The position numbers were made by a program, and so were the translations under genes. Below the pieces are notes generated by a model. The model was not told where the DNA came from. It did no database searches and saw only the letters and a program-made list of their open reading frames with translations. This document shows, one piece after another, positions 1 to 64,000 of a DNA stretch of 64,000 nucleotides; within the stretch, counting starts at the first letter, position 1, and each line of letters begins with the position of its first letter. Origin of the DNA: Balneola sp. (lineage in GTDB: Bacteria > Bacteroidota > Rhodothermia > Balneolales > Balneolaceae); the NCBI GenBank assembly GCA_028284195.1, contig JANQSE010000002.1:434001-498000 (forward strand), read 5' to 3'.

Positions 1-904
1 CGGACGACCAATTGAAATAACTTAAATTCTCGACTTCGAGCCTTGAAGCAAGAAGTATGAATAGCGTGGAAATCAATAGAACCTGGAGGTTTTCCTTGAA
101 CTCGATAATATGCTTAATACGGGCCGATTTTTGATTGGCAAGAATAATACCCATTATGGTAACTGCCATAAGGCCCGATTCATGTTGAAGGTGGTTAGAA
201 ATTACAAATACCCCAACTACCACCATTAACGTAACCGGGTTTTGCAGGTAGTCGGGAATCCAGTGTTTTTTAAGAGTGAAGTACATGATTGCGGCACCAA
301 ACGCTCCAAAAAAAGTGCCATCTACTATAGTAGTTACAATAGTGAGCCCTGCTTTGCCAGATATATTGTCGAACCCGCCTGATAGCATAATCTCAAAAAC
401 CAGAACGGCCATCATGGCGCCAATCGGGTCATTAACAATGCCTTCCCATTTAACCACCGAGCCAGCGCGTTCAGTAGGCCTTACCTGCCTTAGGAGTGGA
501 ATAATTACTGTGGGCCCGGTTACAATGAGAATTGCCCCGAATAATACTGACAGCTCAAGCCCAAGATCTAAAATGTACAACGCTGCAATAGATGCTAAAG
601 TCCACGTAACAAGTACTCCAATGGTGATAAGTTTTATAACAGTACCGCCTATTTTTTTGAACTCAGCCATTTTAAGACTTAAGCCGCCTTCGAAAAGTAT
701 TATAGCCACCGAAATCGAAACGAATGGGGTTAATAAGTCTCCCATTAGTTTGTCAGGATCAAGTAATCCGGTTACCGGGCCGGCAATTATCCCAAAACCA
801 AGCAACAAAAGAATGGCCGGTAATTTAGTACGCCAGGCTAACCATTGTGCTGAGATGCCAAGTGCTAAAACCGATGCTAATCCAATAGCAATATATTCGG
901 ACAT
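1..904 (-). CDS. Cation:proton antiporter, CPA1/NhaP family (partial, C-terminus cut off by window edge)
   Basis: Inner-membrane Na+(K+)/H+ antiporter. Translating the complement from the ATG at 904 gives an open frame of about 301 residues that runs off the window start. It is a chain of hydrophobic helices with the CPA1 signature: TGPTV near residues 129-133 and EGIVNDPIGA with Asn158-Asp159, the ND pair typical of electroneutral CPA1 exchangers. The missing part would hold the last helices and any cytoplasmic tail (RCK domain or similar). It is divergent from the amino-acid permease at 1057, with a 152-base gap holding both promoters. The family call is firm; the ion specificity cannot be read from sequence. 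Confidence 0.9.
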   Translation of the reverse strand, partial: MSEYIAIGLASVLALGISAQWLAWRTKLPAILLLLGFGIIAGPVTGLLDPDKLMGDLLTPFVSISVAIILFEGGLSLKMAEFKKIGGTVIKLITIGVLVTWTLASIAALYILDLGLELSVLFGAILIVTGPTVIIPLLRQVRPTERAGSVVKWEGIVNDPIGAMMAVLVFEIMLSGGFDNISGKAGLTIVTTIVDGTFFGAFGAAIMYFTLKKHWIPDYLQNPVTLMVVVGVFVISNHLQHESGLMAVTIMGIILANQKSARIKHIIEFKENLQVLLISTLFILLASRLEVENLSYFNWSS

Positions 905-1056
905 ATTTTGAGTATAACTTCTGTAGTTCGTTTTATCGAAATAACTTACTAATTTTCTAAGAAATTTCGGGGGAACTATTCAAAAGATAAATGATATTAT
1001 ATTGTTCAATCAAAAGGGCGGAAATCCTTTAGTTTTTCACTTTCGATAAAAGTTGT

Positions 1057-3138
1057 ATGAAAGAAAAGTTATCAAAAAAGTTAACGCTCTTTGATGTTTA
1101 CGCAGTTAGTACCGGAGCGATGTTCAGCTCAGGTTTTTTCTTGTTACCGGGAATAGCCGCTATGGAAACCGGGAGCTCGGTATTTTTGGCTTACCTGGCA
1201 GCAGGTGTCCTTATTTTGCCTTCGATGCTGAGTGTTGCCGAACTTTCTACTGCAATGCCTAAAGCAGGTGGAGCATACTATTTTCTGGACCGGAGTTTAG
1301 GCCCTATGCTGGGCACCATTGGCGGGCTGGGTTCCTGGGTTGCTTTGATTTTTAAAAGTGCGTTCGCATTAATTGGTATGGGGGCTTATCTAACACTGTT
1401 CGTAGATGTGCCTATGCTTCCACTTGCGTTGGTTCTAACTTTTGCTTTTGGGTTGCTTAATGTATTTGGTGCCAAAGAAACAGCCTTATTACAGCGCATA
1501 CTGGTTTCGGCATTGGTCTTAATTATGGCCTTTTTTCTGATTCAGGGCTTGAACTACATATATACCGGAGAAAATCCATTACCGGAGTTTCAAGAAGACA
1601 ATTTTTTCACAAATGGAATTAATGGGTTTATCGGCACAATCGGTTTGGTTTTTGTTTCTTATGCCGGGCTAACCAAAGTTGCCAGCATAGCCGAAGAAGT
1701 TCAAAATCCTGATAGAGCTATTCCGTTGGGGATGGCACTTTCTTTGGCTACAGCCAGTGTGGTTTATGTGGCAGGTGTTTATGTTTTGCTTAAAGTTCTT
1801 CCGACAAGTGTTTTTTTTGAAAGTTTAACTCCGGTTGCGGATGGGGCAAATGTTATTTTTGATTTTCTACCTGGCTCATTAGGGCTTTTGTTAGTTGTTA
1901 TAGCTGCAATAGCTGCTTTTGCTTCTACCGGCAACGCAGGAATCATGTCAGCATCAAGATATCCTCTGGCAATGAGCCGTGATAAACTGGTTGGTACTTT
2001 TTTTGGGAAGATTGGCCGGTTCAAAACTCCTCACATTTCTGTGATTGTAACGACTTTAATAATGGCCGGTGTTCTTATTTTATTTGATGTGGAGGCAGTA
2101 GCAAAGCTGGCGAGTGCTTTTCAGTTATTATTATTCTGCTTGCTAAATCTTTCGGTGATTGTAATGCGTGAGAGTAAAATTGAAGCCTATAAGCCCGGTT
2201 ATAAATCACCTTTCTATCCCTGGATTCAAATATCGGGAATGATTATTTCTGTGTGGCTGGTAGCCGAAATGGGATTACTTGCCGTTGGTTTAACAGGCAC
2301 CTTGGTTATCGTATGTATAGGGTGGTACTTTTATTATGCACACGGCAAAGTGAAAAGACAAGGTGCCATTTTTCACATCCATGCCCGTTTAGGCCAGCTC
2401 AGGTACGAGGCTTTAGAGCATGAGCTAATGACCATTATCAATGAAAAAAACCTGAATACTTCTCTCACTTACGAAGAGGTAATTGCGCGCTCCATTGTAA
2501 ATCAGGTAACTAATGACCAGACAGATTTTGAAAGATTGATACTGAAATCGACAATAACGCTATCGAATCGATTGAATGTTGACAGAGAGGAACTAAAAGA
2601 AGGTTTATTTGATCTGGAAAATGATTTCACAAAATTGAAAGAAGGTGTTTATTTCAACTTTGTAAGAATGGACGAGGCCAAAATTCCTGAAATGGTTGCT
2701 ATTCAATCAAGAGAAGGTATTGAGGTTAACGAAGGCAAGGTAACAGGCAGGGCTTATGCTTTGTTATTTTTAGTGACCCCGTCTGCCAGGCCGCTGCTGC
2801 ATATGAGAATTATCGGGCACTTAGCTGAGCTTATTGAAGCAGAAGATTTTGTGAGCAGATGGATAAAAGCAGAAAATGAGAAGCAGTTGAAAGAAGTACT
2901 TTTGAATGACGAGCGGTTTATTCATGTACGCCTTCAGGAACATTCACCAAGCGAAAACTGGATAGGAAATAAGATTATGGAGATGGATCTTCCGGGCGAG
3001 TGTCTAATTGCGATCATTGAAAGAGATGGAGAAATTATTATCCCAAAAGGTGGAACCATATTAGAATCCGGAGATGTGCTCTCAATTCTTGGTTATCCGA
3101 ATGATATTTCGGAACTGAAAGCATGGCTGGATAATTAA
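1057..3138 (+). CDS. APC-superfamily amino-acid permease with C-terminal EIIA-like and TrkA-C-like domains
   Basis: 693 residues. Residues 1 to about 430 form a 12-helix amino acid/polyamine/organocation transporter; the early GAMFSSGFFLLPG segment is the usual unwound helix-1 motif. The long cytoplasmic tail then carries a region resembling a PTS EIIA type-2 domain (about 440-615) and a TrkA-C/RCK-C-like end (about 625-693, with IIPKGGTILESGDVLSI). Where EIIA-2 domains have G-x-x-x-P-H-x-R around the phospho-histidine, this protein reads GVYFNFVR (530-537), so the phosphorylatable His is missing and the domain can at most bind or sense. ATG start. It ends 4 bases before hisS, which converges on it. 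Family confident; tail assignment is by eye. Confidence 0.85.
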   Translation: MKEKLSKKLTLFDVYAVSTGAMFSSGFFLLPGIAAMETGSSVFLAYLAAGVLILPSMLSVAELSTAMPKAGGAYYFLDRSLGPMLGTIGGLGSWVALIFKSAFALIGMGAYLTLFVDVPMLPLALVLTFAFGLLNVFGAKETALLQRILVSALVLIMAFFLIQGLNYIYTGENPLPEFQEDNFFTNGINGFIGTIGLVFVSYAGLTKVASIAEEVQNPDRAIPLGMALSLATASVVYVAGVYVLLKVLPTSVFFESLTPVADGANVIFDFLPGSLGLLLVVIAAIAAFASTGNAGIMSASRYPLAMSRDKLVGTFFGKIGRFKTPHISVIVTTLIMAGVLILFDVEAVAKLASAFQLLLFCLLNLSVIVMRESKIEAYKPGYKSPFYPWIQISGMIISVWLVAEMGLLAVGLTGTLVIVCIGWYFYYAHGKVKRQGAIFHIHARLGQLRYEALEHELMTIINEKNLNTSLTYEEVIARSIVNQVTNDQTDFERLILKSTITLSNRLNVDREELKEGLFDLENDFTKLKEGVYFNFVRMDEAKIPEMVAIQSREGIEVNEGKVTGRAYALLFLVTPSARPLLHMRIIGHLAELIEAEDFVSRWIKAENEKQLKEVLLNDERFIHVRLQEHSPSENWIGNKIMEMDLPGECLIAIIERDGEIIIPKGGTILESGDVLSILGYPNDISELKAWLDN

Positions 3139-3142
3139 AAAC

Positions 3143-4405
3143 TCAGGAACCTGAAATTACAGAAAGGATTTCTTTCAGAGAAAGTAGCGTTTCACTGCTG
3201 TTCTCCATGTCGCGGAGGTTGAATTTATCCTCTTCAAGTTCATTGTCACCAACAATGAGCGCAAAGCGGGCGTTTTCGCGGTTTGCATCTTTCATTTGAG
3301 CACGCATTGAGCGCCCGAGATAATCCATAGTTGCTGAAAATCCTTTTTCTCTGAAAACAGGTAATGTGCCAAGTGCCCATTTTCTGGCTGCTTCTCCCAG
3401 GCTTACAATAAACACATCAACGGATTTAGGTTCTGCTAAAGTAATATTTAATTCTTCGCAGGCAATAAAAAGGCGTTCTATTCCCGCTGCAAACCCAACC
3501 GCGGGAGTAGGGTTTCCTCCAATTTCTTCCACTAAAAGATCGTAGCGACCGCCGCCTGCCAGGGCATCCTGCGATCCAAGATCGGGGCTGGTAAGCTCAA
3601 AAGCTGTTCGGGTATAATAATCCAGACCGCGTACCAAAAGTGGATCAAGCGTATATTTGATTTCCAATGAATCAAGCATATAGCAGACCTGTTTAAAATG
3701 ATTTTTGGATTCCTCGTTAAGATGATCACTGATAACAGGGGCATTTTTTATGTACTCCTGATCTTCGGGTTCTTTTGAATCCAGGATCCGCATTGGATTT
3801 TTCCTGAATCGTTTTTGCGAAAGCTTGCTTAATTTCGAAAGGTTGGGCAGCAGGTATTCCCTTAATACATCCTTATATGTGTCGCAGCTTTCGGGATCTC
3901 CCACAGAATTTAATTTCAGATTGAAGTTTTTAATTCCAATTCTTTGATAAATTCGCATCATAAAAGCGATACACTCAACGTCAGCTACCGGGCTATCGCT
4001 GCCAATAATTTCTACTCCAAACTGATGGAACTGTCTTTGCCGGCCTTTTTGTGGACGCTCGGCCCGAAACATTGGCCCTATATAGTACAGTTTTTGAGAG
4101 CCTCCCCGTTGATCCAAATGGTGCTGAACATAAGATCGAACAACCGGAGCAGTTAGTTCCGGGCGAAGTACATAATTATTCTCTCCTTTAGTAAAAGCAA
4201 AAATTTCTTTGGTAACAATATCAGTAAGCTGCCCAACACCTCTCTTAATTAATTCAGTTTGCTCCATAATCGGAGTCCGAATTTCTTCAAAGTTAAACCT
4301 GGCAGCTTCGTCATGAATAATGTGCTCAAGAGCTCTCCATTTTGGAGATTCATCCGGGAGAATGTCAACCATTCCAAGGTGCGAAGTATATGTTACTTTT
4401 GGCAT
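3143..4405 (-). CDS. hisS: Histidyl-tRNA synthetase
   Basis: 420 residues, the normal bacterial length. Cytoplasmic class II aminoacyl-tRNA synthetase that charges tRNA-His with histidine. Visible are motif 2 (YYIGPMFRAERPQKGRQRQF, with the GRQRQFHQ stretch), the histidine-binding signature LVRGLDYYTRTAFEL, motif 3 (AVGFAAGIERLF), and a C-terminal anticodon-binding domain from about residue 325. ATG start with the usual N-terminus including the GMVDILPDES stretch. It converges on the permease with a 4-base gap and is divergent from the formyltransferase-like gene. Confidence 0.97.
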   Translation of the reverse strand: MPKVTYTSHLGMVDILPDESPKWRALEHIIHDEAARFNFEEIRTPIMEQTELIKRGVGQLTDIVTKEIFAFTKGENNYVLRPELTAPVVRSYVQHHLDQRGGSQKLYYIGPMFRAERPQKGRQRQFHQFGVEIIGSDSPVADVECIAFMMRIYQRIGIKNFNLKLNSVGDPESCDTYKDVLREYLLPNLSKLSKLSQKRFRKNPMRILDSKEPEDQEYIKNAPVISDHLNEESKNHFKQVCYMLDSLEIKYTLDPLLVRGLDYYTRTAFELTSPDLGSQDALAGGGRYDLLVEEIGGNPTPAVGFAAGIERLFIACEELNITLAEPKSVDVFIVSLGEAARKWALGTLPVFREKGFSATMDYLGRSMRAQMKDANRENARFALIVGDNELEEDKFNLRDMENSSETLLSLKEILSVISGS

Positions 4406-4592
4406 GAACCGTTTTGTGGCTTTAGATTTCGATCGGGAAGATAAGGTTCGTGTGGATGAATTTCTTTGATTAAGTATTGAATAAAGAGCTTTGCCGTTTA
4501 ATTAGAAACCAATTCAGAAAGTAGGAAACTATGACGTACCTTATCCTGCTTTTAAAATACAATGATTGAGCTAAGATTAGTTAATCTGATTG

Positions 4593-6241
4593 ATGGAAAA
4601 TTCGCAAAATAAGATACAATTTGGGATAATGTGTAGGGGAACTGTATTTCCTGAATGGCAGGCAGATTCTATAAAAGAGCTGCTCAAAATTAATAATGTA
4701 GAATGCAATCTTTTGATTATCGATGATCGAAACTTTGCTAAAAAACCGGGTTTCTTTTCGAATATCAAACCAAGGCACTATTTATGGAAGATTTTTATGT
4801 ACCTGAATAAGAACAGGTTTCAATCAACTTCCAAAGTGGATATGACAGATGAATTTTCTGAAGTACAAATTCTTAAATGCAAGGTTAAGAAAGAAGGAAA
4901 GTTTTCAGAGTATTTTGATCCAAAAGATATTGAAAAGATCAAAAACCAAAATCTTCATTTTATTCTACGCTATGGATTTGGGATTATAAGAGGAGAAATT
5001 TTAGAGAGTGCAGAATATGGTGTTTGGTCGTTTCATCACGATGATGAACAAAAGTATCGGGGAGGTCCTCCGGGTTTTTGGGAGATATATAAAAAGGATA
5101 ACATCAGTGCAGCAATCTTACAAAGGTTAACCGATAAACTGGACGCTGGAGTTATACTTAAAAAAGGGTATTTGAAAACAAAAACTTCTTATCCAAAGAA
5201 TCGTGACCAGTTATATAGAGAAAGTGCAAGATGGCCTGCATTGGTATGTAAGAGTTTGATGCAGGGAAATGTGGACATATTTAACAAACTGCCATCGAAT
5301 ACAACAGCAAACATATTTACTGTACCAGTGAACCATGAACTTATGGGTTTCTTAATTTTAAATTTATTACGACAAATAAAGAATAAGCTAAAAAACTGGT
5401 TTTATATGGATTATTGGGAAATAGGAATTGTTGAGGCACCAATATCAAAGTTTCTAGATAGCAAACCAGAAGTTAAATGGCTGCCTGGAGCTTCAAAACA
5501 TAGGTTCAGAGCAGATCCCTTTGGTATACAAACCCAGGATGGGATTAAAGTTTTTTATGAAGAATTCACATACAAGAAAGGTAAGGGTACACTTGAATCG
5601 TTAGGGATAAATAATACTGATTCTGGTTATTCTAAGGTTTTGGAAAAACCTTTTCATTTGTCTTATCCTTTTTTATTACAGGAAGGTGGTAAATGTTATA
5701 TGATTCCAGAATCGTGCGGAGACGGCAATGTAGTATTATATGAAGCAGAAGGTTTCCCTTTTAAGTGGACACGACTATTCTTAAGTATGAAGGATTGTGG
5801 TGGATGTTTGTAACTAATAAACATGACGGGCCAAATCATAACTTATATTTGTTCTATTCAAATTCATTATTAGGAACATGGCAAGAGCATCCACTTAATC
5901 CTGTAAAAACGGATATAAGATCTTCGAGGCCTGCAGGTAATTTTTTTATACATGATGAATCTTTGTACAGGCCATCAATGGATTCTTCCGAAAAAGGACA
6001 GGGTCAAATAAGAATAAATAAAGTCACAAGGCTTGACATTACAGGTTTTGATGAAGAAGAAGTAACGATAGTATCCCCATATTCCGGGTCATTTTTAAAA
6101 GATAAGATCCACACCTTGGCATCTGTAGGAAATATTACATTGGTAGATGGAGCAAGAGAAAGATTAATTTTTTCAAACAGGCATTTGCTCCCTTTTGGGG
6201 CTAAAAGAATTATAAAGCACGTTGCAGATCTTTTTAGCTAA
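4593..6241 (+). pseudogene. Formyltransferase-like protein with C-terminal propeller domain, broken by a frameshift near 5765
   Basis: Two reading frames together make one protein. The first (ATG 4593, stop 5813) has a formyltransferase-fold N-terminus: a segment reading GVWSFHHDDEQKYRGGPPGF is the diagnostic formyl_trans block. It is followed by the start of a beta-propeller-like C-terminal domain (HRFRADPFGIQ..., PFLLQEGGKCYMIPE) of the type found in glucosamine-transferase-like glycan enzymes. After FPFKW the first frame becomes nonsense and stops, while the frame opened by GTG 5765 continues with VDTTILKYEGLWWMF up to 6241. About a dozen residues expected between the two blocks in such proteins seem to be missing, so a deletion of 3n+1 bases (for example 37 or 40) fits. 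It opens the first glycan cluster; a sugar N-formyltransferase-like role is inference. Confidence 0.7.
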
Positions 6242-7733
6242 AAAGTCTTTTAAAATTTGATTTCCACCGCAATGGATTACGCCAGTCAATCCATATAGTT
6301 TTTATTTGAATGAGTTCTGCTTCTTCGTAGAAATTGAAGAGATAAAGTATAAAAGGAAAAACAACCAGCAGTATAGTTTTTGCTACTAATCTAATAATCA
6401 AGGAAAGATCATTCACTAAAAATGACAAACTCACTAAAATTGCTCCTGTTACAAATATAAGTACAATTTTTTTCCACTCGTATGGGATAGGATAGTTTCT
6501 GTTTGAAAAATACCATGCACCAATAAAAAATAAAGCTTGGGATAATAAACTTGCTACTGCTGCTCCTGTAGCACCCAAATATGGAATAAGTAGTATATTT
6601 AGTATCAAATTTAAACCAGAAACAAAGCCAGTAACCATACTAATTCTTGAGGTCTTTTTTGTAATGTGTAGCCCGGTTACTACTACATCTTTTAAAGCTG
6701 CAAAGTATAAACTGAAAGCAAGTATTGGAATAACCGAAAATGAGGACCAATAAAAAGTACTGCTGGTAAAAACCTTGATTGCCTCTTTACTGAATAAAGA
6801 AACACCAATAATGCAAAACATCATACCAAATCCATAGTAAGTCATTGTTTTGGTATAAAAACGGGTGCTGTCTTTATCGTTGATTTTCCGAAATATTAAA
6901 GGGGTAAGTGCCATACTCACTGACCCTATTACAAATACTTTTATAGTAGAAGATATTTTGTATCCCAACGAGTATAGGCCTACTTCTTCTAAACCTGACA
7001 TTGAGTTAAGAACAAATCTATCGAGTACGTTAATACTTGCAGCAGAGATCCCGGCAATCATCATAGAGAAACCATAACCTAACATCTCAGTAAAAACGGC
7101 TAAATGGATTTTAAGGATAGAATTTTTATAAAAATAAGGTATTAAAAATACCAAATACGTGATAAAGCCGGCTATTTGCCCATAGTAGATTGCTAAGATT
7201 CCGTATCTACACCAAAGTAAGAAGTATAAAGTTGTGAGAAGTGTTACTATTAATTTTAAAATATTGCTGGAAGTAAAAAAGGCGGCTCGGTTCTGAAGTC
7301 TCATTAAAGTTGCAGGAACTTGACTTAAAGCCTGAAGGCCAGTAGAAATGATAGTTAGTACTAAGACATTTTGATATTTTTGAGTCGAGAAAAAGGCACT
7401 CGTTAAGTATTCTTTCCAATAAAATGTGATCATTAATATCATCACTACCATTAAAAAACAGGTAAGTAGAATAGTAAAGAAGGTAGATTTTTGTTCCTCT
7501 CTGCTCTGCTCGTAAAACCATCTGAACATTGCGTTATAAAGTCCTAAGCCCATTATAGAAACCACAATCTGATTAATGGCTTCTAGAACTCCGAGTGCTC
7601 CATAATCTCGTACACTTAAGTATTGAGGATCTGTTAAAAACGGAATAAGAATAAATCCAATTAATTTTACAGAGATATTACCTATTCCATAAATGGCAGA
7701 ATTTTTAACAGTTTCTTTTACGTATTTGAGCAA
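6234..7733 (-). CDS. Wzx-type O-antigen/polysaccharide flippase
   Basis: 499 residues with about 12-14 hydrophobic helices throughout. MATE/MVF-like polysaccharide transporter that moves lipid-linked oligosaccharides across the inner membrane. The N-terminus (NSAIYGIGNISVKLIGFILIPFL) is the typical Wzx opening. The start is TTG at 7733, with an in-frame stop just upstream. The 3' end overlaps the end of the convergent broken formyltransferase gene by 8 bases. It is one of two Wzx flippases in the window (the other is at 54570), which points to two separate surface glycans. Confidence 0.88.
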   Translation of the reverse strand: MLKYVKETVKNSAIYGIGNISVKLIGFILIPFLTDPQYLSVRDYGALGVLEAINQIVVSIMGLGLYNAMFRWFYEQSREEQKSTFFTILLTCFLMVVMILMITFYWKEYLTSAFFSTQKYQNVLVLTIISTGLQALSQVPATLMRLQNRAAFFTSSNILKLIVTLLTTLYFLLWCRYGILAIYYGQIAGFITYLVFLIPYFYKNSILKIHLAVFTEMLGYGFSMMIAGISAASINVLDRFVLNSMSGLEEVGLYSLGYKISSTIKVFVIGSVSMALTPLIFRKINDKDSTRFYTKTMTYYGFGMMFCIIGVSLFSKEAIKVFTSSTFYWSSFSVIPILAFSLYFAALKDVVVTGLHITKKTSRISMVTGFVSGLNLILNILLIPYLGATGAAVASLLSQALFFIGAWYFSNRNYPIPYEWKKIVLIFVTGAILVSLSFLVNDLSLIIRLVAKTILLVVFPFILYLFNFYEEAELIQIKTIWIDWRNPLRWKSNFKRLFS

Positions 7734-7891
7734 TTACTTTTTTTAAAAGATGATTTTTTTACGAACTGAATATAATATATATCTGGAAAGTGTACGAAGT
7801 ATACGAGCCTGAGCTCAACGCATATATTGATTTCTGATCTATAAACTTTTCCTGTAAGCCTACTGAAATTGGAGGAACAGTATAAGCCAAT

Positions 7892-9013
7892 TTAACCAGC
7901 AACTTTTTTGTAGACTTCCAGAATTTTTTTCTTTTTTTCCAAAGCAGGGAATTTATTTTGAATGAACTTTCGGATTCTGCCTGAGTTGGTGTCTGGCAAT
8001 TTATCTATCATATTTCTTATCGCATTTGCAAGTTGAATATGATTTGCCGGTTCAACCAATAAGCCGTTTTCCTTTTCGATAATTGATTCAGGCCCACCAG
8101 ATTTTGTGGAGATTACAGGCAGCCCACAAGCGTTTGCTTCTATGATTGAAAGCCCAAACCCTTCTTTTAAACTTGGAAGAACTGCAAAACTAGCTTGCAT
8201 ATAAGTTTGCCTGATAGTTTCCCGACTTGATTCACCTTTAAATACGATCTTTATTGTGTTTGGCAGCTTCTCAATTTCTTTTTCAACCTGCACTTTATAA
8301 TCCTGATCTGCTTCAATACTGAATATGGTTAATTCTATTGGTCCACTATATTCAAGCTTGTTTAAAGCTTTGATTAAATAAAGAATTCCCTTGATTGGTT
8401 TTAAGCTCGCAACGGTAATTATTTTTATGCACTCGTTTTTTTTGTCATTTATTAAGAGTGTTTCAAGCCAAAAAGGATCTATTGCATGTGGGATAGGATA
8501 AATTTTCTCAGAAAGTTCCGGAAATATTCTAACGATGTCTGTTTTTAAAGCGTTGCTTACAGTTACAACGGCTGAGGCATTGGTCAACGTATTTTTAATG
8601 ACAGGTAACCATTTTTGGTTATTCTTGTAAAGGTTCCAATCACTACCATGAATTGTAATTACGCTTGGTTTTTTTAAGTAAGGTACTGCAAGGCCTGATG
8701 GAACCAAGAAATGAGCATGGACCAAATCATATTCTGAAAAATTAATATGGTTCTTTAATTTCTTAGAAATGTAGAAGCCTTTTTTGAGCTTAATTTTTTG
8801 AATTGGCAGGGAGAAGTAGCCAAGTTTTTCAATCCCAAATTTGTTTTCACCCAAAAGGTGATTTTGTTTCACATTTTCAAGATAAGTGTTAACGAGTAAT
8901 ACTTTAAAAGAAGCTTCATTATTTAAAAGTAATAATTCATCCTGTACAAATATTGCCTTAGCAGGGTGCTTTAAGTTGGGAAATGAGTGTGTAAGAATTA
9001 AGACCTTTTTCAT
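7892..9013 (-). CDS. Glycosyltransferase family 4
   Basis: 373 residues, GT-B fold. The N-terminal half has the MKKVLILTHSFPNLKHPAKA opening and VITIHGSDW acceptor-side motif. The C-terminal half has the GT4 nucleotide-sugar site: SLKEGFGLSIIEANACGLPVI, with the E-x7-E pair. It acts on the cytoplasmic face of the inner membrane, building the repeat unit of the first glycan. It lies downstream of no close partner: 158 bases separate it from the flippase gene start. Donor and acceptor sugars cannot be told. ATG start at 9013. Confidence 0.88.
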   Translation of the reverse strand: MKKVLILTHSFPNLKHPAKAIFVQDELLLLNNEASFKVLLVNTYLENVKQNHLLGENKFGIEKLGYFSLPIQKIKLKKGFYISKKLKNHINFSEYDLVHAHFLVPSGLAVPYLKKPSVITIHGSDWNLYKNNQKWLPVIKNTLTNASAVVTVSNALKTDIVRIFPELSEKIYPIPHAIDPFWLETLLINDKKNECIKIITVASLKPIKGILYLIKALNKLEYSGPIELTIFSIEADQDYKVQVEKEIEKLPNTIKIVFKGESSRETIRQTYMQASFAVLPSLKEGFGLSIIEANACGLPVISTKSGGPESIIEKENGLLVEPANHIQLANAIRNMIDKLPDTNSGRIRKFIQNKFPALEKKKKILEVYKKVAG

Positions 9014-9111
9014 TTCAGCAAATGTAAGGGAAAGAAAAGTCGTTTAAAAAGCTAGCTTGTTTGTTAAAGGTGATTGCACGAAAAAGAATGAATTCTTTTG
9101 GATTAAGAAGC

Positions 9112-9119
9112 TATCTTTG
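9112..9119 (+). promoter_or_regulatory. Candidate -7 promoter box for the GT4 gene at 9154
   Basis: TATCTTTG, followed by C, lies 34 bases before the ATG and matches the Bacteroidota -7 element TAnnTTTG. The same nonamer TATCTTTGC recurs before hpt (22398) and before the Gfo/Idh gene (58360). No TTTG -33 box at the usual 19-21 base spacing is obvious. Confidence 0.45.
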
Positions 9120-9153
9120 CAAACTAATTCTATTACTAAAAAGACGGTATTAA

Positions 9154-10356
9154 ATGCGCATATTAATGCTCTTAGATCATAATTATCCACCTGACCAACG
9201 GGTTGAGAATGAAGCAGAATCCTTGGTTAAAGCCGGGATTGATGTTATGGTGTTGGCAGTTGGAGCGGATAAAAGAGAAGCAAAAAGCAGTTTTAACGGA
9301 ACAACAATTTTAAGATATAAAATGCCGGTAAGGTTGAGAGAAAAACTAAGAGCAACCGTTGGTTTTTGCGATTTATATTCTGGTTTGCTTGTTCGGCAAA
9401 TATTAAAAGCATATAAAGAGTCACCGTTTGATGCTATTCATGTGCACGATCTATATCTGGGAAGAGTTGGTATTAAAGTTAAAGAGAAGCTTGGTATACC
9501 ATTAGTTATCGATCTTCACGAAAATTATGTGGAAGCGTTAACGCAATATGCTTGGAGTACACGTTTTCCGGGAAGTTGGCTTGTTTCTATTAAAAAATGG
9601 GAAAAACTGGAATTGAAGTGGCTTAAAAAAGCCGACCAAATTGTAGCTGTTATCAGGGAAATGAAAAACCGATACGTTGAAATGGGCTTTGATACAGAAA
9701 AAATTACTGTTATACCAAATACCCCTAACATAGATATGTTCAGGCTTTACCCTTATAAAGATGAAGTGCTGGATAAATATCCGGGGCGTAAGGTTTTGCT
9801 TTATTCTGGAGGGTTTGATCTTCATCGGGGGTTAGCCACTGCTATTAATGCGATGAAATGGGTAAAAGAAAAGCACCCGGAAACTTTGTTGGTTTTAGTT
9901 GGTGATGGCAGAAATGCAAATGAGTTAAAGAAACTTGTGGAAAAAGAAAATCTTCATGATTACGTACAATTTGAAGGATGGCAGGATCAGTCAAATATTC
10001 GTAGCTATGTAAAAAGAGCTGATATCGGGCTTATTCCGCACGTTCGTTCGGTACAAACTGATGCATCTATACCGCATAAGCTGGGTTATTACATGTCTGA
10101 AAAATTAGTTGTTGTATCGTCTAACTGCATATCATTAGAGCGAATGATTACAGAACATAATTCAGGAAAAATATTTGAATCAGAAAATGCGGAAGATCTT
10201 GCAGAGCAAATTAACTTTTTGTTAGAGAACCCAAAGATTGCTGCTGAATTAGCAGAAAAAGGCAAAAAAGCAGTTGAGAATGTATTTAACTGGAACAGTA
10301 CCGTACAACCTTTAGTAAGTTATTACAAAAGCATCGAGAAAAATCAAGAGAGGTAA
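9154..10356 (+). CDS. Glycosyltransferase family 4
   Basis: 400 residues, GT-B fold. The start MRILMLLDHNYPPDQRVENE is typical of GT4 enzymes; IHVHDLYLGRVG and the central VLLYSGGFDLHRGL block mark the interdomain and donor-binding regions. The C-terminal E-x7-E motif is less clear than in its neighbour. It is the only intact plus-strand gene in the first glycan cluster and has its own TATCTTTGC promoter box. It converges on the UDP-GlcNAc 2-epimerase gene, overlapping by 13 bases. Sugar specificity unknown. Confidence 0.87.
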   Translation: MRILMLLDHNYPPDQRVENEAESLVKAGIDVMVLAVGADKREAKSSFNGTTILRYKMPVRLREKLRATVGFCDLYSGLLVRQILKAYKESPFDAIHVHDLYLGRVGIKVKEKLGIPLVIDLHENYVEALTQYAWSTRFPGSWLVSIKKWEKLELKWLKKADQIVAVIREMKNRYVEMGFDTEKITVIPNTPNIDMFRLYPYKDEVLDKYPGRKVLLYSGGFDLHRGLATAINAMKWVKEKHPETLLVLVGDGRNANELKKLVEKENLHDYVQFEGWQDQSNIRSYVKRADIGLIPHVRSVQTDASIPHKLGYYMSEKLVVVSSNCISLERMITEHNSGKIFESENAEDLAEQINFLLENPKIAAELAEKGKKAVENVFNWNSTVQPLVSYYKSIEKNQER

Positions 10357-11408
10357 CGGCCGATTTCAGCTGCAATTTTTTGAGAAGCATTTCCATCACC
10401 ATATAAGGGCTTCCATTTAGTAGAAGGAGTAATTGCGCAAGCTTCTATTATTTTCTTTGTATCAGGCCCGGTTAATTGGTTCCAGTTTCCTTCAAGCGTT
10501 TCAACCCATTCTGTTTCTTCCCGGATTGTGATGCATTGTTTTTTCATCCAGTATGCTTCTTTTTGTAGCCCGCCTGAATCGGTTAATACTTTAAAACTAT
10601 GTTTTAAGGCCACCAGCATTTCGAAGTAAGACAAAGGTTCGGCAATAAAAAGATTTGGAGGCATTTCCAATGAATCTAATGCTTTTTTATTTCGGGGATG
10701 AACGGGCCACAATACCGGATATTCCAAAGTTGAAAATGAGTTGAGGATGGAATTTAGATTTTCTTTCGAGTTCGTATTTGAAGGCCGGTGAATGGTTGCT
10801 AAATAATATTTATCATCTTTAAAAGGCAATATCTTATCCAATTCTATTTTTGATTTGGCAATTTCACTGAATTGTTGTACTGCATCATACATTACATCTC
10901 CATAGTCAAAAACACCTTCAGAAATACCTTCTTCGGCAAGTTGGTGTAACCCAATTTCAGATGAGCAAAATAAAAGGCTGGAAACGTGATCCGTAAGAAC
11001 CCGATTGATTTCCTCAGGCATCTTGCGGTTAAAGCTTCTTAGCCCAGCTTCAACATGAATAACAGGTATATGCAGCTTAGAAGCTGTTAGAGCTCCTGCA
11101 AGTGTAGAATTTGTATCCCCATAAACTAAGACACCATTAGGTTTTTGATCTAAGCTGAAAATATGCTGTTCTATTTGTTTAAGCATTTCCCCTGTTTGTT
11201 CCCCATGTGAGCCGGAACCAACTTCAAGATTTACATGAGGAGCAGGGATACCCAATTCTTCCCAAAACACGGTACTCATGTTATGGTCGTAATGTTGTCC
11301 GGTATGAATAATAGTTTCTCTAATTTCCGCTTCGGCTAAAGCTTTTGAAACTACTGCTGCTTTAACAAATTGTGGCCGTGCACCTATTATAGTAAGTATT
11401 TGAATCAT
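10344..11408 (-). CDS. wecB: UDP-N-acetylglucosamine 2-epimerase (non-hydrolysing)
   Basis: 354 residues, close to family length (about 370). Interconverts UDP-GlcNAc and UDP-ManNAc in the cytoplasm to supply ManNAc units. Seen: N-terminal IGARPQFVKAA, GDTNSTLAGALTA, HVEAGLRSFNRKMPEEINR and TDSGGLQKEA, all hallmark blocks. The HVEAGLRS block suits the non-hydrolysing (WecB/MnaA) type; the hydrolysing NeuC type cannot be excluded by eye. This matters because the sialic-acid-like genes at 52.5-54.6 kb have no local NeuC. ATG start at 11408; 59 bases separate it from the acyltransferase gene. Confidence 0.9.
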   Translation of the reverse strand: MIQILTIIGARPQFVKAAVVSKALAEAEIRETIIHTGQHYDHNMSTVFWEELGIPAPHVNLEVGSGSHGEQTGEMLKQIEQHIFSLDQKPNGVLVYGDTNSTLAGALTASKLHIPVIHVEAGLRSFNRKMPEEINRVLTDHVSSLLFCSSEIGLHQLAEEGISEGVFDYGDVMYDAVQQFSEIAKSKIELDKILPFKDDKYYLATIHRPSNTNSKENLNSILNSFSTLEYPVLWPVHPRNKKALDSLEMPPNLFIAEPLSYFEMLVALKHSFKVLTDSGGLQKEAYWMKKQCITIREETEWVETLEGNWNQLTGPDTKKIIEACAITPSTKWKPLYGDGNASQKIAAEIGRYLS

Positions 11409-11467
11409 ATAAAGTAGTAGAAGAGAAACTAAAAGGACTTTTATTGAGAGTTCAATAAAACCTGAAC

Positions 11468-12445
11468 TTATTCTTGTTTATTAATAATACTGTTTTGATG
11501 TTTTCTTATCCGCTTAAAAGTTTCCATATCTACGGCTGGAGCTCCAAGTACTACTTTATTATCTTTGACTGAACCAGTTACAACACTTCCCAACCCTACT
11601 GTAGAATTATCGCCAATCGAAATACCATTTCTTATACTAGCAGATGGTGCGACCCAGCAATTCTCACCGATTTTAACACTACCGGCTATCATACTACAGG
11701 CAATTACCATCGAATTTTTTCCTATATGAACGTTATGGGCTATATGCACAAGATTATCTATTCGTACATTGTCTTCAATTATTGTATCGCTTAATGAGCC
11801 TCTGTCAATACATGTACAGCTTCCTATATGAACATTGTCTTTTATTATTACTTTCCCGAAATGGCGTATTTGTTCATACTCTTTTGTTTCATTATTCAGC
11901 ACATAGCCAAATCCGGTACCGCCAATTACAGAGTTTGATTTAATTATAGCGTTATTGCCAACAATGCTGTTATAGTGGAGTACACTATTTGCTCCAATAA
12001 CACATTTTTCTCCTAGCTTTACATTTTTTTCAATAATTACATTCGGGCCAATTTTTATTTTTTTTGGAATCTGAACAGTTGGGTCAATTACTGCAGAAGG
12101 ATGTATGTCTGTTTCAAACTCATTTTTTATAAAGAATGCTTTGATACATTCATTAGTTATTTTTTTGGGATCATCAGTGATTACATAAGCCGTTTTATTT
12201 TTAGGCAATGTTTTCTTAAAAGACTCAAACAATGCTCGCTCTATAATCAAAAAACCAGCTTTACAACCTTCAATAAGATCAGAGTAATTATCCTTTAGTT
12301 TAGAACTTATAAAAGTAAATTGATTAGGCTGGGCATCAGAAATTTGTCTGGGAGAATAAATCAATTGATCTGGATTGGAATTGTTCTCGAATACCTCGCA
12401 TCCCTGATCCTGACAAAAACTAAGTAAGGTTTTTATATTAGTCAT
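11468..12445 (-). CDS. LpxD-like left-handed beta-helix acyltransferase
   Basis: 325 residues. An N-terminal alpha/beta region (NQFTFISSKLKDNYSDLIEG) resembles the uridine-binding domain of LpxD, followed by hexapeptide repeats from about residue 110 to 310. The catalytic-type segment IDNLVHIAHNVHIGKNS keeps the LpxD histidine. Canonical LpxD acylates UDP-3-O-acyl-glucosamine in lipid A synthesis, but the location between a PIG-L deacetylase and an epimerase in a glycan cluster suggests a paralogue acylating a nucleotide sugar made free by the deacetylase. That role is inference. Its ATG lies 6 bases after the end of the PIG-L gene, so the two are probably co-transcribed. Confidence 0.82.
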   Translation of the reverse strand: MTNIKTLLSFCQDQGCEVFENNSNPDQLIYSPRQISDAQPNQFTFISSKLKDNYSDLIEGCKAGFLIIERALFESFKKTLPKNKTAYVITDDPKKITNECIKAFFIKNEFETDIHPSAVIDPTVQIPKKIKIGPNVIIEKNVKLGEKCVIGANSVLHYNSIVGNNAIIKSNSVIGGTGFGYVLNNETKEYEQIRHFGKVIIKDNVHIGSCTCIDRGSLSDTIIEDNVRIDNLVHIAHNVHIGKNSMVIACSMIAGSVKIGENCWVAPSASIRNGISIGDNSTVGLGSVVTGSVKDNKVVLGAPAVDMETFKRIRKHQNSIINKQE

Positions 12446-12451
12446 ACGGTT

Positions 12452-13090
12452 TTACTTTTCGACCCATCGAATCAGCTCAAAAGATTCAGCAAAATCGTGC
12501 TTAATTTGTGTACCTCTTAACTTGGCTAGGGCATCAAGAAATTCAATATTGCTGTATGGCCTGTGCGCTTGCGATTTGTAGAGTTTTAAGGCTTTTTTCT
12601 TTTTGTCCATTTGTTCTTTTGTCAACGAAACATACACATAAGAATGAAATCCAAAGTTGTTCCAAGGCATTTCATAGCCTAATAAGCTACTGTATTTAAA
12701 AGCTCTCACACCTTCATTATAAATGGTTTGATGATCTTGATGAATATCACTTGAACTGGGCATAAATACTAAATCGGGATCAATCTTCTTATTTAGTACA
12801 ACCATTTCTTCGAGAATATCTTGCCGAAGAGTCGGAAATAGACGAACCTCGAAATCGTAAGCATGGATATTTTCTTTTGCGATATCCAGAAATTCTAAAG
12901 AGGTATATAATTCTTGTTCAAGAACTCCAACTTCGAACCCTTGTGGAGTAGATTTTTCGCACATACTAAAAACTGCAACATGAATATCTTTTCCCATCTC
13001 TTTTAACTTTGCAATTGTTCCACCAAGTCCGAATTCTGCATCATCAATATGAGGGGCAAGTATGAGTACCGTGTCTTTTTTTTCAAACAT
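12452..13090 (-). CDS. PIG-L/LmbE family deacetylase
   Basis: 212 residues. Zn-dependent N-deacetylase fold: APHIDDAEFGLGG near residues 12-24 gives the PHxDD metal-binding motif, and SSDIHQDHQTIY the HxxH-type motif, so metal ligands and catalytic Asp appear intact. Family members remove acetyl groups from GlcNAc-type sugars or nucleotide sugars. With the neighbouring acyltransferase it could swap an N-acetyl group for another acyl group on a glycan building block (inference). It starts 2 bases after the end of the upstream glycosyltransferase gene, so it is in the same operon. Confidence 0.88.
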   Translation of the reverse strand: MFEKKDTVLILAPHIDDAEFGLGGTIAKLKEMGKDIHVAVFSMCEKSTPQGFEVGVLEQELYTSLEFLDIAKENIHAYDFEVRLFPTLRQDILEEMVVLNKKIDPDLVFMPSSSDIHQDHQTIYNEGVRAFKYSSLLGYEMPWNNFGFHSYVYVSLTKEQMDKKKKALKLYKSQAHRPYSNIEFLDALAKLRGTQIKHDFAESFELIRWVEK

Positions 13091-13092
13091 AA

Positions 13093-14403
13093 TTAAATAG
13101 TTTCAATAAGTTTTATAAGTTCTTTAGTAGTGCTCTTTCTGCTAAATTGCTCAATTTCAGTTACTTTATTTTGCAGTGGTTTTTTTTGTTGCCAGGAGGA
13201 ATACACCTTTTCGATAAATGTACAGCTTTCATCAATTTTTGTTTTCTCATAAACCGCACCATAATCTATGTTTGACAATAAGGAAGCAGCATCTCCTTCT
13301 GGATCACCCAGGCAAAGAATGGGATTACCAGTTGCAATATACTCCATTAATTTACCTGATATCAGAGTTTTAGAATGGTTTGTTTCTGCAAAAAGATTGA
13401 GGAGTAAATGAGCGCTTTTCATGATAGCCAGAGCTTCACCATGTGTTACCCTGCCGGTAAAGATGAAAGATATATTTTTAAACTCATTTTCAAATTCGTT
13501 GCGAATTACCTCTGATATATCACCAACAAAATAGAATTGGATATGAGTGTTTTCTAAAACTTTGTCTAGTCCAAGAAGAATTTTTTTTAGTGCCAAATAA
13601 GGTTGATGTACCTCAAGCATTCCAACATATGCAAGGGTAAAAGTATCAAATTCTTTTTTCTGTGCAGAATCGATAGCATTATTGTCAAAGCCGTTATAGA
13701 TATAGCTAAACTTAGAGGTTTGGTTAGGGATTTTAGAAGCCAGTAAATTCATGATCGATGGCCCTATAGTTAGTACTTTATCTGCTTTACCTAACACAGA
13801 ATATTCTAAGTCGGTATCCTTTTTTTGAGTTTTTTTACTTCTTGGAAGGTCACTATTATAAAAAATCTCTGACCAAGGGTCTCTAAGATCGGCCATCCAT
13901 TTAATATCAAATCTCTTTTTCAATTCCAATCCTATTAAATGAGTAGAATGAGGAGGGCCGGTTGTTACTATCAATTCGGGCTTCTCTTTTTTGATTATGG
14001 AAACAGCTTTTTTGGTCGCAAAAAAATTCCAACCAACCCTTGCATCAGGAATAAACCAATTACCCCTTATGTATTTGGATGTTTTGGAGAAAAAATTTTG
14101 GTCATTGTCACCTACTGTTCCTTGAGGAATTCCTTTACTTGAGTTACCGGTTTTTAAAAACGAGTATAGCTTTAAAAGCTCGAAGGTACGCGTACTATAA
14201 GTTTTGATACCCCTGACTTTTTCTAAAAAAGAAGTATCCAGGGTTTTGTATGATGCGGATTTTGGATGAACAGTAAGTACAATCGGTTCGTAGTTGGATA
14301 ATTCCTTTAAATATTTTGTAAAGTACATCCACCTTTGCACACCAGAGCCGCCACTGGGCGGCCAGTAATAGGTGATTATTAAAACCTTTTTTTTGTCACT
14401 CAA
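13093..14403 (-). CDS. Glycosyltransferase (GT4-like)
   Basis: About 436 residues. Begins KKVLIITYYWPPSGGSGVQR, the characteristic start of a Bacteroidota-type GT4 subfamily; MADLRDPWSE and the LAYVGMLEVHQP donor-side segment follow. I take TTG at 14403 as the start because it places the conserved opening at the N-terminus and overlaps the YfhO stop by 8 bases (TTGAGTGA), suggesting translational coupling. A longer TTG start at 14457 would only add residues read out of frame from yfhO. No ATG is available near the N-terminus. Specificity unknown. Confidence 0.85.
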   Translation of the reverse strand: MSDKKKVLIITYYWPPSGGSGVQRWMYFTKYLKELSNYEPIVLTVHPKSASYKTLDTSFLEKVRGIKTYSTRTFELLKLYSFLKTGNSSKGIPQGTVGDNDQNFFSKTSKYIRGNWFIPDARVGWNFFATKKAVSIIKKEKPELIVTTGPPHSTHLIGLELKKRFDIKWMADLRDPWSEIFYNSDLPRSKKTQKKDTDLEYSVLGKADKVLTIGPSIMNLLASKIPNQTSKFSYIYNGFDNNAIDSAQKKEFDTFTLAYVGMLEVHQPYLALKKILLGLDKVLENTHIQFYFVGDISEVIRNEFENEFKNISFIFTGRVTHGEALAIMKSAHLLLNLFAETNHSKTLISGKLMEYIATGNPILCLGDPEGDAASLLSNIDYGAVYEKTKIDESCTFIEKVYSSWQQKKPLQNKVTEIEQFSRKSTTKELIKLIETI

Positions 14404-16873
14404 TGTGCTCAGTTTCTTTTCTGAAAAAGGTAAATCCGAAAAGTAGTGCCAACCCAATTTGTGCTGCTAAAGAAACCCAATTTAATGTAACTCCAAGAGA
14501 ATATGACTGGGGCGCAAACGTCAGCTCTAATTCGTGATTTCCGGCAGGTATTTCCATGCCTCTTAAAACATAATTGGTTTTGTAAATAGGGATTTCTTCT
14601 CCGTTTAATGTAGCAACCCAGCCTGCAGGGTAATAGATTTCGCTAAGTACGAGAAAGCCCGGTTCAGAGCGTTTTATAGACATTGAGATCTCGGCTCCTG
14701 TATAATTCGTAACAATTACAGACGATAAACTATCTGAAACGGTATTGATTCTGTCGGAAGTTTCGACAACGGCAACGGTAGAATAATCCACATTTTCGCG
14801 ATCTACAAAATTGTAAGCTTCTGTGGCTGTGCCTGCATATACTAATGAATCTACGAAAAAAGCTTTTGGCAGGAGCTTTTGATTCTCATAAACCGTTCCT
14901 GAAGTTCCACTAAAAACGGGTTCAAGACCGGGTACTTGTAACCCTTGTTGGTAGTTGATGTATTTAATATTTAAAGCTCCAAGCAGATCAATATTTAAGC
15001 CTCCCTGTCCTTTATAAAGAGGGCCTCCATTTGTTTGAAGATCGGCTACTATACTCAGCTTTGCTCCGGTGTATCCTCCAATAGTTGGGTAGAAGTAAGA
15101 AGGAGTGGCATTGCTAAATGGCCCTGACAGAAGAGGAAAAACCCGGTATCTGTATGCGCCATTTTCAGAAAAGATATTGTCTAAAATATATTGATCGATA
15201 TCTCTTTTTTGTGTGTTCAGATATCGCTCCGGGCTTACGTTCGCATTTACAATTAAACGGTCGGGTATATACCTTTTTCCTACACTAACCATATCAAAAG
15301 CAGCCACAACAATAAGCCCAAGCAAAGCAATAGTAAGTGAGATTTTCTTTTTAAGTAAAAACCAGATTAAAGAACAGATAATCACAAGAAAAAGCCCAAG
15401 CCTGAACAAATCTTTATTTGCTGCTTCTAAGCGGTCGGGTACTAAATTCTGTTGTACATAATTAACTGCTTGCTGTTGAACCTGTGGGTTTTGAGGGCTC
15501 ACCTGATTTTGACGCGCAATTTGTTGGGCTATGCTTTGAATCTCTTCCGGTTTTGAGAAATCCATTGACTTAACCTGAATAAAAGCGAATACAAAAATGG
15601 CGAGTGTTATTCCTAAAGGAAGATAAAGTGGTTTTAAGCCAGAAGATTTTTCTTTTATAAAGTTAATAAGCCATTCCAAACCAAAAATAGCTGCCACTGT
15701 GTAGCAAAAAGAAGTGAGCACCAGCCATGTTTCAGGAGCTCTGAATTTGTTAAAAAGCGGTATGTAATCGAAGGCCAGCTCATTAATAAAAGCCAGATTT
15801 TCTCCCCAAGAGAAAAATAATGCAAGAGTACCGGTACCAAAGAATACATACATAATTGTGCCTTTTTGCCTGAACAAAGCAATTAGCAATAAGGGGAGAG
15901 TTAAAGCCCCAAGGTAGTGCGGCCCTGAAGTAACCGATTTCGGGCCAAAGTAAGCGGGAGATGCACCTCCAAAAATCTCAGGGATAATGAGAGTTAAAGA
16001 TTCCCGAATACCTTGCGACCATGCGAAAGCGTAACTTGTTGAAAGTCCTTTTGAGCCATCAAGAGCAGAACCGCCCCGAATACTGTATTGCGAATATTCT
16101 TGTAGTGTTAAAAAACTTTGTGCATGGCCTAAAACCCCAATAATACCTCCAAGTATTAGCAGCCCCGTAATAAGGCCAAATTGCCGGTATTCTTTATTCT
16201 TAATCTGTTTCCAGGAATCGGCAACCCAAAGAAACCCTAACAAATACATAAAGTAGTAAGTGATTTGGGGATGCCCGGCCCTTACTTCAAGAGCCATTGC
16301 AACTGTAAAGAGCAGCAGTCCTCCCATTTTTTTCTCAGAACGGGTAAGTTTCCAATACCCTGCTAAAATCCAGGGGGCATAAGCCAATGAAGCAAACTTT
16401 GTTACATGCCCTGCTCCAATAATGATCGGAAAGTATGTGGTTAGCGAATAAAGTAAACTTCCGATTACTGCAGAAAGTGGCCTGAAACCAAGTAGAATAA
16501 GGAAAAAGTACATCCCTGTTAACATTACCCAGTAAGGGAAAGCCGGATATATTTTATGGAAGATTCCGCCGATCCGGTCAAGATTGGGAATTTCATTCTT
16601 TACAGACACTACAAATGCAGGCATTCCCATGTACATGTTTTCTACCCAAAGCGGTTCTTTATCATATTTTTCGCGGTATTCAATGACAGACTCAGCACCT
16701 GCTCTCCATTGTGTGGTGTCATGCCTTTGTAGTTCTTTGCCGCCGATGGTAGTAGCGGTAAACAGGAAAAAAGGGATTAAAAAAAGAATAGCGAGCGCAA
16801 TTATATGCTGTTTCCACTCTGCAAGATTATAGAAAAAGCCTTCCGACAGTTCTTGGATAGATTCTTTAGGCAT
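14396..16873 (-). CDS. YfhO-family membrane protein (GT-C-like)
   Basis: About 825 residues with a dozen or more membrane helices, then a large soluble segment (about 560-780) and a last helix near the C-terminus. YfhO proteins are bacterial membrane proteins with a GT-C-like architecture; in Gram-positives YfhO glycosylates teichoic acids. In this phylum such proteins are common near glycan genes, and acting as a periplasmic glycosyltransferase is inference. ATG 16873 lies 4 bases after the gatC stop; TTG 16885, overlapping gatC, is the alternative start. Heads the minus-strand operon with gatC. Confidence 0.82.
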   Translation of the reverse strand: MPKESIQELSEGFFYNLAEWKQHIIALAILFLIPFFLFTATTIGGKELQRHDTTQWRAGAESVIEYREKYDKEPLWVENMYMGMPAFVVSVKNEIPNLDRIGGIFHKIYPAFPYWVMLTGMYFFLILLGFRPLSAVIGSLLYSLTTYFPIIIGAGHVTKFASLAYAPWILAGYWKLTRSEKKMGGLLLFTVAMALEVRAGHPQITYYFMYLLGFLWVADSWKQIKNKEYRQFGLITGLLILGGIIGVLGHAQSFLTLQEYSQYSIRGGSALDGSKGLSTSYAFAWSQGIRESLTLIIPEIFGGASPAYFGPKSVTSGPHYLGALTLPLLLIALFRQKGTIMYVFFGTGTLALFFSWGENLAFINELAFDYIPLFNKFRAPETWLVLTSFCYTVAAIFGLEWLINFIKEKSSGLKPLYLPLGITLAIFVFAFIQVKSMDFSKPEEIQSIAQQIARQNQVSPQNPQVQQQAVNYVQQNLVPDRLEAANKDLFRLGLFLVIICSLIWFLLKKKISLTIALLGLIVVAAFDMVSVGKRYIPDRLIVNANVSPERYLNTQKRDIDQYILDNIFSENGAYRYRVFPLLSGPFSNATPSYFYPTIGGYTGAKLSIVADLQTNGGPLYKGQGGLNIDLLGALNIKYINYQQGLQVPGLEPVFSGTSGTVYENQKLLPKAFFVDSLVYAGTATEAYNFVDRENVDYSTVAVVETSDRINTVSDSLSSVIVTNYTGAEISMSIKRSEPGFLVLSEIYYPAGWVATLNGEEIPIYKTNYVLRGMEIPAGNHELELTFAPQSYSLGVTLNWVSLAAQIGLALLFGFTFFRKETEHIE

Positions 16874-16877
16874 AGAT

Positions 16878-17165
16878 TTACTCAATTACTTTAGGAACCC
16901 GAAAATAATCAGAATCTGCATCAGGGGCATTTTTAAGAGCGTCCTCGTGAGACAGAGGTTCTTTAGCTTCATCCTCTCTGAAACGGCTTTCCAGGTCGAT
17001 TACGTGATTAAGCGGTTCTACATTACTGGTGTCAACTTCGTTTAATTGTTCCATATACTCAAGGATACTATTCATATCCTTAGCATACATTTTTGCCTCC
17101 TCATTAGTTACCTGAAGCCGGGCCAGGTTAGCAATATATTGGACATCTTTTTCTGATACGGACAT
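16878..17165 (-). CDS. gatC: Asp-tRNA(Asn)/Glu-tRNA(Gln) amidotransferase subunit C
   Basis: 95 residues, the standard GatC length. Small bracing subunit of the GatCAB complex that amidates misacylated Glu-tRNA-Gln or Asp-tRNA-Asn. Seen: the VSEKDVQYIANLARLQVT opening, NSILEYMEQLNEVDTSNVEP, and the FREDEAKEPLSHEDAL and YFRVPKVIE end, all GatC hallmarks. gatA and gatB are not in the window. It is divergent from ptsH, with a 134-base gap. Confidence 0.95.
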   Translation of the reverse strand: MSVSEKDVQYIANLARLQVTNEEAKMYAKDMNSILEYMEQLNEVDTSNVEPLNHVIDLESRFREDEAKEPLSHEDALKNAPDADSDYFRVPKVIE

Positions 17166-17242
17166 TAGAGTATGTTAAAATTGAAAAAGTTGAATTTAAG
17201 AAAGATTAAGTGAAAGGTTAATTCTATATTCAAAAAAAGGGC

Positions 17243-17273
17243 TTTGCTCGGGATATTATTGAAATTATATTCT
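17243..17273 (+). promoter_or_regulatory. Candidate promoter of the ptsH-ptsI operon
   Basis: TTTG at 17243-17246, a 19-base spacer, then TATATTCT at 17266-17273 approximate the Bacteroidota -33/-7 pair (TTTG, TAnnTTTG; 6 of 8 in the -7 box). It lies 27 bases before the HPr ATG. Confidence 0.45.
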
Positions 17274-17299
17274 TTTTTGGTGAGCCAATTAAACTAACC

Positions 17300-17572
17300 A
17301 TGATTAAGCAGAAGATAACTATACAAAATTCATCGGGGTTACACGCCCGGCCTTCAGCAGCATTGGTTAAAACTGCGAGCAGGTTTAAGGCCGATTTTTA
17401 TATTCATATGTATGGTTACAGGGTAAATGGTAAAAGTATTTTGGGGGTTATGACACTTGCGGCAGAACATGGAGCTGAACTTGAACTCGAATTTGATGGA
17501 GCGGATGAAAAAGAAGCCATGAAAACCATTACAGAGCTAATTGAGAACAAATTTGGCTTTGAGGATGAATGA
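17300..17572 (+). CDS. ptsH: HPr phosphocarrier protein
   Basis: 90 residues. Carries phosphate from enzyme I to EIIA proteins. The active-site histidine is His15 in SSGLHARPSAALV, and a regulatory serine is Ser46 in NGKSILGVMTLAAEHG, so both the PEP-dependent and the HPr-kinase sites are kept. First gene of an operon with ptsI, which overlaps its 3' end by 8 bases. No sugar-specific EII permease is present in the window, so a regulatory PTS is possible (inference). Confidence 0.95.
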   Translation: MIKQKITIQNSSGLHARPSAALVKTASRFKADFYIHMYGYRVNGKSILGVMTLAAEHGAELELEFDGADEKEAMKTITELIENKFGFEDE

Positions 17573-19280
17573 ACCAAATGCAGGCACATCTAAAACAATA
17601 AAAGGCATACCAGCAAGCCCGGGCATTGCAATAGGGAAAGTAGTTTGTGTAGATAATAAACGAAGAAAAGTATTACCAAGGTCAATTCAGGCATCAGAAA
17701 TTGAATCTCAATTAGCTCAGTTCCAACGTGCGCGTGATACAATAGTGGCAGAATTGGGTGATATGCTGAACTATCTGAAAACAGAATCGTCCGCTATAAT
17801 CGAAACACAAAAGCAGATTGTTATAGACATTGAAATTGAAAAGAGAGTATCGGCTGCAATAAGAGAAGAACTGCTGTCTTGTGATTTTGCAGTATATCGT
17901 ACATTCTGTGATTTTATCGAACGCCTTAAAGAAAGCGGGTCAGAGCTTTTTCAGCAGCGTATTATTGATCTGGAAAATCTGAAAGATCGTTTTATCGATG
18001 TAATCTGTGGCAACGAAGCTAGCCTTGAAATTGAGGCGGGAACCATTTTGGTTACTAAAGAACTAAGCCCTACCGAATTAGTCTCTCTTCACGAAAAAGG
18101 ATTGAGCGGGCTGGTGATGGAGAAAGGCGGCGTAACTTCTCATGCAGTTTTAATTGCACAATCATTAGATATTCCATGTGTGGTAAATGCCAAAGATGCT
18201 ATTAAACGTGCCGCCAACGAAAAAGCAGTACTTAATGGGCGTGAAGGAATATTGATTCTTGAGCCTGGCAAGAATGAATTGAAGGTGTATCAAACAAAAC
18301 TCAGGAAGCTTAAGAAAACGCAAAAAAGGTTACTCAAAAACATCTCAGAACCTTCGGTATCAAAATCAGGGACAGAGTTTCTACTGGCAGCTAATATAGA
18401 ATTTGAATCAGAAATTAAGTTCCTTAAAAAATACAACGCCGGACATATAGGGTTGTTAAGAACCGAAGGCCTTTTGTTCAGCAACAAGATTAGCTATGAA
18501 GAACAAACCGGGTTTTATGAATCGGTACTTAAAGGTGTAGATGGTACCGTTACTTTTCGGCTTTTTGATGTAGGTGGTGATAAGCTTAATGCAAAACTTC
18601 CGCAGGAAGCAAACCCGTTTTTGGGTTGGCGGGGTATCCGCATGCTGTTAGACGAAGAGAATTTACTCGAAAACCAGTTAAAAGCTATTTTAACATGCGC
18701 AGGTAAAAATAAAGGAAGGGTTAAAATATTGATCCCGATGATTTCCATACTGGAAGAAGTGCGTGCCGTTAAAAACGTGGTTCAAAGAATTCAAAACGAG
18801 CTTTCGGAGTCGGGCACAGAGATTGACGAACATGTTGCGATTGGAGCAATGATTGAAGTGCCAGGTGCAGCATTACATGCAGAGCAGCTCGCAGCAGAAT
18901 TGGATTTTATGAGTATCGGTACCAACGATCTTACCCAATACACATTAGCCGTTGATCGGGGAAACGAAAAAATAAGTGGTCTTTATCAGCAGCAGCATCC
19001 ATCCATATGGAAACTGATCAAAGCTACCGCTGAAGCGGCACATAAAGTAAATACTGAATTAGCGGTTTGCGGCGAACTTGCAGGAGATGTGCTTGGTGCT
19101 TGCGGGCTTTTTGGAATGGGGATAAAAAACCTGAGTATGATTGCCAGTTCAATTCCAAAAGTTAAAGAAGAACTTATCAGCCATACTGATGAAGAATTTA
19201 AACAGTTTGCCGATATTTGTATATCAGCGGCTACTACAACACAAATAAAAGAAGCATTCGAAGATTGGAGAATTCATTAG
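17565..19280 (+). CDS. ptsI: Phosphoenolpyruvate-protein phosphotransferase (PTS enzyme I)
   Basis: 571 residues from the ATG at 17565, close to the usual 570-575. Takes phosphate from PEP and passes it to HPr. Seen: IKGIPASPGIAIGK opening, phospho-histidine block KGGVTSHAVLIAQSLDIPCV, PEP-binding GLLRTEGLLF and FDVGGDKL, and the cysteine segment VCGELAGD. I prefer the ATG at 17565 (overlapping the HPr stop) over a TTG at 17541 because the family N-terminus lies just after it. The next gene starts at the base after its stop. Confidence 0.94.
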   Translation: MNEPNAGTSKTIKGIPASPGIAIGKVVCVDNKRRKVLPRSIQASEIESQLAQFQRARDTIVAELGDMLNYLKTESSAIIETQKQIVIDIEIEKRVSAAIREELLSCDFAVYRTFCDFIERLKESGSELFQQRIIDLENLKDRFIDVICGNEASLEIEAGTILVTKELSPTELVSLHEKGLSGLVMEKGGVTSHAVLIAQSLDIPCVVNAKDAIKRAANEKAVLNGREGILILEPGKNELKVYQTKLRKLKKTQKRLLKNISEPSVSKSGTEFLLAANIEFESEIKFLKKYNAGHIGLLRTEGLLFSNKISYEEQTGFYESVLKGVDGTVTFRLFDVGGDKLNAKLPQEANPFLGWRGIRMLLDEENLLENQLKAILTCAGKNKGRVKILIPMISILEEVRAVKNVVQRIQNELSESGTEIDEHVAIGAMIEVPGAALHAEQLAAELDFMSIGTNDLTQYTLAVDRGNEKISGLYQQQHPSIWKLIKATAEAAHKVNTELAVCGELAGDVLGACGLFGMGIKNLSMIASSIPKVKEELISHTDEEFKQFADICISAATTTQIKEAFEDWRIH

Positions 19281-20330
19281 ATGAATATTACACAAGAAGA
19301 AATAAAAAAAATTGATTCGGAAAATATGTGGGGGCTAATAAGCGGCTTCCCCGATCACTGGAAACAAGTGATGGAATTGACAAATGGCGTTGAACTAACC
19401 ATAGAGCCCGGCCGGATAAAGAACATTTGTTTTGCAGGGATGGGTGGTTCTGCCATAGGTGCTGATTTAATTCGTGCGTACTCACTTAAATCCTGCCCAC
19501 ATCCTGTACAGGTTGTTCGCCATTACGATATCCCCGATTACATCAATGAAAATACGCTATTCATTGCCTGCAGTTTTTCGGGGAATACAGAGGAAACTCT
19601 TTCGGCACTTTCATCAGCGATGCAAAAAGGAGCTCAGATTATAGGAGTTACATCAGGCGGCGAGTTAAAAAAAAGAGCCATTACCAATGGATTTGATTAC
19701 ATCCAAATTCCGGGAGGAATGCCCCCGCGTGCAGCTTTGGCGTATAGTTTTGTCCCGTTATTCAGAATTTTCCAGTCGCTTGGGTATTTGGATGAAGGGG
19801 ATGAAGCATTGGACGAAACCTACACACTGCTTAAGGATGGAGTAACTAACTTCCAGGACCTTACAGGTAACGATACTTTGGCAATGGCGGAAGAAATAAA
19901 TGGATCGTTACCGATTATATACAGCGATTCGCAAATGATGGAGCCTGTAAACTTACGCTGGAGAGGCCAGATCGAAGAGAATTCAAAAATGCTCGCCTAT
20001 GGAAACCTGATCCCTGAAATGAACCACAATGAAATTGTTGGCTGGGAACACACGGCCCATTTAACGGGACGCCTTACCGTAATTATGCTCAAAGACAAGG
20101 ATGACAACCCAAGAGTAACCCGGCGGATGGAAATTGTTAAAGAACTGGTTATGGATCAGGCATTATCGGTAATAGAAGTTTCTACCATTGGGAGTTGCCG
20201 GCTTGCCAGGCTTTTTTCTTTGGTACAATTTGCTGATTGGATTAGCATGTATCTTGCTGTGATGAATGGAATCGACCCGACTCCCATCGCAAAAATTGAT
20301 ATTCTGAAGAGTAAGCTGGCGGAGGTTTAA
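19281..20330 (+). CDS. Bifunctional phosphoglucose/phosphomannose isomerase
   Basis: 349 residues with two SIS domains. Interconverts glucose-6-P or mannose-6-P with fructose-6-P. Seen: the GMGGSAIGADLIRAY opening of the first SIS domain, SFSGNTEETLSALSSA, the PRAALAYSFVPLFR segment, and LIPEMNHNEIVGWEH in the second domain, matching the archaeal-type PGI/PMI family. It starts directly after the ptsI stop, with no gap, so it is translated from the same message. Through mannose-6-P it also links to GDP-mannose-type glycan precursors. Confidence 0.9.
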   Translation: MNITQEEIKKIDSENMWGLISGFPDHWKQVMELTNGVELTIEPGRIKNICFAGMGGSAIGADLIRAYSLKSCPHPVQVVRHYDIPDYINENTLFIACSFSGNTEETLSALSSAMQKGAQIIGVTSGGELKKRAITNGFDYIQIPGGMPPRAALAYSFVPLFRIFQSLGYLDEGDEALDETYTLLKDGVTNFQDLTGNDTLAMAEEINGSLPIIYSDSQMMEPVNLRWRGQIEENSKMLAYGNLIPEMNHNEIVGWEHTAHLTGRLTVIMLKDKDDNPRVTRRMEIVKELVMDQALSVIEVSTIGSCRLARLFSLVQFADWISMYLAVMNGIDPTPIAKIDILKSKLAEV

Positions 20331-20350
20331 GATGAAGAAACAATTAAGCT

Positions 20351-21130
20351 TTGTTTGATACAGATTATTTTGAACAGCATTTGGCTGCGTCGTGGTTGGG
20401 GCGCAGCTTTTTCTTTTTTGATGAACTTGAATCAACGAATACCTATGCAAAGAAGTTGAATGATCCGGTTTCAGGAACACTTGTTCTGGCCGATGATCAA
20501 ACTGCGGGCAGAGGACAGCATAGCAGAAAATGGCTGACTACTGCTGCAGACAATCTTACCTTCAGCCTGATATTTACCCCATCGCTGGCAGACCGGGTAA
20601 CTTTGCTAACATTAGCCTGTGCTTCTGCTATTGAAGATGTACTTCGAACATTTGATAAGGCTTCTGACTTTAGCCTAAAGTGGCCAAATGATGTGTATTG
20701 CAATGGTAAAAAAATAGCCGGGTTGTTAACCGAAGTAATTTTTAACGGAAATAAAGTTGACCGCATAATTGCAGGGATCGGGTTGAATATTAACCAACGT
20801 AAGTTTGAGGGTGAATTAGAAGAAACAGCTATATCGTTAGCTTTGGCAACAGGCAAGCAGGTATCCAGGGAGCAGTTTCTGGCAGATCTTTTAGTGCGGC
20901 TGGAATACAATTATCAAAGATGGTTGAATGCCAGCGCAGATTTGGTGAAAGAGATCAACCCAAAAATTCAGGGTTATGGAAAGTGGGTAACGTTAGAAGT
21001 GGAAGGCAAAAAAATGCCTGAAAAGAGAAAATTTCTGGGAATGAACGAACAGGGCGCACTCCAGGCATTGAATAAAGAATTAGAAGTGAGTACGTTCGCT
21101 TATGAACAAGTCCGTATCAAACTTGATTGA
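20351..21130 (+). CDS. birA: Biotin-[acetyl-CoA-carboxylase] ligase
   Basis: 259 residues. Attaches biotin to the biotin carrier protein through biotinyl-AMP. Seen: ELESTNTYAKKL, the biotin/ATP loop QTAGRGQHSRKW, KWPNDVYCNGKKIAGLLTE, and IGLNINQ. It begins directly with the catalytic domain, so it lacks the DNA-binding HTH of E. coli BirA and is monofunctional. The apparent start is TTG at 20351; no ATG fits ahead of the conserved part. The downstream tilS overlaps it by 29 bases. Confidence 0.92.
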   Translation: MFDTDYFEQHLAASWLGRSFFFFDELESTNTYAKKLNDPVSGTLVLADDQTAGRGQHSRKWLTTAADNLTFSLIFTPSLADRVTLLTLACASAIEDVLRTFDKASDFSLKWPNDVYCNGKKIAGLLTEVIFNGNKVDRIIAGIGLNINQRKFEGELEETAISLALATGKQVSREQFLADLLVRLEYNYQRWLNASADLVKEINPKIQGYGKWVTLEVEGKKMPEKRKFLGMNEQGALQALNKELEVSTFAYEQVRIKLD

Positions 21131-22430
21131 AGCCACGGTTTCTGAGAAAACAGCGGTTTTTTTTTCCGGGACACCTACATTGATTGCCGGAGTAAGCGGG
21201 GGAGCAGACTCAATGGCTCTGTTATATTTGCTTTGGCAGTTAAAGGTGGATGTATTTGTAGTTCATATCAATTATGGATTACGGGGAGATGAATCGGATA
21301 GCGATCAGGAGTTGGTAGAGCAAATGGCATTTCAATGGGGGTTTGAATGCTGCTCCGTTCGATTGAACGCGGAAGAAGCTAACCGGGAAAATTTTCAAAA
21401 ATGGGCCCGGGACGAACGCTATCGGATATTTAATGAATTTTATCATGAATTAAATGCCGATGCCATTGTGGTTGCACATCACCGGGATGACCAGATAGAA
21501 ACCATTATCCAGAAAGTATTCAGGGGAAGCGGAGTTGATGCCTGGAAAGGCATGAGCCATTTTGATGGAAAGATATTCCGGCCGTTACTGGAAATCACGA
21601 AAGCAGAAATTTTGCAGTACTGTGAAATCAAAGCCATTCCATTTCGATTAGACTCCGGCAACCTGAGATCTGAGTATGCGCGGAATTTTATTCGCAACGA
21701 ACTCTCATCAGAAATGGATCGTCTGTTTCCGGGTTGGAAGGAAAATATACTTCGGCTGGGAGAATTCGGAACGGCTGCTGATGAAGCAATTACACAACTT
21801 TCTAAAAGCTGCTTCGATGATAAACAATTGAGCATAAAGCTTCTGAGAGACCTAAACGAGCCGTTGAAAAAAGCTGTTTTAAAGAAGTTTCTGGAGCAGT
21901 TTACAGCATCTGTTTCCAGAGGGGTTGTTGAGGAAAGCTATGCCCTGATGAAAGCTCAAACCGGCGCGAAACTTCAACTTTCAAAGAAAATGTGCCTGGT
22001 AAAAGACAGGGATTTTATCAGAGTTTCTGGTAACAATGAATTTGAAAGTGCCAGGCTGACAAAACAGAAACTGGCAAAAGGTATATCAGCTTCAGGTTTT
22101 ACATTCTATGTAACAGATCAACCTGAGGCCGATCTTTATATCGATGCAGATGTATTACAATACCCTTTAACGTTAAGAACCTGGAAGCACGGGGATATTT
22201 TCCAGCCTTTGGGAATGCAGGGTTCTCAAAAAATTTCGGATCATCTGACAAATCGAAAAGTGCTTTCATCAGTGAAAAAAGAATCGTTAGTAGTTGAAGA
22301 CCGGAAAGGGGTGATTGCAGTTGTACTGTTTGAGAGTGCAGCTAACAAGGCGGGAAGCATTTCAGAAATTTGTAAAGCAACCGATACAACAAAGCAATAT
22401 CTTTGCATCTCAAAAAATGGATACGCATGA
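21102..22430 (+). CDS. tilS: tRNA(Ile)-lysidine synthase
   Basis: 442 residues. Modifies C34 of the CAU-anticodon tRNA-Ile to lysidine, so it reads AUA. Seen: PP-loop VSGGADSMALLYLLW near residues 30-44, VVHINYGLRGDESDSD, VVAHHRDDQIETIIQKVFRGSG, and a C-terminal TilS domain (LRTWKHGDIFQPLGMQGSQK) near residues 355-375. ATG start at 21102 inside the birA end. The stop overlaps the hpt start as ATGA. Confidence 0.95.
   Translation: MNKSVSNLIEATVSEKTAVFFSGTPTLIAGVSGGADSMALLYLLWQLKVDVFVVHINYGLRGDESDSDQELVEQMAFQWGFECCSVRLNAEEANRENFQKWARDERYRIFNEFYHELNADAIVVAHHRDDQIETIIQKVFRGSGVDAWKGMSHFDGKIFRPLLEITKAEILQYCEIKAIPFRLDSGNLRSEYARNFIRNELSSEMDRLFPGWKENILRLGEFGTAADEAITQLSKSCFDDKQLSIKLLRDLNEPLKKAVLKKFLEQFTASVSRGVVEESYALMKAQTGAKLQLSKKMCLVKDRDFIRVSGNNEFESARLTKQKLAKGISASGFTFYVTDQPEADLYIDADVLQYPLTLRTWKHGDIFQPLGMQGSQKISDHLTNRKVLSSVKKESLVVEDRKGVIAVVLFESAANKAGSISEICKATDTTKQYLCISKNGYA
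22398..22405 (+). promoter_or_regulatory. Candidate internal -7 promoter box before hpt
   Basis: TATCTTTG (then C), 22 bases before the hpt ATG and inside the end of tilS, is the same nonamer as at 9112 and 58360. A TTTG at 22369-22372 lies 25 bases upstream, a longer spacer than usual. It could give hpt transcription independent of the operon. Confidence 0.35.
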
Positions 22431-22981
22431 GTTTTTATTTACCGGATACAGTTAATTGCAAAGGAGACATTTTTAAAGTCTTCATCACCAAAGAAGAAAT
22501 TGAAGCAAGAGTTTCTTTACTGGGGGAGAAGCTGGACAAAGATTTTGATGGTAAGAAACCCATTTTCATTGGCATTTTGAATGGGGCATTTATTTTTTTG
22601 GCAGATCTTATGCGCAATGTATCTATTCCCTGCGAAGTCGATTTTATGAAACTTTCCAGCTATGGCGATGAAAAAGTTTCGTCAGGCCAGGTAACCGAGC
22701 TCAAAGAAATTGATGCCAAACTAAAAGGCAGGCATGTGATATTAGTGGAAGACATTGTGGACACCGGGCTTTCAATGAAGTACATGGTTGATAGAATGAA
22801 AAGTTATGAACCTGCTTCAGTTTCGGTAATCACACTGCTTCACAAAAAAGATGCTACAGTTCACGATGTGCAGATTGATTATGTAGGTTTCGAGATTCCA
22901 ACAAAATTTGTATTAGGGTATGGGCTTGATTATGCCCAGGAAGGCAGAAACCTAGCCCAAATTTATATTTTAGATGATTAA
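22427..22981 (+). CDS. hpt: Hypoxanthine phosphoribosyltransferase
   Basis: About 184 residues from the ATG at 22427. Purine salvage: converts hypoxanthine and PRPP to IMP (often guanine too). Seen: FIGILNGAFIFLADLMR, VDFMKLSSYGD, and the PRPP-binding loop VILVEDIVDTGLSMKYM. The ATG overlaps the tilS stop (ATGA); an in-frame TTG at 22403 is a weaker alternative. The tilS-hpt pairing is a common bacterial arrangement. The gene ends just before the first cluster of dispersed repeats. Confidence 0.94.
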   Translation: MSFYLPDTVNCKGDIFKVFITKEEIEARVSLLGEKLDKDFDGKKPIFIGILNGAFIFLADLMRNVSIPCEVDFMKLSSYGDEKVSSGQVTELKEIDAKLKGRHVILVEDIVDTGLSMKYMVDRMKSYEPASVSVITLLHKKDATVHDVQIDYVGFEIPTKFVLGYGLDYAQEGRNLAQIYILDD

Positions 22982-22989
22982 TGAATCCA

Positions 22990-23360
22990 GGCTCCTCATA
23001 AAGACTCTTTGCTCTGGATGACGAGGAAAAGTCACTCAGAGCGTAAGCGATGAGTCCTCCCAAACAGAATTTGGTGAGATCAGGGCTGTGTGGATCCTTC
23101 TCCCGACAGCTGTCGGGATCTGGATGACTCGTTGATCGGGTTCGGTTCCAGTCACTCAGAGCGTAAGCGATGAGTCTTCCCGGCAGAGAATCCAACCAGG
23201 ACAAAATTGTGCAGATTCTTCACTCCGTTCAGAATGACAAAGTCACTCCGAGGGGTCTTCCGAAGGAATGCCTTTGGCAGAAGAGTCTTCCCAAACAGGA
23301 TTTGGCAAGAACAGGGTTGTGCAGATCCATCGCTCCGCTCTGGATGACTTTTATGGCTGC
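22990..23360. repeat. Repeat cluster A: tandem diverged copies of a roughly 100-bp intergenic repeat
   Basis: No gene here. The stretch holds about four diverged units. A unit begins GTCACTC plus either AGAGCGTAAGCGATGAGTC or a CGAGG variant, continues through an AACAGGATTTGGCAAGATCAG-like middle, and ends in a GATCCATCGCTCCGCTCTGG core followed by ATGAC. The core contains an inverted pair ATCCA/TGGAT, and whole units are bounded by GTCA and TGAC. The clearest copy ends at 23348. Further clusters are at 27.4-28.1, 28.47-28.65 and 31.1-31.55 kb. Short open frames across it (for example 23170-23394) are made of repeat sequence and are not genes. Confidence 0.8.
23101..23118. repeat. Perfect 18-bp palindrome inside repeat cluster A
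   Basis: TCCCGACAGCTGTCGGGA is its own reverse complement. It replaces the GATCCATCGCTC core in one repeat unit and can form a cruciform or RNA hairpin. A partial relative (GATCCCGACAGTGGTC) occurs in cluster D near 31357. Confidence 0.85.
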
Positions 23361-23376
23361 GGGTTATTTCAAAGAG

Positions 23377-23415
23377 CCCTCTCCCCTTTGCTAAGGGGAG
23401 GGTCGGGGTGGGGTC
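23377..23415. repeat. GC-rich hairpin repeat of a second type
   Basis: CTCCCCTT (23381-23388), loop TGCT, AAGGGGAG (23393-23400), followed by GGTCGGGGTGGGGTC. A perfect 8-bp stem in a style widely dispersed in Bacteroidota genomes; only one copy is in this window, so the repeat status rests on general knowledge. Confidence 0.55.
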
Positions 23416-23458
23416 AAAAAAACGCTGTACGATTATGCCAGCCTAAACAAATAAACCA

Positions 23459-23489
23459 TTGATTAGGCTTGGTAACTAACGTATATTTG
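23459..23489 (+). promoter_or_regulatory. Promoter of the tRNA-Ser gene
   Basis: TTG at 23459-23461, a 20-base spacer, and TATATTTG at 23482-23489 match the Bacteroidota -33/-7 consensus (TTTG/TAnnTTTG) well. Transcription would begin a few bases before the tRNA at 23502. Confidence 0.6.
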
Positions 23490-23501
23490 TTGCCCTTTTA
23501 A

Positions 23502-23590
23502 GGAGAGGTGGCTGAGTGGCTGAAAGCGCTCCCCTGCTAAGGGAGTTTATATGGAAACATGTAACGAGGGTTCGAATCCCTCCCTCTCCG
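23502..23590 (+). tRNA. tRNA-Ser (anticodon GCU)
   Basis: The acceptor stem GGAGAGG (23502-23508) pairs with CCTCTCC (23583-23589), followed by discriminator G. The D arm has GTGGCTGAGTGGCTGAAAGC. The anticodon stem-loop CTCCCCTGCTAAGGGAG gives anticodon GCT, reading AGC/AGU. A long variable arm, as expected for a class II tRNA, and the T arm GGTTCGAATCC follow. CCA is not encoded. A terminator-like hairpin lies 74 bases downstream. Confidence 0.97.
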
Positions 23591-23632
23591 CTCAACTGCT
23601 CCCGATCCCGAAAGCATTTGGGATTCGTTGAG
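23591..23632. repeat. Imperfect inverted repeat after the tRNA
   Basis: CTCAAC (23591-23596) pairs with GTTGAG (23627-23632), and inside it GATCCC pairs with GGGATTC with one bulged base. It directly abuts the tRNA 3' end and may act in processing, or be another dispersed repeat type. It has no T tract, so it is not a typical terminator. Confidence 0.45.
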
Positions 23633-23663
23633 CAGGCTGCCGAAGAAAAGCCAATGTAAAGTT

Positions 23664-23699
23664 AATCCCTTATGCAGTTTTGTGTAAGGGATTTTTTTA
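23664..23699 (+). terminator. Rho-independent terminator after tRNA-Ser
   Basis: AATCCCTTA (23664-23672), a 12-base loop, and TAAGGGATT (23685-23693) form a perfect 9-bp stem followed by a T tract. It would end the tRNA transcript before the sensor kinase gene at 23742. Confidence 0.75.
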
Positions 23700-23741
23700 T
23701 TCCCTTTGTTTTCTCATTTTACGATCAATTGAAATGAGAGT

Positions 23742-26645
23742 ATGCTTGCTTATTTGATTGGAATTCTTGCCTTTTTTCAGGTTCAGAATTTTGACATAGA
23801 TTATTACAACACCCAAAAAGGCCTTTCCAATAACATTGTGTACGATGTTCATCAAGACCAACAAGGCTTTATATGGATAGCCACCGAAAACGGATTAAAC
23901 CAGTTTGATGGCTATGAGTTCAAGACCTTTTATTACTCTGAGGGCAATCCCCGGACCATTTCCAGCAATATTGTTCGGTCCATGTATGAAAGCAAAGACG
24001 GAAAGCTTTGGATTGGTACACGCCGGGCTATTAATATGTTTGATAAAAAAACAGAAACTTTTACCCGGTTTCCAATTCACGATTCTTTACGCATTCCCTT
24101 TGAAGTAGCAATTTTAAGAGCAGATACTGAAGAACGGCTTTGGAGTGTATTAGGATCAAAGCTCGTTTTTTTTGATACAAAAAAGCAGGTTTATGACAAA
24201 GTTGAACTTTCCTTTTTTCCTTACCGCTATGTAGTGGATGCTAACGATGTTATCTGGATATCCGGTGATGATGGTGAATTCTATACCTATGATATTCGAA
24301 CTAAAGATCTGATACAGATTGGCCAAAATAGTACAGATATCAATCTTTCTTTCTTTTTGTCGGGGGATAAAAAATCCATTTTCTACAATTCAATAGGTAA
24401 AAAAATCGACATAGAGAATTGGGAAGAAATCTTTTTGCCAAATAAAGATGCCAAGGCATACCGGTTTTACGAAGACTCGAAAGGAAGAAGATGGTTCGGC
24501 TCAAAAGAGCAATTGTATATGCAGAAAAAGGCTGGAGAGCCATTAATTGAGATTGATTTAAGTGAAAACCCTGAACCAATCTTGTCGAATATAAAAGCAA
24601 TAACAGAAGATAGATCGGGGGGTATTTGGGTTGGGACAGTAGATGGCTTGTATCGAATTAAAAACAAAGAGAAAAACTTCCAACAGCTAATCCGGGATAC
24701 CGGCCGGCAAACTGCCATGGCGATTGAAGAAATCAATAACACATGGTGGGTAAATTATTTTTCGAAAGGCTTAAGCAAGTATCAGTTCAATAACTCAGGG
24801 GCACTGATTTCATCATCGGCTATTAATTTGAAAGGCGGAGTGAATCAGATATGGGATATCCAACCGGTAGGCGATGATAAAATATGGCTGGCTACCGAGC
24901 ATGGTTTGTTTGAAATGGATACATCCACATCAGAGATATCCAAAATGGAAGTTTTTAAGGAAGAAAAAGAGGATGAAGTTTTCTTCATCATAAGCGAAGC
25001 AGATAATAACACATATTGGGCCGGCGGCTACAGTGTGCTTCTTAAATTATCTGCAAAAACCGGAGAGGTTTTGGAGCAGTTCGGTATCTTTGATGGATAC
25101 AAAGGGTTATTGATACAGGATATTATTTCTGTGGATGGTGGTTTATTGGTGGCGGCTGAAAAATATGGTTTGTTCTTTTATTCAGCAGAGCAAGGATTAA
25201 GAAAAAAATGGAAAACAAACGACATTCCGCAGCAATTGGATCAAACTTCGATTTGGGATATGTATCAGGCTAAAGATAAAACACTGTGGTTTGGTGGGAA
25301 TAGCGGATTGTACAGTATCAGTTCTCAAAAAGAATTCTTAAATCCTTTGAAAGCAAACATAGGAAAGAATATGATTGTTTTCAGTATAACAGAGGATAGA
25401 AATCAATTACTTTGGCTGGGTACTGATAAAGGCTTGGTGAGTTATAATCCAAATACTGAAGAATTCAGAGTTTTTGATTCGGATGATGGTTTCGAAAACC
25501 CTGAGTTTAACCGCCGTTCTATATTTACTTCAAAAAATGGAAAGGTAGTGGCTGGTGGAATGAGCGGGGTTATCTATTTCGATCCGGAGGAAATCAATAT
25601 TAATCAAAACGAACCGGAAGTCTGGGTTACAGGTTTCAGTATCATTACCCCGGATTCTGCTAAAAAACTAACCGTTCACGAAATTGAAGAAGTGAACCTG
25701 AACTGGCAACAAAATACGTTTGAGATTAATTTCACAGCATTGAATTATACAAATCCGTCTCAAAATCAGTATAAATACAAATTAGAAAACTATGATCCGG
25801 ACTGGGTGTCTCCGGAAAATTCCAGGCTGGCCCGCTATGTTCGGGTTCCGGCGGGTGAGTACACATTCAAAGTAATCGCATCAAATAACGATGGCATTTG
25901 GAATGAAACCGGCGATTCTATCAAAATAACAATCAGCCCGCCCTTTTGGCAAACCATCTGGTTCCGGTTGATGGTGATCGTGTGTGTATTTGCAATAGTA
26001 TGGATGTTATATCGCTTCAGAGTTCGGCAGTTGTTAGAAGTAGAACGGGTTCGCCTGCGGATAGCGGGAGATTTGCATGACGAAATAGGAAGTGGTTTAA
26101 GCGGGATAGCACTTACCGGAGATTTGCTCCAAAACCAGGCAAAGGAAGGAACCCCAAAACCGGAAATGATCCAAAAAATCAGTGGAAATGCCCGCAGCCT
26201 TGCTTCTTCGTTAGATTCTATTGTGTGGCTGATCGATCCGAATAAAGAATCATTGCTGGATTTACTTATTAAGTGCAAACGTGCAGCGCGCGATCTGCTT
26301 CCAAACCTTGAACTCGTTATTAAAGATGAAATTCCGGAAAGCCTTCATAAAAAAGAATTGTCTTCAGAAATAAGAAGAGGTTTTTATCTGATCTTTAAAG
26401 AAGCCGTTCATAACATTTATAAACATGCTAAGGCCGAAGAAGTACGGATCGGGTTTTATATAGAAAGCGGAAAACTCACTATTTGTGTAAAGGATGATGG
26501 TATTGGTTTTGACGAAGAAAAAGTGCTGAAAGGAAAAGGCATTGAAAATCTTCGAAAAAGAGCAAAGGAAATGAAAGCAACGTTAAAGTTGGATGCAAGA
26601 GAAGCAAACGGTACCTCGGTAATCATCCAAAAAGCACTACCGTAA
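23742..26645 (+). CDS. Sensor histidine kinase with two-component propeller and Y_Y_Y domains
   Basis: 967 residues. A short hydrophobic start (signal or anchor) is followed by a large periplasmic sensor of repeated regulator-propeller blades (many FIWIATENGLNQFDG- and LWIGT-type repeats up to about residue 620), then a Y_Y_Y domain (NQYKYKLENYDPDWV, about 640-730) and one membrane helix near 742-760. The cytoplasmic part is NarL-type: HisKA_3 dimerisation with His779 in GDLHDEIGSGLSGIAL, then an HATPase with FKEAVHNIYKHAKAE, DDGIGFDEE and GKGIENLRKRA. Unlike hybrid two-component proteins with the same sensor, it has no receiver; the regulator is encoded 43 bases downstream. Such propeller sensors often detect oligosaccharides, but the ligand here is unknown. 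Confidence 0.93.
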   Translation: MLAYLIGILAFFQVQNFDIDYYNTQKGLSNNIVYDVHQDQQGFIWIATENGLNQFDGYEFKTFYYSEGNPRTISSNIVRSMYESKDGKLWIGTRRAINMFDKKTETFTRFPIHDSLRIPFEVAILRADTEERLWSVLGSKLVFFDTKKQVYDKVELSFFPYRYVVDANDVIWISGDDGEFYTYDIRTKDLIQIGQNSTDINLSFFLSGDKKSIFYNSIGKKIDIENWEEIFLPNKDAKAYRFYEDSKGRRWFGSKEQLYMQKKAGEPLIEIDLSENPEPILSNIKAITEDRSGGIWVGTVDGLYRIKNKEKNFQQLIRDTGRQTAMAIEEINNTWWVNYFSKGLSKYQFNNSGALISSSAINLKGGVNQIWDIQPVGDDKIWLATEHGLFEMDTSTSEISKMEVFKEEKEDEVFFIISEADNNTYWAGGYSVLLKLSAKTGEVLEQFGIFDGYKGLLIQDIISVDGGLLVAAEKYGLFFYSAEQGLRKKWKTNDIPQQLDQTSIWDMYQAKDKTLWFGGNSGLYSISSQKEFLNPLKANIGKNMIVFSITEDRNQLLWLGTDKGLVSYNPNTEEFRVFDSDDGFENPEFNRRSIFTSKNGKVVAGGMSGVIYFDPEEININQNEPEVWVTGFSIITPDSAKKLTVHEIEEVNLNWQQNTFEINFTALNYTNPSQNQYKYKLENYDPDWVSPENSRLARYVRVPAGEYTFKVIASNNDGIWNETGDSIKITISPPFWQTIWFRLMVIVCVFAIVWMLYRFRVRQLLEVERVRLRIAGDLHDEIGSGLSGIALTGDLLQNQAKEGTPKPEMIQKISGNARSLASSLDSIVWLIDPNKESLLDLLIKCKRAARDLLPNLELVIKDEIPESLHKKELSSEIRRGFYLIFKEAVHNIYKHAKAEEVRIGFYIESGKLTICVKDDGIGFDEEKVLKGKGIENLRKRAKEMKATLKLDAREANGTSVIIQKALP

Positions 26646-26688
26646 TTTCGGGATGGAGTTTAGTATATAAGATTGCTTATTTAATTAT

Positions 26689-27330
26689 ATGAGTAAAAAA
26701 AAGCACAGTGTTTGGATTGTAGAAGACGATCTCTTTTTCAGAGAGTCACTGGAAGGACTGATACAGGCTCAGAATAATCTTGAACTCACATTGTCTGAAA
26801 CTTCTGTGGAAGATGTGTTCGCCTGTCTTTTAACCGGCAACTCACCGGATATTATTTTACATGACATTGGCCTGCCCGGCATGTCTGGCATTGAAGCAAT
26901 CCCGTATTACAAAAAACAATTCCCGGAAGTATTAATCGTAATGTTAACCATCTTTGAAGAAGACGAGCAGGTTTTTGAATCCATAAAAGCAGGAGCGGAT
27001 GGATATCTTCTGAAAAGAACTCCGGGAGATGATCTGATTAAGGGAATTCAGGAAGTGCTTTCAGGCGGGGCACCTATGTCTCCGGGTATCGCCAAAAAAG
27101 TAATGGAAATGCTTGCTCATGGCGGGCCTAAAAAAAAATCCAACCTTACACCCAGAGAAACAGAAGTGCTAACACTGTTAGTAGATGGGTTAACAATGGA
27201 TATGGTTTCAACGAAACTTAAAATTTCCCCGGGAACGGTAGATTCCCACATCAAGCACATTTATAAAAAGCTCCAGGTGCATAACCGAGCTGAAGTGGTT
27301 TCAAAAGCCATTAAAGACCGGCTTGTTTAG
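26689..27330 (+). CDS. Response regulator, NarL/FixJ (LuxR-type HTH)
   Basis: 213 residues. The receiver domain (about 1-125) has acidic residues in VEDDLFF and the phospho-acceptor Asp59 in ILHDIGLPGMSG, with Lys near 108 (LLKRTPGD). The C-terminal LuxR HTH (about 148-210) reads LTPRETEVLTLLVDGLTMDM and SPGTVDSHIKHIYKKL. It follows its partner kinase by 43 bases on the same strand. No target operon can be assigned; the neighbouring secreted proteins are candidates only by position. Confidence 0.94.
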   Translation: MSKKKHSVWIVEDDLFFRESLEGLIQAQNNLELTLSETSVEDVFACLLTGNSPDIILHDIGLPGMSGIEAIPYYKKQFPEVLIVMLTIFEEDEQVFESIKAGADGYLLKRTPGDDLIKGIQEVLSGGAPMSPGIAKKVMEMLAHGGPKKKSNLTPRETEVLTLLVDGLTMDMVSTKLKISPGTVDSHIKHIYKKLQVHNRAEVVSKAIKDRLV

Positions 27331-27394
27331 GATATAGATACTCCTCGTTCCGAAGCCCCGAAGGGATTCATTAAAATAACCCGCTACTACATTA

Positions 27395-27592
27395 AAAAGT
27401 CACTCAGAGTGGAGCGAAGGATCCACCCGGGGATTGCTTCGTCGAATTTTATTGATGTCTTAGCGTAACCCAGTCTCCTCGCAAAGACTGCCTTTCCTGT
27501 AATAGCTTTTCCGGGTCATTACGAGGAGTACGTTAGTTATTTAGGGTTGAGGGTTTTATCGACGAAGTAATCCCCTCGATAGCGCACTGTTG
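27395..27592. repeat. Repeat cluster B1: mixed dispersed repeats
   Basis: This is part of a 793-base gene-free stretch after the response regulator. AAAGTCACTCAGAGTGGAGC near 27400 is a shortened unit of the cluster A repeat. At 27515-27592, GTCATTACGAGGAG and later CGACGAAGTAATCCCCTCG resemble the GTCATTGCGA-type repeat found at 42935, here interrupted by about 30 unrelated bases. No coding frame is convincing. Confidence 0.55.
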
Positions 27593-27755
27593 AATGAATA
27601 GAAATTGTTTCTTTCTCTGACCCATTTTTCTTGCAGGCAGAACTGCTTTTTTCGTCAGGGATTTTTTTTGGGAAGGCCTGGGCTTTATGAGGAGCGACGA
27701 ACTGAACTCCTTGCTTGTTTATGTACCAGATAGTGTCAATGCCATAAACAAGACA

Positions 27756-27769
27756 GGGACTTTAGTCCC
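27756..27769. repeat. Palindrome GGGACTTTAGTCCC
   Basis: GGGACT, loop TT, AGTCCC: a 6-bp perfect stem in the gene-free stretch between the response regulator and the GIY-YIG gene. Short palindromes of this sequence are common in intergenic DNA of the group. The rest of 27600-27840 shows nothing I can identify. Confidence 0.4.
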
Positions 27770-27869
27770 GAAGAGATTTTGGCACACAGGCTTGTACGGT
27801 GGACAGACTCACCCCACGCTTTAAAACCTCTTCTATAATTGTGCAAATTCTTCTCTCGGCCATAAATCG

Positions 27870-28090
27870 AGTAGGGAATTGGGCTGTGCAGATCCATCGC
27901 TTCGCTCTGGATGATGAGGAAAAGTCACTCCGAGGCATCGAGGAGTCTGCCTGGCCATAAAATCGAGTAGGGAATTGGATTGGGAGAAGAGTCTTCCCAA
28001 ACAGGATTTGGCAAGATCAGGGTTGTGCAGATCCATCGCTCCGCTCTGGATGACTCGTTGATAGGGTTCGGGAGTGGGATCTGGATGACT
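27870..28090. repeat. Repeat cluster B2: two copies of the roughly 100-bp repeat
   Basis: Copies of the GATCCATCGCT(C/T)CGCTCTGG core start at 27891 and 28030. Between them lie the GTCACTCCGAGGCATCGAGG start-of-unit and a CCTGGCCATAAAATCGAG spacer segment that also occurs in cluster D (31230). It lies immediately before the GIY-YIG gene. Confidence 0.75.
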
Positions 28091-28123
28091 TTTTAAATAG
28101 CTATATGTTTGGTATAGTAAACG

Positions 28124-28492
28124 ATGAGCTTTACTGTTTACATAACCACCAACCCAAATAGAAAAGTTCTGTACACCGGAACCTCTAATAACCTTTCAAG
28201 AAGAGTTATTGAGCATTACCTACAAAGAGGTAAGCCAGAAACCTTTGCCGGCAAAAACTACTGCTATAACCTTATCTACTACGATGTTTTGCCAACTATG
28301 CTTGAAGCCATTTCAGCAGAAAAAAGGATTAAAGGTAAATCCAGGAAATGGAAAGAAGAATTGATTACATCGTTAAACCCAAAATGGAAATTTTTGAATA
28401 AAGAGATTGTTGGAGAATGGTCACCGCAAAAGGTTTTAGAAGACCCGTATTTTCAGAATTACCTGGGAAGTCACTCAGAGCGTAAGCGATGA
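28124..28492 (+). CDS. Small GIY-YIG nuclease whose 3' end lies in a repeat copy
   Basis: 122 residues. Single-domain GIY-YIG endonuclease of the stand-alone type common in Bacteroidota. Catalytic elements: VYI (5-7), YTG (17-19), Arg26/Arg27 in NLSRRVIEH, and probable metal-binding Glu66 in AISAEKRIKG; the NPKWKFLN end block is also present. The family normally ends soon after this block. Here the last eight residues (GSHSERKR) and the stop are read from a GTCACTCAGAGCG repeat that starts at 28470, so a repeat inserted in or beside the 3' end and now supplies the TGA. It is flanked on both sides by the same repeat family. DNA target and role unknown. Confidence 0.85.
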   Translation: MSFTVYITTNPNRKVLYTGTSNNLSRRVIEHYLQRGKPETFAGKNYCYNLIYYDVLPTMLEAISAEKRIKGKSRKWKEELITSLNPKWKFLNKEIVGEWSPQKVLEDPYFQNYLGSHSERKR

Positions 28493-28655
28493 GTCTTCCC
28501 GACAGAGAATCTAACCAGGACAAAGTTGTGCAGATCCATCGCTCCGCTCTGGATGATGAGGAAAAGTCACTCCGAGGCATCGAGGAGTCTTCCCAAACAG
28601 GATTTGGTAAGATCAGGGTTGGGTGAATTCTTCGCTCCGCTCTGGATGACCCGTT
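28470..28655. repeat. Repeat cluster C: two copies of the roughly 100-bp repeat
   Basis: The first unit starts with GTCACTCAGAGCGTAAGCG at 28470 inside the end of the GIY-YIG gene, with its GATCCATCGCTCCGCTCTGG core at 28533. The second begins with GTCACTCCGAGGCATCGAGG and ends with a GAATTCTTCGCTCCGCTCTG variant and GGATGAC near 28650. Both are in the same orientation as in the other clusters. Confidence 0.78.
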
Positions 28656-28674
28656 GATTGGGGTTGGGGCCTCT

Positions 28675-28685
28675 CGTAAACACGG
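28675..28685 (+). promoter_or_regulatory. Shared 11-mer upstream of a sorting-tail protein gene
   Basis: CGTAAACACGG occurs here, 75 bases before the ATG at 28760, and again at 31612, 73 bases before the ATG at 31695. Both sites follow a repeat cluster and precede genes for secreted sorting-tail proteins. It may be a regulatory site or a leftover from a duplication. Confidence 0.4.
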
Positions 28686-28759
28686 TATTGAAAGCTTTGC
28701 TTTTACGGATTATCTATACCTGTAAGTAATTCCAACATTCAAACTAAAGGAGTATCGGT

Positions 28760-31087
28760 ATGAACAGGTTAAGCATTTCTGAACCGGTTAGTCAGAATCG
28801 TTCTAATCTAAACTGGAAACATTGTGCAGCATTGGCTCTGCTAATTACGGCAATAATTGCAGGAGGCTCCGGTTCTCTATTTGGTCAATTAGCCGAGTGG
28901 GAACAAAAAGGCCTCGCTCGTTTTATTGGTAACACAGAAGAAGTGTTGGTATCAGATATTTTTGGTGGTTCTGGACGACATGCTTTTGTTGTGACTAAAT
29001 TTGGTATTTACGGTTTTTTGATCGACACTGATGGTCTTCTTGATGCTCGTGTAGACTTTTTTCTAACTAGACCCAGGACCATTTTAGATGCCAGTTTTAA
29101 ATCAGATGATCCTACCGTTATGCTCATTCTACTGGACGATGGATCCATATACAGATCAAAAGCACAAATTACAGGCGAAAACTCTGGTTTCTGGCCCGAT
29201 CCTGAATTCGTTACACGTGTTGCGGAAGCAGAAGACCTTTCAGGCAGCGAGAGCAGGATTGAAGGAGATGCTTTATATGTAATCAGCGGTACCAATGTGT
29301 ATGTGAGCAGAGACACCGCAAAAACCTGGGCTCTCGATACCTTAGGCATGGGCAATTCGTATGTGAACGATATTGCTATGGACACTCTCCAATATGCCTG
29401 GCTGGCCACTGACAATGGAATTTTTACCCAGCACCCCGATTCAACCGGGTGGACTAAAAACACCACCTTTCCGCGTTCCCGCTTGCGGTCTATTCATGTG
29501 GACAGCGGCAACAGGATTTTTGCGGGCGTTTCCGGCAGGGTGTACACATCGGCAGATTGGGGAACTACATGGGACATTGTACCTGGCAGGATCGATAATG
29601 CCCATTCCGGACTAAGTTCGGATGAATTTGGAAATATTTATGCCATCGAAGGATTTGGGGCCGCATTCCGGTCAGACAGCGGGAACACCGAATGGGTAAA
29701 CATTTCTGATGCGATAGCAGAACTTGCAGCCCCCTCTAACGGAAGTGGTTACATTGAATATTCCGGCATTGTTAATTCTATAACAGGAGCCGACTCAACC
29801 CTGTATGCCTCTACCATTTATGGGCTGTTTACAAGCGCAGACCGTGGCGAAACATGGGCTTACTCAAACGCCCAGGCTCCTGACTTCAATTTCTACAGTA
29901 TTGTTAGTTCAGGAGACTATGATCTGATATCTGGTACTCAGGGTGTTTTCAGGGTTATGAAAAATGATACTGTAATTTCTAAGGTGCTGCCTGAGGAAGG
30001 TTTTCAATCGTCTATAAATTTGTTTAGCGATTCCACCGGTACTCTGTTTGCGCTGCTTCCGGTAAAAACCGGCAAGTGGGATACCCATTTGGAAAATTAC
30101 ATTTCCACTGATAACGGCTTAACCTGGCAGCCAGACTCGCTGGGGCTCCATCAATTTCAGATCAATTTAAACAGCCGTTATTCTGTTACCGATGCAGGCA
30201 CCCAATATGCCAGTAATCCGGGAACACTATGGTCTAAGAAACTCGGCTCGGGGTGGGCCATCGACACTCTTGGATTAAACCTGGGCGAAAACGACCAGAT
30301 TAACCAGGTTTCAGCCAATACCAAAAAAGGCATGGTGTATGCTTTAAAAAGAATTTCTTCTACTGAGTATCAATTATTTTCAAAACCAACTGATTCAGGA
30401 AACTGGCAGCAAATTGATGTTAGTATGTTTGGTGCAACTGCGTTAAAAATGGCTTCCTATTCAAATGGAGATGTTATTATATACAGCAGAGCCATGGAAA
30501 TGAGTTTATACGATGGAAATTCCTGGAACAATATTCCTTTGCCTATGCCTGCCTCAGGTGCCGTGTATCCAGACCTGATGGTAACGGACAGAGACGGTGT
30601 AATTTATTCCTCCTTCCAATATGATGTCGGAGAGGCTTCTCATGCGGTGTATTATACCGATGATTTAGGACAAAGCTGGGAAAAGGCCGGACTGGATAGC
30701 TTATTCATTAGATACATGTACACCCATGAGGATATTACGTATGTAATTACCGAAAACGATGGAATTTTTTCAACTGATTTAAACAGTGGGGGTACCGTTT
30801 CTATTGATGACGAGGGTATAGCAAGCAATTACCAGCTGTTTCAGAATTATCCCAATCCATTTAACCCCAGTACTACTATTAGTTTTTCATTAGGAAAACC
30901 CGGACGAACTACCCTTACTGTTTATAATGTGCTTGGGCAAAAGGTGTTAACATTGATTGACAGGAACCTGGCTGCGGGCACACATTCCGTTCGGCTGAAT
31001 GCGAATAACCTGGCAAGCGGAATGTATATTTATATTCTTAAAACCGGGGAAACCAGCCTCCGGAAAAAGTTTATTCTGGTGAAATAA
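28760..31087 (+). CDS. Secreted protein with propeller-like repeats and type IX-type C-terminal sorting tail
   Basis: 775 residues. An N-terminal hydrophobic segment (about 26-46, ALALLITAIIAGGSGSLFG) is a signal peptide. The body holds BNR/photosystem-assembly-like propeller repeats with Asp-box style pieces (VYVSRDTAKTWA, VYTSADWGTTWD, LFTSADRGETWA). The last 85 residues are a Por-secretion tail: NYPNPFNPSTTISFSLG, VYNVLGQKV and LASGMYIYIL, ending in KKFILVK. Such tails direct export by the type IX system and surface attachment or release. ATG with a good AAAGGAG ribosome site at 28746-28752. Ligand unknown; no catalytic residues recognised. Confidence 0.88.
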   Translation: MNRLSISEPVSQNRSNLNWKHCAALALLITAIIAGGSGSLFGQLAEWEQKGLARFIGNTEEVLVSDIFGGSGRHAFVVTKFGIYGFLIDTDGLLDARVDFFLTRPRTILDASFKSDDPTVMLILLDDGSIYRSKAQITGENSGFWPDPEFVTRVAEAEDLSGSESRIEGDALYVISGTNVYVSRDTAKTWALDTLGMGNSYVNDIAMDTLQYAWLATDNGIFTQHPDSTGWTKNTTFPRSRLRSIHVDSGNRIFAGVSGRVYTSADWGTTWDIVPGRIDNAHSGLSSDEFGNIYAIEGFGAAFRSDSGNTEWVNISDAIAELAAPSNGSGYIEYSGIVNSITGADSTLYASTIYGLFTSADRGETWAYSNAQAPDFNFYSIVSSGDYDLISGTQGVFRVMKNDTVISKVLPEEGFQSSINLFSDSTGTLFALLPVKTGKWDTHLENYISTDNGLTWQPDSLGLHQFQINLNSRYSVTDAGTQYASNPGTLWSKKLGSGWAIDTLGLNLGENDQINQVSANTKKGMVYALKRISSTEYQLFSKPTDSGNWQQIDVSMFGATALKMASYSNGDVIIYSRAMEMSLYDGNSWNNIPLPMPASGAVYPDLMVTDRDGVIYSSFQYDVGEASHAVYYTDDLGQSWEKAGLDSLFIRYMYTHEDITYVITENDGIFSTDLNSGGTVSIDDEGIASNYQLFQNYPNPFNPSTTISFSLGKPGRTTLTVYNVLGQKVLTLIDRNLAAGTHSVRLNANNLASGMYIYILKTGETSLRKKFILVK

Positions 31088-31103
31088 CCCACAGCTATAT
31101 TAA

Positions 31104-31550
31104 AAAGTCATCCAGAAGGAGCTGGAGCGACTGATGGATCTACCCAAACAGAGTTTAGCAAGATCAGGGCTGTGTGGATCCATCGCTCCGCTCTGGATGA
31201 CGAGGAAAAGTCGCTCCGAGGGATCGAGGAGTCTGCCTGGCCATAAATCAAGCAGGGAATTGGATTGGGAGAAGAGTCTTCACAAATAGAATTTAGCAAG
31301 ATCAGGGTTGTGCAGATCCATCGCTCCGCTCTGGATGACGAGGAAAAGTCACTCCGATCCCGACAGTGGTCAGGAGAGGAGTCCTTCCAAATAGAATTTG
31401 GCAAGATCAGGGCTGTGTGGATCCATCGCTCTGCTCTGGATGACGAGGAAAAGTCACTCAGAGTGTAAGCGATGAGTCTTCCCGACAGAGAATCTAACCA
31501 GGACAAAATTGTACAGATCCTCCACTCCACTCTGGATGACTCGTTGACAG
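31104..31550. repeat. Repeat cluster D: about four or five copies of the roughly 100-bp repeat
   Basis: The 607-base space between the two sorting-tail genes is almost wholly repeat. GATCC cores start at 31177, 31315, 31420 and 31516 (spacings 138, 105 and 96), each followed by CTCTGGATGAC and then a new GTCACTC or GTCGCTC start. A shortened unit is at 31108. A CCTGGCCATAAATCAAG spacer is shared with cluster B2. Apparent frames rich in FSSSSRAERW on the minus strand are repeat-derived, not genes. Confidence 0.8.
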
Positions 31551-31611
31551 GCCGGCTTTCTCCCAACACCCTGCCTGGGTTGACTAACTCTTTCCAGGGG
31601 GTTACCTATAC

Positions 31612-31622
31612 CGTAAACACGG
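31612..31622 (+). promoter_or_regulatory. Second copy of the shared 11-mer CGTAAACACGG
   Basis: Same 11 bases as at 28675, again about 75 bases before a sorting-tail protein gene. Similarity beyond the 11-mer is weak (GTATTGAAA versus GATAGAAA). Confidence 0.4.
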
Positions 31623-31694
31623 GATAGAAAAAAGCAGAAATAGAAACTATAGTTCCGTAAGTTTTCGCTTTTTAACCCCTCAACCCCTCGTATC

Positions 31695-34600
31695 ATGCAA
31701 ACATTGTTACAAAAAAGTATTTCTTTTTCTCTTATCGTATTGTGTTCGGTATTAATTCACGAATACTCATCAGCAAGGCAAATCAGCATACAGGATAGCC
31801 ATCCCATAGCAATAGTTAAGACTATTGACAGTGATGTTCCTGAACGGTTTGCAAATCCTTCAGATCCCGGAATCCCGGCTGGTGATTTAAATGAAGATGG
31901 GGAGATGGATTATATCCAGGTAATCAGAGTTGGGAATGATTTAAGAAACCCGGGTGCTTCGCCAAAATATAAAACGTTAATACTTACATATAATGAGAAT
32001 GGCGAAACCATAAAGGCGGCTTCTTTAGACGGGAGATATCTGCCCTTAGGTGATATCAATAATGATGGAATAAGTGATGTAGGTAAGCAATCTGAGAATG
32101 GTACAATCGAAGTAGTGAACTTTAGTGACACTCCGGGAGAGTTTTTTTAGAAACAGACAGATACACTATTGCCGCACCTGGCCCTAATACACCGCTTATT
32201 GGAGAATCTGTATATAACGATTTTAATGAAGATGGTTTTGGAGATGCACTGCTTTGTGAGAATTCCAGTACTTCTTTCAACAACTGCCTGCTGGTGCTGG
32301 GTGTTGATGACCCCAACCTGCAATTAAGTGAGCTTACAGCAACTACGTTTAATTTTCCTGCTCAAAATATAAACTTTAGTGTGCCCCCGCGTTTTTACAC
32401 ACAACGATCTATCGCCGGCAGCGGTAATTCAATCTATGCTTTTGGTTATGTTGACAATTTTACCGGCCAAAAATTTTTCGAATTTGATTTGAATGGAAAT
32501 AACGAGCTGCAATCTGTATTAGAGTACGTTTGGGAGGGAATGTCAACCCAGCCACTGCCAGATCGCAGAATATACATTGCAGATATAGATGGTGATAACG
32601 AACCGGAAATTGTTTCCTCAGATGACCGAGAATTTCCTTTGACCGGGTTCACTCAATTCTTTTTTAATGATCCCGTTTGTGATGTTCGCGAGGTAGATTT
32701 TAGTGGCAGTTCACCTGTAATTCAATCGCCCACTGTTATAAGCTCTAATTGTGTGATCGATCGTTTATATGAGAACGCAAACGGTGATTTTTTTGCGGGT
32801 CTTTGGCAGGAAGGGAATTACGCAAGTTGTTCTGCGGCAGATTTTCCTAACGGTTGCTCGGGTGCCCAATTTTATAACGACGACCAGACAATACTGCCTT
32901 GTACGTACGAATCTTGCAAACAACCGGTCCAGGAATCAGGTGTTTTATTAAATGGGGTAGCAGATCCATCTATTTTATCAAGAGGTTTACAGCGGTGGGT
33001 TATTCAAAATTCGGGCCAGTTAACACCGCAACAAAGATTGTTATTGCCCGAAATTTTACGGATTGCAGAAATAAGCACCGCTTTTACGCTGGGAATATTA
33101 GTCAATAATACTCCTCAACAAATATTAAGAACTAATTATTTCTCCGGGAGAACACAGAGCGATTATACTTGCAAGATTGATATACCAGCCTGCGAGCTTA
33201 CTGAAGGCTCCGAATACACCATCTATGTACCCGTACAGCAGGCAAATACAGAATCGGTAAGAAGCACAAGTTCCAGCATACGTGGAAGCAAATACCATCA
33301 CTACACAGTATCGATTGACGATGCAAACACCGAACGCATTAATTATCACATAAGTGAGGAGGCTATTTATCAGGAGCTTGTTAAAGACAAAGGCGTGAGG
33401 GGTACTATGCCGGGAGAAGTAACATACAGCGAAGCATCAGCGGTGAATGATACCCTTACTTATACCGGGCAATTTAACTTACAAGAGTTAGGGAATTTCA
33501 ACTCCGGTGTTAACACCTTCATCGTAAAAAATATTGGGAATATTGACGGGGTACCCGGAGAAGAGATTTTAGTGGGAAGTAATTCAAAGTCATCTGCAGG
33601 CGGTGCAGTTAACAAAGCCTGGATCTATCTGGGTGAGAACACAACCTACCAATCTCCGGATCTGGTCATAGATTTTGCAAATGACAGCACGATAGATGGG
33701 GGCGATTTTCTTGGTATTGGCGGTATAGCTGAACCACTCGGAGATGTAAATGGAGATGGATTCAACGACTTTGCCGTGGGCATGCCTGCTTACGATCAAC
33801 GTTTTGATGGGGTTTCGTATGGTGCGGTGTATGTGTTTGCGGGAAGGAGCTTTTCTCCGGCAAAATCAGCGGACAGTGTCAGCCTTTCATCTCCCATGTT
33901 GGTTCTTAAGCCGGGGGTTGAAACCGGATATACTCTTGGCTCGTTCGGCTCGCAAGTTGCCGGCGGCGATTTTGACGGGGATGGATTTAACGATATCGCC
34001 GTGTTAGCAGATCAGGGGTCTGCTTTTCCGGCTTCCCCAACCATTAGAGTTTATAAGGGCGGAGCAGCAATGGACAGCCTGCCCGATTATTTCCTGCATG
34101 TTACTGAAGACCAGGTGGGCGGATTCTCGAGCGACACGCTCACTTCCTTTTCTAGTGCAGTTATCGATTTTATGCCAAAAGAAACGGGAAGTAACCATCA
34201 GGATTTGTATTTCACTCCGGGAGGTTTTTCCGGGCATCCTGATGCGGTGATATTTAAAGGCGGTATGGATGCAGGCCTTAAACGAAAAGGAATTAATTCC
34301 CCTGCTACAACCCCGGCATTTACCCTTGCAGAAATTGGGGCAACCCCAACAGGAAGCGGTGTTTTTCTAAGAGCCAAGCCGGCTTCCGGAGATTTTAATG
34401 GAGACGGTTTTTATGACATCGCAGTAGAAAAGCAATTTGATGGCAGGGATGGCGCAGTTTCCAGCCGGCTGTTAATTTTCAGCCCCAACTCGGGGATCAT
34501 GATTTCAAATGAAGAAGAAATCGATAACCCGCTTGAATACCGGTTATCCCAGAATTATCCAAATCCGTTTAATCCAAGTACTAATATCGAGTTTAAGCTG

Positions 34601-34798
34601 CCTCAGGCATCGAATGTCAGCATTGCTGTTTTTGATGTTTTGGGAAGAAAAGTAGCAACGGTAGTAGATAATGTTCGCTTTGCAGGGGGCTCTAATACTG
34701 TTTCTTTCGATGCTTCCAATTTAGCGTCAGGGATTTATTTGTATCGTTTAGATGTTGGAGCATTTTCCCAAACCAGAAAAATGACGTTGATTAAATAA
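31695..34798 (+). pseudogene. FG-GAP repeat surface protein with type IX-type sorting tail, frameshifted in a T7 tract
   Basis: One long gene in two frames. The first (ATG 31695) has a signal peptide and two calcium-binding FG-GAP repeats (DLNEDGEMDY, DINNDGISD), then reads DTPGEFF and hits TAG at 32148. Adding one T to the T7 run at 32142-32148 gives EFFLETDRYTIAAPGPN and continues in frame, through DFNEDGFGDALL, to the second frame annotated from 32294. Later repeats are DIDGDNEPE, DVNGDGFNDFAVG, DFDGDGFNDIAVL and DFNGDGFYDIAVE. The end is a sorting tail (NYPNPFNPSTNIEFKL, VFDVLGRKVA, ASNLASGIYLYRL). Full product about 1,034 residues. Pseudogene, slippage-controlled gene, or a sequencing error in the T run cannot be told apart here. 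Confidence 0.85.
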
Positions 34799-34810
34799 TG
34801 TGGTAATAAA

Positions 34811-34832
34811 AAAGCCTCCGAGAGGAGGCTTT
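34811..34832. terminator. Bidirectional terminator hairpin
   Basis: AAAGCCTCC, loop GAGA, GGAGGCTTT: a perfect 9-bp stem flanked by an A tract on the left and T-rich bases on the right. It lies between the convergent FG-GAP gene and the Bor-like lipoprotein gene and could serve both. Confidence 0.8.
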
Positions 34833-34859
34833 AAATAAAAGTACGTAAGTTTTTAAAGT

Positions 34860-35300
34860 TTACTTTTGGTGTGTCACATAAACCGGAACATCATTTGCGA
34901 CTGCAATATCAGAAGCCAGTTTGTATAATTCCTGAATTTCTGATTCGGTAGCTTCTTTTGGAATGGTGATTTTTTGTTCTTCCGAAATATTTGTTGAAGC
35001 TGTACTTCCCGGTTCAGCACATGTTACAGTAATATGCATCGGCGTAACAATACCAAAAGTAAAACCGCTTACCAATTGATTCAAAAAACTTAGCTTTGTT
35101 TCAACTTTGGCAACACCGTTGGTACAAGTTGTGCTGGCATTAATAGGGGTTGGGGGAACCAGTCCATAAACAAAACCCATAGCCCAGGGTTTATCGATTA
35201 CAACATTAGACGGTGTTTTATCTGTTACTACCATTGCATTGTAGCAACCTGAAAGAAAAGCCACAAGTATGAATAAAGAAAGTAGTTTAGTTTTTTGCAT
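34860..35300 (-). CDS. Bor-like lipoprotein
   Basis: 146 residues. Lipoprotein signal: basic start, hydrophobic core, and lipobox LSGC with Cys19. The middle (WAMGFVYGLVPPTPINASTTC, then LVSGFTFGIVTPMHITVTC) resembles the Bor/Iss family, known from lambda prophage as a serum-resistance surface lipoprotein but also found as chromosomal relatives. Two cysteines after the lipid-bearing one (in TTC and VTC) could form a disulfide. It is monocistronic: a terminator lies downstream and 178 bases separate it from hipA upstream. Function in this organism is unknown. Confidence 0.7.
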   Translation of the reverse strand: MQKTKLLSLFILVAFLSGCYNAMVVTDKTPSNVVIDKPWAMGFVYGLVPPTPINASTTCTNGVAKVETKLSFLNQLVSGFTFGIVTPMHITVTCAEPGSTASTNISEEQKITIPKEATESEIQELYKLASDIAVANDVPVYVTHQK

Positions 35301-35478
35301 AGTTAGTTTTATTTAGGTTATTAGATCGTTTCGAATTAAAGAAAAAGGTTATCGTAAAGCAAGCTATCCATAAAATTATGTAAAGATGTTTATTGGATAA
35401 GTGTCCAAATTTCTTCTGCCAAATTCGCGATAATGATTTCCTGGACATAAAATTTTGAGATAAGTCGTGCGATTGATT

Positions 35479-36771
35479 TTATAGCGGTTTTAAGGTTGCT
35501 TCTATGGCTTCAGCAAGCTTTTTTTCTACTTCTGTTTCAGAGGCATAAACGGGCCATTTTTTAACTACATCCTTAATCTGGTCTAAAATTCTTGATGCTT
35601 TTTTAATACTCATTTGATAGGCAACATCAAGTAAATCCTGGCGGGTAATATTATCTCTCTTTCCATTTATACTGAGGGAATGCTGGCTTACCCATTCACT
35701 GCCCGGGCGGTAAGCATGGCACACATCGTATGCCGGGGCTAATTTCCAAATACCATCTTTATCCATCATGAAAGCAAAGTTCTTGGTATGATCGTCACAG
35801 TTTTTGCTCATAACATTGAATGCCATTCGTCGAAACATTTGCTCTGCTTGTGGATATGGAAGACGTAATATGCGCATGGTTTCAAACAACTGCTCATAAC
35901 TGAATTGGAACACATCATTAAAATCAAAATGTCGTAGAGCGCAAAACGTTTGCACGTGTATTTTACCTGCTTTGCCAACCCGGTCGAAGCGTTTTGTCAT
36001 AAAATGGGCTCGTCCGTGTTCTTCCAGTAACCGGGATTCCATCATATTTATCCCGCAATCTGTGGCCATATTGAAGTATGCCATTTCTACGCGGCCATAC
36101 CCGCTTGAGGCCCCAAACTGTTTGTCAGTAACACCATCAAATTTAATCAGCCAGTGCTCAAAACCTTCTGGGGCATGGTGCTGTCCACTTCGTATTTCTT
36201 CAGTTTGTTCATTAAAAGCTATAACAGCTTTAGCTCTTGCTCCACCTGCCGAAGTACCGATTTTAAGTACATCAAAGAAATCTCTTTCATCTTTAGTTCC
36301 TGCTTTAGCATTGAACTGTTTTTTGTTTGAGAGAATTTTTTCAGAAACCTGGATCAACGAATCAATTTCGAGATTCTTAGAAACACTGCCCGATCCTCCT
36401 TGCGAAGGTTCAATTTCTAATGCTCCCATTCCCCGTTTTCCTATAAAGCAAAGAGTCTCTATCGGATTCAGGCTTCCAACGGTGCGGCTCTGCCTGGTTA
36501 GCCAGGTATTTATAAGTGCATTTCCATAATGATCGGGAAGAATATCTGCTAACAAACCAGGTAAACCCTTAAAAGTATCCAGATTTTTTAGCTCAGGAAA
36601 AGTGAAGATTCTTTTTTGAGCATTTTTGAGTGGTATTTTTATAGGAGAAATATCAAAATTTGATTTTAGAAATTGAGGATCAAATTCAAATGCTCCAACT
36701 CCGGTACGCTCGTTCCAGGCTAATGCTCCAACTCTCTGCTCCCAAAGGTTTATATAGGCCGTAGTAATCAT
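35479..36771 (-). CDS. hipA: HipA-family serine/threonine kinase toxin
   Basis: About 430 residues. Toxin of a hipBA module; E. coli HipA phosphorylates glutamyl-tRNA synthetase and causes growth arrest. Seen: the N-terminal HipA domain (LWEQRVGALAWNERTG), the glycine-rich KIGTSAGGARAKAVIAF loop, HWLIKFDGV with the ATP-binding Lys, the catalytic segment SKNCDDHTKNFAFM, and LAPAYDV with the metal-binding Asp. All key residues look intact. The ATG at 36771 overlaps the antitoxin stop by one base (TAATG). A TTG at 36777 would add two residues. Confidence 0.92.
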   Translation of the reverse strand: MITTAYINLWEQRVGALAWNERTGVGAFEFDPQFLKSNFDISPIKIPLKNAQKRIFTFPELKNLDTFKGLPGLLADILPDHYGNALINTWLTRQSRTVGSLNPIETLCFIGKRGMGALEIEPSQGGSGSVSKNLEIDSLIQVSEKILSNKKQFNAKAGTKDERDFFDVLKIGTSAGGARAKAVIAFNEQTEEIRSGQHHAPEGFEHWLIKFDGVTDKQFGASSGYGRVEMAYFNMATDCGINMMESRLLEEHGRAHFMTKRFDRVGKAGKIHVQTFCALRHFDFNDVFQFSYEQLFETMRILRLPYPQAEQMFRRMAFNVMSKNCDDHTKNFAFMMDKDGIWKLAPAYDVCHAYRPGSEWVSQHSLSINGKRDNITRQDLLDVAYQMSIKKASRILDQIKDVVKKWPVYASETEVEKKLAEAIEATLKPL

Positions 36772-37076
36772 TACCAATCCACTCCGGGATCTTCTACCCG
36801 GTTTACAGCAGAACTACCGGAAGCGCGTTGACGCTTTTTTTCGCTGAGTTTAGCAAGTTCTAAAGGGCTAATCTGCTCTTTTATTACAAATACCTCTAAT
36901 ACATGTAATTGATTGAGTGCCCTTAACAGCTGAACGAAAGTGAGCATATTTACTCTGGTACCACGCTCAAATTCACTGAGTGTGGATCTGTTAATACCTG
37001 CAGTTTCTGCTACTTCAGCCTGAGTTCTGTTTTGTTCCAGGCGATGATGCCGTACAAATTCTCCCAAAGTAGCCAT
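36771..37076 (-). CDS. hipB: HipB-like XRE-family antitoxin
   Basis: About 101 residues from the ATG at 37076 (an ATG at 37127 would add 17 residues without family similarity). The N-terminal helix-turn-helix has TQAEVAETAGINRSTLSEFE at about 20-39. A basic linker and a C-terminal tail ending VDW follow; such tails contact HipA. It neutralises HipA and probably represses its own promoter in the AT-rich region upstream. Coupled to hipA by the TAATG overlap. Confidence 0.9.
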   Translation of the reverse strand: MATLGEFVRHHRLEQNRTQAEVAETAGINRSTLSEFERGTRVNMLTFVQLLRALNQLHVLEVFVIKEQISPLELAKLSEKKRQRASGSSAVNRVEDPGVDW

Positions 37077-37238
37077 TATGTAGGAATTGGTTGCACTTTC
37101 CCATCTAATGTTAGAATAATACATCATTACATGTCATTTTATTAGTTAATGTAAGAATTATTCATCAAATATAGTATATGATATAATAAGTTTTACATAA
37201 TGATTATCCAGTTATTTTATTATTTTGTTGTTAAAAAT

Positions 37239-37253
37239 ATACATTAAATGTAT
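37239..37253. promoter_or_regulatory. 15-bp palindrome, candidate HipB operator
   Basis: ATACATTAAATGTAT: seven matched base pairs around a central A. Located about 165 bases before the hipB ATG. Its role as operator is inference. Confidence 0.4.
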
Positions 37254-37313
37254 TTATATGCTTTTATGTTGTATAAATCATACAAAATATCAAGTGAATA
37301 ATCCAGTACTTAT

Positions 37314-37327
37314 TATGTCATGACATA
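37314..37327. promoter_or_regulatory. 14-bp palindrome TATGTCATGACATA, candidate operator
   Basis: Perfect palindrome about 100 bases before the typA ATG. Its half-site ATGTCA recurs at 37131-37136, close to the hipB start, which fits a repressor binding two spaced sites. Binding protein unknown. Confidence 0.4.
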
Positions 37328-37428
37328 CTACAAGCAAGTTCGTCTTAAAACAAGTAAGCATTTCATCTTCATTATTTGTTTGAAATAGCTGTACCTTCAA
37401 GGCTTCCTAAATTTCACTAATACGCTTC

Positions 37429-39249
37429 ATGCAACAAGAACTAAGAAATATCGCCATCATCGCACACGTAGATCATGGCAAAACTACATTGGTAGATCAA
37501 ATCCTGAAACAAAGTGGTACGTTTAGAGAGAATCAGGATATAGAGGAGAGAGTAATGGATTCTGGCGATCTTGAAAAAGAGCGCGGAATTACCATTAGTT
37601 CAAAGAATACCGCTGTTCATTGGAATGGAACCAAGATTAATATAGTAGATACTCCCGGCCATGCCGATTTTGGAGGCGAAGTAGAGCGTATTTTAAAAAT
37701 GGTTAACGGCGTAATTCTTCTGGTGGATGCTGCTGAAGGTCCACTTCCACAAACCAAGTTTGTTCTCCGTAAATCACTGAGCCTCGGTTATAAACCGATA
37801 GTGGTTATCAACAAGATTGACCGAAAAGATGCTCGCCCAGATACTGTATTAGATGAAATTTTTGATTTGTTTGTGATGTTAGATGCCAATAACGATCAAT
37901 TAGATTTCCCGGTTTTATATGCTATTGCAAGAGACGGAATTGCAAAACTGGAATTGGAAGAAGAGGGAACGAGTTTAGCCCCTTTGATGGATACAATAGT
38001 TGAACATGTTCCTGCACCTGAGCAACCGGTTGCTGAGCAATTTAAAATGTTAGTAAGCAGCATAGACTGGAACGACTACGTTGGAAGAATCGCTGTTGGC
38101 AGAATTGAGCAAGGTACGGTGAAGCTAAACCAGGAAGTGGCGTTGATTAATGGCCAGGGCGAACAGAAAATGAAAGGACGGGCCACCAAACTGTTTACAT
38201 TTAACGGATTGCAACGTGAGCCGATTGAGGAAGCGTACGCTGGTGATATCGTAGCACTTGCCGGATACGACTCCGTAAATATCGGGGATACATTAACAGA
38301 TGTAGCAGACCCTACACCGTTGGGGTACGTGGATTTAGATAAGCCGACCATTGCAATGTATTTCAGGGTGAATAACTCACCTTTTGCGGGGTTAGAAGGA
38401 AAGTATGTAACATCCAATCAGATTAAAGACCGGTTGGAAAGAGAAGTACGAACAAATGTAGCTATGAAATTGGAGGCAACAGGCAGCCCGGATGTTTTTA
38501 AAGTATCAGGACGGGGCGAATTGCAGATGGCTATCTTGATTGAGCAGATGCGGCGTGAAGGGTATGAGTTTGCCGTATCCCGGCCGGAAGTATTGATGCA
38601 GGAAATAGATGGGGTAACTCATGAACCCGTTGAAGAAGTTGTAGTGGATGTACATACCGATTACAGCAACAAAGTAATCGACAATTTGCAGAAGCGTAAA
38701 GGTATTATGCAGGGGATGAGCCATGAAGGAGAGAATAACCGAATTGAGTTCAGAGTTCCGTCAAGAGGATTGATTGGTTTTCGTGGAGAGATGTTAACTG
38801 AGACTCGTGGTACTGGAATTATGCACCAGCAATTTGATGCGTACGAACCTTACGCTGGAGAAATTCCGGGAAGAAGCCGCGGTGCTTTGATTGCTTTGGA
38901 ACAAGGTGATGTGACGGGATATGCTTTGGAAGGTATTCAGGATCGTGGTCAATTCTTTGTAGAATCAGGTGATAAAACGTACATGGGTATGGTGGTAGGG
39001 TTAAACAATCGTACCGATGATATGGTGGTAAACGTAGTAAAGAAAAAGAATTTAACGAATCATCGTGCAACTCAAACTGCTGACTCTGTTAAAATATCTC
39101 AGGCAAAAAAGATGAGCCTGGAAGAATGCATTGAGTTCATTGCCAGTGATGAGCTGCTGGAAGCTACTCCTGAAAGCCTTCGTATTCGTAAGAAGTTTCT
39201 CGATCACAATGAGCGTAAGCGGGAAGAGAAAAAGAAAGCAAGTGTTTAA
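37429..39249 (+). CDS. typA: Ribosome-associated translational GTPase TypA/BipA
   Basis: 606 residues, the family length. Cytoplasmic GTPase of the EF-G type that binds 70S ribosomes and helps assembly or stress translation. Seen: P-loop AHVDHGKTTLVDQIL (13-27), ERGITISSKNTAV, DTPGHADFGGEVER, NKIDRKDARP, then EF-G-like domains III and V and the TypA-specific C-terminus (TETRGTGIMHQQFDAYEPY, GRSRGALIALEQGDVTGYAL). Alone on its strand between two toxin-antitoxin modules and convergent with acyl-CoA dehydrogenase (3-base gap). Confidence 0.96.
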   Translation: MQQELRNIAIIAHVDHGKTTLVDQILKQSGTFRENQDIEERVMDSGDLEKERGITISSKNTAVHWNGTKINIVDTPGHADFGGEVERILKMVNGVILLVDAAEGPLPQTKFVLRKSLSLGYKPIVVINKIDRKDARPDTVLDEIFDLFVMLDANNDQLDFPVLYAIARDGIAKLELEEEGTSLAPLMDTIVEHVPAPEQPVAEQFKMLVSSIDWNDYVGRIAVGRIEQGTVKLNQEVALINGQGEQKMKGRATKLFTFNGLQREPIEEAYAGDIVALAGYDSVNIGDTLTDVADPTPLGYVDLDKPTIAMYFRVNNSPFAGLEGKYVTSNQIKDRLEREVRTNVAMKLEATGSPDVFKVSGRGELQMAILIEQMRREGYEFAVSRPEVLMQEIDGVTHEPVEEVVVDVHTDYSNKVIDNLQKRKGIMQGMSHEGENNRIEFRVPSRGLIGFRGEMLTETRGTGIMHQQFDAYEPYAGEIPGRSRGALIALEQGDVTGYALEGIQDRGQFFVESGDKTYMGMVVGLNNRTDDMVVNVVKKKNLTNHRATQTADSVKISQAKKMSLEECIEFIASDELLEATPESLRIRKKFLDHNERKREEKKKASV

Positions 39250-39252
39250 CTT

Positions 39253-40425
39253 TCAGACCAGTGTTTTCTTTAATTCCCTGGCAATGATCAATCGCTGAAC
39301 TTCGGATGTGCCTTCACCGATAGTCATGAGTTTGGCATCGCGGAGGAATCGCTCAACATGATATTCTTTGGTATATCCATACCCGCCATGAATTTGAATG
39401 GCTTCCAAAGCAGCACGAACTGAAAGCTCGGAAGCAAAAAGCTTTGCCATAGAGGCTTCAACGGTATATGGTTTGCCATTATCTTTTAACCATGCAGCAC
39501 GCAGAACCAGTAAGCGGGCAGCGTCAATTTCAGTTGCCATATCTACTATTTTCCCTTCCATGTACTGGAAGTTGCCGATTTCGGTACCAAACTGTTTTCT
39601 TTCCATGGAATATTTGAGAGCTTCTTCATAAGCTCCACGGGCAATACCTACAGATAAAGCTGCAATACCAACCCTTCCACCATCCAATACTTTCATAGTA
39701 TCGATAAAACCCATTCCCTCTTCCCCAAGAAGGTTTTCAGCAGGTACTTTTACATTTTCAAATACAACTTCGGTAGTGTCTGACGAGTTCATTCCCAGCT
39801 TATGCATACCTGGCCCTGGATGCACCCCCTCCCATTTTCCTTCAACAATAAACGCACTGATTCCTTTAGTTCCCTTAGATGGATCGGTTTTAGCAAGTAC
39901 AACATATACATCACCAACCGAACCCTGGGTGATAAATATTTTTGAGCCATTGATTACGTAATAATCGCCTTCTCTTATTGCGGTGGTTTTCATGCCGGAA
40001 GCATCAGAGCCGGAGCTGGGCTCTGTTAAGCACCATGCAGCTAACTGTTCTCCGGAAGTAAGAACGGGCATATATTTCATTTTTTGCTCGTGATTGCCGG
40101 CAATGGCAATATGGCCTGTTCCCAAAGAAGTATGAGAGGCTACAGTTAATGCAAGGGAGGCATCCCACCGTGCTATTTCTTCAAGGACGAGACAAAAGCT
40201 GACAACATCAAAACCGCCGCCACCATATTGCTCTTCATGATAGATACCCAGCATTCCAAGCTCTCCCAGTTGTTTCACGATTTCATGTGGGAATTCTTTG
40301 GAATTATCACGCTCCATTACTGTATCAGCGACCCTACGTTCTACAAATTCTTTAACGCTGTCACGGATCATTTTTTGATCTTCAGTAAGCTCAAAAGAGA
40401 GTTCTCTTTCTAAGGTGGTGTCCAT
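39253..40425 (-). CDS. Acyl-CoA dehydrogenase
   Basis: 390 residues. FAD enzyme that oxidises acyl-CoA to trans-2-enoyl-CoA and passes electrons to ETF. Seen: the [18 protein letters not shown] flavin block, [18 protein letters not shown], and near the C-terminus [20 protein letters not shown] and the catalytic-Glu segment [18 protein letters not shown]. The Glu in GEGT is the usual base of short/medium-chain enzymes. The ETF genes lie 3.6 kb away on the same strand, separated by fixC/fixX and the vapBC module. Chain-length preference not resolved. Confidence 0.93.
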
Positions 40426-40587
40426 CTTTTTTGAAGTCTTTAGTTATTGATATAGTACATTGGAAACACTTCCACAAGATAAGAGATTTTTTTGAATCGA
40501 AAAGATTTCTCACAGCTTACTACCAGGATGATTGATTTCAAGAAATTCTTAATCAGGTGTGAATTTATTTAGTTTGCTTGCTTTAAA

Positions 40588-40601
40588 AGCATATATATGC
40601 T
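40588..40601. promoter_or_regulatory. Perfect 14-bp palindrome, candidate VapBC operator
   Basis: AGCATATATATGCT equals its reverse complement and lies 12 bases before the antitoxin ATG. A TTTG at 40573-40576 could be the -33 box, so antitoxin binding would block the promoter. Autoregulation through such palindromes is usual for VapBC. Confidence 0.6.
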
Positions 40602-40612
40602 AATATGTTTTT

Positions 40613-40879
40613 ATGAGAACAACAATCGACATACCGAGTGATCTGATGAAAAAGGTAAAGATCAAAGCCGCAAAAGAGGGAATTACTTTAAAGGATCTTT
40701 TTATCAGAAGTTTGAGATCTGAAGTAGAAGTGAATGTCAAAACCCACATTGAGAAATTAAGAGAATTAGGAAGTTTGGGAAATGCTGATGATCTAAAACC
40801 TGAAGATTCCGGGTTTAACTTTGATTTTGAGCCTGAGAGCGAATTCTTTTTTTATGTAAATGAAGCAAAAGAAAAATGA
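40613..40879 (+). CDS. vapB: VapB-type ribbon-helix-helix antitoxin
   Basis: 88 residues. Begins MRTTIDIPSDLMKKVKIKAA, a ribbon-helix-helix start (beta strand TTIDIP, then two helices) as in VapB antitoxins. The acidic, aromatic C-terminus (FDFEPESEFFFYVNEA) is the likely toxin-binding part. The toxin gene follows after 9 bases. It would neutralise VapC and bind the palindrome just upstream. Confidence 0.8.
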   Translation: MRTTIDIPSDLMKKVKIKAAKEGITLKDLFIRSLRSEVEVNVKTHIEKLRELGSLGNADDLKPEDSGFNFDFEPESEFFFYVNEAKEK

Positions 40880-40888
40880 ATTTCTTCT

Positions 40889-41293
40889 GTGATACTACTT
40901 GATACCCATATATTAATTTGGTGGAGCCTCAGGAGTAAACGATTATCTGAAAGTCAGTTTCAAAAATTAGATAGCTGGTCAGCATCAAACAAACTTCTTA
41001 TTTCAATTATATCGATCTGGGAAGTAGAAATGCTCGATCGCAAGAAGAAAATACAATTGGGCGAAAATTTTGGAAAATGGACTTCAAAAGTAACACACTC
41101 CGATATTTTGCAAGTTATTCCGTTGAGCAGAGAATTAATTCTTGCTCAAAGAACTCTTCCTGAAAACTTCCACCCTGATCCGGCAGATAGATTGATAGTT
41201 TCTACTGCAAAGCTACTTGATTTGCCGCTTGTAACTCAGGATCAGAAAATTATAGATTCTACAGCTTGTAAAATTTGGAGCTTTACCGATTAA
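40889..41293 (+). CDS. vapC: VapC-type PIN-domain ribonuclease toxin
   Basis: 134 residues from GTG at 40889; no in-frame ATG lies between the antitoxin stop and the first conserved residues. PIN domain acidic residues are in place: Asp5 (LLDTHILIWW), Glu45 (SIWEVEML), Asp in HPDPADRLIVSTA, and Asp in VTQDQKI. VapC toxins cleave tRNA or rRNA. It converges on the fixX-like gene with 4 bases between stops. Confidence 0.87.
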   Translation: MILLDTHILIWWSLRSKRLSESQFQKLDSWSASNKLLISIISIWEVEMLDRKKKIQLGENFGKWTSKVTHSDILQVIPLSRELILAQRTLPENFHPDPADRLIVSTAKLLDLPLVTQDQKIIDSTACKIWSFTD

Positions 41294-41297
41294 TTGG

Positions 41298-41600
41298 TTA
41301 CCCGAAATTCCAGGTAACGCCACGGCCAATTTCAGGATCGGGGTAGTTCCAATTTACAGCCCCCTGATCGCAGGCATACATACAGGTTCCGCATTCGATG
41401 CAATCTTCCACCTGAAAGTGAACTTTACCGGCTTCGTCCATGGTGTAGCAGTTTGCAGGGCAAACCCAGGTTGTGCATTTGTGCGGGCATGTGGAATTAC
41501 AGATATCGGTATCTACAATAATATGAGGTTTGATTTCAGACTTGGCCTGATTCCTATAACTAACAAGACCAAGGCGTTCGGGTAGGCTGAGATATTTCAT
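41298..41600 (-). CDS. fixX: FixX-like ferredoxin of ETF-quinone oxidoreductase
   Basis: 100 residues. The iron-sulfur partner of FixC. Cysteines: CNSTCPHKCTTWVCPANC in the first half and DCIECGTCMYACDQG in the second, followed by the family ending WNYPDPEIGRGVTWNFG. It takes electrons from the flavoprotein partner on the way to quinone. The ATG overlaps the fixC-like stop (ATGA), showing translational coupling. Confidence 0.9.
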   Translation of the reverse strand: MKYLSLPERLGLVSYRNQAKSEIKPHIIVDTDICNSTCPHKCTTWVCPANCYTMDEAGKVHFQVEDCIECGTCMYACDQGAVNWNYPDPEIGRGVTWNFG

Positions 41601-42922
41601 AATGCTTTACGTGCTTTAAATCCTAGTTTTGCAAGTTCCCATAAAGAAGAATGTCGTTTGATAGCTCCAAGTAGCATTTTCTCTGATTTTGGAGTTGGTT
41701 CGTTTTTAATACTGAAGAATTGTCGGCCAAAATCGCAAACAAGATTCGGAACTTTATTCTGCATGGTATCGGTATGCAACAGATGAACCGCATCCTGAAA
41801 ACCTTTTATGTCTTTCATAACATAACTATCGTCCATTTTAGTGCGATAGTTTTTAAGCGTTGCAGAAGAATAATCATTTTTTGCTTTTGCTTCTACGATC
41901 GTTTCTGCAGCCAGAATTCCCGATCGCATGGCATAATCCATTCCCTGGATAGCTTTCCCCGCATTCATCAGTAAGTTGGCAGCTTCACCTGCCAGAAGAA
42001 TTCCATCTTTGTAAAGCTCTTTAGGCATTACTCGTGAATCTCCTGAAGAAACCACATGTGCCGAATATTCTACAATCTCACCGCCTTTAATGGCATCTGC
42101 AATAGTTGGGTGTTTTTTGAAGTGGTTCAGAACATCATAGGGCTTCTGTTTTTTTTCACGAAGATTCTTTAGCCCTAATACCAATCCCAATGAAATAGTA
42201 TCTCTGTTTGTATACAGGAAGCCGCCACCTTCAATTCCGTTTGTAGCCCATCCTACAAATTCATTACTCATCCCGCTTAAGCCATCCAGTTGAAAACGAT
42301 TTTCCAGCACTTTCTGATCAAAACGGATTACTTCTTTAATTCCGGTGAGCATATGATCAGCTGGTACATAATCATCCTGAAGTCCCACTTGTCTTGTAAG
42401 CAGGTTATTAACTCCTTCAGCAATAATCACAGAGTCGGCATGGAATTCATCTTCTCCGGTTTTGATACCGATTGCTTTATCATTTTCCATGATTACTTCG
42501 TCCACCTTTATATCGGTAGCTATGAATGAATCCATTGCGTAATCACTGGCATCAATAGCTTCCTGTACTTTACCGGCTAACCAGTTATCAAATTTTGAAC
42601 GAAGTACAACTACCCCGGTATATGGTTTTTCATTGAAATGTGAAGATTTGAAATCTAAAGAAAATGTTGACTGTTCATCCATGAAAGTAAGTCGGCGATG
42701 GTTGATATAACGCTCCCAACCTCCGTCTTCTTCCTCCCAGTAATTCGGCACAAGCTTGTTGAGGTCGCTGCCCCAAAGCACACCACCGGAAACGTTTTTA
42801 GATCCTGCAAACTCTCCCCGTTCAATGAGAAGGAACTTCATATTATTCCGGGCCAGTGTGATTGCGGCTGCTAAGCCGGCAACTCCTCCTCCAATTACTA
42901 TACAGTCAAATTTATCTTCCAT
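41597..42922 (-). CDS. fixC: FixC-like electron transfer flavoprotein-quinone oxidoreductase
   Basis: 441 residues. FAD enzyme that passes electrons from ETF to the quinone pool. The N-terminal Rossmann motif IVIGGGVAGLAAAITLA is followed by ERGEFAGSKNVSGGVLWG; LAGEAANLLMNAGKAIQGMD is the second FAD block. It is shorter than mitochondrial ETF-QO because the Fe-S domain is separate (fixX next door), as in FixC. With etfA and etfB upstream this forms a fixABCX-like set. No nitrogenase genes are present. Confidence 0.92.
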   Translation of the reverse strand: MEDKFDCIVIGGGVAGLAAAITLARNNMKFLLIERGEFAGSKNVSGGVLWGSDLNKLVPNYWEEEDGGWERYINHRRLTFMDEQSTFSLDFKSSHFNEKPYTGVVVLRSKFDNWLAGKVQEAIDASDYAMDSFIATDIKVDEVIMENDKAIGIKTGEDEFHADSVIIAEGVNNLLTRQVGLQDDYVPADHMLTGIKEVIRFDQKVLENRFQLDGLSGMSNEFVGWATNGIEGGGFLYTNRDTISLGLVLGLKNLREKKQKPYDVLNHFKKHPTIADAIKGGEIVEYSAHVVSSGDSRVMPKELYKDGILLAGEAANLLMNAGKAIQGMDYAMRSGILAAETIVEAKAKNDYSSATLKNYRTKMDDSYVMKDIKGFQDAVHLLHTDTMQNKVPNLVCDFGRQFFSIKNEPTPKSEKMLLGAIKRHSSLWELAKLGFKARKAL

Positions 42923-42934
42923 TTTTTTTATGTG

Positions 42935-43022
42935 GTCATTGCGAAGGTGAGCGGTAGCGAATCTGTAGCAATCTTAAGAGGATCGCCGCAGTCATAGCCA
43001 AAGGCTATTCCCTCGCGATGAC
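42935..43022. repeat. Dispersed repeat of the GTCATTGCGA type between fixC and etfA
   Basis: 88 bases with inverted ends: GTCATTGCGA at the start and TCGCGATGAC at the finish (one mismatch between arms), and inner pieces AGCGAATC and GGATCGCCGC. This repeat type is widespread in intergenic DNA of many bacteria. It ends at the etfA stop and fills nearly the whole 101-base gap, so it would lie in the operon message as a hairpin. Confidence 0.7.
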
Positions 43023-43023
43023 G

Positions 43024-43998
43024 TTAACCTTTAATCTTCTTTATTTCTTCAATGAATGGTGGCAAAATTTTATACAAATCACCCACAATTCCATAATCTG
43101 CTACTTCAAAAATAGGAGCGTCGGGGTCTTTGTTAATGGCAACGATTACTTTACTGTTTGCCATGCCCGCCACGTGCTGAATTGCGCCTGAAATACCAAC
43201 TGCAATATATAACTGCGGAGAAACAACTTTACCGGTTTGTCCGATCTGAAGGCTCGGGTCGTACACTCCGGATTCGGTTAGTGCTCTTGAGGCTCCGATT
43301 CCTGCATTTAATGTACGTGCCAGTTCGGCAATTAAAGCCTTGCCTTCATCGTCTTTAACGCCACGGCCGGCAGCTACAATGGCTTCTGCTTCATTAAGGT
43401 CGATAGTATCGCCGGCGGCAGATATAATTTCCCGCAGAGTAGCTTTGATCTCGGAATCGTCGATATTGAAATCCACATGTACAACGTCAGCATCAGCAGG
43501 GGATTCAACTAAATCGTAAGAACCGGAACGCACAGAAACGATCACTTTTTCAGATTTTGCTTCGGTGTTGTTCATAATTTTTGCGGCCATCACTGGACGT
43601 TTTGCTTTAACACCACCATCAATTAATTCGAATGAAGCCACATCAGCAATTACTGCGGCATTTTGGTTTGCTGCTAAAGCACCTAAAATATCTTTTGTAC
43701 CCTCCGTTGATGCAAAAGCGAACACGGAAGGGCTTACTTGGTTCATTACTGCAGCCAATGCCTTCAGTAACGGAGCATTCATATGATTTTTGAAAACAGG
43801 ATGTTCAACTACATGAACTTTCGCTGCTCCGTATTTTTGAATGCCTTCAACAAAAGATGCAGCATTTTCATCTATAACTACGGCTTCAACTGAAAGGCCG
43901 GCTGCATCCCCAATAGTTTTACAGTGAGACAGAACTTCTAAAGATGAACGCTTGACTTTTCCGTCGGTGATTGCAATGTGAGTTAGTATTGTGCTCAT
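43024..43998 (-). CDS. etfA: Electron transfer flavoprotein subunit alpha
   Basis: 324 residues. FAD-binding subunit of ETF. The C-terminal FAD domain has GASRALTESGVYDPSLQIGQ, GKVVSPQLYIAVGISGAIQH and AINKDPDAPIFEVADYGIVGD, all standard. It accepts electrons from acyl-CoA dehydrogenases together with EtfB, and passes them to the FixCX pair downstream. Whether this ETF is bifurcating (FixAB type) is suggested by synteny only. Confidence 0.95.
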   Translation of the reverse strand: MSTILTHIAITDGKVKRSSLEVLSHCKTIGDAAGLSVEAVVIDENAASFVEGIQKYGAAKVHVVEHPVFKNHMNAPLLKALAAVMNQVSPSVFAFASTEGTKDILGALAANQNAAVIADVASFELIDGGVKAKRPVMAAKIMNNTEAKSEKVIVSVRSGSYDLVESPADADVVHVDFNIDDSEIKATLREIISAAGDTIDLNEAEAIVAAGRGVKDDEGKALIAELARTLNAGIGASRALTESGVYDPSLQIGQTGKVVSPQLYIAVGISGAIQHVAGMANSKVIVAINKDPDAPIFEVADYGIVGDLYKILPPFIEEIKKIKG

Positions 43999-44020
43999 AT
44001 ATTAATTTGTTTTCTTTTAA

Positions 44021-44071
44021 GTGATTCCGCACTTGATGCAGAATCTGGATTCCTGCTTTTGCAGGAATGAC
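44021..44071. repeat. Dispersed hairpin repeat between etfA and etfB
   Basis: GATTC-c-GCA / TGC-a-GAATC forms one small stem, and ATTCCTGC (44049-44056), loop TTTT, GCAGGAAT (44061-44068) a perfect 8-bp second stem. The element ends in AATGAC. A third repeat type, common in intergenic DNA of other bacteria; it sits within the etfBA transcript. Confidence 0.68.
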
Positions 44072-44075
44072 TTAG

Positions 44076-44846
44076 TTAAAGTGCATTTGCTTCGGTGTCT
44101 AGTAACTGGGCTACCTGGCGTGCAATTTCTTCAGGTTCGCCTTCATATTTTTTACCAGCCTGGCGTGCAGGTTTTTCTTCATACGAAACAACTTTTGTAT
44201 CTGCACTTAATGCTGCTTCATCAATTCCCAGAGAAGAGATTGCTACCTGATCGATAGGCTTTCTTTTAGAAGCCATGATACCTTTTAGGTTTGGGATGCG
44301 CGGATTGTTCATATCATTAGAACAGGTAACAGCGCAGGGAGTTGGCAGCTCAATCATTTCCTGCCCGGTATCGCCCTGACGTTTTACAATGAGTTTATTG
44401 CCTTCAACTTCCAGCCCAACAGCATTTGTTGTGTAAGGCAGTCCAAGATGTTCGGCCACCATACTTCCTGCTAATCCTGAATCTGTATCCTGAGATTGTT
44501 TCCCTAAAGCCAGTATGTCGTACTCCTTGCCTGTGAAAAAAGCGGATAGAATTTTTGCATAGCTTGCAGAATCGTATTCTTTGTCTCCGGATGAAAGAAT
44601 ATGTGTTGCTTTATCAGCACCCATAGCTAATGCTTTTCGTATGGTTTCGGATGCTTTAGCTGGCCCTATACAAACCACCTCAACTTCTACTCCGTGTTTT
44701 TCTTTAAGTACTAAGGCTTCTTCTATTGCTGATGCATCGTATGCATTTAGTACCATGCGGTCGGTATCCATAATCAATTCGCCTTCCTTAATCTGGATAG
44801 GTGCATATACATCCGGCACCATCTTAATACATATATAAAATTTCAT
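44076..44846 (-). CDS. etfB: Electron transfer flavoprotein subunit beta
   Basis: 256 residues. Small ETF subunit with the opening MKFYICIKMVPDV, the MVLNAYDASAIEEALVLKE block and GADKATHILSSGD, then LGKQSQDTDSGLAGSMVAEHLGLP and the signature-bearing VTCSNDMNNPRIPNLKGIM. It heads the etfB-etfA-fixC-fixX transcript on the minus strand; etfA follows after 77 bases that hold a repeat. Confidence 0.95.
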   Translation of the reverse strand: MKFYICIKMVPDVYAPIQIKEGELIMDTDRMVLNAYDASAIEEALVLKEKHGVEVEVVCIGPAKASETIRKALAMGADKATHILSSGDKEYDSASYAKILSAFFTGKEYDILALGKQSQDTDSGLAGSMVAEHLGLPYTTNAVGLEVEGNKLIVKRQGDTGQEMIELPTPCAVTCSNDMNNPRIPNLKGIMASKRKPIDQVAISSLGIDEAALSADTKVVSYEEKPARQAGKKYEGEPEEIARQVAQLLDTEANAL

Positions 44847-44923
44847 TTTCTTAGTTTTGATATAAAGGTTTATGAAACCGCTTTTTTGGGGTCGCCAATA
44901 TACAAAACCAAAACCAAATAATT

Positions 44924-45823
44924 TTAATTCTGCAGGCCTGAATATTCCGAAAGATGCCCCTGATCGGTTTCTAGTAAAAGGCTGTAAGCCTGCCGTTTTA
45001 TAGAGGCTTCTGCTTCACCAAAAATACCAGCAATTTCGCGGGCCTTTGTGTCAAAGAAAATATCGAAAAGGTAATTGCTGGTGGCTCTTCTTTTTGCATC
45101 GCGGATCAAAGTAATGGCATCTATTATTTCCTTACGAGCAGCTTCAGCATCTAAAGTAAATTGATCCAATCCTAATCGGTGATAAGAATAGTAAGCCCGT
45201 CTTAACGGTTCATAAGAAGGATTCAGAAGATCATTTACTAAGTTGAAACGATTTCTTCGATTATTTGCCGTGCGAGACCATCCAATTGCTGAAGTAGTTT
45301 GAGCCAGGTCAACTACATTTTGAGCTTTTTGAAAGTAAGGAGTACCGCCTAGTTTAGAAAAGCTGTCAAAATCATACCCAAGAATTACATTCATAAAAAA
45401 ATCGAGAGTACCAGTAAGGTTCTCGAATTGTAGTTCGTCATGAATCAAAGTTTTACCCTGCGGATAATTGAATTGCCAGTTATCATCATTCAGAATAATG
45501 GAGTTTGTTTCAGTTACTGTACTATGTATAGGCCGGAGTACTGAAAAAATCACTCTGCCACTAAAGTCGAAGTTTGAGTTTCCACTTTCTATACTGATTT
45601 GGATTAAGCATTTAATTCTTTCTTTTTCTTGAAACTGAATATCCGTCCATCGAAAGTCATTAACATAATCTCCAATACGATCTTCCAGTTCTGTAAGATA
45701 GGCATAAGAATTTCCCTCAAGCTGATCATAGTTCAGGCTTACCTGACAATTGAATTCTTGAGCAAGAGTTGGCAGCCTAAGCAAACTCAAAATTATTAAA
45801 AGATAAAATTTCGTATAAGGCAC
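44924..45823 (-). CDS. DUF4835 family protein
   Basis: 299 residues with an N-terminal signal peptide (YLLIILSLLRLPTLAQEF). Matches by eye the DUF4835 family of Bacteroidota-type periplasmic proteins: FNCQVSLNYDQLEG near the start, DRIGDYVNDFRWTDIQFQ, and the FMNVILGYDFDSFSKLGG block. Function unknown; in related genomes it lies near coaBC and recN, which are not seen here. The start is GTG at 45823. It is divergent from the PorV/PorQ-like gene. Confidence 0.82.
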   Translation of the reverse strand: MPYTKFYLLIILSLLRLPTLAQEFNCQVSLNYDQLEGNSYAYLTELEDRIGDYVNDFRWTDIQFQEKERIKCLIQISIESGNSNFDFSGRVIFSVLRPIHSTVTETNSIILNDDNWQFNYPQGKTLIHDELQFENLTGTLDFFMNVILGYDFDSFSKLGGTPYFQKAQNVVDLAQTTSAIGWSRTANNRRNRFNLVNDLLNPSYEPLRRAYYSYHRLGLDQFTLDAEAARKEIIDAITLIRDAKRRATSNYLFDIFFDTKAREIAGIFGEAEASIKRQAYSLLLETDQGHLSEYSGLQN

Positions 45824-45870
45824 TTATTTCTTTCCTTTGGATATATCATATTACAGCAAATACTTACCTA

Positions 45871-46695
45871 ATGATACGAATACGATTTAACCTATATAAA
45901 ATTACTTTTGTGTTATTTGGAATGTTTTGTTCCACATCACTTCGTGCACAACCATCAATGGGTGCTGATGATTTAGCACTTGGCCGTGCCACAACCGCGC
46001 TACAAAATAACAGTTGGGCTATTTTTTCTAATCCGGCTACTATGAATACGAGCAATAAATCGCTGAGTTTTTACAGCTTGCGGAATTACGGCTTTTCAGA
46101 TTTAACAGATATTGCTGCTTCAGGTTCTGCCCCAACAGTATATGGCGTATTTGGGATTGGGTTCCACCGATACGGAGGAGATTTGTATAATGAAACAAGG
46201 ATCAGAGTTGGGTATTCAAATTCCTGGAACGAACTTCAATTTGGTGCGGCATTAAATTATAGTCACATTGCACAAGCAGCTCCATATGGCTCGGGTGGAG
46301 CTTTAGGCCTGGATTTAGGAATTGCTGCCAAGCTATCTCAGGGATTGTGGTTGGCAGCAAAAACAAGCAACATTAATCAGCCGGCTTATGAGTTCGAATC
46401 CGAAGATGAATCATTATCCAGAGAGCTCGCTATTGGTTTAAGCTACGATATAGATGCACATGCACTTTTTGTTTTTGATGTAGTAAAAGATGTTCGTTTT
46501 CCTGTTGCCTATCGGGGAGGGATTGAGGTTAACGTGATAGAGAACCTAAAAGGAAGAGTCGGAGTAACCACGGAGCCAAATACTTATTCTTTTGGTATGG
46601 GTTATGGAACAGAGCTATGGGAAATAAACATTGCATTTCAACGGCACGAAACATTGGGATTCAGCCCCGGTATTGATTTGAGTGTGTTCTTTTAG
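45871..46695 (+). CDS. PorV/PorQ-like outer-membrane protein
   Basis: 274 residues. Signal peptide (up to about LRAQ, residue 28), then the family opening GADDLALGRATTALQNNSWAIFSNPA, followed by alternating amphipathic strands and a C-terminal Phe (SVFF). Similar to the PorV/PorQ/UPF0164 group of FadL-like barrels, some of which serve the type IX secretion system. A link to the two sorting-tail proteins at 28.8 and 31.7 kb is plausible but not shown. It is followed after 2 bases by the HhH-domain gene. Confidence 0.75.
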   Translation: MIRIRFNLYKITFVLFGMFCSTSLRAQPSMGADDLALGRATTALQNNSWAIFSNPATMNTSNKSLSFYSLRNYGFSDLTDIAASGSAPTVYGVFGIGFHRYGGDLYNETRIRVGYSNSWNELQFGAALNYSHIAQAAPYGSGGALGLDLGIAAKLSQGLWLAAKTSNINQPAYEFESEDESLSRELAIGLSYDIDAHALFVFDVVKDVRFPVAYRGGIEVNVIENLKGRVGVTTEPNTYSFGMGYGTELWEINIAFQRHETLGFSPGIDLSVFF

Positions 46696-46697
46696 TA

Positions 46698-48755
46698 ATG
46701 CAAGTGCGTTGGAAAATAGTGTTACTGGTTATTTCCATTGTATTGCCAGAATGGGTAGCCGCCCGCCAGCAGGATACAAGTAAAGTTCAGATCGAAAAAC
46801 AGCTTGAAGAAGCTTTAGAAGAGATAGACAGTGAAGAAGTGGAATTAACAGGAGAACAATTGGTACAGTTTCTGGAAGACCTTGCTGCCAATCCAGTCAA
46901 TATCAATTCTGCACGTATAGATGATTTACTACAAGTGCCGGGTTTTAATTTAAAGATAGCCCGTGCAGTGTTAGATTATCGCAAAGAAAAGCCTTTTGAA
47001 CGTGTTGAAGAATTAACCAGGGTTTCAGGAATAGGTGCAGCTACATTTTTAAGGATGAAACCCTATATAACCATAGGAGGTACTTCTTCCCGATTCCGTC
47101 AATTATATACCAATCCAGATTACTGGTTAGCCGGTAACTCGTTCGAATATATAACGCGGTATCAACAGGAACTGCAGGAGCAAAGGGGGTATGAAATTCC
47201 TGATTCTTCCGGTGGATATGCAGGAAGCCAGGGGAAATACTACCAGCGGTTTCGAATGGCGAGCCGTCATCTCTCAATAAATATTACCCAGGAAAAAGAT
47301 GCTGGAGAAACTCTGAATGGGCCGGCCAGTTTTGATTATACATCAGGCCACATTGCATTAACTGAAAATGGAAAACTAAAAGACCTGGTGATTGGAGATT
47401 ATGGATTAAACTTTGGCCAGGGTTTAGTGCTTTGGACGGGCGGGGCGTTTGGGAAAGGCCGTGAAGTAGTGGGTACAACCGGCAAGAATGAGCGAGGACT
47501 AAGAGCTTATGGATCGGCTCAGGAAACAGACTTCTTCAGAGGGGTGGCGGCCACTTATGGAGAGAAAGTGGAAACAACATTATTTTATTCGAACAGACCC
47601 CGAACTGCTTCCGTAATTCAAGGAGATACTACAAGATTTCCTTCTTCATCGGGGTTTCATCGTACAGAAAACGAAAAAGAACGAAGAAATAATATCAATC
47701 AAAAAGTGTTTGGCGGACGTTTAAGACTTGATACTCCATTGGGTTTATTTGGAGCAGCCGGATATTATAATGAGTTCAGTGCATATATAGATAAAGGAAA
47801 CGGGCTTGCTAACCTGTATGATTTTGAAGGGAAAGAGAACTCAGTAATTGGAATAGATTACCGGGGGCTTATCGGGAATGCCCTTTTATTTGGGGAAGCT
47901 GCACGAAGTAAAAGCGGAGGAACAGGGGGGGTAATTGGGTTAGAAAGCTCGTTAGGGTATAGAACCGACTTTGCCATGTTGTACAGGAAATATGAAAGAG
48001 ATTTCCAGTCTTTTTTGGGGGACGGATTTGGGGAAAGTTCTTCTGATCCTCAAAATGAAGAGGGTTTATATATCGGCCTGAGACACGGGTTAAACGATAA
48101 CATTTCTCTTTCGGGTTATGTAGATCAGTACCGGTTTGCTGCTCCAAGATCTGGTATCAATCAAGCCAGCCAGGGCTTCGATGTACTGGGTCTGGTTGAG
48201 GCAGCTTTTAACCGAGGGCTGAATACCTATGTGCTTATCCGGTCTGAAACTAAAGACGATGCTTTCACAGAAATAAATGAACGGGGAGTAGAAGAGGAAT
48301 TTACAGGTAAGCAAAGAAGGTCCAGTATAAGGCTTCAGGCAGAATATCAGGCGAGTAGAAAAGTCCGCCTCAGGTCGCGCATCGAATTTGTTGAAAGCCG
48401 GGGAGCTAATGAGGACAAAGAGCAGGGTTTTCTGGTGTATCAGGATGTAAGATTACTACCAAACAAAAAGGTGCAGGTTGATGCCCGGGTTACCATGTTT
48501 GAGACAGATAGTTTTGATTCCAGAGTGTTCCAGTTTGAAAATGATTTGCTTTATGTGCTCTCAAATACAGCGTTATCCGGGAAAGGGCAGCGTGCTTATT
48601 TTGTTGTGAAATATAAGGCAACCGATTTTCTGGATATTTGGTTGAAATATTCTCAGTCTGTTTTTGAAGATGTAAGCACCATTAGCAGTGGCCTTAATGA
48701 AATTGAAGGGAACAGGAGAAATAATTTTGGAGTGCAAGCCAGGATTAGGTTTTGA
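46698..48755 (+). CDS. Helix-hairpin-helix domain outer-membrane candidate protein
   Basis: 685 residues. Signal peptide (about 1-24), then two ComEA-type HhH motifs near residues 70-140 (NPVNINSARIDDLLQVPGF and ELTRVSGIGAATFLRMKPY). The long rest (about 150-685) is rich in alternating polar/aromatic strands and ends in RIRF, as in a beta barrel. Such proteins are common in Bacteroidota, but their job is unknown; binding DNA at the surface for uptake is one possibility (inference). In an operon with the PorV-like gene. Confidence 0.75.
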   Translation: MQVRWKIVLLVISIVLPEWVAARQQDTSKVQIEKQLEEALEEIDSEEVELTGEQLVQFLEDLAANPVNINSARIDDLLQVPGFNLKIARAVLDYRKEKPFERVEELTRVSGIGAATFLRMKPYITIGGTSSRFRQLYTNPDYWLAGNSFEYITRYQQELQEQRGYEIPDSSGGYAGSQGKYYQRFRMASRHLSINITQEKDAGETLNGPASFDYTSGHIALTENGKLKDLVIGDYGLNFGQGLVLWTGGAFGKGREVVGTTGKNERGLRAYGSAQETDFFRGVAATYGEKVETTLFYSNRPRTASVIQGDTTRFPSSSGFHRTENEKERRNNINQKVFGGRLRLDTPLGLFGAAGYYNEFSAYIDKGNGLANLYDFEGKENSVIGIDYRGLIGNALLFGEAARSKSGGTGGVIGLESSLGYRTDFAMLYRKYERDFQSFLGDGFGESSSDPQNEEGLYIGLRHGLNDNISLSGYVDQYRFAAPRSGINQASQGFDVLGLVEAAFNRGLNTYVLIRSETKDDAFTEINERGVEEEFTGKQRRSSIRLQAEYQASRKVRLRSRIEFVESRGANEDKEQGFLVYQDVRLLPNKKVQVDARVTMFETDSFDSRVFQFENDLLYVLSNTALSGKGQRAYFVVKYKATDFLDIWLKYSQSVFEDVSTISSGLNEIEGNRRNNFGVQARIRF

Positions 48756-48849
48756 TCTGGTGTTAGTTTATTAAAAAACTATAATAATTGGTTTTATTGT
48801 ATTACATTAGCCACCTATTAATTAAAGGGGAATTTATCAGGATATAGAA

Positions 48850-51300
48850 ATGTCTAAGTATGTTGGTATCGTAATAGTATTGATACTCGCTTTTCAATTT
48901 CAAGGGGTACAAGGTATAGTTAAGGCTCAGACTTCAATTAATGAAGAGCTTTCAAAGAGAAATTTAACGTTGCAGCAGGCTCAACAACTTGCCCGCAGAG
49001 CAGGGATTAATCCTAACGATCCTAATCAAATAGCACGTGTTGCCAGGCAAAATGGTGTTTCCGAATCTCAAATCCAGCAATGGCTTGTTGAATTAAGATT
49101 ACAGCAAAATGGGAATGCAAATACGGCATCAAACATAACAGACTTAAGAGAACAAGCTGTTACTTCTGATGATATTATACAGGAAGGGCTAACTACTGAA
49201 GATGTCAGGCCATCGACAAATCCAGTGCCTACACTAAACGGGCTTACCTATTTTGGATATGAAATTTTCTCAGATACTCCTGATCTGTTCAAGCCAAGTG
49301 CCATTGGTCCGGTTGATGAAGGGTATGTGGTTGGCCCTGAAGATCAGCTAAGATTAACTGTTTGGGGTGCTACTGAGTTTCAGTACGATTTACAAGTGGA
49401 TGTAGAAGGCCGGGTTTTTATACCCACTATTGGGCAGATAACGATAGCGGGTCAACAGCTTAGAGATCTGAGAGAATCATTAAGATTACGGTTAGGGAAA
49501 AGTTATTCGGGGTTGCTAAGAGATCCACAGACGGTTTTCATGGATATAACCGTCACTCGTCTTCGCCCAATAAAGGTTTTTGTATTAGGCGAGGTGAAAA
49601 ACCCGGGCGGGTACGTTTTTAGTAGTAATTCAACCCTATTTAATATTCTTTATGGAGTAGGCGGCCCGAAAGTTTCCGGTTCGTTGAGAGATGTCCAGAT
49701 TATACGTGATGGCCGTCGAATAGCATCTATCGATTTGTATGATCTACTGCTCAAAGGTATTGATCCACAATCGATCCCGCTTCTAAACAATGACCGCATC
49801 TTCGTGCCCCAGCGAAAGAATACAATTGCAATAAATGGCCCTATAAGAAGGTCGGCTGTTTATGAACTAATAGGGAATGAAGATTTAGATGATCTTATTG
49901 AGTATGCGGGAGGATTAGAGCCTGAGGCTTATGGGGATCGGTTCCAGATAAGGCGGGTTATACCTTTATCAGAAAGAGAGGATCCCACATTCGCAAGAGA
50001 TTTGTTGGATTTTTCACTAAAGGATGTGCTACTTGGTAGTGAATCTATTACCCTCGAAGATGGAGATCGTATACAGCTGTTTAGTGTATCTAATGTACTT
50101 GATGATTTAGTAAGTGTACATGGGAAGGTTAATCAGCCCGGCGATTATGAATTGTCGGAAAATGTACGCACTGTTCGGGACCTGATATTAAAGGCGGATA
50201 ATTTACAAGATGACGCATTGATAAATAGAGCAATCCTTACCAGAACGAGAGATGATTCCACGCAGGTAAGCTACACGATAGATTTGGAACAAGCTCTTGC
50301 CGGGAATCCGGAAAACGATTTGGTTTTAGAAAAACGCGATAATTTGCAGGTGTTTTCTAACGCTGTAGAATTGATAGAAAACAGGTACGTTACTATTAAT
50401 GGTGCGGTCCCAAACCCAGGGAGATTTCGGTATAGTGAAAATATGACGCTGGAAGATATTTTACTTAAAGCAGGAGGGTTCTCTGAACATGCATATTTAG
50501 GCGATGTTGAAATTACCAGAACAGAAAAAAGCGCGAATGATAATGCGTTGAGTAAAAAAGTTTTATTTGAATTGGTATCAGCAGAGAATGAGAAAGATGA
50601 TTTCTATTCGGTGGATAAATTTTGGAGCTTACTCGATAAAGCCGGAGAATTTTCTTTAAACCACAGAGATCAAATATTCATCAGGTCGAATCCGAAGTTC
50701 AATAATCAAAAAACAATAACTGTTTCCGGGGAAGTGCTATTTCCGGGAGCCTATACATTGTTGAACGAAAACGAAACACTTTCAGATATGCTCAGTCGGG
50801 TTGGAGGAGTTACAGAGGTAGGATATGCAAAAGGTGCCAGATTAACACGACAAGGACAAGATGTAGTAATTGAGTTGGATAGAATAGTTCGTGATGATCG
50901 TAATGTTGATTTAATTCTCCAAGAAGGTGATAGCCTTTTTATTCCCGAAATCCCCAATACAGTTCTGGTAACTGGCAATGTAGCCCTTGATGGGTTTATT
51001 AAATATAAACCGGATCAAAAACTTACCTATTATCTAAATCAATCTGGTGGAATGCAAAAGGATAGTTACAAATATGTATTGCTTACTCAAGCTAATGGAG
51101 CCACGTATCAGGTAAAACGAAAAGGATGGTTCAAAGGAAACCCCACTGTGGATGATGGTGCGATAATTAATGTGTTATATGAAGAACCTAAACCAACTAC
51201 AGAAAAATTAACCCCGAGAGAATTTTTGCAGGAGACTACTGCGCTGCTTACGGGAGCATTAACGGTTATTTTGTTAGTGGATAGAGTATTTTTGAATTAA
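48850..51300 (+). CDS. Wza-like polysaccharide export protein with SLBB domains
   Basis: 816 residues. Signal peptide (about 1-27), a coiled Gln/Asn-rich stretch, then the poly_export domain (YVVGPEDQLRLTVWGATEFQ, about 155-230) and several SLBB domains (VFVLGEVKNPGGYVFS, VHGKVNQPGDYELSEN, INGAVPNPGRFRYSEN, VSGEVLFPGAYTLLNE, VTGNVALDGFIKY). A hydrophobic C-terminal helix (LTGALTVILLVDRVFL) could cross the outer membrane as in Wza. It is larger than E. coli Wza (379 residues) because of extra SLBB repeats, as is usual in this phylum. It opens the second polysaccharide locus. Confidence 0.9.
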   Translation: MSKYVGIVIVLILAFQFQGVQGIVKAQTSINEELSKRNLTLQQAQQLARRAGINPNDPNQIARVARQNGVSESQIQQWLVELRLQQNGNANTASNITDLREQAVTSDDIIQEGLTTEDVRPSTNPVPTLNGLTYFGYEIFSDTPDLFKPSAIGPVDEGYVVGPEDQLRLTVWGATEFQYDLQVDVEGRVFIPTIGQITIAGQQLRDLRESLRLRLGKSYSGLLRDPQTVFMDITVTRLRPIKVFVLGEVKNPGGYVFSSNSTLFNILYGVGGPKVSGSLRDVQIIRDGRRIASIDLYDLLLKGIDPQSIPLLNNDRIFVPQRKNTIAINGPIRRSAVYELIGNEDLDDLIEYAGGLEPEAYGDRFQIRRVIPLSEREDPTFARDLLDFSLKDVLLGSESITLEDGDRIQLFSVSNVLDDLVSVHGKVNQPGDYELSENVRTVRDLILKADNLQDDALINRAILTRTRDDSTQVSYTIDLEQALAGNPENDLVLEKRDNLQVFSNAVELIENRYVTINGAVPNPGRFRYSENMTLEDILLKAGGFSEHAYLGDVEITRTEKSANDNALSKKVLFELVSAENEKDDFYSVDKFWSLLDKAGEFSLNHRDQIFIRSNPKFNNQKTITVSGEVLFPGAYTLLNENETLSDMLSRVGGVTEVGYAKGARLTRQGQDVVIELDRIVRDDRNVDLILQEGDSLFIPEIPNTVLVTGNVALDGFIKYKPDQKLTYYLNQSGGMQKDSYKYVLLTQANGATYQVKRKGWFKGNPTVDDGAIINVLYEEPKPTTEKLTPREFLQETTALLTGALTVILLVDRVFLN

Positions 51301-51363
51301 TTTTTTTAGTTCATTCTAAAGCGGTAAATCCTTAGCTTAGCAAGCGATTATAAAAAGAAAATT

Positions 51364-52551
51364 TTGAGTAAAGACGAGAAAGAAAAAGGCCACTTGCCTG
51401 AAAAAACAACAACAACTGATTTTCCGATTCAGGAATATAAACTTGTACCTATAGACTATAAAGAAGGAGTTGGTTCCGAAGATGAAATTGATCTTATTGA
51501 GCTTGCTAAAGCTATATGGGATAACCGTAAAACAGTATATAAATTTGTTGCTGTAGGTGTTGTACTTGGAGTGCTGGTAGCTTTATTAACTCCAAAAGAA
51601 TATAAAAGTTCAACTACCTTAATGCCTGAGTATAGTAGTGAAAGTTCAAGTACTTTTGGTCTAATTGAACAATTTGGTGGTTTGGTAGGTTTAAGTAGTG
51701 GTTCTTATGCTGGAAACAGTAATGCGATACGTGTCGAACTGTACCCACAAATCGTACAGAGCTTACCCTTCCAAATTGAGTTGTTACAAACCGAGTTGTA
51801 TTTTGAGGATTATGACACTACAGCGACAATTTATGAATATTTTAGCGGTATCTATTCTCCAGGATTATTTGGTTATTTAGTACAGTATACCATAGGGTTT
51901 CCGGGCACTATCATAGATTCTTTCTCTCAAAATACATCTGAAGATCAGGTAGGAAGTAGACAAAATACAGATATAATTAACATAACTAAGGCAGAACAAG
52001 AAGTTATATACTTAATGAGAGACCGAGTTTATGCTTCTTTAGATGATGAAAGTGGTATAATATCGGTCTCTGTTTTGATGCCAGAAGCAAAAGTGTCTGC
52101 TGAGGTTACTCAAATTGTCTATAATATGCTCACAGAGTATTTAATTGAATATCGAACTGAAAAAGTCACGATCGACTTGAATTTTATAGAGGAAAGATTA
52201 AATGATTCGAGAGATCGTTTTAATCAGTCTCAATTAAAAAGGGCTGAATATGAAGATAGCAATCAAGGGACACTTTCAGCAAGGGCAAGTATTGAAAAAG
52301 AAAGGTTATTATCGGAGTATGATCTGGCTTTCAATGTATACAACACCTTGGCTCAAAGGTATGAGGAAGCAAAATTAAAAGTGCAAGAAGAAACGCCGGT
52401 TTTTAAGGTCTTGCAACCAGTACAAGTTCCTGTTGAAAAAAATAAACCACGAAGGGCCTTAATTTTAGTTTTATTTGCAGTTCTAGCTGCAATAAGTTCT
52501 ATAGGAATAATAATAATTCAATATTTATTTAAAGAATGGTACCAAAAATAA
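51364..52551 (+). CDS. Wzz/PCP-family chain-length determinant
   Basis: 395 residues from TTG at 51364. Inner-membrane polysaccharide copolymerase with two membrane helices: about 58-75 (VAVGVVLGVLVALL) and near the C-terminus (LILVLFAVLAAISSIGIIII). The periplasmic part has a coiled helix (FIEERLNDSRDRFNQSQLKR) and the Pro-rich VLQPVQVPVEKNKPRR segment before helix 2, as in Wzz. There is no C-terminal tyrosine kinase domain. It controls chain length together with Wzy. The following neuB-like gene overlaps it by 16 bases. Confidence 0.9.
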   Translation: MSKDEKEKGHLPEKTTTTDFPIQEYKLVPIDYKEGVGSEDEIDLIELAKAIWDNRKTVYKFVAVGVVLGVLVALLTPKEYKSSTTLMPEYSSESSSTFGLIEQFGGLVGLSSGSYAGNSNAIRVELYPQIVQSLPFQIELLQTELYFEDYDTTATIYEYFSGIYSPGLFGYLVQYTIGFPGTIIDSFSQNTSEDQVGSRQNTDIINITKAEQEVIYLMRDRVYASLDDESGIISVSVLMPEAKVSAEVTQIVYNMLTEYLIEYRTEKVTIDLNFIEERLNDSRDRFNQSQLKRAEYEDSNQGTLSARASIEKERLLSEYDLAFNVYNTLAQRYEEAKLKVQEETPVFKVLQPVQVPVEKNKPRRALILVLFAVLAAISSIGIIIIQYLFKEWYQK

Positions 52552-53399
52552 TAGCAGAAATTGGTTGTAATCATAAAGGCGATCTTGACATTGCCTTTGA
52601 CCTTATAAAAAGTGCTGCTGAATTCTGCAATGCTGATGTCGTTAAGTTTCAAAAAAGAACTCCAAAAGAGTTATTGACCAAGGAGGAATACGATAAACCT
52701 CATCCGAATCCTGTTAATTCATATGGAGATAGTTATGGTGCTCACCGCGAGTTTTTAGAGTTTGACCTTGATCAGCATAAAGAGCTGAAAGAATATGCAG
52801 AGAAGCTAGAAGTAATTTATGCTACATCTGTTTGGGATATGACGAGTGCAAAGGAAATCACAAGCTTGAATCCTGAGCTTATTAAAATTCCTTCTGCAAC
52901 AAATTTACATTTTGAACTTTTAGGCTATTTATGCACTAATTATGAGGGAGAAATACATCTATCAACAGGAATGACGACCAAGGAAGAGATAGAAAATATC
53001 GTCACTTTTTTTGAGGACAATGCAAGAGCAAAAGACTTAGTACTTTATAATTGTACTTCTGGTTATCCTGTTCTATTTGAAGATGTTTGTTTATTAGATA
53101 TAAATGTGCTTATTGAAAAGTATGAAAATAGAGTAAAACACATTGGATTTTCAGGGCATCATTTAGGTATCGCTGTTGACATAGCTGCTATAACACTAGG
53201 GGCTAATTGGGTAGAAAGGCATTTTACTTTAGATCGTACGTGGAAAGGTACTGATCACGCTGCTTCGTTAGAACCTTCTGGAATGAGGAAGTTAGTGAGG
53301 GATATACATAATGTTACCAAAGCACTGACTTATAAAGATAGAGATATACTGGACATAGAAATAGTACAGAGAAAAAAATTGAAATGGAGTGATGTATAA
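52536..53399 (+). CDS. NeuB-family nonulosonate synthase, short form
   Basis: 287 residues. Condenses PEP with a hexosamine-type sugar (or its phosphate) to make a nine-carbon sialic-acid-like sugar. Seen: the IIAEIGCNHKGDLDIAFDLI opening, DVVKFQKRTP, IKIPSATN, HLSTGMTT, LYNCTSGYPV, GFSGHHLG and VERHFTLDRTWKGTDHAASL, covering the TIM barrel. The usual C-terminal SAF (antifreeze-like) domain of about 60 residues is absent: the protein stops soon after the barrel. Overlaps the NeuA-fusion gene by 8 bases. Neu5Ac, KDN or another sugar cannot be fixed from sequence. Confidence 0.87.
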   Translation: MVPKIIAEIGCNHKGDLDIAFDLIKSAAEFCNADVVKFQKRTPKELLTKEEYDKPHPNPVNSYGDSYGAHREFLEFDLDQHKELKEYAEKLEVIYATSVWDMTSAKEITSLNPELIKIPSATNLHFELLGYLCTNYEGEIHLSTGMTTKEEIENIVTFFEDNARAKDLVLYNCTSGYPVLFEDVCLLDINVLIEKYENRVKHIGFSGHHLGIAVDIAAITLGANWVERHFTLDRTWKGTDHAASLEPSGMRKLVRDIHNVTKALTYKDRDILDIEIVQRKKLKWSDV

Positions 53400-54573
53400 T
53401 ACAGTAGCTTTTATTCCAGTTCGTGGAGGTAGTAAGGGCATAAAAAATAAAAATATAAAATCCATTGCCTCAAAGCCTCTGGTACAATGGAGTATAGAAG
53501 CTGCAGTTGCTAGTAAAGAAATTGACAAAGTTTTTGTTTCAACTGATTCGGAAAGTATTAAAACAGTTGTTTTATCTTTAGGGTTAGATAAGGTCAAAGT
53601 TATTGACAGAAGCTCTGAAACAGCAACAGATAATGCTTCCACAGAATCGGCATTGATGGAATTTGCCACAAGCTATGAGTTCAAATCCGTAGTATTAATT
53701 CAGGCTACAAGCCCGCTCATTAATTCGACTCATTTAGATGAGTCTGTGAAATTGCACTATAATCATGATCTAAAAAGCGTTCTATCTGTTGTTCTTCAAA
53801 AAAGATTCATTTGGGACTATACTAAAGATGGTTTTATTGAGCCGAATAATTATGACCATTTCAATCGTCCCAGACGTCAGGAATTTGAAGGCTATTTGGT
53901 AGAGAATGGTTCTTTATATATAACTTCAAAACAAAATCTAATTAAATCTAATAACAGAGTTTCTGGGCACATCGTACCTTATGTGATGCCTGAACCTACT
54001 TATTATGAGATTGACGAGTTATCTGATTGGATTATTATAGAGAATTTACTCTTGCAAGCTTCTAGGAAAAAAGAAGATAAAAAACTAGCGATCAATAATA
54101 ATATAAAGCTGTTTTTAAGTGATGTAGATGGAGTATTAACAGATGCTGGTATGTATTATTCTAATAATGGGGATGAACTTAAAAAGTTTAATACAAAAGA
54201 TGGGATGGGTTTTCAGCTACTTAGAGAAAAAAATATTAAAACGGGTATAATCACTTCTGAAGCCACGGAGATTGTATCTAGAAGAGCAAGCAAATTACAA
54301 GTTGATTTTCTTTATCAAGGAAAAAAATCGGAGGGAAAGTTAAATGCGGCACGTGAAATATGTGAAATACTAGATATCAGTTTAAATGAAGTTGCCTATG
54401 TTGGTGATGATATTAATTGTCTAGAATTATTGAGCAGTGTTGGGCTTGCGGCATGCCCTAGTGATGCAGTTCATGCAATAAAAGAGATTCCTGGGATAAT
54501 ACATTTAACATCTGAAGGAGGGCAAGGAGCTGTTCGGGAATTAGTCGAGTTAATTTTAAACGATATAGTTTGA
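53392..54573 (+). CDS. NeuA-like cytidylyltransferase fused to KdsC-like HAD phosphatase
   Basis: About 393 residues from ATG 53392. The N-terminal half (1-225) is a CMP-sialate-type cytidylyltransferase: AFIPVRGGSKGIKNKNIK, VFVSTDSE, ASTESALMEF, IQATSPLINSTH. The C-terminal half is a KdsC-type HAD phosphatase: FLSDVDGVLTDAGMYYSNNG with Asp244 and Asp246, IITSEATEIVSRRA, VAYVGDDINCLELL and EGGQGAVRELVEL; nucleophile and acid are kept. The same domain order is found in animal CMAS. A phosphatase here suggests the upstream NeuB makes a 9-phosphate that this domain removes (inference). The stop overlaps the flippase start. Confidence 0.9.
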   Translation: MYNTVAFIPVRGGSKGIKNKNIKSIASKPLVQWSIEAAVASKEIDKVFVSTDSESIKTVVLSLGLDKVKVIDRSSETATDNASTESALMEFATSYEFKSVVLIQATSPLINSTHLDESVKLHYNHDLKSVLSVVLQKRFIWDYTKDGFIEPNNYDHFNRPRRQEFEGYLVENGSLYITSKQNLIKSNNRVSGHIVPYVMPEPTYYEIDELSDWIIIENLLLQASRKKEDKKLAINNNIKLFLSDVDGVLTDAGMYYSNNGDELKKFNTKDGMGFQLLREKNIKTGIITSEATEIVSRRASKLQVDFLYQGKKSEGKLNAAREICEILDISLNEVAYVGDDINCLELLSSVGLAACPSDAVHAIKEIPGIIHLTSEGGQGAVRELVELILNDIV

Positions 54574-55814
54574 TAGGTTCCAAGTTAAAGAAGAATGCAT
54601 TAATATATTTTGTAGGAAATGCATTCTATTCTGGGCTACCAATACTTCTACTTCCGTACTTGTCATCAGAGTTGGATTTGGCTGCATATGGTAACTTAGG
54701 ACTATATCAGGTCTTTCTATTAATTGGGATTCCAGTATTAAGCTTCAATGTTAAAAGCTCGGTACAAGTATTTTATTATAAGTATGAAGATTTTCCTACA
54801 TATTTCAGCAATGTATTTTCTGTTAACTATTTAACAATAGCTGTATTAGTTTTAGTCTCTGTAAGCTTATTATTTAATTTCGAATGGGGCGCTATTTTAC
54901 TTCTGTTTGGGCTACATTGTTTCTTCAGTAGCTATTTAGAAATAATTCTAGAACTAAAAAAAGCACAAACTAAAGCATTTATTTTTTCATCATATAGATT
55001 GCTTAGTATTTTTTTAGATGTGCTTATTCTTGTTGTTCTGTTTGAGTTATTTAATTATCAAAGCTGGCAAATAAGAGTTGTTGCTCAGGTATTAGCCATG
55101 TTTCTAGTTTTTGTCACTGTGAATTTCCTGGAACGTAAAGAAGTTGGCTATTTTAACTTTTTTAGGATAAGTAAATCTCATGCAAAAACATTACTTGCTT
55201 ATAGTGTTCCTCTTACATTGCACATAATGTCAGCACATTTAATAAATTTCTCCGATCGTTTTTTAATCGACATCTATTTGGAAGTTGAGTCTGTTGGGAT
55301 TTATACTGCATCTTACCAGCTCTCGATGGTTGTTTTTCTAATAATGACAGCGTTTAATAATTCTTATGTCCCATGGGTGTATAAAAATATCAGAGAAACA
55401 AAATTAAAAGCTAATAGTTTCTATAAGGTTTGTTTCTATATATTCGCGTTAATTATCATAATTTCTATAATCTACTATATTTTTTTATTGAAATTTAGTA
55501 GTTATATACTTTCCCCTAGCTATTTAGTGAGCTTAAATTTTGTTCCTTGGTTGATACTAAGTTTTATTTTTAAGATTCCTTATCTGGTGTTTTCTCCTAT
55601 TCTATTTTTCAAGAAAAAGGTTGCTGAATTAACAAAGATATCTTTGTTAGCCGCAGGCGCTAACATTCTTTTGAACCTGATTTTTCTTTCACAAGTTGGT
55701 TTATATGCGGCTGTAATTTCTACTGGTGTTTCGTTTTTCGTTATGAGTATTTTAGTATACATAGTTGGTGTAAAAGAACTAGCAAAAGATATAGGCGATG
55801 AAGCTTCAGGTTAA
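54570..55814 (+). CDS. Wzx-type polysaccharide flippase
   Basis: 414 residues, about 12 hydrophobic helices from the N-terminus (IYFVGNAFYSGLPILLLPYL). MATE/MVF-like flippase for the lipid-linked repeat unit of the second polysaccharide. TTG start at 54570 overlapping the upstream TGA (TTGA). It ends 17 bases inside the next gene, as is common in O-antigen operons. AT-rich codon use compared with the housekeeping genes. Confidence 0.87.
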   Translation: MIGSKLKKNALIYFVGNAFYSGLPILLLPYLSSELDLAAYGNLGLYQVFLLIGIPVLSFNVKSSVQVFYYKYEDFPTYFSNVFSVNYLTIAVLVLVSVSLLFNFEWGAILLLFGLHCFFSSYLEIILELKKAQTKAFIFSSYRLLSIFLDVLILVVLFELFNYQSWQIRVVAQVLAMFLVFVTVNFLERKEVGYFNFFRISKSHAKTLLAYSVPLTLHIMSAHLINFSDRFLIDIYLEVESVGIYTASYQLSMVVFLIMTAFNNSYVPWVYKNIRETKLKANSFYKVCFYIFALIIIISIIYYIFLLKFSSYILSPSYLVSLNFVPWLILSFIFKIPYLVFSPILFFKKKVAELTKISLLAAGANILLNLIFLSQVGLYAAVISTGVSFFVMSILVYIVGVKELAKDIGDEASG

Positions 55815-57066
55815 AAAAACAGATTTACATATCTTTGCTTTATTGTTGATATTGTTCATCTATTCATCCTACTATTTTGTATTTATTTTTGCAGAAAAAT
55901 ATTCATACCCATTCGTAGATGTAGATGTTTCTTTTTTAAGATTTTTCATATCCTTTTTATTTTTTATAGTATTTATATTTATTGGTTCAAAATTAAAAGA
56001 TGGTCTATATTTTATTTTTCATTCTCTTCTTATATATGTATATATATTCAATTCAATATTGTTTTCTTTTTCTAATGGAAGAACAGATGTATATTCTAGT
56101 ATAATTGTATTTTTCTTTATTATTTTTTTAATCTTCAGATATGTAAAAATTGTTCAGAAGAAAAAGATTAAATTATCATTTAATAAAAGTTATATTAATG
56201 AAAGAATAATCCCTATAACAATTGTACTATTATTTATTCCTTACTTCCTTGTTTTTGGGGTTGACGTAAATATTAATACTCTTTTGCTAGCAGAAGTATA
56301 TGATGTTAGATTTGGAGTTGAAGACCAGAAAAGTGCATACTTTAGATATACTGATGGATTGCTCGCCAAGTTCCTCTTGCCTTACTTATTAGTTTATAGT
56401 ATCAAGAATCGAAACTATGGATTCGTGGTGTTTTCATTGGGTTTGTTACTATATATATATATGATCTTTGCCCTGAAAACTGTGTACTTTACTATAGCGG
56501 TAACTATTTTTCTTTATATATATTCAAGAGATTTTAAATATCAGATCAAAGCAATTTTATCATATTTGCTTTTGGGACTTCTATTATTGAGAATATTTAC
56601 ATTAATATCTGATTTTGATGTGCTTGAATCACTTATTATAAGACGGAATTTTTTTGTTCCAGCCATACTGAATCAATACTATTTCGACTTCTTTGATGGA
56701 AATAGTATGTATTTGTCTCATAGTATTTTTTCCTCGCTTTTTGATTATCCTTATGAGAATTTTCCACAGTACATCATCGCGGAGAGGTATTGGGGACAGC
56801 CAGAGGTTAGTGCAAATAATGGAATTATAGGTGATGCTTTTATGAATTTTGGATATTTAGGTATTGCTGTTTATAGTTTTTTGTTTGCACTAGTATGCGT
56901 CATAATGACCAAAATCATACGGAATCCTCTATATAGTGGTATTCTGTTTGTTTTTATTGTTTTAATTATTACCAGTTCTTTTACTACAATATTTTTGACC
57001 CATGGGTTATTTGTTTTCTTAATGGTATTTTGGGTTTTCAAATTTGATTTGAATAATGGAAAGTGA
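55798..57066 (+). CDS. Wzy-like O-antigen/capsule polymerase
   Basis: 422 residues with about 10-12 membrane helices and a long periplasmic loop near residues 290-345 (DFFDGNSMYLSHSIFSSLFD). Hydrophobic, low-similarity proteins of this shape between Wzx and glycosyltransferases are Wzy polymerases, which link repeat units in the periplasm. Very AT-rich: I count 13 G/C in the 60 bases 56041-56100. The call rests on topology and position, because Wzy sequences are poorly conserved. Confidence 0.7.
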   Translation: MKLQVKKTDLHIFALLLILFIYSSYYFVFIFAEKYSYPFVDVDVSFLRFFISFLFFIVFIFIGSKLKDGLYFIFHSLLIYVYIFNSILFSFSNGRTDVYSSIIVFFFIIFLIFRYVKIVQKKKIKLSFNKSYINERIIPITIVLLFIPYFLVFGVDVNINTLLLAEVYDVRFGVEDQKSAYFRYTDGLLAKFLLPYLLVYSIKNRNYGFVVFSLGLLLYIYMIFALKTVYFTIAVTIFLYIYSRDFKYQIKAILSYLLLGLLLLRIFTLISDFDVLESLIIRRNFFVPAILNQYYFDFFDGNSMYLSHSIFSSLFDYPYENFPQYIIAERYWGQPEVSANNGIIGDAFMNFGYLGIAVYSFLFALVCVIMTKIIRNPLYSGILFVFIVLIITSSFTTIFLTHGLFVFLMVFWVFKFDLNNGK

Positions 57067-58318
57067 AGTTCAAAGCTTCTATAAAAAAGAAGTTTCATTT
57101 AGAGAAATATCAATAAAGAACTATAGAATATGGTACTCGCTTAGATATTATATTTGGGAAGAAATATCAAAGAAATATATTGGTTTAGATGATTATCAGC
57201 CGCGCAAAATTAATTTTACGATTAGTACATTTCTCTTACCTGTATCTTTTCTTACGAGTTTATTTAGAATGAGAAAGGCAGATTCTATTATTATTCATTC
57301 TACTAGAGCAAAAAAAGGGACAGATGAATATACAGAGAAATTCAAAAAAGGTAATTATATAGTAATAGATTATAATTATATGTTTGCATCTATTTTTAAA
57401 AATAGAACAATTGATTTAGGTGTTTTACTCATTTTAAAGGAGGTATTGTCGAGAGTTTTTTATTCCGTATACAGGAAAAAAGAATTGGAGGAGTTATGCA
57501 AGAATATAAAAAAGGAATATAGTAGGTTGGATTTCAGGCGTATTCGAAAAATTATTTATCTGAAGTACTTTAAAGACAAGTTCGATCAATTTGTATTTGA
57601 AGTATTACTTTTTTTTATAAGACCACAAAAAGCAATTTTGGTCAGTTCATATAATCTTATTTCGATTTGTTATCTAATGAAGAATAAAAGTGTTCAAGTA
57701 GAAGAAGTTCAGCATGGAATTATCACAAAAAATCATGTTGGTTATAACAACTATTCAGATGTTCATTTTGGGTATTATCCAGATGTAATACATTTTAAAA
57801 CACCATTCTGGAATAACGTAAAATTGTACAATAATTTTTCCCAAAGAAAGGTACTTGAAAGCGAGAAAAAAAAACAAAGTGTTAATTATGACATCAAACA
57901 TCTTCATAATAATGATATAAATATTCTTTTCTTGGGGCAACCATCTGTGTCTAGTGAGTTAATAAGTATAGTTCTTGACGAAATAAAGTCGAACCAGGAG
58001 AAAGGGGTAAATATCTATTACCGCCCGCACCCAAATGAACCTATACCGGATGAGCTAGGTCTCGAATATTTAGATATAGGTTCTTCAATAAAAGATATTA
58101 AAAAAAAATACGACCTAGTGATCGGTGTCTATACTACTATGTTGATTGAATTACTTCAAAGTGAACTAGCCGTTTATCAAATTAAAGTAAATGGGTATCA
58201 AGTATTAAGGCCCATACTGGACATATTAGATGTTCCATTAATTGAGAAAGATAATGTGATTGCTGATGTTTTAAAGTCTACTAATGATAAACTTATACAG
58301 TTCAATAAAATATGGTAG
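57056..58318 (+). CDS. Candidate glycosyltransferase with HP and S/T motifs (possible sialyltransferase type)
   Basis: 420 residues, soluble, no signal peptide. I do not recognise a clear family. The C-terminal half has YYRPHPNEPIP (His325-Pro326) and GVYTTMLIELLQSEL (Thr360-Thr361), spaced like the HP and S/T motifs of bacterial GT-B sialyltransferases (GT52/GT80-like) and polysialyltransferases; VEEVQHGIITKNHVGY near 222-237 resembles an acceptor or donor loop of capsule transferases. The NeuB and NeuA genes 4 kb upstream make a CMP-nonulosonate donor reasonable. Start ATG at 57056, overlapping wzy by 11 bases. Function is inference. Confidence 0.5.
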   Translation: MESEVQSFYKKEVSFREISIKNYRIWYSLRYYIWEEISKKYIGLDDYQPRKINFTISTFLLPVSFLTSLFRMRKADSIIIHSTRAKKGTDEYTEKFKKGNYIVIDYNYMFASIFKNRTIDLGVLLILKEVLSRVFYSVYRKKELEELCKNIKKEYSRLDFRRIRKIIYLKYFKDKFDQFVFEVLLFFIRPQKAILVSSYNLISICYLMKNKSVQVEEVQHGIITKNHVGYNNYSDVHFGYYPDVIHFKTPFWNNVKLYNNFSQRKVLESEKKKQSVNYDIKHLHNNDINILFLGQPSVSSELISIVLDEIKSNQEKGVNIYYRPHPNEPIPDELGLEYLDIGSSIKDIKKKYDLVIGVYTTMLIELLQSELAVYQIKVNGYQVLRPILDILDVPLIEKDNVIADVLKSTNDKLIQFNKIW

Positions 58319-58359
58319 TCTTCATATATTTATTCTCACATACTAATTAAATAAGATAG

Positions 58360-58367
58360 TATCTTTG
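58360..58367 (+). promoter_or_regulatory. Candidate -7 promoter box before the Gfo/Idh gene
   Basis: TATCTTTG (then C), 30 bases before the ATG at 58398, in the only gap of more than 70 bases after wzz. It is identical to boxes at 9112 and 22398, so the Gfo/Idh to GT4 block may be a separate transcript. Confidence 0.45.
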
Positions 58368-58397
58368 CTAGTCTAATATAAAAACGTACGGAAAGTA

Positions 58398-59420
58398 ATG
58401 AATAGTAATAATTTAAAATTTGCTGTTGTTGGCTGTGGAAATATAGGTAAAAGACATGTCGCTGTTCTTGATAAAGAAAGTGGTGCTGATTTAGTGGCGA
58501 TATGTGATGTAGATGATCGTAAAGCAAAGGACTTGTCTGACCTATATTCTAATCTCGAGTATTATACTGACTATGATGATATGCTCAATAACACCAATGC
58601 AGAAGTAGTAAGTATAGCAACGCCCCACGGGTTGCATAAAGAGATGGCAATTCAAGCCCTAAATAAAGGTTTTCATGTACTTGTGGAGAAGCCAATGGCT
58701 CTTACTGAAGAAGATTGCTTGGAAATGATAAAAGTTGCGGATGAAAAAAGATTAAAATTGTATGTAGTAAAACAGAACAGATACAATAAACCAATCTTCT
58801 ATACAAAAAAAGCATTAGATGAAGGAAAACTTGGTAAGGTTTTTATGGTCCAGTGCAATGTAATGTGGAATCGTCATCAAGAATATTACGAAGATTCAGA
58901 ATGGAGAGGACTTAAGAGTTTTGAAGGAGGAGCATTATATACTCAAGTCAGTCACTTCATTGATCTGCTAATATGGTGGTTTGGTGATGTAGTTGATGCC
59001 AAGTCATTTATCAGGACATTTAATCACAATATTGAAATTGAAGACGCCGGTGTTTCTTCAATAGAGTTTGAGTCGGGTGTGCTGGGCTCTCTGCTATGGA
59101 CTACATGTGTTTATAACAAGAATTACGAAGGCAGCATTACAATAATTGGTGAAAAAGGCACAATCAAAATTGGAGGAAAGTACCTGAATAACATTGAATT
59201 CTGGGATGTTCAATCCTTTCCGCTCCCAGAAGATGAAGTATTTGAAGATGAACCTAACAATTACGGGAAATATCAGGGTACAAGCTCAAATCATGATAAG
59301 CTTATAAATGAAATAGTTACTAACTTTGCTTCAAAAAGAAACGGTTTGGTAGAAGGAACAGAAGGTATTAAGTCTATAAACGCAATTAAAAAAATATACA
59401 ATAGAACATTCCTACAATGA
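58398..59420 (+). CDS. Gfo/Idh/MocA-family NAD(P)-dependent oxidoreductase
   Basis: 340 residues. The N-terminal Rossmann fold has FAVVGCGNIGKRHVAVLD (8-25); VLVEKPMALTEEDC carries the conserved EKP lysine near residue 97; the C-terminal domain has EGGALYTQVSHFIDLLIWWFGD with the H-x3-D element. Family members oxidise or reduce sugar carbons, often a nucleotide-sugar C3 in amino-sugar pathways. With the DegT aminotransferase at 61987 it could form an oxidation-amination pair as WbpB-WbpE does (inference). The ATP-grasp gene overlaps its stop (ATGA). Confidence 0.87.
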   Translation: MNSNNLKFAVVGCGNIGKRHVAVLDKESGADLVAICDVDDRKAKDLSDLYSNLEYYTDYDDMLNNTNAEVVSIATPHGLHKEMAIQALNKGFHVLVEKPMALTEEDCLEMIKVADEKRLKLYVVKQNRYNKPIFYTKKALDEGKLGKVFMVQCNVMWNRHQEYYEDSEWRGLKSFEGGALYTQVSHFIDLLIWWFGDVVDAKSFIRTFNHNIEIEDAGVSSIEFESGVLGSLLWTTCVYNKNYEGSITIIGEKGTIKIGGKYLNNIEFWDVQSFPLPEDEVFEDEPNNYGKYQGTSSNHDKLINEIVTNFASKRNGLVEGTEGIKSINAIKKIYNRTFLQ

Positions 59421-60481
59421 AAAGAATACTAGTTACTGCTGCTGGAGGGGCGCCGGCTATAAATTTTGTAAGATCCTTAAGAGACTCACAAGAAGAATTT
59501 TTCTTATTAGGAGTAGATGCAAATAAATATACAATTCATAGAGCTGAAACGAACGAGATAGAGCTTTGTCCAAAAGCTAATGAAGATGACTATATAGATT
59601 ATCTAAATTATTTGATTGAAAAGTATGAGATCAATTTTATTCATGCACAACCAGATATCGAAGTTGGCATGATATCCGACAATAGAGAAAAACTAAAGTG
59701 CAAAACATTTCTTCCTGATAAAAATACAGTAAGAGTTTTAAGAAATAAGTTTCTTTCTTATCAAGCTTGGAAAGAGGCTGGGGTTCCAGTTCCTGAAACA
59801 ATTATATTGCATAATGAGAGTGATTTAGAAAAAGCATTTGATTTGTTTGGTGAAAACATTTGGGTTCGAGAAATTGAAGGCGCGGCGGGAAAAGGTTCTC
59901 TCTCTTCTCCATCATTTAATGAAGCAAAAAATAAAATTATAGACTCGAACGGATGGGGAAGATTTACTGCTGCTGAGAAATTGACTCCCAAATCAGTGAC
60001 TTGGATGTCAATTTATTACAAAGGTGAATTAATTGTAGCTCAAGGTCGTGAAAGGTTGTATTGGGAACATGGAAATAGAGCACAGTCTGGAGTTACAGGG
60101 ATAACTGGAACAGGTCGGACTATTCAGGATAATAGTTTGATAGACATATCAAAGCAATCAATATTAGCTATTGATTCCAAACCTCATGGTATTTTTAGCG
60201 TTGATATGACGTATGATTTGAAAAATAACCCTAAGCTTACGGAAATTAATATTGGTAAATTTTTTACCACACATTACTTTTTTACTCAAGCTGGGTTAAA
60301 TTTTCCAGAAATATTTGTTAAGCTTGCTTTTGATGAAGAAGTAGAAATGAGAGAGAATATAGATCCAATAAAAGAGGGGTATAATTGGATTCGAGGTATG
60401 GATGTGCATCCAAAGCTGGTAAAAGATGATCTAATTACTCGATACTTAGATAAATTTAAAAAACAGCGAGCATCATTGTAA
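59417..60481 (+). CDS. ATP-grasp enzyme (carboxylate-amine/carbamoyl-phosphate-synthase-like)
   Basis: 354 residues. Pre-ATP-grasp domain MKRILVTAAGGAPAINFVRS, then the ATP-grasp core: KFLSYQAWKEAGVPVPETI, WVREIEGAAGKGS (ATP-binding loop), and the metal-binding end FSVDMTYDLKNNPKLTEINI with Asp/Glu/Asn. It should activate a carboxylate as acyl phosphate and join it to an amine or similar. Enzymes of this type in O-antigen loci may amidate uronic acids or attach amino acids to sugars; the substrate here is unknown. Located between the oxidoreductase (4-base overlap) and the epimerase (5-base gap). Confidence 0.82.
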   Translation: MKRILVTAAGGAPAINFVRSLRDSQEEFFLLGVDANKYTIHRAETNEIELCPKANEDDYIDYLNYLIEKYEINFIHAQPDIEVGMISDNREKLKCKTFLPDKNTVRVLRNKFLSYQAWKEAGVPVPETIILHNESDLEKAFDLFGENIWVREIEGAAGKGSLSSPSFNEAKNKIIDSNGWGRFTAAEKLTPKSVTWMSIYYKGELIVAQGRERLYWEHGNRAQSGVTGITGTGRTIQDNSLIDISKQSILAIDSKPHGIFSVDMTYDLKNNPKLTEINIGKFFTTHYFFTQAGLNFPEIFVKLAFDEEVEMRENIDPIKEGYNWIRGMDVHPKLVKDDLITRYLDKFKKQRASL

Positions 60482-60486
60482 CTAGC

Positions 60487-61350
60487 ATGTCAAAGACAAT
60501 AGTATTTGGAGGAGGAGGTTTTGTTGGGAAAGCTGTTCTTAGATTACTAATTGATAAGTCTCATCATTTTTTAGCTCCACCTTCTTCAACAGTAAATTTA
60601 TTAAAAGAAAACAATTTGTCTTCTTTTTTTAGAGAAAATGTAAGTGATGATGATTCACTCATTATCATAGCTTCCAAAATGCCTTACACAGGAAATGAGC
60701 ATGATTCATTTCAAAATATGTTTCATAATGTGGAAATGGTGCGAAATATCATTTCCTGTATTGAAAATCAGAATGTGAAAGAAGTAGTTTATGTGAGTAC
60801 AATCGATGTTTATGGAAAGAATGAAAAGACAATAGATGAAGAATCCATACTGAATCCTAGAACTAATTATGCTTCTTCAAAAGCTGCTGCAGAATTTTTA
60901 TTGAGAGCGTTTGCAAAAAAGAAGGAGATACCATTAGCTATCTTAAGAGTGAGCCATATATATGGTATAGAAGACCCGAGTCCCAAAATGATTAATAAAA
61001 TGATGAGGGATTCTTACCTTAAAAATATAATTAAAGTGACAGGCGGTAAAGATCTTCTTCGGGATTTTATTCACGTTGACGACCTGGCATATATAATACA
61101 GCAGTGTATAAACAAAAGAATCAATGATACTTTTAATGTTGCAACAGGACAGTCTATAAGTATTAAAGAGTTGGCTAATATGATTTGTTCGCTCAACTCG
61201 TCTTGCACTGTTGAAGTTTCTAATAACAACGCGAGCAATGGGTGTAGCTATCTTTTTAACATTTCAAAATTAGAGAACAATTTTGACTTATCTGTACGAG
61301 ATTTCCGTAGAGAGCTTACGTCTGTTTACCATAATCGATATGTAAAATGA
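60487..61350 (+). CDS. NAD-dependent epimerase/dehydratase (extended SDR)
   Basis: 287 residues. Rossmann GGGGFVGKAVLRLL near the N-terminus (an SDR GxxGxxG), Ser-Tyr-Lys active site with VYVSTIDVYGK and NYASSKAAAEFLL (Tyr/Lys in YASSK), and RDFIHVDDLAYIIQQCI further on. Extended SDRs of this kind epimerise, reduce or dehydrate nucleotide sugars. It is shorter than UDP-glucose 4-epimerases (about 330). Overlaps the HAD gene by 4 bases (ATGA). Confidence 0.86.
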   Translation: MSKTIVFGGGGFVGKAVLRLLIDKSHHFLAPPSSTVNLLKENNLSSFFRENVSDDDSLIIIASKMPYTGNEHDSFQNMFHNVEMVRNIISCIENQNVKEVVYVSTIDVYGKNEKTIDEESILNPRTNYASSKAAAEFLLRAFAKKKEIPLAILRVSHIYGIEDPSPKMINKMMRDSYLKNIIKVTGGKDLLRDFIHVDDLAYIIQQCINKRINDTFNVATGQSISIKELANMICSLNSSCTVEVSNNNASNGCSYLFNISKLENNFDLSVRDFRRELTSVYHNRYVK

Positions 61351-61982
61351 ACATCTTTTTTGATTTTGATGGTACTTTAGTTGATGTAAAAGAAAAATAT
61401 TATGCGGTTTATGCATATTTCATATCACAAGAACAAGGAAACCTACTTTCTATTGATGTTTTTTGGAACATGAAAAGATCAATGTGCTCTGCTGAGGATA
61501 TCTGTGTTGCTTCTGGTTTGAGTGCCTCTAGAGGAAATAATCTATTCGGTTATATAAAAGATAAGATTGAGTTAAGAAATATGTTAGAATGTGATGTATT
61601 ATTCGACGATGTGTTACCCATTTTGAAATCTTTTAAAGCAAGTAGTAACCTGTATCTTATTTCTATGAGAAGAAATTATCAAAATCTAAAAGAACAGACT
61701 TCATGGTTAGGTATTTCACAATATTTCGAGGAGATCATATCACCGTTTGAAGATCAAAGCAATACAAGAAATCCAAGTAAATCGCAGGTCATAAAAAAAA
61801 TTGGGTATACTAAAGAATCTATAATAATAGGAGATTCAGGTATGGATATTAAATCAGGTAAAGATTTAAATATTCGCACATGTGCTATTAACAGAGGCAT
61901 AAGAGATTCAAGCATCCTAGAAAGTTATAATCCTGATTTTTTAGTCTCAGAATTATCTAGTTTAAAATCTATAATATGTTAA
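61347..61982 (+). CDS. HAD-superfamily hydrolase
   Basis: 211 residues. Motif I FFDFDGTLVDV (Asp nucleophile and Asp+2 acid/base at about 5 and 7), motif II LYLISMR, motif III Lys region (NPSKSQVIKK), motif IV IIIGDSGMDIKSGK. A helical cap follows motif I, as in the beta-phosphoglucomutase/Gph group. Most likely a sugar-phosphate phosphatase in the building of the second locus's precursor. It overlaps the epimerase by 4 bases and ends 4 bases before the DegT gene. Confidence 0.85.
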   Translation: MNIFFDFDGTLVDVKEKYYAVYAYFISQEQGNLLSIDVFWNMKRSMCSAEDICVASGLSASRGNNLFGYIKDKIELRNMLECDVLFDDVLPILKSFKASSNLYLISMRRNYQNLKEQTSWLGISQYFEEIISPFEDQSNTRNPSKSQVIKKIGYTKESIIIGDSGMDIKSGKDLNIRTCAINRGIRDSSILESYNPDFLVSELSSLKSIIC

Positions 61983-61986
61983 AAAT

Positions 61987-63090
61987 ATGATTCCATTTGT
62001 TGATCTTAAGAAACAGTATATTTCAATTAAAACAGAAATTGATGAGGCAATCTCAAGTGTGCTTGAAGAGACTTCCTTCATTGGGGGGGGGCATGTAAAC
62101 GAATTTAACTTAGCATTTGCCAAGGATTATGGAGTGAAACATTGTATCGGCGTGGCCAATGGAACTGATGCAATTTATATTGTTTTAAAAATGCTAGGAA
62201 TAGGTAGTGGAGACGAGGTTATTACAGTTGCAAATAGTTGGATATCTACCTCGGAAACAATTTCACAATGTGGTGCTAAACCTATTTTTGTGGATATAGA
62301 AGAAGATTTTTATACCATAGATGTCAATAAAATAGAAGCTGCTATTACTAATAGAACAAAAGCGGTCATTCCAGTACATATATTTGGTCATCCTGCTGAT
62401 TTAGATTCTATAGTAAAACTATGTGAAAAACATGATTTATATTTGATTGAGGATAGTGCTCAAGCTCATTATGCTGAGTATAAGGGACAAAGAATAGGTA
62501 CTTTTGGTGATGCAGCTACTTTTAGCTTTTACCCTGGTAAAAATTTGGGTGCCTATGGAGATGCCGGATGTGTTGTGACCAATAATGATGCTCTAGCCGA
62601 AAAGTGTAAAATGTTTGCTAATCATGGAGCATTAGTAAAACATAATCATTTAATGGAGGGAATAAACAGTAGATTGGATGGTTTACAAGCGGCTATTTTA
62701 AAGGCAAAATTGCCATTTATACATGACTGGACTCATAAAAGAAGAGAAATTGCCAGAGAATATGACGAACATCTTAGTGGAATAAACGAAGTCGTTTATC
62801 CTAAAGTAGCTGATTATGCAAGTCATGTGTTTCACTTGTACGTTATTAGAGCTAAACAAAGGGATCGGTTAAAACAATATTTAAATGAAAAAGGTATCTC
62901 TACTGCTATACATTATCCGACACCTCTACCTTTATTAACTGCATATAAATCAAGAGGTTTTCGAGAAGAACATTTTCCAGTATCTTCTCGATATAGAGAT
63001 GAAATTCTTTCTCTACCTATATATCCGGAATTAGGCTTAGATAAAGTAGAATACATTTCGAATACTATAAGAGAATTTTATATTGCCTAG
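61987..63090 (+). CDS. DegT/DnrJ/EryC1/StrS sugar aminotransferase with a G9 tract
   Basis: 367 residues. PLP-dependent enzyme that aminates keto nucleotide sugars. Seen: MIPFVDLKKQYISIKTEIDE, GVANGTDAIYIVLKM, AVIPVHIFGHPADLD, IEDSAQAHYAEYKG, and SFYPGKNLGAYGDAG with the PLP-binding Lys. The codons for Gly33-35 (SFIGGGHVNEF) are three GGG in a row, making nine G at 62083-62091, in an otherwise AT-rich gene. The frame is open as sequenced. Amination would act after the Gfo/Idh or SDR enzyme. Confidence 0.92.
   Translation: MIPFVDLKKQYISIKTEIDEAISSVLEETSFIGGGHVNEFNLAFAKDYGVKHCIGVANGTDAIYIVLKMLGIGSGDEVITVANSWISTSETISQCGAKPIFVDIEEDFYTIDVNKIEAAITNRTKAVIPVHIFGHPADLDSIVKLCEKHDLYLIEDSAQAHYAEYKGQRIGTFGDAATFSFYPGKNLGAYGDAGCVVTNNDALAEKCKMFANHGALVKHNHLMEGINSRLDGLQAAILKAKLPFIHDWTHKRREIAREYDEHLSGINEVVYPKVADYASHVFHLYVIRAKQRDRLKQYLNEKGISTAIHYPTPLPLLTAYKSRGFREEHFPVSSRYRDEILSLPIYPELGLDKVEYISNTIREFYIA
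62083..62091 (+). repeat. Mononucleotide G9 tract in the DegT coding region
   Basis: Nine G in a row near codon 33 of 367. A gain or loss of one G would truncate the aminotransferase. Tracts like this drive phase variation in surface-glycan genes of other bacteria; here slippage is inference. Confidence 0.7.
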
Positions 63091-63091
63091 T

Positions 63092-64000
63092 ATGAAAATT
63101 GCTATAGTATCGCAATATTCTTCACCTGTTGAATATGGTACATATCATCGTCATTTTGATTTAGGGAAAGAGCTTAGAGAGAAAGGTCATGAGGTAATAA
63201 TTGTTACTGCAAGCCATCATCATTTTCTTCACAGGGACTATACTGAAGAAGGTGTAGTAAGTAAACATAGTTTCGATTCTCTGGATACTTATTTAATTAA
63301 GACCAAATCGTATGAACATGCACATTCAGCAGTAAGAATTATTAATTGGTTCTTATTTACGATTAGATTGTTTATATATAGAAACAAAGTCTTTAAAGAT
63401 ATTCCGACACATATAATTGTTTCTTCTCCATCCTTATTCCCATTTCTAATAGGTATTTATTATAAGATTGTGAAGAGATCGAAATTTGTCATAGAACTGA
63501 GGGATATGTGGCCTCGTACCTTAATTGAAGTCGGAAAAATATCTAGATTCCACCCGTTAATATTATTAATGAGTTTTGTCGAAAAAGCAGGTTATTATTG
63601 GTCAGATTTCATTATCAGTACATTTCCGTACGGAAATAAGCACGTAAGTGAAAAAATAAAAAAGCCATTTAGACATACATGTATTCCTCAGGGTTTTGAC
63701 GATCAATATATGAGTAATAGTAAGCCCCTAAGCAATGATTATATAGGCAAATATTTACCATCAGATAAGTTTATAATTTGTTACGCGGGCACAATTGGCC
63801 TAACGAATTCACTTGATACTATTCTAGAGGCGTCTAAAAAGCTAGACAAGATGTATAAGGATATTTATTTTCTTTTTGTTGGTGAGGGGAAAATGAAAAA
63901 TGAATATCAGCAAAAGACACAGAACCAGAGTAATATTGCATTTGCTCCTCGGATTGAAAAAAGTCAAGTGCAATCGCTCCTAAAAAAAGTAAATATTGTA
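63092..64000 (+). CDS. Glycosyltransferase family 4, WbuB-like (partial, cut by window edge)
   Basis: 303 residues visible from ATG 63092, one base after the DegT stop; the reading frame runs off the window. MKIAIVSQYSSPVEYGTYHR opens the protein; SSPSLFPFLIGIYYK, VIELRDMWPRTL and CYAGTIGLTNSL are typical of the WbuB group, which transfers N-acetyl-fucosamine-type sugars. The C-terminal donor-binding E-x7-E part is outside the window. It belongs to the second polysaccharide operon, which continues beyond 64000. Confidence 0.88.
   Translation, partial: MKIAIVSQYSSPVEYGTYHRHFDLGKELREKGHEVIIVTASHHHFLHRDYTEEGVVSKHSFDSLDTYLIKTKSYEHAHSAVRIINWFLFTIRLFIYRNKVFKDIPTHIIVSSPSLFPFLIGIYYKIVKRSKFVIELRDMWPRTLIEVGKISRFHPLILLMSFVEKAGYYWSDFIISTFPYGNKHVSEKIKKPFRHTCIPQGFDDQYMSNSKPLSNDYIGKYLPSDKFIICYAGTIGLTNSLDTILEASKKLDKMYKDIYFLFVGEGKMKNEYQQKTQNQSNIAFAPRIEKSQVQSLLKKVNIV

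Follow-up and report, generated by a model that had tools for sequence, protein, structure and literature searches.

Slx1-like GIY-YIG nucleases as probable enzyme partners of CGTC-superfamily REP sequences

The DNA analysed here (the window) is a stretch of 64,000 nucleotides from the genome of Balneola sp. It contains a small gene for a GIY-YIG nuclease lying among copies of a short repeat (Table 1). Each repeat unit has a GTC-tagged hairpin at its start and a hairpin of inverse orientation, ending in GAC, at its end, i.e. the two hairpins are head-to-head. The original prediction had noted that the same repeat flanks the gene on both sides, and this is so, with one unit 5′ and two units 3′ to the gene; the tagged head-to-head structure had not been noted. 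In the clade to which the window gene belongs the gene sits between units, not within one. The first downstream unit enters the reading frame as proposed, although the C-terminal addition is seven residues (SHSERKR) and the stop codon rather than eight residues and the stop. The first codon of SHSERKR begins one base ahead of the repeat.

Table 1. The nuclease gene and the GTC-tagged repeats of the window.
Feature	Position	Strand	Details
GIY-YIG nuclease gene, Slx1-like/UPF0213-like	28124..28492	+	122 aa; PF01541, E 4e-13
Upstream head-to-head unit	27924..28054	.	131 bp; GTCACTCCGAGG... to ...CTCTGGATGAC
GTC-tagged hairpin	28031..28054	-	GTCATCCAGAGCGGAGCGATGGATC; nearest one 5′ of the GIY-YIG gene
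Downstream head-to-head unit	28470..28557	.	88 bp; overlaps last codons and stop of the gene; right end decayed to GAT
Second downstream head-to-head unit	28566..28650	.	85 bp
Dispersed head-to-head unit	23031..23128	.	98 bp
Dispersed head-to-head unit	23151..23238	.	88 bp
Dispersed head-to-head unit	23242..23348	.	107 bp
Dispersed head-to-head unit	31107..31201	.	95 bp
Dispersed head-to-head unit	31348..31444	.	97 bp
Dispersed head-to-head unit	31453..31540	.	88 bp

The units comprise eight listed by script (85-107 bp) together with the one of 131 bp on the 5′ side of the gene, and those away from the nuclease locus form clusters at 23.0-23.35 kb and 31.1-31.54 kb. The repeat core TCCATCGCTCCGCTCTGGATGA is found at 16 places in the 2.68 Mb genome with up to 3 mismatches; the reversed control is found at none. 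The genome has four GIY-YIG paralogues. The second of these (L002) is enclosed by two copies of a different repeat that form a perfect inverted pair, with GTCATCCTGAGGATACCTCCGAAGGATC on either side, which also extends the earlier description.

The window protein is a stand-alone GIY-YIG domain (PF01541). In an alignment of 17 relatives Y6, Y17/G19, R27, H31 and E66 are invariant, i.e. the residues of the GIY and YIG motifs and the R, H and E positions; the original reading was that the catalytic residues appear intact. The AlphaFold model of the protein is confident (pLDDT 95.7). The best solved relatives by profile are the UPF0213 proteins 1ZG2 and 1YWL, and comparison of folds places 1ZG2 at the top and chains of Slx1 next, with UvrC and I-TevI lower. 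The solved bacterial UPF0213 proteins were assigned to the prokaryotic part of the Slx1 cluster by Dunin-Horkawicz et al. (PMC1564403). The nuclease gene is under purifying selection; dN/dS is 0.02-0.43 in 13 of 14 pairs, and the remaining pair has no non-synonymous change. The protein is not itself a RAYT, as it is a PF01541 GIY-YIG protein from which the HUH/Y1 domain (PF01797) is absent.

The association was analysed in 92 genomes of the window's family (each species represented by a single genome, in many cases a draft) that hold 116 distinct genes of the window's nuclease subfamily. By a strict rule (a GTC-A(T/C) hairpin no more than 400 bp from the gene) 77% of the 116 genes have a hairpin and 52% have hairpins on both sides, compared with 14 and 1% for control genes at the same loci (Fisher 6e-25 for 77% versus 14%). 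Enrichment near homologues, which had been proposed as a check of the pairing, is thus observed in the family, and likewise in other phyla (see below). Hairpin density falls from 1.37 per gene within the first 250 bp to ~0.08 beyond 1 kb. A hairpin survey made without specifying a tag found GTC to be the most enriched of the 64 trinucleotides, with 96 seen against 6.2 expected; the stem begins with AT in 84 of these 96 hairpins, and some hairpins in the window begin with AC. The strict hairpin is missing near 23% of the family members. The association is specific to the subfamily. None of 13 genes of other GIY-YIG subfamilies in the family genomes has a hairpin within 400 bp, E. coli yhbQ has no flanking hairpin under the strict rule, and the Y1 transposases of the family genomes, 14% of which have a hairpin, are no nearer to repeats than control genes. 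We also note a further repeat family (ACTCCTCG...GTCATTACGAGGAGT, ...TTCGACGAAGCAATC) close to the window gene, at 27330-27600. The ACTCCTCG...GTCATTACGAGGAGT family also flanks the third GIY-YIG paralogue of the genome (L003, at 1280-1460 and 1790-1880), and is missed by the strict rule.

In other phyla we took 80 loci from species genomes, 71 of which have enough flanking sequence, and looked for GTC hairpins whose stem is perfect over 7 bp and which lie no more than 300 bp away. Such a hairpin is present at 51 of the 71 loci (72%), on both sides in 35 of these 51, and missing at 28%. Here too GTC is the most enriched tag, seen 133 times against 7.0 expected, with an AT stem start in 118 and a CCA tail in 114 of the 133 hairpins. 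The flanking hairpin in these phyla is the canonical CGTC-AT...AT-CCA, the published consensus of the CGTC superfamily of REPs. The marks of that superfamily are an unpaired CGTC (or TGTC/CCTC) tag at one foot of the hairpin, an AT stem start and a CCA tail, with a stem of 8-9 bp, a loop of 4-5 nt and an organization mainly as head-to-head dimers (PMC3733652). Neighbouring repeats in our loci form 27 head-to-head pairs against 5 in the reverse arrangement. The repeats of the window are likely REPs of the CGTC superfamily, although the hairpins of its family have a CTN tail, on stems that are longer and less perfect than those of the consensus.

Most loci from a plasmid collection have palindromes with CGTC, TGTC or CTC tags on both sides; in a Photobacterium locus the tagged palindromes are 3′ of the gene only. 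Hosts in this collection include Azospirillum lipoferum, Sinorhizobium meliloti, Neisseria gonorrhoeae, Novosphingobium aromaticivorans, Planktothrix, Aeromonas and Spirosoma. Neisseria, S. meliloti and A. lipoferum are also listed by Di Nocera et al., who described the superfamily in 2013 and stated that CGTC REPs "apparently lack a dedicated transposase" (PMC3733652). In Rhizobium tumorigenes and Sinorhizobium K101 (L091 and L092) the palindromes near the nucleases of that clade are CTC-tagged and CTCATTCCTGTGCTCGTCACAGGAATCCAG-like, which suggests that the tag itself can change along with the nuclease.

The boundaries of the mobile unit are best defined for the CTGAACTTGTTTCAG-type repeat. 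Cassettes of this type have an exact GTC start and an exact GAC end, 371-434 bp apart in clear cases; most lie in unrelated surroundings and a few are orthologous sites. Head-to-head pairs of the type have discrete lengths, mostly 106-108 and 395-449 bp. The 107-bp units contain no gene and lie mostly at unrelated sites, and share both of the unlike subterminal motifs of the cassette, with GGATCTTTGT at one end and a GGATCTTATG-like sequence at the other. Several of the ~200-420 bp units that lack an intact gene hold relics of the nuclease. In this series the CTGAACTTGTTTCAG-type repeat shows an autonomous element (~400 bp, GTC-hairpin, nuclease gene, hairpin-GAC, with many copies decayed) paired with a non-autonomous one (107 bp). 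Units are also polymorphic in presence. In Azospirillum a cassette lies between sufB and sufC and is absent from close relatives, and an fnrL/response-regulator site in Sphingobium holds a cassette in some strains, a single palindrome in others and neither in still others. Target-site duplications were not found, direct repeats in the flanks being no more frequent than with shuffled partners, and no new insertion within a single strain lineage was seen. In two genomes the nuclease gene and repeat are duplicated in tandem with a period of ~490-540 bp (G091, loci L030/L105; G013, locus L041), and a third (G139) has clustered copies.

Across genomes, the type of nuclease predicts that of the repeat even where the loci are not syntenic. 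Between genomes, the similarity of nucleases correlates with that of their flanking repeats with r = 0.48, or 0.45 when syntenic pairs (with homologous neighbours) are removed; the null, in which repeats were shuffled among the nucleases within one genome, gives 0.07 ± 0.04. Type-B repeats are present in 18 of 19 genomes that have the WPP-tailed nuclease clade, to which members were assigned by hand (one of the genomes has a gene fragment only), but in just 6 of 73 others (18/1/6/67 genomes, Fisher 4e-13).

Repeat number follows the gene, as the original prediction would have it. In the family the excess of repeats per Mb correlates with nuclease number with a Spearman coefficient of 0.62-0.65, and of 0.83 for genus means. 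The partial correlation of repeats with nuclease number given Y1 number is 0.56-0.62, and that with Y1 number given nuclease number is 0.10-0.16. Among 259 more genomes of the phylum, from outside the family, those that have the gene show an excess of 7.1 per Mb and those that lack it 3.8 per Mb (p = 2e-4 by family-stratified permutation). RAYT/Y1 was considered as the mobiliser and rejected, because Y1 genes lie at control-level distance from the repeats and, with the nuclease allowed for, repeat number does not follow Y1. Abundant repeats in nuclease-less genomes, which the original prediction had named as evidence against itself, occur in a minority of genomes and not in most. One such genome (G093) has 524 pattern matches and another (G067) has 100 type-D repeats, with no subfamily nuclease detected in either; three more (G015, G017 and G305) likewise have many GTC repeats and no detected subfamily nuclease. 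The tie between nuclease and repeat is therefore strong, not obligate. Divergent GIY-YIG genes were considered as hidden partners; in G067, G015 and G017 none of the ones checked has repeats beside it. The exceptions may reflect REPs that have outlived their enzyme, draft genomes or other partners.

A close parallel is that of the GTAG REPs and REPINs with their RAYT (TnpA-REP). Both systems have short tagged palindromes that are intergenic and dispersed, mostly as head-to-head dimers of ~100 bp, and a low-copy enzyme gene flanked by cognate repeats with which the enzyme co-varies; in both the repeats may outlive the enzyme, and no target-site duplication is seen here. The differences are that the enzyme here is a GIY-YIG hydrolase and not an HUH/Y1 transposase, that the tag is (C/T)GTC and not GTAG, and that at many loci the gene lies inside an inverted hairpin pair as a transposon-like cassette. 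It is the GIY-YIG gene that is flanked by cognate REPs, and not the Y1 genes of the same genomes. The published CGTC REPs (including dRS3 of Neisseria and RPE-4 and RPE-6 of Rickettsia) share the unpaired CGTC/TGTC tag, AT stem start, predominance of head-to-head dimers and host taxa and, with our loci from other phyla, the CCA tail, the window's family having CTN and less perfect stems; the paper describing them (PMC3733652) finds no transposase dedicated to them and makes no mention of GIY-YIG, whereas here a GIY-YIG gene is flanked. We found no earlier report linking GIY-YIG genes with REP or CGTC repeats in the open-access literature, preprints excluded. The UPF0213 or prokaryotic Slx1-like proteins (1ZG2, 1YWL, E. 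coli YhbQ) have the same stand-alone GIY-YIG domain of ~90-100 aa and are the best matches to the window protein in both sequence and fold, but housekeeping members such as yhbQ have no flanking repeats. GIY-YIG homing endonucleases and Penelope elements also exemplify use of the domain by selfish DNA; by contrast, there is no intron, NUMOD domain or reverse transcriptase here, and the ends are hairpin repeats. MITEs and their parent insertion sequences similarly occur as autonomous, decayed and gene-less copies with common terminal and subterminal sequence, but here there is neither a DDE transposase nor a target-site duplication.

We consider it likely that the repeats are REPs of the CGTC superfamily, that the Slx1-like GIY-YIG nuclease is their partner enzyme, and that together they constitute a minimal family of mobile elements. 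Slx1-like GIY-YIG nucleases would thus be the probable enzyme partners of CGTC REPs, a functional parallel to RAYT and REPIN with an unrelated enzyme. The original prediction of a REP/RAYT-like pair was based on position; it can now be based on co-specificity, presence/absence polymorphism and gene-less derivatives. The autonomous form would be a GTC-hairpin followed by the nuclease gene and a second, inverted hairpin that closes with GAC (~370-435 bp for the one type that is well resolved), or alternatively a gene sitting between two units, the arrangement of the window, and the non-autonomous form a REPIN-like inverted hairpin pair with a short spacer, of 85-110 bp. The palindromes could form hairpins or cruciforms by extrusion where DNA is single-stranded or supercoiled. 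Since Slx1 cuts branched DNA, it is natural to suppose that an extruded hairpin is what the nuclease recognizes; recognition of the cognate hairpin and its GTC foot would be structural, in cis or in trans, and the nuclease would nick at the foot. GIY-YIG enzymes hydrolyse DNA and do not rejoin it, so that joining must fall to host functions, and the freed or nicked unit might be copied or re-inserted by host replication or repair without duplication of the target site. Gene-bearing units would supply the enzyme, on which the gene-less units depend.

The strongest rival, which we nevertheless regard as unlikely, is a form of homing in which the nuclease cuts a solo copy of its own repeat and repair from a cassette copy, using homology in the repeat arms, converts it into a cassette, the repeats spreading by other means. 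GIY-YIG domains are well known from homing endonucleases (PMC1564403), and the Sphingobium site with its cassette, single palindrome or nothing is what such a process might leave. However, the gene-less 107-bp units have unrelated flanks and the same subterminal motifs as gene-bearing cassettes, suggesting that whole units move, and a rise of repeat number with nuclease number would not be expected if there were only homing into existing repeats. We give still less credence to the nuclease being a passenger, a selfish or domesticated repair gene carried by repeats that another enzyme moves. The impossibility of joining DNA by GIY-YIG chemistry alone would fit this, as would the genomes with many repeats and no detected nuclease. 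Yet repeat type is predictable from the nuclease at loci without synteny, Y1/RAYT as the known REP enzyme has no association, and no other gene common to the loci is in view. That small non-essential genes simply pile up in repeat-rich intergenic mosaics is very improbable. Gene and repeats are both intergenic and the window region is a mosaic of repeats, but such an artefact is already contradicted by the control-level or zero association that these genomes show for their Y1 transposases and for small GIY-YIG genes of other kinds, by the co-specificity of nuclease and repeat, and by the exact ends of the cassettes.

A broader reading of the partnership between nuclease and REP is that these are transposable elements of a new class, spread over many bacterial phyla, whose sole protein is a structure-specific GIY-YIG nuclease of ~95 aa acting on GTC-footed hairpin ends, and which is the parent of the CGTC REPs (including Neisseria dRS3 and the rickettsial RPE elements) as non-autonomous derivatives. 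On present evidence we lean slightly towards this. Few short repeats of bacteria are as widespread as the CGTC REPs, and the association is much broader than first envisaged, extending over many bacterial phyla. If the nuclease is indeed the partner of the REPs, GIY-YIG/Slx1-like enzymes would drive mobile DNA also outside introns, the scatter of hundreds of tiny 'GIY-YIG nuclease family' genes over genomes would be explained, and there would be a source of very small structure-guided nickases with known target hairpins. The origin and mobiliser of the CGTC REPs were left open by the 2013 survey (PMC3733652); a nuclease partner makes their origin and movement directly testable.

We note two further repeats in the window. 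A head-to-head unit of a different type (GTCATTGCGAAGG...CCTCGCGATGAC), of another CGTC-like family, lies at 42935-43022. A solo hairpin of canonical CGTC-1-like form (GTCATTCCTGCAAAAGCAGGAATCCA, minus strand) lies between two genes at 44049-44071.
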